Position numbers and translations under genes: made by a program. This document shows positions 1-27,239 of a stretch of DNA of 27,239 nucleotides, piece after piece (position 1 is the stretch's first letter; every line of letters starts with the position of its first letter). The notes below the pieces were generated by a model, which saw only the letters and a list, made by a program, of their open reading frames with translations, did not search any database and had not been told where the DNA came from. Source of the stretch: a virus. Location of the stretch: positions 1 to 27,239 of the IMG/VR virus record IMGVR_UViG_3300025436_000108; one strand, 5' to 3'.

Positions 1-5483: not shown

Positions 5484-8149
5484 CGAATGATCCAGATCAT
5501 CTGATTGCCGACTTTGCGGACCTCGTGCGGAACCGCACGGACCAAGAATTGCTGGACATCTGTTATGCTTCCCCGGCGGCCCACTTTGCGTGTTTTTGCA
5601 AGATTCGGGACAAAAACAACGTCATTATTTCACCTACGCCCAACATCCTGCAGCTTCGCATGTCTGAAGCCTACGAGACGATGCGCCGGATGGAAGTGAA
5701 GGTGAGGATCATCGTGACCAAGCCCAGGCGGGCCGGGTGCTCGACCTTCGCGGCACACATCCTCTACCACCATGGGATGAAGGTGCCATGCGAGGGCATT
5801 GCCATCGCGGACAAGAAAGAGCACTCGGAAGCCCTGCTGAAAAAGCTCAAGAGCTACCAAGGTGCGGATTCCTACCCGTGGGAAGTGCAGATGATCGCCG
5901 ACCCGCTGCACAGCATCGAGTGGAGCAACGGCACCAAGTGGAATGTGGACACTGCACAAAATCCAAACGCCAGCGTAGGCGACACCAACCAGCTTGGATT
6001 GTTCTCGGAAACCTCGAAGTGGCCTCAAACCACCCAGCGCAACGATAAGGTGGTCATGGCCGCGGTTCTGCCCACCTTGAGCGGGTCGGACTCGGTAGCG
6101 TTCTCAGAATCCACTCCGGAAGGTGCCGTGGGTTGGCAATACTCCACATGGCAAGTGGCGGTCACGCTGGAGGAATTCATACGGATGTTTGAGGCTGGCA
6201 TCCGCCCGGAAGAGCAATGGGTGAAGATATTCGCGGGGTGGTGGGAATTCGGCGACAACCGCCGCAAGCAACCGGTATCGGCCCAGGAAATTGCCCACAT
6301 TCAGGCCACGCTTGACGACACCGAGCGGGACGAAATTGTTAAGTATGGATTGGATTGGGAGCAGGTGGCCTGGCGCCGGGACACGATCAAGAGCGTTTGT
6401 AACGGCGATCCCAAGGTGTTCAGCTACTATTACCCGAGCGACGATGTGTCGTGCTGGTTGGCCAGTGGCTCCCCGCGGTTCGACATGGGAATCCTCGTGG
6501 AGATGGAGAACAGAGCGCGACTTATCACGCCCGACACTGGCTACCTGCTCACCCAAGACAGCGGGCAGGTAACATGGCAGAATACCCGCGACGGCACCGG
6601 GGACATCCTGGTGTGGGAGCACCCCATCGAGCACTGCCGCTACCTGGTGACCATCGACCCGGCGACCGACGCCAGCCAGACGATAGGAGCGGATCCAGAC
6701 AGGCACTCGGTGAGCGTGTGGCGGGACGGCTACCACGATGCGGATTTCGATAGGTGGCGGCCGGCTATGAAGGTGGCGAGGCTGCGCCCGCCATTCTATG
6801 GCGAGGGTGATGAGGTGGCCGGGCATGCGGCGCGGCTATCGCGCTTCTATGGCACCTGCATGACGGTAATCGAGATCAACTGCGGCCTCGACATCCTGCG
6901 GCTGCTCAAGGACAACGGAATACCCTGCCACAAGCGCCGACCAGATTCACACCGCACCGGCCAGATCGTCGAGCAATACGGATTCAAGATGACCGACAAG
7001 CAGGAGCGCAACGCGGTGATCGAGGGATTCGCCGCGGCGATCCGGGACCGCGCCATCGACGTGCTGTGCCTGCATTCGATTCAGGAGTACAAGACGTTCA
7101 TCGTCCGACCCAACGGACGCGCCGAGGCCGCCGGCGGTGCCCACGATGACGATTGTTTCATTCGAGGAACCATGATTTTGACGCCAAGCGGACAAGTTCC
7201 AATCGAAACACTCAAAGTGGGAAACATGGTAATCACCCGTGACGGACCAAAACCAATCGCCAGAACATTCGCTCGAATCAAACCCGTAATCTCGAACCTC
7301 GGACTAGTCGGAACAGCCACCCACCCAATCATCACCCCTGATGGAGAAAAACGCTTGTCAATGGTATCAGCAAGTAATACGCTATACATATGGAACACGA
7401 CAACCAACCGACCAGAGAAACTGTCATTTACGGAGGCAAAAAATACCATCGGCATCCACAGTCACAACGAAGACAATTCCGTGTTTATTTTTGGAGACAT
7501 GATAAATGGAAGGCACCACCTGTTGCACTTCATCGGCAAATCTGGATTGACCATCATGGGGAAATTCCAATCGGCCACTTCGTTCATCACAAGGATGGCA
7601 ACCCGCTCAATAATGACATTGGGAATCTGGAAACAATCGCTGCTGGCACCCACACCCGAATGCACATGCGGAATCCTGCACAAAAACGACTCATGCGTGA
7701 AGCCGGATACAGACAAACTGAACGCATCGTCGCAGCGCTCAAAAAATGGAGAAGCCTTCCAGAATCAAAAGCAGCCATGCGGGAAATCTCACGCAAATCC
7801 CTACTCGTTACAGAACGTCAACTGGCGTGCATTTGCTGTGGGACTCTTTTTCTATCCACCAATCGGTGTTCTAAGTTTTGTTCTAAAAGTTGTAGAACTT
7901 GGGTCACGAACCGCAAGGCTTTTGCAAAGAAGAAAGGTCTTCAACCTCCATGTGGAGGGTTCACACGAATACTTTGCCAACGGGATTCTGGTTCATAACT
8001 GTCTGGCCGACGCCATCGCCTGGCAAACGATGCCCAGCGCCACCGCCTACAAGCAGCACCGGGTGAAAAACATCGACCCGCCGGACATGGCCAAGCGCGG
8101 CAAATGCGGAGGCTGGCGCGAGGTCAACAATGTGCGGCGCGGGTGGTAA
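5480..8149 (+). CDS. terL: terminase large subunit interrupted by an intein
   Basis: The packaging motor ATPase and nuclease, 889 residues before splicing and about 607 after. The ATPase Walker A-like motif is KPRRAGCST (81-89). The probable Walker B/catalytic Glu is in LFSE (E177). The RNase H-like nuclease has its acidic residues in TIDPATD (D393), VIEIN (E465) and the HDDD..LADA motif (H555-D558 continuing at C841). A Hint-type intein (559-840) splits this last motif, so the precursor should be nuclease-dead until splicing. Start: ATG 5480 overlaps the terS stop as ATGA, a spacing repeated at 3797, 4147, 4563 and 23420. A GTG at 5465 with AAGGGA eight bases upstream is a serious alternative, adding five residues. 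Confidence 0.93.
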   Translation: MTNDPDHLIADFADLVRNRTDQELLDICYASPAAHFACFCKIRDKNNVIISPTPNILQLRMSEAYETMRRMEVKVRIIVTKPRRAGCSTFAAHILYHHGMKVPCEGIAIADKKEHSEALLKKLKSYQGADSYPWEVQMIADPLHSIEWSNGTKWNVDTAQNPNASVGDTNQLGLFSETSKWPQTTQRNDKVVMAAVLPTLSGSDSVAFSESTPEGAVGWQYSTWQVAVTLEEFIRMFEAGIRPEEQWVKIFAGWWEFGDNRRKQPVSAQEIAHIQATLDDTERDEIVKYGLDWEQVAWRRDTIKSVCNGDPKVFSYYYPSDDVSCWLASGSPRFDMGILVEMENRARLITPDTGYLLTQDSGQVTWQNTRDGTGDILVWEHPIEHCRYLVTIDPATDASQTIGADPDRHSVSVWRDGYHDADFDRWRPAMKVARLRPPFYGEGDEVAGHAARLSRFYGTCMTVIEINCGLDILRLLKDNGIPCHKRRPDSHRTGQIVEQYGFKMTDKQERNAVIEGFAAAIRDRAIDVLCLHSIQEYKTFIVRPNGRAEAAGGAHDDDCFIRGTMILTPSGQVPIETLKVGNMVITRDGPKPIARTFARIKPVISNLGLVGTATHPIITPDGEKRLSMVSASNTLYIWNTTTNRPEKLSFTEAKNTIGIHSHNEDNSVFIFGDMINGRHHLLHFIGKSGLTIMGKFQSATSFITRMATRSIMTLGIWKQSLLAPTPECTCGILHKNDSCVKPDTDKLNASSQRSKNGEAFQNQKQPCGKSHANPYSLQNVNWRAFAVGLFFYPPIGVLSFVLKVVELGSRTARLLQRRKVFNLHVEGSHEYFANGILVHNCLADAIAWQTMPSATAYKQHRVKNIDPPDMAKRGKCGGWREVNNVRRGW
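7154..7999 (+). other. intein (Hint protein-splicing element) in TerL
   Basis: A 282-residue protein-splicing element. Block A begins with the nucleophile Cys (CFIRGTMIL.P.G) and runs through ETLKVGNMVITRDG. Block B has the TxxH signature in GTATHP. Block F is VFNLHVEGSHEYFANG and block G ends ILVHN, followed by Cys +1. The joined extein reads HDDD-CLADA, restoring the terminase nuclease motif III. Base composition is visibly more AT-rich than the flanking terminase sequence, as expected for a mobile insertion. Between blocks B and F the intein frame shows no endonuclease. Instead that stretch encodes an HNH nuclease in another frame (7390-7998). Confidence 0.92.
7390..7998 (+). CDS. HNH homing endonuclease encoded in an alternate frame inside the intein
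   Basis: A 202-residue ORF in a different frame from the intein and completely inside it. Residues 28-90 have the phage HNH homing-nuclease pattern: FRVYFWRH, a VALHRQIWIDHHG.IP lead-in, then the catalytic FVHHKDGNPLNND.GNLE (H66, H67, D69, N71, N75, N79), with later His in THTRMH. Residues 147-168 form a C-x2-C ... C-x3-C zinc ribbon (C147/C150, C164/C168) typical of such nucleases. The last 20 residues are probably just the other-frame reading of intein blocks F and G. TAA at 7375-7377 closes the frame upstream, so ATG 7390 is the first possible start; no clear ribosome binding site is seen. The TAA stop at 7996-7998 falls within the codons of the intein's final His-Asn. It presumably cuts intein-free terL alleles to drive homing (inference). 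Confidence 0.88.
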   Translation: MEHDNQPTRETVIYGGKKYHRHPQSQRRQFRVYFWRHDKWKAPPVALHRQIWIDHHGEIPIGHFVHHKDGNPLNNDIGNLETIAAGTHTRMHMRNPAQKRLMREAGYRQTERIVAALKKWRSLPESKAAMREISRKSLLVTERQLACICCGTLFLSTNRCSKFCSKSCRTWVTNRKAFAKKKGLQPPCGGFTRILCQRDSGS

Positions 8150-8241
8150 ATTGTCTTGCTCTCCCGGCTCGACCACGTATCTTTTCACCAATCCGAAGCG
8201 CTTACTCAGAGGCATTGTGACCCTGCATGGTGTTAGGAATA

Positions 8242-8285
8242 GAGGCGACAGTGGCTCCCGCGGGCTCTGTTGCCTCGTTCTTTTC
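8242..8285 (+). terminator. rho-independent terminator after terL
   Basis: GAGGCGACAG (8242-8251) pairs with CTGTTGCCTC (8267-8276): a 10-bp stem with one G-U pair around a 15-base GC-rich loop, followed by GTTCTTTTCC. It lies about 90 bases after the terL stop and directly before TGCGCCCGTT copy 2. Terminase transcription would end here and virion transcription would restart. The rest of 8150-8331 shows no gene. Confidence 0.7.
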
Positions 8286-8286
8286 C

Positions 8287-8296
8287 TGCGCCCGTT
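8287..8296 (+). promoter_or_regulatory. TGCGCCCGTT element, copy 2
   Basis: Second exact copy, extended as CCTGCGCCCGTTACGG. It lies 45 bases before the ATG at 8332 and immediately after a terminator, the best position of all copies for a promoter reading. Confidence 0.65.
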
Positions 8297-8331
8297 ACGG
8301 TGCCCGCTGATTTGTGCCAATCTGCGGCACC

Positions 8332-9105
8332 ATGAACGCCAGCAGCATCCTATCCTACGTGCGCGATCGCGCCCAAACCAAGTTCTTCAAAGCGGTGGCA
8401 CTCTTCACCAGGTGCGCCAATCTTTCGACCTACAGCGCCGGCGATGTGATCGGCCCGGCGGGCAGCAAGGGATCTATCCTCATCACCTCGTTTACCGTGG
8501 CCAAACCCGGGGTGTTCACCAAGGCCGCGCACGGGCTCGTCAACGGGGACGCGGTGCAGATCACCGCCACCGCGGTTTGCACCGGTCTGACGGCATTCAC
8601 GAAGTATTTCGTGGTCGAGAAGACGGATAACACGTTCCAACTGGCTGCTACCGCTGGCGGTGTTGGCATAGAGGTGACTGGCGCGGGCACCGGCGACCAC
8701 ACGGTGCATCACCTGGGGCCAGCCGTGCTAACATTCCACGGCTTCGGGCTGCCCAAGGACATGACGCGCATCCTGCAGTCGATGTTCGAGATCGGCGCCA
8801 CCGCGGTCTTCACGAGCATGACCGGTGCTCGCCTGCATCTCTACTCAGCCACACCGGCAAGCGCGCTGCTCGACAATGACGCGTGGGACCTGCCCGCCGG
8901 GGACCGTGGGTCGTACCTGGGATACATCGACATAGGCACGCCTCTGGATCTTGGATCGACCGTGTTTGTGCAGGCCACCGGACACAACAAGGAGTTCGTC
9001 GGCGCCTCGGACACGCTTTACGCCTACCTGCAAACCATTGCTGGCTGCACGGCTCCTGCGGTGTCCACAGTGCAAAAGATCACCCTGCTTGGTCAGGCGG
9101 TTTGA
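8332..9105 (+). CDS. probable virion structural protein
   Basis: A 257-residue Ala/Gly/Thr-rich beta protein. Residues 52-127 (SFTVAKPGVFTKAAHGLVNGDAVQIT ... TAFTKYFVVEKTDNTFQLAATAGG) are the small inserted beta domain common in phage tail and capsid-surface proteins. The remainder (about 130-257, with DNDAWDLPAGDRGSYLGYIDIG and a terminal VQKITLLGQAV) resembles phage decoration or head-tail proteins of unknown detailed role. The start at 8332 is preferred over an in-frame GTG at 8314 because it gives the 45-base spacing to the TGCGCCCGTT element. Genes of this kind often sit in head modules, but no specific assembly role can be assigned. Confidence 0.65.
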   Translation: MNASSILSYVRDRAQTKFFKAVALFTRCANLSTYSAGDVIGPAGSKGSILITSFTVAKPGVFTKAAHGLVNGDAVQITATAVCTGLTAFTKYFVVEKTDNTFQLAATAGGVGIEVTGAGTGDHTVHHLGPAVLTFHGFGLPKDMTRILQSMFEIGATAVFTSMTGARLHLYSATPASALLDNDAWDLPAGDRGSYLGYIDIGTPLDLGSTVFVQATGHNKEFVGASDTLYAYLQTIAGCTAPAVSTVQKITLLGQAV

Positions 9106-9231
9106 TTTCAGGTGTTTGCATCACACCACGGGCAAGCCGATAGAGCCCGAGAAGCGCGGAAGGGTTCTCATGTCTCCTCTAACCTCCTGACCCGGCAGGG
9201 GCCGCCATCATCGGCCCGGGACTCCAATGCC

Positions 9232-9241
9232 TGCGCCCGTT
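9232..9241 (+). promoter_or_regulatory. TGCGCCCGTT element, copy 3
   Basis: Third exact copy, extended CCTGCGCCCGTTACC, 44 bases before the ATG of the giant gene at 9276. The rest of the 9106-9275 gap holds only a 6-bp hairpin (GGGCCG 9199-9204 with CGGCCC 9212-9217) without a T run, and no gene. Confidence 0.65.
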
Positions 9242-9275
9242 ACCACGGGGGAGGAAATGTGGCAGCATCCCGCGC

Positions 9276-12200
9276 ATGGGATCACGATTCAGGAGCTTGG
9301 CAGAAGATGAAGTGCAGGATTATCTGGGCGAAGTGGCAGCAGGACGGGCGGGAATAGACCCGAATGCGGTGCGGATGAGTCAATCGAAAATCCCGAGCGA
9401 GGCGAACACGGGAGCCCGCATGCTCGACCAGCAGCAACGCGACCAGCGGCGACAGGCAGCCATGGACGCAACGGAAGCCAACCGGCAGGCCAAGGAGGCC
9501 GAAAGGCTGGCCGAAGAGGAGCGCAAGCGGCAGGTGCGCATCGGCGTGAGCGAGGGACGGGCAAAGACGACCGACGTTCAAACCGGCAAGACCACGCTGG
9601 ACACGCTGCCCACAGGTGCCCCCGCATTCCAGACGGGCGAGGTAGGCAAGCCGCGAGTGCTGCCGGCGGTGCAACAGGACAAGGCCAAGGTCATTGCAGG
9701 AGTTCCGGGATTCGGCGAACTGATGGTGAACGACCAGATCGTGCAGAAGACACCTTACGAACCCTCCCAAGGCAAAGCGCTCGTGCAGGACTACCGCAAC
9801 CCGGAAGGACAAACCAAGTCCCAGGCACTGCCAACCCACACGGATCCAAAGACGGGACAGGTGACGGTCTCGACCAAGGACGCGTGGGGCGCACCGCAGA
9901 AAGTGGATGCGGGTGTTGACGAAGCACTGGCTGCCAAGGTTGCCAAGGATGCCGAGTTGGAACAGCGCAAGGCGGCCCTCGACCTGCGCTTGAACAACAT
10001 CAACCAGACGCGGATGCAGTTTAATCCACGATGGAAAGGACCGGATGGAGCAAAGACCACCTTCGACAAAGCGGCCGAGGCTCTGAATAACTTCGAGGAA
10101 AAGCCCATTTTCGCGCGGGCACAGGATCGGGAGGATACTCCCGGCGCGATCATGAAATGGGCAAAGGTGAACCCGAAGACGGGTCAGGCGGAGAGATACC
10201 AGAAAGATGTGATCGCCCGTGTGGACCCACTTAGCGGAGAGTCCAATATCACCCAGGACGAAGACGGCAATTTGGTCCGGGTGACATCGCACAAAGCTGG
10301 AGACCTCGTGGAATACGATCCTCTGGAACTGGTCAAGTGGCGGAAGGACAGGGCACAACTTCAAGCGGCTCACGACCGCGCCAAAGCCGAACACGACCGG
10401 CTGTTGCCGCAGGCCGAGCGCCTGAACGCGGCAAAATTCGAGGTGAAGGACCAGCATTTGAAGCTGGCGGCAGAAAAGATTCAGCACGAGCACGGGATGC
10501 CCCCGGAAGCCGCTGGTGCGGCTGAGACGCTGGCGGCGGCAGAGACCGGCGTCCAATCGCCATGGATGCGGGCGTGGAACGAGGCCACCGCGCCGGTGCC
10601 TGGTGTGATCGCCGCTGATTCCACAAAACCAGCACAAAACACCCCTGAAATTGCAAAAAACCAGCCGGAAATTGCACAAAACGGCCAAAAATTGCAACAA
10701 CCACCTTCCGCGGGCGGCGCAGGCAGCGCAGCACCACCATCAGTTCAACCATCGGCGGCGACTACACCCGCCCCGCCCGCGGCCAAGGTATTTCCGACCA
10801 ACCATCCCAACGTAAAGAACGACGATGGATCCACAAGCAACGTGATTCTGGCGGGTGTCAACATCAATGGCAAGGAGCGGGTGATTCCAACGATGGTTGA
10901 CGGCAAAAAGCTGTCTGTGAAGGAAGCAACCACTATCGCCATCAAGAACGGCATCGACAAATACCCGACGTTCAATACCCCGGAGGAAGGTGACGCATGG
11001 GCCAAAGCCAACCATGGCAACATCGACGAACAGGGAAACCTGAAGACCGCTGCAGCCCCGGCAACGGCCAAGAAGCCTTTGATTCCCCTCGACGACCCGG
11101 GCAAGATCGCGATGTTCTCCAAGGCGGCCGGCGGTCTCGACAAACCGGAGGAAATCAGCGTGGAGACGAGCCCCCAGGGCATCACCTGGCTAACACGCAA
11201 GACCAAGAACGGCGCGACGGACAACATCGGCAGCGTGGCCAAGGACGCGCGGGGCAACCCCTATGTAATGCTCAGCAGTTCGCTCGAAGGCAGGGGTTTG
11301 CAAAAGCACGTGGACTACAGTGCCACGGATGGCATGCCGATCTATCTGAGAGAACCGGATGGATCTCAACCTATTGACCCGGTCAAAGGGGCGCAATATG
11401 TGGCCGACGTGTTCAAGGCAGTGCAAGACACCATTCCTGCGGGTCAGGATGCGGTGTGGGCGAAGTTGCAAGAGATGAAGGCCACTCCCGACCAGATCGC
11501 CATGCAGGTTTACCACGGGAAACTCTCGGTGCAGGACGGACAATCCCTCATCAAGGGCGTCTATCCGGATCTCACATTAAAGGCGGATGATCCATTGGCT
11601 CCGGCAACTTTCGGCAAGTGGCTGTCCAAGCAGGATGCGGAAACCAAGGACGCATGGAACAAAGCCAAGGAGCCGGAAGAAAAGGATGCGGTAAAAAGCA
11701 AGTTCCTCGAAGATTGGTGGAGCAACAATGGATGGAAACCGGGCGTGGATGTAGGCACTCTCGAGGAAGCAATCAAGGTCGTTACCCCTGGCCGGCAGGC
11801 TGAAGGAACCATACGCACGATCGCGCGCAAGTTTGACATGGAGATCGCGCCGGCCATTGGCACGCTGGTAGGCGGATTCATCGGCGCTCTGGTAGGAGCG
11901 GCGGCGGGCATCGAGACTGGCCCAGGTGCCGTGGTGACATCAGTAGGGGGAGCCATTGCCGGTGGCACGGCAACAGGAGTGGTTGTCGCAGAGATGCAGA
12001 AACGGATACTAACAGCCATCATGGGAGAGAAGTGGGTGAAGACGAATGAACTCCAGATGGCGGCCAATGCCAGAAAACACGGAGAGGCCGACATGGTGGC
12101 AACGATGGCTCCATTGTTTATTTCCTGCATGGGAGGAAACGTGGGCGTACCGGTACGCAATGTTGGAGGGGGATTCATCAGCAAGGCAATTACCGGAGCA

Positions 12201-15200
12201 GGCAAAGCGGCAACGGAAGAGGCTGCATTCTACAATATGGGTGCCGTGGCACGCGGACTACCGCAGCAGGCGATGAAGATCCCGATGGTTGAACGCATCG
12301 CACAGAACGCGGCCATCGGCATGCGGGTGGATGCCAGCCGGGCGGCGCAAGAGAAGTATGTTGGAGGCAAGACCAATGAAGACGGATCGGAGATTTCTGT
12401 CATCAACAGCGCACTGCGGGGAGGCGTCTCGTTCGCGGCACTGGGATTCATGCCCGAATCCATCGTTATGGTCCCAACCGCCAAGCAGGTTTTGGAACGG
12501 GCAGTCGTGCATGGCGTGTCAAATGCCGCAGTCATGACGATGGCCGGCACCATGTATGACTCGCTGACAACCGGAAAACTTCCAGACTGGAACAAAGTGG
12601 CGAAGGAAACGGGAGGGACCATCCCGCCATTCGTTGTTCAAAGTCTGGTCATGGGTGTCCTGCACCGTTCGTGGAGCGGACGCAGTGACAAAACTGGCAC
12701 CGTGGATCCGAACTCCCCCGCGCCAACAGGCACCGGAACCACGACGCCTCCGACCAAAGGACCGCAATCCGGTTTCAGAAACGTCACTCCAAAAGCGCCA
12801 AAACCAACCGTTCCTCAAGAACCTCTCACCGCCGAGCAAGCGGTCATCATTGAAACAAACCCGGCCAAGGTGGCGGAAATGCACCCCAACGATTACGCCA
12901 AGTGGCTGTCCCACAATGTGACGTTGGAGCCGGGCGATCAAGTTGCATCCACCGAAGCGCTCGCCAACGTGCAGACCGCCATCACCGCGGCCCGCACACG
13001 GGGCGACACCGCCACCGAGCAGGTTCTTACGGCTCAAATCCACGCATCCACCCAGCGCACCGACTGGACCGCTGAAGAGTTAGGCAGCGACGATCCTGAA
13101 TTTATCGAGCGGATCAACAACGATGCGCGGGATTTCAACCAATCCCTCGCCGACACCCGCACGCGCCTTGGAATACCTGAAGCGCCACAGGTTCAAGCGC
13201 CAACCCCCAACCAACCCGCATCCGCGCCACCAACGGTTGGAACGATGGTGGAATATAGCCGATCCGACGGGCGAGTAGAACAGGGGAAACTCGTCAAGCT
13301 GGCAGACGAACAGTCTGGTTACATGATCGAACGCGCCGATGGTTCGACGGTTGAAATCCCCGCTAACAGAGAAATCAGAACCCCACAAAGCAATGGGCAA
13401 AACATACAAGGACCGGCCGGAGCGCAAACCCCTGCGCAAGCTGCACAAAACCCGCCAGCAGCCCCGACAACGGGTGAGCTTGGAGGACCTTCCGGAGAAG
13501 GATCAGGAACGAAACCAGCGCCGCCAGGGGAACCACCGGTAACCGCAGGGAAGCACGATGATTTGCCAGCGGGAACCATCGTTCGTTCCGACGTTTACCA
13601 TGGCGAAGGCGACATCACCTTGACGGGACCGGCCCAACAGGGGCCGAACGGGCCGGAATATCCGGCATACTTCTCAGGCACGCAGCGCTACGGGATGGTT
13701 CAAGCCCGTCACATCACGAACATTGCAACCACGCCGGCCAAGTCAACCGGAACCACGCCGGATGCAGTGCAATCCCCGAAGAATGGGGAAGCGCAGCCGT
13801 CAACCGCGTCAACCGAAACGTCAACCACAAACCCGGAAGCAAAGCCCACCGAACCCGCGCAACCACCGCGCCGGGTGGCATTCCACCATCCGGGCCTTGG
13901 CGGCCAGGCCACGGGCGAGGTCATCGAGACACGGCCCGATGGAAGGTTGAGAATCAAGGCCGACGATCACAAGAATGTCATCGTCACGCTGAAACCCAGC
14001 GATGTGATCGACATCGAGTCAACCCCTTCCGCTGCCATCAAGGCACCGCAAGAAACAACCCCAACCCCAACCGACAATGGCCCTACCGAAAGCAAAGCCA
14101 GCGCCGCCCAAAGCCCCGATCAAACAGGGCAACCCGTTCGCAAAACTGCCCCCGATGAAGGGCAAAATGCCAATGGGGAAAAAGGGCAAGTGCTGACCCC
14201 ATCCGAACCAGCCGCCGGGGAGACATCAACTTCGGCGGCTACCAAGGGCAGGACATCCCCCAGGCAGATCGAGGCGTTCGACCAAGGCAACGTGCCAGCC
14301 GATGGCCGCGAGCCGGTGAGAGTGAATGAAGTGGATGCCAATGGAGACCCGATGTTCAAGGTGGGCGAGAAGGTCATCGTGGACGGCGAGGAAATGACGG
14401 TATCGAAAGTCCAGATGTCCAAGGATTCGCTTGGCAACGAGGATGTGGACTACGTGGTGTTGAACGACGGCAGCAAGTTTGGCCGGCAAGTGCTCAAGAG
14501 CGGGGATACCGTGTGGACCGAGACCGATGATTCACCGACTCCCAAGGAGGAAACGAAAGCGCAAGCAGTGGAGCAGGCGGCCAGCGAAACGAACACCGAA
14601 CCCACCGAGGCGCAAAAGGAGGCGGGAAACTATGCCAAGGGCAAGGTGACACTCCATGGCATGACGGTTTCCATCGAGAATCCCAAAGGATCCACGCGTT
14701 CCGGCACCGACAAGAACGGCAAGCCGTGGAGTGTGGAGATGAAAAGTCACTATGGGTATTTCCTGGGTAGTGAAGGCCGCGATAAGCAACATGTGGACGT
14801 GTTTATCGGTCCCAACCCGGATGGGAAGAAAGCATTCGTGGTAAATCAGATTGACCCGGCCACCGGACGCTTCGACGAGCACAAGGTTATGCTGGCCTAT
14901 GATTCCAGACAGGAAGCCATCGCAGGCTATCAAGATAATTACAAACCCGGATGGAAAGGACTTGGCAGCATCGTGGAAACCGACGTGGACACGCTGCGCG
15001 AATGGCTGAAAACCGAAGACACCAAGAAGCCAGCCAAGAAGGAAGACTTCAAGCCAACCGTCAAGGAATCCTTAACAGTTCAACCGCCCACCCCCGGCAC
15101 GCCTGAGTTCAAGGCGCTGCCACAAGCGGAGAAACAGGCGGCGGTGAAGGCTTTCGCGGAAAGCAAGAAAGCGGAGCGGGAGAATGCCAGACCCGAGCGA

Positions 15201-18200
15201 TTGACTCCCGCCGACTTCCAGAAGACCGCCGAGTTCGTGCACGAGAAGGGCAAGAGAATGCTCATGGTCCGCATCGGAAACGCCATGCACACGATCAATG
15301 ACCAGAGAAACGGCCAACTCACCAAGCCCGCTGGAGAAGTCCTTGCCGATCTTCACAAGGCGCTGATCCAACAAAGCGTTGACCTGCTGAAAGCGGACCT
15401 GGCCGATGCAAGCCCGCAGAGCGTGGCTTCGACCAAGAACCTCGCCAAGACCCGCCTGAAAGATGGTGGCATGTATTCCGTTTCCGCCGATGCGGTGGAC
15501 GCCTATGACATCAAGTTGCCGGATGGATACGTTAGAAAGGGTGACTTGTATGTGAGGGAAGCGGCAAAGGAAAACCCACCCGCGCCCGCTCCCGCCACCA
15601 CACTGGAGGAAGTCACAGCGGCTTCGGCGCATCTTCCTGAAGGTGTATTTCAAGATGTGATCGATGGCATGGATCGGGAGATTGAACGTGCGCGAACCAA
15701 GGTGGAAAATCTCCAGAAGATCAACGAACGCCTCAATGAGCAATCGAGCAAAGTCCCCGGCTCATTTGTTACCGGACGTTCCAATCAGCACAAGGGTTTG
15801 ATGAAGCAACGCGGTGCCCTCAATGACCGCATGAGCAAAGCGTTCACTCTATGGCAAGACGCGGAAAAACATCTCCGCGAGCTTGAAGAAAAACGTGCGG
15901 GATACGTGTCTGGAGAACGGCATGAAAACGGCCAGCCGCGAGCCAACTCTCCATCACGGCAAGCGGCGACATCCGCTGTTGGTTCCTACGGCGATTACCT
16001 TCGCGCCACGGTCAAAAAGGGTGACAGGGTGACATTCGTTGCCAACCCGGATGCCGGTGGCAGCATCGTCAAGAGCGTGAACAAAAAAACGATCACGCTG
16101 GAAGGTGGATCATCGTGGAGTTTTGACTACTTCATGCCATGGAAGGACGGCAGGGAGATGACCAAGGCGGAATTGAAGGAAGACATTAAGGCGTGGAGAG
16201 ATAAGCAACCGCCATCAGATTCCACCGTGCAGGAGCCCGGCGCTCCGTTTGGCGACGCATTAGGGAAAGAAAAGGAACGTCTGTTTGCCACCGCACCTCG
16301 TGGCAATGACAGACACCCGCTGGCACCGAACGGACAGAGATCGAACCTGGCGGAAGATCAATGGTCAGCGGCGCGGACGGATGGGTTCAAGAAAGACTTC
16401 GGAGATTGGGAGACTCTGGATGTTCAAAGAAGATTGGATTTAATGTCACCCACGAAGATTACGGTTCCCGATTCGTGGAGAGGGAAATCAATCGAAGAAA
16501 TGCGCCAGTCAATGGCCGAAATCCTTGACGAGATGGTTAGAAATAAAGCCGTCATTGAACATCCCGAAATCGGCACGATCCACATTGGACGGCGAGGTGC
16601 TGGGAAAACGGAAAACACATCGGCAGACCCGGCCAAAATTCTGATAGCATCCGATTTGGAAAACACTATCCCGCGTTCGATTAAGTCAGGATTCTCGAAG
16701 AGCAAAGAACAAGGCGTGGAAGGGTACACAACACTTCTTCTTCCCGTCAATGTGGACGGACACGAACTGACTGCTATTTTCACCATCAGAAAACAGTCCG
16801 ATGGTCAATGGTATTACAACACCGTGGCTGTCGCTGACAAAGAAATGAGACCGGGTTCATATGAATCGCCTGGTGCGCTTGCGCGCCCTCTAGGGAAGAC
16901 TCCAATCACCGGCCTCGATGGATTCATACGCCGGGAATTGAAGCGCGTCAACCCGGAAAGTTTCCAGGGCAAGCTGGACTCAAACGGCGAGCCGCTGCCC
17001 GCCGAGGTGGACCGGTGGCTTGTGAAGCAGAAAGACGCCGCGCCCGACCGGGTCGAGGAAAGCCAGGTGCCGCTTGACGCATCGGAGGTTTCCACCTACC
17101 TTGCAGCCAATGGCACTCCAGCAAGCGTCATCAAAGCCGAAAGTGAGCGAGTATCCCAAGCCTTGGAACAACATCGATCCGGCGGATTGGCCGAGGATGG
17201 AAAGCCGTATTCGCAAGGTGATTTCTTCGCACAGCCAGAATCCGCGCCATCGCCGAAGGGTGGGGCAACTCAGGTTCCTGCTGCCAGCCCCGGAACAAAG
17301 CCCAAGACTGGAACCAAACTTCCATCCGTTTCAGAAGACCTCTACGCCGGCCTGACCGGCGATTGGCAGGCGCTCGCCCGCGAGGTGAATGACAAGGGGC
17401 GGGCGGTGCAGATTTTGCCCCAGCTCATCAAACATGAGATTCCCTATTGGAACCCGGTGGGCACGCGCATCGAGTCCCCGGCGGATGTTCATGCGCTCAT
17501 GATCCCCATCCGCTCGCCTTTCTTCGAGTCGGTCAAGGTCATGATCCTGGACGGACAGAACAATATCGTTGCAGCACGCATTATTACCATTGGAAGCGTG
17601 AATGAATCCGTGGCTTCAACAGGGGAAATTATGGGCGAGTTGGCGAGGCTGCGCGAGGAAACCGGGAAGAAATACCAGAGCATCATCCTCAGTCACAACC
17701 ATCCATCCGGTGACCCGTCGCCCTCATCCCATGATGATATTATCACCCGTCGCTTGAGAGAGGCTGCCGATATGACGGGATGGGAGGTGCTCGATCACAT
17801 CATCACCAACGGCGAGACCTACCACAGTTACCGCGAGTCCGGAATGATGTACTCCTCGACGGTCAACGAGGAAAAGCCATTCACGCCACGACGCATGGGG
17901 CCTCTGCCAGACAAGAACTTTCCAATGAAAGCGGATTGGGAAGTGGCGTTGCCATCGAAACTCCAGTCGATGGATCAACCGGAGAAGATCGCCGAGTTGG
18001 CGAAGTTCCTGAGAAACGGGAACCCGGACGCGGCCCATTTGCTCATGATGAACACGCGGATGAATCTGCTGGGCATCGAGCGCATGACATCCGAACAGGC
18101 CATGGATAGCCAATACCTGGCGCAACGCATCGCCAACGCCAGGGGATCGTTTGGAGCGTATGCCGTGGCCATCGATCTCCCGGCGGGAATCACTGGCGAC

Positions 18201-21200
18201 AACTCAAAAATGCACCTGTTGGCAATGCGGGTGCAGGCAATCAAGGACAGCATGGGAGTTCGAGTGGTTGACATTTCATCCGTGGATCCTGAAGGGCCGG
18301 GGTATTACAGCGCGATGGAGGAAGGTGTGTTGAGAGAACCCGCCCGTGACTTCGGGAAGGATGAGAACCAGCCCGACCTATTCGCCGCCACACGCGCGCC
18401 AGACGCCACGCAGAGGCTGGGCAGCGTGAAGGTGGGCACCATGTCAGCCCTCGGCGCTTACCGCACGCTCACGGCCAAACGGGACGCGGGCAAGGCACTC
18501 ACGGCGGATGAGCATCAGAAGTTGCTGGATGCCGAACAGGCGCTTGGTCAGAAGCTGGCGTTCGACATGGATGCGGTGAAAGGGCAAGAACAACCCGCCG
18601 CGCTTCCAGGCGGCGAGCAATCGGCCCGCCCGGCACCCGTCAAATCCCCGCGCGAGGTGCAGCAGGGCATGGGCTTCGGCAACGAGGTGGCCAAGAGCGG
18701 ACAGATGAGCCTGTTTGAAGGGGAGAAACCTTTCGGGAAACATCCCGCCGACGTGTGGAAGGATTTCCCGCATGTGCAATGGATGGTGCGCTTCAACCAT
18801 GTCAGCAACATCGGCGGCCCGCGCATCACGGTGCCGGATGCCAAATATGGAACACGCAGCTTCAATGCGGACTGGTATTTTGCCAAGGGTCGAGGGGAAG
18901 CCAGACCTGAAGAGCGGGAAAAATCAGCCCGCCAACTCATCAACCGCATTGTCAATGCCACGCCGAGGGGAAACCTCGACTCCATGCGCGATTTCATCAA
19001 GGCCAATCCCGATGCCATTCTGGTTCCAGTGCGCGGATTGGAAGAACCCAACACGGCATCCAACATCATTCCTGAGAGATTCGCTAGATTCCTATCAATC
19101 TTTGGCGGAAATCCAGTCAATGAAACCGTCCACAAGACCAACACCAGCCACAACACCGGCAAGGACGCCAAGAGCCGTTTGTTCACCGTGCATGAATTCG
19201 ATGGCGCGATAGAACCCGGAAAGGATTACATCATCGTTGACGATGTTTCCACCACCGGGGCGACCGCCTACTATCTGGCCCGCCACATCGCCAGCCAAGG
19301 TGGGCGTGTTGTCGGCGACATCCAAATGGGACTGACACCGCGCGGCGAAATGGATGCAAGGAAGCAGCGGGCGTTTGTCGGCGACGAACACATCATGGCG
19401 ATGAGCGATGCCACAAAAAAATCCTTGCAAGCCAAAGGCGATGATGCCACTTTGAACGCCGTTGTTCAACAACACGGAATCGCTTATGACTGGCACACCC
19501 TTACCGACGCCCTTGGCCGAGCCCTCAACGCCAACTGGAGCACAGCATCCCGTGCTGCGGGAATGCCTGGAGTCGGGACGCAGGTTCGAGGCGGAACACA
19601 AAGCGGGCGACCCGTTGATTATGGACGCGCTGGCGAAGTTCCGAGGCGACTCCCCGCCTTCCCCGGAGAGCGCGAAGCAGCAGGACTAGACCGGCCCGCA
19701 CCGGGCGAGACACGCATCACGCCACCCGCCGAAGGCGATGGACAGATGCGCTTGCTGGAGCCTGAGACTCCCTTCGGTGCCAACAGAAAAGGAATTACCG
19801 AACATCTAGTCCTGCCGATACCTGAAAACAAGGAACGCCCAGCGTCTTTGTCCGAGGATAGAAACCCGCATTCCTTGGCGGATCTCCAGGAATTTGTACA
19901 CGAGCCCGCGGTTCCGTTCGGTGCCAGCAAAGACGCCATCAAGCAGGCCCTCGCCAAACTGCCGCCGGTCTATCGCGGGGTGTTCGAGGCGGTGCAATCC
20001 GGCCTATCTACGCCCGAGGTGATGGAACGCTTCAAGGTGAACGAAAAGGCGGTGGGCAACATCGTGTCCCAGGTGCATGCGCGAATCGCGGCCGCCACCG
20101 GTGAACCCGCGCCGGCAGAGAGTCAGGCGCCGCCGGCCTCGACACCGCCGCCGACCACCACGCCAAAGGCGCAACCCGTGGAAACCCCCAAGACCGCCAC
20201 CGTTGAAGCACCGCCCAAACAGACGGACAAGGAGATGGTGGACCGAGCCTACTCAGGTCTCCCGGCGCTCATGCGCTCCAAGATCCCCGGCCTAGACATC
20301 GTTGGCGACATCACCCACGGCATCAAATCGTTGTTGCTGCCCACATCCAACGGCCCGGGCGAACTTCACGCGGCGGAACTGCTTGGCAGACGCATCGGCG
20401 AGATGCACCGCCGCCAGGAATCCGTGAATGGACAGTTTGAAAAATCGTGGAAGACGTTTGAAAAACTCGGTGTCCACCGCGAGGGATTGCCCATCGACGA
20501 AAACCAAGGCATCAAGTTCATGTCCGACCGCTCGTCGGGCCGCCCGATGAGTCCCGAGATGCAGGCGATCAACGACATGGCGGACAAGCAGGACGCCATG
20601 CGCGTGAAACTCTTGGAAGAAGCTGGCGTGCCACTGCAAACCGTGCGGCAGGATTACTTCCCCGGAATCTGGACCAAGGAAAGCCGCCGGGCTTTCAACA
20701 TGGCCATGGATGAAGCGAACGAAGCGGGCATCATTCCCGCGGGCACCGGCGTCAACGAAGCCACGCCAGAACAGAAAGCATGGGTGAAGGCACGGGTAGA
20801 TGAACTGCTCGACCTGCGCCAGGGATCGGACGCCACGCCCGGTAACGATTGGCTGGCCATGATCGCCAAGCGGCCATTCCCCGGCGGCGAGTCATTCAAG
20901 AAAAGCAAGGTGTTCGACCAGGACATCAAGACCGCCTTTGAATTCGGATTGCGCCCGACGAGTTACAACCCGGTGGATCAGATGAAACTCAAGTGGGCGG
21001 AAATGGATCGTTCCATCATGGCCCATCAATACCTGCGTGATTTGTCGCGGGAAGGATTGGTCAAAGTGCTGGATCCATTCGCCGCAATCCCCGAGGGATG
21101 GCAGGAAATCCAAGACAACAAGGTGGGCAAGATCTACGGATCACCCACGATCACCGTTCCGGAATACGTCAACAAGGCGGTCTATGACGGGTTGATGAAG

Positions 21201-23423
21201 GTCGCGGAAAACATCGGCATCACCCCGCAACGCGTGTTCAATGCGGGCCGGGGCAAGTTGGGATACGCGTCACGGTCCGGCGAGACCGTCACGCAATTTG
21301 CCACCGACCTTGGCGTGCTGGCGCATGAGATCGGACACCAACTGGATTTCAAATACGACCTGTGGGACAGGATCGTCACCCAGGCCGAGGCTGTTGGAAA
21401 ACGCGGCGAAGTCACCAAGACCGCCAGCGATGCCCGCCGGGCACAGATCAACCGCGAACTGCGGGCACTGGCGGATTTGAAACTGGAGAGCGAAACTCCC
21501 ACCGATTACCGCCAACGCTACGTGCGCAAGAAGGTTGAGAAAATGGCGCACATGCTGGAAGCCTATATCAAATCGCGTGAACTCTTCCGCGCCGTGGCCC
21601 CGGACGTGTTCTCACAGTTTGAATCGTTCATCCGTTCCACCCCGGAAATCGCGGAATTGGAAAACGTGAAGCCACGCATGACCTACGAGGAACTGACCAG
21701 CGATAAATACCTTGGACTCGTGCAGACCGGCAAGCGGATCGTGCCCAACGCGGTTGGCGACATCCTCAACAACTACCTGTCAGAAAGCCTCTACAACAAC
21801 CGCTATTTCGGCAAACTCTACACCGGCTGGATGGCGCTCGCCAACAAGCTGAACCAGGCGCAATTAGGTGTTGGATCCGCATTCCATGCGGGATTCACCA
21901 CGCTGGAAGCACAAATCAGCGCCAATGCCACGGTGATGAAAGACATGTTCGGCATCCTGCGCGGCAACCGCGGTTTCACCGACCTCGGCAAGAGCATCGG
22001 CAAAGCCGCCATTGCCACGGGAGAAACCTATTACACGGGCAACAAGGTGCTCAACGCATGGCGCGACCCGGACGGCGTGATTGATCCTAAGATCGCCCAG
22101 GTGGTGCGTGCCATCGAACTGGCCGGCGGCGGATTCACCATGGAACGCGGACTCAAGAGCGATGACATGGCGGCAGTTTACAGCGATTGGAACAACGGCC
22201 ACAAGGTCATGGCGATGGTCAAGAGCCCGCTGGCGGCCGTGGAAGCCATGGCCTACCCGATCATGACCGGACTCGTGCCACGGCAGAAAGCCGGGGTGTT
22301 CGCGCACATGGCAAACCGCATCATCGAACAGAACCCAGGAAAGGCATTGGAAGACCTCGCGCCGGAATTCCGCCAGGCATGGAACCGGGTCGATGCCCGC
22401 TTGGGTCAGGTCCGCTATGACCGGCTTTTCATCCGCAACACCGCTAAAAACTTCATTCAAATGCTGGTCCGCGCACCCGGGTGGACGGGCGGAACCATCG
22501 CGGAAATCGGCGGCGCGTTCAAGGACACTTACAAGTTCTTCGAAGAGTGGACCAAGACCGGCAAACTCCCGCAGGACATACCCGACCGCGTGGCCTACAC
22601 CACGTCACTCGTGCTGACCACCGCTTTGATCAATGCATTGCTCACCTACCTGTTCACCGGTGACAAACCCAAGGACATGGACCCATCCAACTTGGATTAC
22701 TGGGCATTCCGGACCGGCGGCACTGACGAGCACGGCAACCCGGAACGCTTCGTTCTGCCGACCTACATGAAGGACATGCTGGCGTGGAGCAAGGAACCGG
22801 GCACCACCGCACTCAACAAGACCCACCCGCTGATTTCCCTGGCAGCGGACATGGTGCGCAACAAGGATTATTACGGCATAGAGGTGAGCAATAAAGATGA
22901 CGAACTCGCCAAACGCATCATGGACGACGGGAAGTACATAGCCAAGGCGTTCGTGCCATTCTGGATGCGCGGGGCACAGCGCGAACGTGAACGTGAAGCG
23001 CCGCCATACCGTCAAGCGTTGCCGATGATCGGCGTGATGCCCGCCCCGGCCAAGATGACCGAAACCGATGCTGAAAGAGCCGCGGCAGAATATTCCAAGG
23101 ACACAATCCCGGTTGGTGCACGCACCCAGGCACAAGCAGATGCGTCCAAGGCCAAGTATGAGATCGTGAAAAAACTCAAAGCCAAAGAGCCGGTTGACTG
23201 GAACGCGGAATTGAAAGCCGGCCATATCAAACCCAAGGATTTCACGGGTCTCCTGCGCCGCTCCCAGATGAATCACCTGCAATACGTGGTGAAGAAACTC
23301 TCCATCGACAAAGCGGAAGCCGTGTTCAAGAAAGCCAACCCGGATGAGAAGAAACAGCTTGAACAGATCATGCTGGTAAAACGCTTCCATGCGCACACCC
23401 AAACGCCGGAACCCGAAGAATGA
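9276..23423 (+). CDS. giant phage polyvalent protein, 4,715 residues
   Basis: One uninterrupted frame joining many domains by Pro/Thr/Gln-rich linkers. Order: coiled, charged N-terminus (1-90); a short phage domain with NHPNVK..DG and GK.RVIPTMVDG (509-595); Gly/Ala-rich hydrophobic hairpin (855-908); KOW/SH3-like beta segments (about 1320-1590); pyrophosphatase-like domain with IENPKGSTRSGTD and HYGYFLG...DKQHVDVFIGP (1785-1912); helical DUF3560-like segment (2111-2209, tentative); LPD3/PBECR-like segment with ARTDGFKKDFGDWE (2355-2569); JAB/RadC domain with H2807-x-H2809-x10-D2820; phosphoribosyltransferase with VDDVSTTGAT (3152-3419, motif 3321-3330); helix-turn-helix (3562-3605); zincin HEIGH (4017-4021); hydrophobic segment (4441-4462). 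These match the 'polyvalent proteins' described by Iyer and colleagues, thought to be packaged and injected to protect incoming DNA. Ejection-protein roles are also possible. It is bounded by element copy 3 and an ATGA overlap with the next gene. Confidence 0.9.
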   Translation: MGSRFRSLAEDEVQDYLGEVAAGRAGIDPNAVRMSQSKIPSEANTGARMLDQQQRDQRRQAAMDATEANRQAKEAERLAEEERKRQVRIGVSEGRAKTTDVQTGKTTLDTLPTGAPAFQTGEVGKPRVLPAVQQDKAKVIAGVPGFGELMVNDQIVQKTPYEPSQGKALVQDYRNPEGQTKSQALPTHTDPKTGQVTVSTKDAWGAPQKVDAGVDEALAAKVAKDAELEQRKAALDLRLNNINQTRMQFNPRWKGPDGAKTTFDKAAEALNNFEEKPIFARAQDREDTPGAIMKWAKVNPKTGQAERYQKDVIARVDPLSGESNITQDEDGNLVRVTSHKAGDLVEYDPLELVKWRKDRAQLQAAHDRAKAEHDRLLPQAERLNAAKFEVKDQHLKLAAEKIQHEHGMPPEAAGAAETLAAAETGVQSPWMRAWNEATAPVPGVIAADSTKPAQNTPEIAKNQPEIAQNGQKLQQPPSAGGAGSAAPPSVQPSAATTPAPPAAKVFPTNHPNVKNDDGSTSNVILAGVNINGKERVIPTMVDGKKLSVKEATTIAIKNGIDKYPTFNTPEEGDAWAKANHGNIDEQGNLKTAAAPATAKKPLIPLDDPGKIAMFSKAAGGLDKPEEISVETSPQGITWLTRKTKNGATDNIGSVAKDARGNPYVMLSSSLEGRGLQKHVDYSATDGMPIYLREPDGSQPIDPVKGAQYVADVFKAVQDTIPAGQDAVWAKLQEMKATPDQIAMQVYHGKLSVQDGQSLIKGVYPDLTLKADDPLAPATFGKWLSKQDAETKDAWNKAKEPEEKDAVKSKFLEDWWSNNGWKPGVDVGTLEEAIKVVTPGRQAEGTIRTIARKFDMEIAPAIGTLVGGFIGALVGAAAGIETGPGAVVTSVGGAIAGGTATGVVVAEMQKRILTAIMGEKWVKTNELQMAANARKHGEADMVATMAPLFISCMGGNVGVPVRNVGGGFISKAITGAGKAATEEAAFYNMGAVARGLPQQAMKIPMVERIAQNAAIGMRVDASRAAQEKYVGGKTNEDGSEISVINSALRGGVSFAALGFMPESIVMVPTAKQVLERAVVHGVSNAAVMTMAGTMYDSLTTGKLPDWNKVAKETGGTIPPFVVQSLVMGVLHRSWSGRSDKTGTVDPNSPAPTGTGTTTPPTKGPQSGFRNVTPKAPKPTVPQEPLTAEQAVIIETNPAKVAEMHPNDYAKWLSHNVTLEPGDQVASTEALANVQTAITAARTRGDTATEQVLTAQIHASTQRTDWTAEELGSDDPEFIERINNDARDFNQSLADTRTRLGIPEAPQVQAPTPNQPASAPPTVGTMVEYSRSDGRVEQGKLVKLADEQSGYMIERADGSTVEIPANREIRTPQSNGQNIQGPAGAQTPAQAAQNPPAAPTTGELGGPSGEGSGTKPAPPGEPPVTAGKHDDLPAGTIVRSDVYHGEGDITLTGPAQQGPNGPEYPAYFSGTQRYGMVQARHITNIATTPAKSTGTTPDAVQSPKNGEAQPSTASTETSTTNPEAKPTEPAQPPRRVAFHHPGLGGQATGEVIETRPDGRLRIKADDHKNVIVTLKPSDVIDIESTPSAAIKAPQETTPTPTDNGPTESKASAAQSPDQTGQPVRKTAPDEGQNANGEKGQVLTPSEPAAGETSTSAATKGRTSPRQIEAFDQGNVPADGREPVRVNEVDANGDPMFKVGEKVIVDGEEMTVSKVQMSKDSLGNEDVDYVVLNDGSKFGRQVLKSGDTVWTETDDSPTPKEETKAQAVEQAASETNTEPTEAQKEAGNYAKGKVTLHGMTVSIENPKGSTRSGTDKNGKPWSVEMKSHYGYFLGSEGRDKQHVDVFIGPNPDGKKAFVVNQIDPATGRFDEHKVMLAYDSRQEAIAGYQDNYKPGWKGLGSIVETDVDTLREWLKTEDTKKPAKKEDFKPTVKESLTVQPPTPGTPEFKALPQAEKQAAVKAFAESKKAERENARPERLTPADFQKTAEFVHEKGKRMLMVRIGNAMHTINDQRNGQLTKPAGEVLADLHKALIQQSVDLLKADLADASPQSVASTKNLAKTRLKDGGMYSVSADAVDAYDIKLPDGYVRKGDLYVREAAKENPPAPAPATTLEEVTAASAHLPEGVFQDVIDGMDREIERARTKVENLQKINERLNEQSSKVPGSFVTGRSNQHKGLMKQRGALNDRMSKAFTLWQDAEKHLRELEEKRAGYVSGERHENGQPRANSPSRQAATSAVGSYGDYLRATVKKGDRVTFVANPDAGGSIVKSVNKKTITLEGGSSWSFDYFMPWKDGREMTKAELKEDIKAWRDKQPPSDSTVQEPGAPFGDALGKEKERLFATAPRGNDRHPLAPNGQRSNLAEDQWSAARTDGFKKDFGDWETLDVQRRLDLMSPTKITVPDSWRGKSIEEMRQSMAEILDEMVRNKAVIEHPEIGTIHIGRRGAGKTENTSADPAKILIASDLENTIPRSIKSGFSKSKEQGVEGYTTLLLPVNVDGHELTAIFTIRKQSDGQWYYNTVAVADKEMRPGSYESPGALARPLGKTPITGLDGFIRRELKRVNPESFQGKLDSNGEPLPAEVDRWLVKQKDAAPDRVEESQVPLDASEVSTYLAANGTPASVIKAESERVSQALEQHRSGGLAEDGKPYSQGDFFAQPESAPSPKGGATQVPAASPGTKPKTGTKLPSVSEDLYAGLTGDWQALAREVNDKGRAVQILPQLIKHEIPYWNPVGTRIESPADVHALMIPIRSPFFESVKVMILDGQNNIVAARIITIGSVNESVASTGEIMGELARLREETGKKYQSIILSHNHPSGDPSPSSHDDIITRRLREAADMTGWEVLDHIITNGETYHSYRESGMMYSSTVNEEKPFTPRRMGPLPDKNFPMKADWEVALPSKLQSMDQPEKIAELAKFLRNGNPDAAHLLMMNTRMNLLGIERMTSEQAMDSQYLAQRIANARGSFGAYAVAIDLPAGITGDNSKMHLLAMRVQAIKDSMGVRVVDISSVDPEGPGYYSAMEEGVLREPARDFGKDENQPDLFAATRAPDATQRLGSVKVGTMSALGAYRTLTAKRDAGKALTADEHQKLLDAEQALGQKLAFDMDAVKGQEQPAALPGGEQSARPAPVKSPREVQQGMGFGNEVAKSGQMSLFEGEKPFGKHPADVWKDFPHVQWMVRFNHVSNIGGPRITVPDAKYGTRSFNADWYFAKGRGEARPEEREKSARQLINRIVNATPRGNLDSMRDFIKANPDAILVPVRGLEEPNTASNIIPERFARFLSIFGGNPVNETVHKTNTSHNTGKDAKSRLFTVHEFDGAIEPGKDYIIVDDVSTTGATAYYLARHIASQGGRVVGDIQMGLTPRGEMDARKQRAFVGDEHIMAMSDATKKSLQAKGDDATLNAVVQQHGIAYDWHTLTDALGRALNANWSTASRAAGMPGVGTQVRGGTQSGRPVDYGRAGEVPRRLPAFPGEREAAGLDRPAPGETRITPPAEGDGQMRLLEPETPFGANRKGITEHLVLPIPENKERPASLSEDRNPHSLADLQEFVHEPAVPFGASKDAIKQALAKLPPVYRGVFEAVQSGLSTPEVMERFKVNEKAVGNIVSQVHARIAAATGEPAPAESQAPPASTPPPTTTPKAQPVETPKTATVEAPPKQTDKEMVDRAYSGLPALMRSKIPGLDIVGDITHGIKSLLLPTSNGPGELHAAELLGRRIGEMHRRQESVNGQFEKSWKTFEKLGVHREGLPIDENQGIKFMSDRSSGRPMSPEMQAINDMADKQDAMRVKLLEEAGVPLQTVRQDYFPGIWTKESRRAFNMAMDEANEAGIIPAGTGVNEATPEQKAWVKARVDELLDLRQGSDATPGNDWLAMIAKRPFPGGESFKKSKVFDQDIKTAFEFGLRPTSYNPVDQMKLKWAEMDRSIMAHQYLRDLSREGLVKVLDPFAAIPEGWQEIQDNKVGKIYGSPTITVPEYVNKAVYDGLMKVAENIGITPQRVFNAGRGKLGYASRSGETVTQFATDLGVLAHEIGHQLDFKYDLWDRIVTQAEAVGKRGEVTKTASDARRAQINRELRALADLKLESETPTDYRQRYVRKKVEKMAHMLEAYIKSRELFRAVAPDVFSQFESFIRSTPEIAELENVKPRMTYEELTSDKYLGLVQTGKRIVPNAVGDILNNYLSESLYNNRYFGKLYTGWMALANKLNQAQLGVGSAFHAGFTTLEAQISANATVMKDMFGILRGNRGFTDLGKSIGKAAIATGETYYTGNKVLNAWRDPDGVIDPKIAQVVRAIELAGGGFTMERGLKSDDMAAVYSDWNNGHKVMAMVKSPLAAVEAMAYPIMTGLVPRQKAGVFAHMANRIIEQNPGKALEDLAPEFRQAWNRVDARLGQVRYDRLFIRNTAKNFIQMLVRAPGWTGGTIAEIGGAFKDTYKFFEEWTKTGKLPQDIPDRVAYTTSLVLTTALINALLTYLFTGDKPKDMDPSNLDYWAFRTGGTDEHGNPERFVLPTYMKDMLAWSKEPGTTALNKTHPLISLAADMVRNKDYYGIEVSNKDDELAKRIMDDGKYIAKAFVPFWMRGAQREREREAPPYRQALPMIGVMPAPAKMTETDAERAAAEYSKDTIPVGARTQAQADASKAKYEIVKKLKAKEPVDWNAELKAGHIKPKDFTGLLRRSQMNHLQYVVKKLSIDKAEAVFKKANPDEKKQLEQIMLVKRFHAHTQTPEPEE

Positions 23424-23602
23424 GAAGCTGGCGCGAAGACCCTGAAGGACCGGAAAACACCGAGGCCTCCAAGCAGGCACGGCGGGAGGAATTCGCACTT
23501 CGCATGCAGGACGCGCACCGTGTGGAGACGCCTGACGCATGCGGATGGCTTTTCACGGCACCCGTATCGCGCCGGCCGCTCAAGCCGCACGAGGAGGATT
23601 GA
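23420..23602 (+). CDS. hypothetical protein, 60 residues
   Basis: Highly charged small protein (EDPEGPENTEASKQARREEF..R). Its ATG overlaps the stop of the giant gene as ATGA, so it is probably translationally coupled. No family recognised; no cysteine cluster and no membrane segment. The chosen start is the only one consistent with the overlap. Confidence 0.55.
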   Translation: MRSWREDPEGPENTEASKQARREEFALRMQDAHRVETPDACGWLFTAPVSRRPLKPHEED

Positions 23603-23613
23603 GGGCGGAAACC

Positions 23614-23623
23614 TGCGCCCGTT
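23614..23623 (+). promoter_or_regulatory. TGCGCCCGTT element, copy 4
   Basis: Fourth exact copy, 43 bases before the ATG at 23657. Here it sits in the loop between GGAAACC and GGTTTCC, which could pair as a 7-bp stem; the other copies do not share that arrangement. Confidence 0.6.
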
Positions 23624-23656
23624 GCGCGGCGGTCCGGTTTCCGGCAAACTCCCGGC

Positions 23657-23875
23657 ATGTCAGTCAAAACCAAATTCACCAAGAAGCAGATCACCACGGC
23701 AAAAGCATTGCTCATCGCCGCCACCACAGTTGCGGAAATCCGCGATGCACAGGCCATTTTGCTGCAAGAAGTCCATGGCATGAGCCACGACCAGGCGGCC
23801 ACCGCCATGGGGTTGACGCATGCGGCGTATGACGCCTTGTTGCAGGCATTGCGCCAGACTCGCAACAAGCCCTAG
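23657..23875 (+). CDS. small TrfB/KorB-like helix-turn-helix protein
   Basis: A 72-residue all-helical protein with a Lys-rich start (MSVKTKFTKKQ) and a plausible helix-turn-helix at about residues 41-66 (GMSHDQAATAMGLTHAAYDALLQALR), in the style of TrfB/KorA repressors and HTH domains of small phage regulators. Having its own TGCGCCCGTT element 43 bases upstream suggests expression along with the virion genes. Function is not certain; it could be a late regulator. Confidence 0.6.
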   Translation: MSVKTKFTKKQITTAKALLIAATTVAEIRDAQAILLQEVHGMSHDQAATAMGLTHAAYDALLQALRQTRNKP

Positions 23876-23876
23876 A

Positions 23877-24137
23877 TCAGACTCCAAGCACGCTTTTTCT
23901 TACCCGGCGCAAGTCGCGGTTGAAAAGGCGCGCCACTTCCCATCTTCGCATGTGCATCCGGGTGAGCATGATGCGTTGCACTTCCTTGCGGGCCTCGTCG
24001 GCCGCCAGATGGCGCACGTGGGCGGTGATGAGAATTGGCGCGATGTGGTATTTTTGGGCGGTCTTGTAAACCAGGTTGCAGCACCGTCTTTCCATATCCG
24101 GTGTCATTTTCAATCGAGTGACCCAAGGCATGGACAT
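23877..24137 (-). CDS. small minus-strand protein with DnaA domain IV-like C-terminus
   Basis: An 86-residue basic protein convergent with the preceding gene (1-base gap) and opposite to all late genes. The C-terminal part (ITAHVRHLAADEARKEVQRI ... RRWEVARLFNRDLRRVRKSV) resembles the DNA-binding helix arrangement of DnaA domain IV and related short phage HTH proteins, with R/W-E-V-A-x-L-F-x-R-D in the place of the I-G-x-x-F-x-x-R-D helix. No ATPase domain is present. Start is uncertain: ATG at 24137 or 24131, or TTG at 24167. The homology is a weak impression. Confidence 0.5.
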   Translation of the reverse strand: MSMPWVTRLKMTPDMERRCCNLVYKTAQKYHIAPILITAHVRHLAADEARKEVQRIMLTRMHMRRWEVARLFNRDLRRVRKSVLGV

Positions 24138-24174
24138 CCAGTTATGATGTTTCGGACTTCCTGACAAGTTTTTC

Positions 24175-24184
24175 TGCGCCCGTT
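24175..24184 (+). promoter_or_regulatory. TGCGCCCGTT element, copy 5
   Basis: Fifth exact copy, extended TCTGCGCCCGTTACGC, 44 bases before ATG 24219. The constant spacing is why 24219 is preferred over 24207 for the portal start. Confidence 0.65.
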
Positions 24185-24218
24185 ACGCGGATTCCGATTC
24201 CGGGTCATGATGCCGCCC

Positions 24219-26312
24219 ATGAGCATCATCATTGACCCCGATCCCAACCCGCAGGACGTGGCGAAAAAGCAGCCCGTGAACATGACCCGGCTGGATAGTC
24301 CGCTGGCGAGGGAGTTGAGCGATGCTGATGTTGCCTGGCTCATGAACCATGTCACTTCCCGCTGGTCGTTCCTGCATGGTGCCATGGGTCCGTGGCGGGC
24401 CAAGATGGCCAAGTGGGAACGCATGGCGGAAGACAACTACGAGGACCGGGTGGGCGCCAAGGACGCGGTAAACGCGTCGAGCGTGAGCGACATCTTCACC
24501 GACCAGAACGACACGCTCGGCACCGTGGCCGGGTTCTTCGATTTCCACGTGGCCCAGGCCAAGGATGACATTTTCGGCACGCGGCCATGGTTGGCGGCCA
24601 CTCCCGAGGGCCGGGACGATAACGAACTCGCGGATGTGATGAGCAAACATTCGCAGTGGAAGTTCAACCAAAGCGACATCGAGCCAGCATTGAAGGACGC
24701 CATCAAAATCAGTTCATGGGGCGGCACTGCGTTTGTGAAAGTGCGCTGGCATGACGAGGTGGACACGTTCAAGCGCAGAGTGCCGGTGGCGGTGGATGTG
24801 AAGACCGGGGAGCCGTTCACGACGGGTCCCGCACGGGACTTCGTGAAGACCGCCAAAGAGTTGCAGGCCATGGGCATCAGCGACGAGCAAAAGACATGGG
24901 AAAATCGGGTGATAGAGGAAACCCAATCGATCTACGCCAACGTGACGGCCGCCTGCGTGGATTACAAGGACATCGCATTTGAGACCACTGCCAAGGAACT
25001 GGATTTGATCTACACTGACGTGTATTGCCGGTTCCGCATGGGGCTCCTGGATGTGATGCAGACCTACGGCATTCCGATGGAGCGCAAGCGCGAGTTGATG
25101 GGTGCCATGTACGGATACTCGGAAGAGGCACGCGCCCACCGGGCGGAAACCAATGCCAGCTTGGAAGGCATCAACATGGAGGAAAACGCCAACCCGCAGG
25201 TGACGTTGGTGGAAGGATACCTTCGGTGCGACCCGCGCGGAACGGGCAAGCTCTCGCGCATTCATGTGATTTTCGCGCCCGACATGAACATCCTGTTTGC
25301 GGTGGACTACCTGGGAGTCATTACTCCGGGCGCATTGATGGCGGTGTTTCCCGTGCGCATCGACAAGATTCCGAACCGTGTGTTTGGCCGGGGATATTTC
25401 GAGAAATACGAGAACCCGAACAACGCGATTGACCGGCAATACAACTGCGTTACCTACCGCAACCGCACCGGCGCGCACGTCCATACCGCGTTCCAGCCGG
25501 AAGCGCTCAAGGATGGCGGCGAGGGGCGGGAAATTTTGCTGGATTCCACGGTGCCATACGTGCTGGCACCGGACAAGACCATCGACGATCTGATCGGCTT
25601 CAAGGTTGCTCCCGAGAACAACAACACGTCCGTCACGTTGCTCAACCAGACATTGCAGATGATCCAGATGCGTTCGGGCATCACCAGCGCGGCGCAGGGC
25701 GAGTTGAAAGGCGTGCCGTCTTCGAACACCGCCACCGGCACGCGCGACCTGCAAAGCCGCGGAGCGACAATCATCAAGGACCCTATCAGCCAACAGATTT
25801 CCGACATCCGCGACATCGTGGATTACGCGGTCCATGTGCTCTATGCCAACCAGGACAAGGATGAAACATTCACATGGTCGGACGGGCGGGAATCCAAGCT
25901 GCTCACCATCGAGGCCAGCAAGGTGCTGGGTCTTCGATCCCATGTCACGCTGACCTTGGTGCAGGCGCAGAACCAGGCGAAGTTGCAAAGCGCCATGACG
26001 GCTATCGACGTGGTGACGAAATACATCCTTGTGCCCGAGGTGGACAAGATGGCGGCACGCTCGGCCTTCGTGCAGGCGCTCGCCGCGGTAGGCTTCAACA
26101 ACGCGGATGACATCATCCGCAAGGCCGCCGTCACGCCCGAGGCCATCCTTGCCCTGTGCCCGCCGGAAATGGCGCCAGCGGTGCAGGCGGCGTTCGTGCA
26201 GGCGGGCATCATGGCCCCGCCAGCAAGCCCCCAGGAAACCCCGCAGGAAGTCCCTGGGGCACCATCACCGACCCCAAACCCTGCGCCCGTTACGAACCCT
26301 GCGGAAATGTGA
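24219..26312 (+). CDS. portal protein (P22-like)
   Basis: A 697-residue portal protein, the dodecameric ring at one capsid vertex through which DNA enters and leaves, acting with the terminase. Supporting features are the Trp-rich N-terminus with KMAKWERMAEDNYEDRVGAKD, the central WGGTAFVKVRW, VTLVEGYLRCD, GRGYFEKYENPNNAIDRQYNCVT and MRSGITSAAQGE segments seen in large portal families, and a Pro-rich C-terminal tail. Its length is close to the P22 portal. Starts at 24207, 24210 and 24219 are in frame; 24219 gives the 44-base distance to the upstream element. It is unusual that 14 kb of polyvalent gene separates it from the terminase genes. Confidence 0.85.
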   Translation: MSIIIDPDPNPQDVAKKQPVNMTRLDSPLARELSDADVAWLMNHVTSRWSFLHGAMGPWRAKMAKWERMAEDNYEDRVGAKDAVNASSVSDIFTDQNDTLGTVAGFFDFHVAQAKDDIFGTRPWLAATPEGRDDNELADVMSKHSQWKFNQSDIEPALKDAIKISSWGGTAFVKVRWHDEVDTFKRRVPVAVDVKTGEPFTTGPARDFVKTAKELQAMGISDEQKTWENRVIEETQSIYANVTAACVDYKDIAFETTAKELDLIYTDVYCRFRMGLLDVMQTYGIPMERKRELMGAMYGYSEEARAHRAETNASLEGINMEENANPQVTLVEGYLRCDPRGTGKLSRIHVIFAPDMNILFAVDYLGVITPGALMAVFPVRIDKIPNRVFGRGYFEKYENPNNAIDRQYNCVTYRNRTGAHVHTAFQPEALKDGGEGREILLDSTVPYVLAPDKTIDDLIGFKVAPENNNTSVTLLNQTLQMIQMRSGITSAAQGELKGVPSSNTATGTRDLQSRGATIIKDPISQQISDIRDIVDYAVHVLYANQDKDETFTWSDGRESKLLTIEASKVLGLRSHVTLTLVQAQNQAKLQSAMTAIDVVTKYILVPEVDKMAARSAFVQALAAVGFNNADDIIRKAAVTPEAILALCPPEMAPAVQAAFVQAGIMAPPASPQETPQEVPGAPSPTPNPAPVTNPAEM
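26282..26291 (+). promoter_or_regulatory. TGCGCCCGTT element, copy 6
   Basis: Sixth exact copy, embedded in the codons for the C-terminal tail of the portal gene. It lies 43 bases before the ATG at 26325. That it is kept at this distance even inside coding sequence argues for function. Confidence 0.65.
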
Positions 26313-26324
26313 TAATTCCCATCC

Positions 26325-27239
26325 ATGTCCAAGCCATCCAACTTTCAAGACGTTCCCAATCCTCATTCATCCGTGGCCGGCCAGAGCCTGACGGAAACCA
26401 GCGGGCCTAACTCGCCGGTCAAGATGGCCGCCAAGTTCCTGCCCAAAGGCGCGAAGTCGGACACCCCGCTGGCAACGCTGGCACGGATTGGCATACGGCT
26501 GCTGGACCGGGTGACGGGCAAGGGATACTCGGCGGATGAACTCGGCGCGTTGTTGGTCCCCGCCGCGACGGTCATGGCATCGGCCCCGGTAAATGCCGCG
26601 CGGGCGACAGGCACGTTGACGGTTTCCACGGGTGCGCTGACCGCTGGCAATACGGTGACCATCAACGGAGTGGTGTTTACCGCAGTGGCGGAAGACGCCA
26701 CGCCCACCGGCAACCAATTCAAGATCGGCACCGATTACACCACCGCAGCCGCGAATTTGCTGGCGGCGATCCAAGCGCGCACTGGCTATGGTGGCACGGT
26801 TTTCCCGGTCACCGCGAGCAGTGCAGCCGGGGCAAGCAACGTGGTAATCACCGTGGCCTCGATCTATTACACCACGGCGGGAAATTCCGTGGGATTCATC
26901 AAGACCGCCGCCAACATCGCCATTTCTGTCGGCGGCACACTGACCGGAGGCACCGAGGGCACTCCCGCCACATGCCTTGGCAACCGGGTTTTTGTCGGCT
27001 CCTCGCCGGGTTCCTACGCCGCATACGAATGCGAGCGGGTGAGCCCGGTTATTTGGGCGGTAAGCGAGGTGAACAATGCCACGGTGATTGCTGCGCTTGG
27101 ATTCACACCTGGCACCGCCGCTACCAAGGACACAGGCACCGGCGCGGGGCAAGTGCCGGTCACGGGTGACTACATGCCCGCCGACGGTGCGCCCTACACC
27201 ACCGGATTAACAGCCGTGACGGGCAACCCCGCGCTGGAC
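26325..27239 (+). CDS. probable tail or fibre structural protein, 3' end outside window
   Basis: Open from ATG 26325 to the window end (305 codons with no stop), so the gene is truncated here. After a 90-residue N-terminus (GKGYSADELGALLVPAA) comes a beta-rich section (about 89-240) built of Gly/Thr/Val strands (TGTLTVSTGALTAGNTVTI and GVVFTAVAED) like phage tail adaptor and fibre modules. Around 256-280 is an ALGFTPGTAATKDTGTGAGQ stretch of the type repeated in tail fibres. No catalytic motif is seen. It follows the portal directly, with its own TGCGCCCGTT element, so it belongs to the virion module. Confidence 0.65.
   Translation, partial: MSKPSNFQDVPNPHSSVAGQSLTETSGPNSPVKMAAKFLPKGAKSDTPLATLARIGIRLLDRVTGKGYSADELGALLVPAATVMASAPVNAARATGTLTVSTGALTAGNTVTINGVVFTAVAEDATPTGNQFKIGTDYTTAAANLLAAIQARTGYGGTVFPVTASSAAGASNVVITVASIYYTTAGNSVGFIKTAANIAISVGGTLTGGTEGTPATCLGNRVFVGSSPGSYAAYECERVSPVIWAVSEVNNATVIAALGFTPGTAATKDTGTGAGQVPVTGDYMPADGAPYTTGLTAVTGNPALD

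Follow-up and report, generated by a model that had tools for sequence, protein, structure and literature searches.

An HNH gene nested in a terminase intein

The window analysed here, a stretch of viral DNA of 27,239 nucleotides (IMG/VR record IMGVR_UViG_3300025436_000108), carries a large-terminase gene, terL, directly downstream of terS (phrog_51, terminase small subunit). An intein frame is inserted at the nuclease motif of TerL, ...HDDD/C (the slash marks the insertion point), and 72% of the intein is covered by a second ORF, which encodes an HNH protein in the +2 frame relative to the intein (236 mod 3) (Table 1). The intein runs from C1 (TGT at 7154) to N282 (AAC, 7997-7999) and is followed by the +1 Cys codon at 8000-8002; the stop codon of the HNH ORF is made from the last two intein codons, CAT AAC. 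Among all 846-nt stretches of the window the intein is the GC minimum (46.9% against a mean of 58.1%, sd 2.8%), as expected for an acquired element.

Table 1. Positions of the features at the terL locus.
Feature	Position	Strand	Remarks
terL ORF (large terminase) with intein	5465..8149	+	One continuous ORF; N-extein matches phrog_2 (terminase large subunit), E 5e-9
terL N-extein	5465-7153		
terL C-extein	8000-8146		
Intein, 282 aa, class 1 type	7154..7999	+	C1, TATH block B, HEYFANGILVHN, +1 Cys
Intein N-terminal Hint part (blocks A and B)	7154..7444	+	pLDDT >90 at residues 1-90; PDB fold matches
HNH homing-type endonuclease ORF, 202 aa	7390..7998	+	ATG 7390 to TAA 7996-7998; HNH_3 match
Intein-frame linker over the HNH gene	7445..7925	+	Mostly predicted disorder; amino acid sequence unconserved; stop-free
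Intein C-terminal splicing part (blocks F and G)	7938..7999	+	FNLHVEGSHEYFANGILVHN
Putative initiation region of the nested ORF	7359..7389	+	TTGTCA-17-TACGCT, then ATACAT-ATG; weak, unproven

The intein starts with CFIRGTMILTPSG, contains CFIRGTMILT as block A and TATHP as block B, and ends in HEYFANGILVHN/C. It matches Pfam Hint_2 (E 4e-9) and, at its C-terminus, TIGR01443 (E 4e-7, above its cut-off). In 45 intein members C1 and H57 are invariant and T54 is nearly so. The features that define class 1 inteins, namely Cys1 in block A, TxxH in block B, blocks F and G with a terminal Asn, and a +1 Cys, are all present. In the AlphaFold2 model the Hint domain has pLDDT >90 at residues 1-90 and about 241-283, and the middle, exactly where the HNH gene lies, is mostly of low confidence (pLDDT <50 at residues 98-130 and 175-225). 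A Foldseek search with this model matched gp41-1 (E 1.9e-5), which satisfies the requirement of a Hint fold; matches in the structure library were the gp41-1, DnaB and RecA inteins, gp41-1 being the nearest. The initial annotation had described a complete intein frame with blocks A, B, F and G, and this description is borne out by the Hint_2 and TIGR01443 matches, the Hint fold, the terminal Asn and the +1 Cys. The terL intein is apparently complete and of class 1, its splicing activity being inferred from the motifs of the family.

The product of the nested ORF matches HNH_3 (E 1e-13). Its HNH core occupies residues 46-81 and the zinc-ribbon cysteines residues 147-169; the position proposed for this alternate frame, 7390-7998, is exact. 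H66, H67, N75, N79 and H88 are invariant in 43 HNH members, as required of the catalytic residues, and the AlphaFold2 model has a pLDDT of 90. Among solved structures its best sequence match is the homing enzyme I-HmuI (PDB 1u3e, E 1.5e-4), over the HNH core.

A start codon could be assigned to the HNH ORF in 129 of 130 members (ATG in 120); the ATG or GTG start is conserved, and an in-frame stop lies upstream of it, at a median distance of 12 nt in the 130 members. Shine-Dalgarno matches of at least 6 nt precede 11 of 130 HNH starts against a background of 0.45%, an approximately 19-fold enrichment. Such matches are rare in the window's own clade, and no clear Shine-Dalgarno sequence was found before ATG 7390. 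The same clade has a sigma-70-like element whose end lies some 6 nt upstream of the HNH ATG and whose score is modestly higher than that of synonymous shuffles (mean z 0.9, sem 0.27, for related sequences). The internal promoter of the window's HNH ORF reached a promoter score of p 0.04 in one permutation test, and a plain consensus promoter scan of the window found none upstream of the HNH ATG. A leaderless transcript for the HNH gene remains only a hypothesis.

Distribution of the layout

Relatives were sought in viral contigs, prokaryotic genomes and named phages. The search with the HNH protein alone, which is blind to the intein frame, yielded 112 distinct HNH loci, of which 81 are nested in the +2 frame of a terminase intein, three are nested in the +1 frame and 28 are free-standing or otherwise arranged; none of the 112 is in frame with an intein. 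Together with searches for the intein frame, this gave, after de-duplication, 130 inteins in which the splicing frame is closed and the HNH lies at +2, and about 140 distinct inteins of the same layout when C-blocks missed by the profile and members found later were added. These members are related to one another, mostly metagenomic and partly retrieved with an intein-frame profile. The layout is present in Tetrasphaera phage TJE1, Acinetobacter phage Highwayman and Rhodobacteraceae phage MD07, whose annotations give nothing but terminase at these loci. The exteins of nearly all members are terminases by Pfam (several families) and PHROGs, and the frame relation is the same across very divergent TerLs in the roughly 140 relatives. 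Homologues carrying the HNH in frame with the intein would have refuted the initial annotation; none was found in the clade, and about 140 members share the out-of-frame layout. Out-of-frame nesting is the usual layout of this HNH clade and not a peculiarity of the phage in the window. The only in-frame HNH intein that we met is the distant one in the dCTP deaminase of CL131 (L019).

In three terminase inteins (L068, L085 and L095) the HNH ORF lies in the other shifted register, +1, which suggests an independent origin or a switch of frame. A search of plasmids returned only partial Hint-domain matches. Three loci (L105, L178 and L055) have two inteins close together, each with a nested HNH, and in L105 and L178 both inteins are apparently within one ORF. 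The terminase ORF of L004 (1089-4763) has, upstream of its nested-HNH intein, an apparent second, longer intein-like insert in frame.

Stop codons and selection in the overlap

To assess the chance of an open intein frame, the synonymous codons of each HNH gene were shuffled among themselves, with the protein left unchanged. The initial annotation had used random codons and arrived at about 1 in 10,000. That was the wrong test and was replaced by the synonymous-codon permutation, in which about 1% of shuffles of the window's HNH gene leave the intein frame open. For the window alone this is suggestive only, and the relatives decide. The synonymous shuffles predict 371 stops in the intein frame under the HNH genes of 129 members, and there are 0; for the third frame they predict 2622, and 2582 are present, a near agreement which indicates that the null is calibrated. 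In the reverse test, in which the intein protein was kept and stops in the HNH frame were counted, 0 were found against 976 expected. The same frame in 19 free-standing HNH relatives contains 148 stops against 142 expected. These counts are effect sizes and not p-values, because the members are related and were classified by their open intein frame; of some 135 loci that have both an intein N-block and an HNH, only about 5 were rejected by the open-frame filter, mostly because their C-blocks were missed by the profile. About 3 stops per gene have to be removed in the favoured frame and about 20 in the other shifted frame, so the bias toward the +2 register follows from codon structure.

Selection was mapped in 25 disjoint pairs of 62-97% identity. 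In the flanks outside the overlap, differences are most frequent at the third position of intein codons (0.475 vs 0.247 and 0.200 in the N flank; 0.467 vs 0.199 and 0.110 in the C flank). In the middle of the overlap they are most frequent at the third position of HNH codons (0.449 vs 0.215 and 0.251). Omega, taken as the ratio of non-synonymous to synonymous rates within the non-synonymous class of the other frame, is there 0.50 for the HNH frame, being below 1 in 24 of 24 pairs, and 1.22 for the intein frame, below 1 in only 4 of 24. Constraint is intermediate in the outer 60 nt at each end, which indicates that true dual constraint is confined to the edges of the overlap. The HNH frame is under purifying selection and is maintained as a protein. 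The intein frame beneath it is kept merely open, and the conserved splicing blocks lie outside the overlap or at its edges. The earlier proposal that both frames are maintained thus stands for the HNH, as a protein (omega about 0.5), and for the intein frame only in the sense that it is free of stops (about 1.2). A function of the linker at the level of its amino acids is unsupported (omega about 1.2, low pLDDT).

Movement and decay of the element

In one terminase clade, occupied terL alleles (L280, L281 and L283) and empty ones (L285, L287 and L288) share 98.9-99.3% identity upstream of an exact 987-nt insertion and 97.5-100% downstream of it. The +1 codon is GTG (Val) in the empty alleles and TGT (Cys) in the occupied ones, and Cys is the residue needed for splicing. 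Elsewhere the intein N-block is 92% identical in TerLs that are only 36% identical (L167 and L177), and inteins of about 54-60% identity occupy TerLs of 93% identity (L151 and L187); close elements were found in TerLs of about 27-36% identity. From these comparisons we infer that the element is mobile, moving between terL alleles and between divergent TerLs. Entry of the element into empty alleles, the mark of mobility, is evident in relatives and is not shown for the window's own terL. A search for a close intein-less allele of the window's TerL found none, and for this particular locus homing is an inference from the relatives. Acinetobacter phage BP10 was considered as an empty allele of Highwayman and rejected, since the two TerLs are only 27% identical over the aligned part. 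By distances, the Mantel r between intein and HNH is 0.38, below the 0.49 between HNH and TerL, which points to no more than moderate co-inheritance of intein and HNH.

Deletions took most of the HNH in L145 and L192 and left the intein frame intact, and L183 has the intein without the HNH. Loss of the HNH frame in relatives had been named as an outcome that would refute the initial annotation; it does occur (L145 and L192), and because the intein frame is kept, the reading is not refuted. Such loss fits a homing cycle. A different fate is seen in Vibrio phage 1.238.A (L016, NC_055735; 2124-3374), where the N-terminal half of terL and a C-terminal Hint half (gp12) are separate ORFs of one frame. 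The +2 HNH lies between the halves, with 14 stops in the intein frame under it. As far as the ORFs indicate, the layout has here become a split intein.

Discussion

Our results make it very probable that the terL locus holds a mobile intein with its homing endonuclease encoded separately, by a gene overprinted on it in another frame. The two ORFs, the avoidance of stops, the frame selected in each part, the spread of the layout and its presence or absence in near-identical terL genes of relatives were observed directly; splicing, expression and cleavage are inferred. The initial annotation had placed a homing-type HNH in an alternate frame of the terL intein, and the family, the substitution pattern and the natural empty and occupied alleles support it. 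TerL would be translated through the intein frame, and the Hint domain (intein residues 1 to about 97 and about 256-282) would, judging from the family motifs, excise itself together with the unconserved linker to yield intact TerL. The same mRNA, or an internal transcript, may be translated from ATG 7390 into a free 202-aa HNH/zinc-ribbon nuclease, which would cut an intein-less terL near the HDD/x site. Repair of the break from an occupied copy would then copy the whole intein with its HNH by recombination, that is, homing. A stop in the intein frame would inactivate TerL unless the gene became a split intein, and so this frame has to remain open; for the HNH the only requirement would be to preserve the sequence of its own protein.

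HNH_3 inteins of the conventional, in-frame kind are known (CL131 dCTP deaminase, PMC6293099; L019), and in one of them two frameshifts that compensate each other, or errors of sequencing, might have moved the nuclease into another frame, leaving the HNH as a relic or a misassembly. This is hardly conceivable: the same offset recurs in about 140 contigs that were assembled independently and in several genomes of named phages, virtually every member has an HNH ORF with a start and a stop of its own, this ORF is under purifying selection, and no in-frame member of the clade was found. As a general account, in-frame ancestry with a frameshift artefact is refuted by the roughly 140 relatives with their own start and stop. 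Programmed ribosomal frameshifting out of the intein would give a fusion of the intein N-part with the HNH and not a free nuclease. The frame relation, fixed in most members, would fit it, but the bias of register is explained by codon structure (about 20 vs about 3 stops per gene), and the in-frame stop a median of 12 nt upstream of a conserved ATG or GTG start, with Shine-Dalgarno matches of at least 6 nt at about 19 times background, makes frameshifting very unlikely.

The HNH might also serve packaging instead of homing, like the HNH proteins described beside terminases, and overlap terL by chance. The host gene is a terminase in nearly all members, and in Acinetobacter phage BP10 terS has a free-standing relative as its neighbour. 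Nevertheless, exact-site presence and absence in near-identical terL genes, transfer between divergent TerLs and loss of the HNH while the intein stays form a selfish pattern, and the best solved sequence relative is the homing enzyme I-HmuI; we regard a packaging role as quite improbable. An intron, or a retained insert of the ShiLan type without protein-level splicing, is scarcely tenable. The ShiLan insert, too, ends in TAAC and hides an HNH out of frame (PMC11855218), but it lacks the intein splicing motifs that the terL element has together with a high-confidence Hint fold. Moreover, the splicing blocks of the terL intein are under purifying selection, and its frame is open throughout, which an intron would not need.

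Several parts of the overprinted terL intein have known counterparts: hidden out-of-frame HNHs in methylases, in-frame HNH inteins, and the split inteins of fractured genes. The ShiLan domain and Pacc40 are hidden HNH insertions (Arsenault, Gosselin, Gogarten 2025; PMC11855218), and ShiLan-type insertions sit in phage DNA methylases without intein splicing motifs or fold (PMC11855218). Like them, the terL element is a mobile insertion in a phage gene with a zinc-finger HNH in an alternate frame; the HNH has its own start and stop, the host frame is open, the TAA lies within a terminal TAAC, and free-standing HNH relatives adjoin the same genes. It differs in that it is a Hint intein carrying the HNH, lies in terminases and occurs in a far wider set of phages. 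With its splicing blocks present, it is not of the ShiLan type, which is defined by the lack of an intein splicing domain. The intein of the cyanophage CL131 dCTP deaminase, whose splicing was shown experimentally, has an in-frame HNH (PMC6293099). It resembles the terL intein in having an HNH_3 nuclease between the N- and C-terminal splicing blocks; its nuclease is translated in frame within the intein, whereas that of terL is a separate protein in another frame. With an offset of +2, the terL intein is not a conventional endonuclease intein, in which the nuclease is in frame. The initial annotation was right to contrast it with that usual arrangement, the offset being +2 and none of the HNH clade being in frame.

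In the fractured genes that Dassa et al. reportedly described in 2009, split inteins have a free-standing endonuclease between their halves. The terL intein shares with these a separately encoded endonuclease between the splicing halves and is structurally nearest to gp41-1, and L016 may be regarded as a split version of its layout. The terL intein of the window differs in being continuous, its nuclease overprinting the frame rather than interrupting it; with one continuous ORF at 5465-8149 it is neither a split intein nor a fractured gene. I-HmuI is a group I intron enzyme. The terL HNH matches it over the HNH core (1u3e, E 1.5e-4) and differs in that its carrier is an intein and the reading frames overlap.

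The literature search turned up nothing but the ShiLan papers and the announcement of a cluster A1 genome in which an out-of-frame HNH is mentioned. No description of a continuous intein with a separate overprinted endonuclease gene was found in the literature searched; the preprint 'Actinobacteriophage Inteins: ... Non-Canonical Architecture' (10.1101/2025.01.02.630785) may cover related cases.

Intein endonucleases are normally seen as domains that are spliced out with the intein, and overprinting is another solution to the same problem: the intein keeps an essential host gene alive while the other frame of the same DNA makes the spreading enzyme. The members provide a large natural test set for overlapping genes in which one protein is constrained and the other only stop-free. 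Annotation pipelines miss such nucleases, as the labelling of TJE1, MD07 and Highwayman as terminase only illustrates. The layout also suggests how contiguous inteins turn into split inteins. It is possible, although we put it at somewhat below an even chance, that overprinted inteins are a large and old class, in which an independent nuclease gene with its own expression, possibly leaderless in this clade, lies out of frame in the linker, the nuclease is made apart from the terminase, and a route to split inteins is open. If this is true, one stop in the linker frame would produce a fractured gene, as in Vibrio phage 1.238.A.

Other ORFs of the window

The window has a second same-strand overlap. 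A C5 DNA methylase ORF (28-957, +; PF00145) contains, nested in another frame, an ORF of 200 aa (272-874, +), whose product matches phrog_1008 (DNA methyltransferase, E 1.7e-21) and stand-alone actinobacteriophage genes. A giant ORF of 4715 aa (9276-23423, +) lies between the terminase and tail-like genes and the portal gene.
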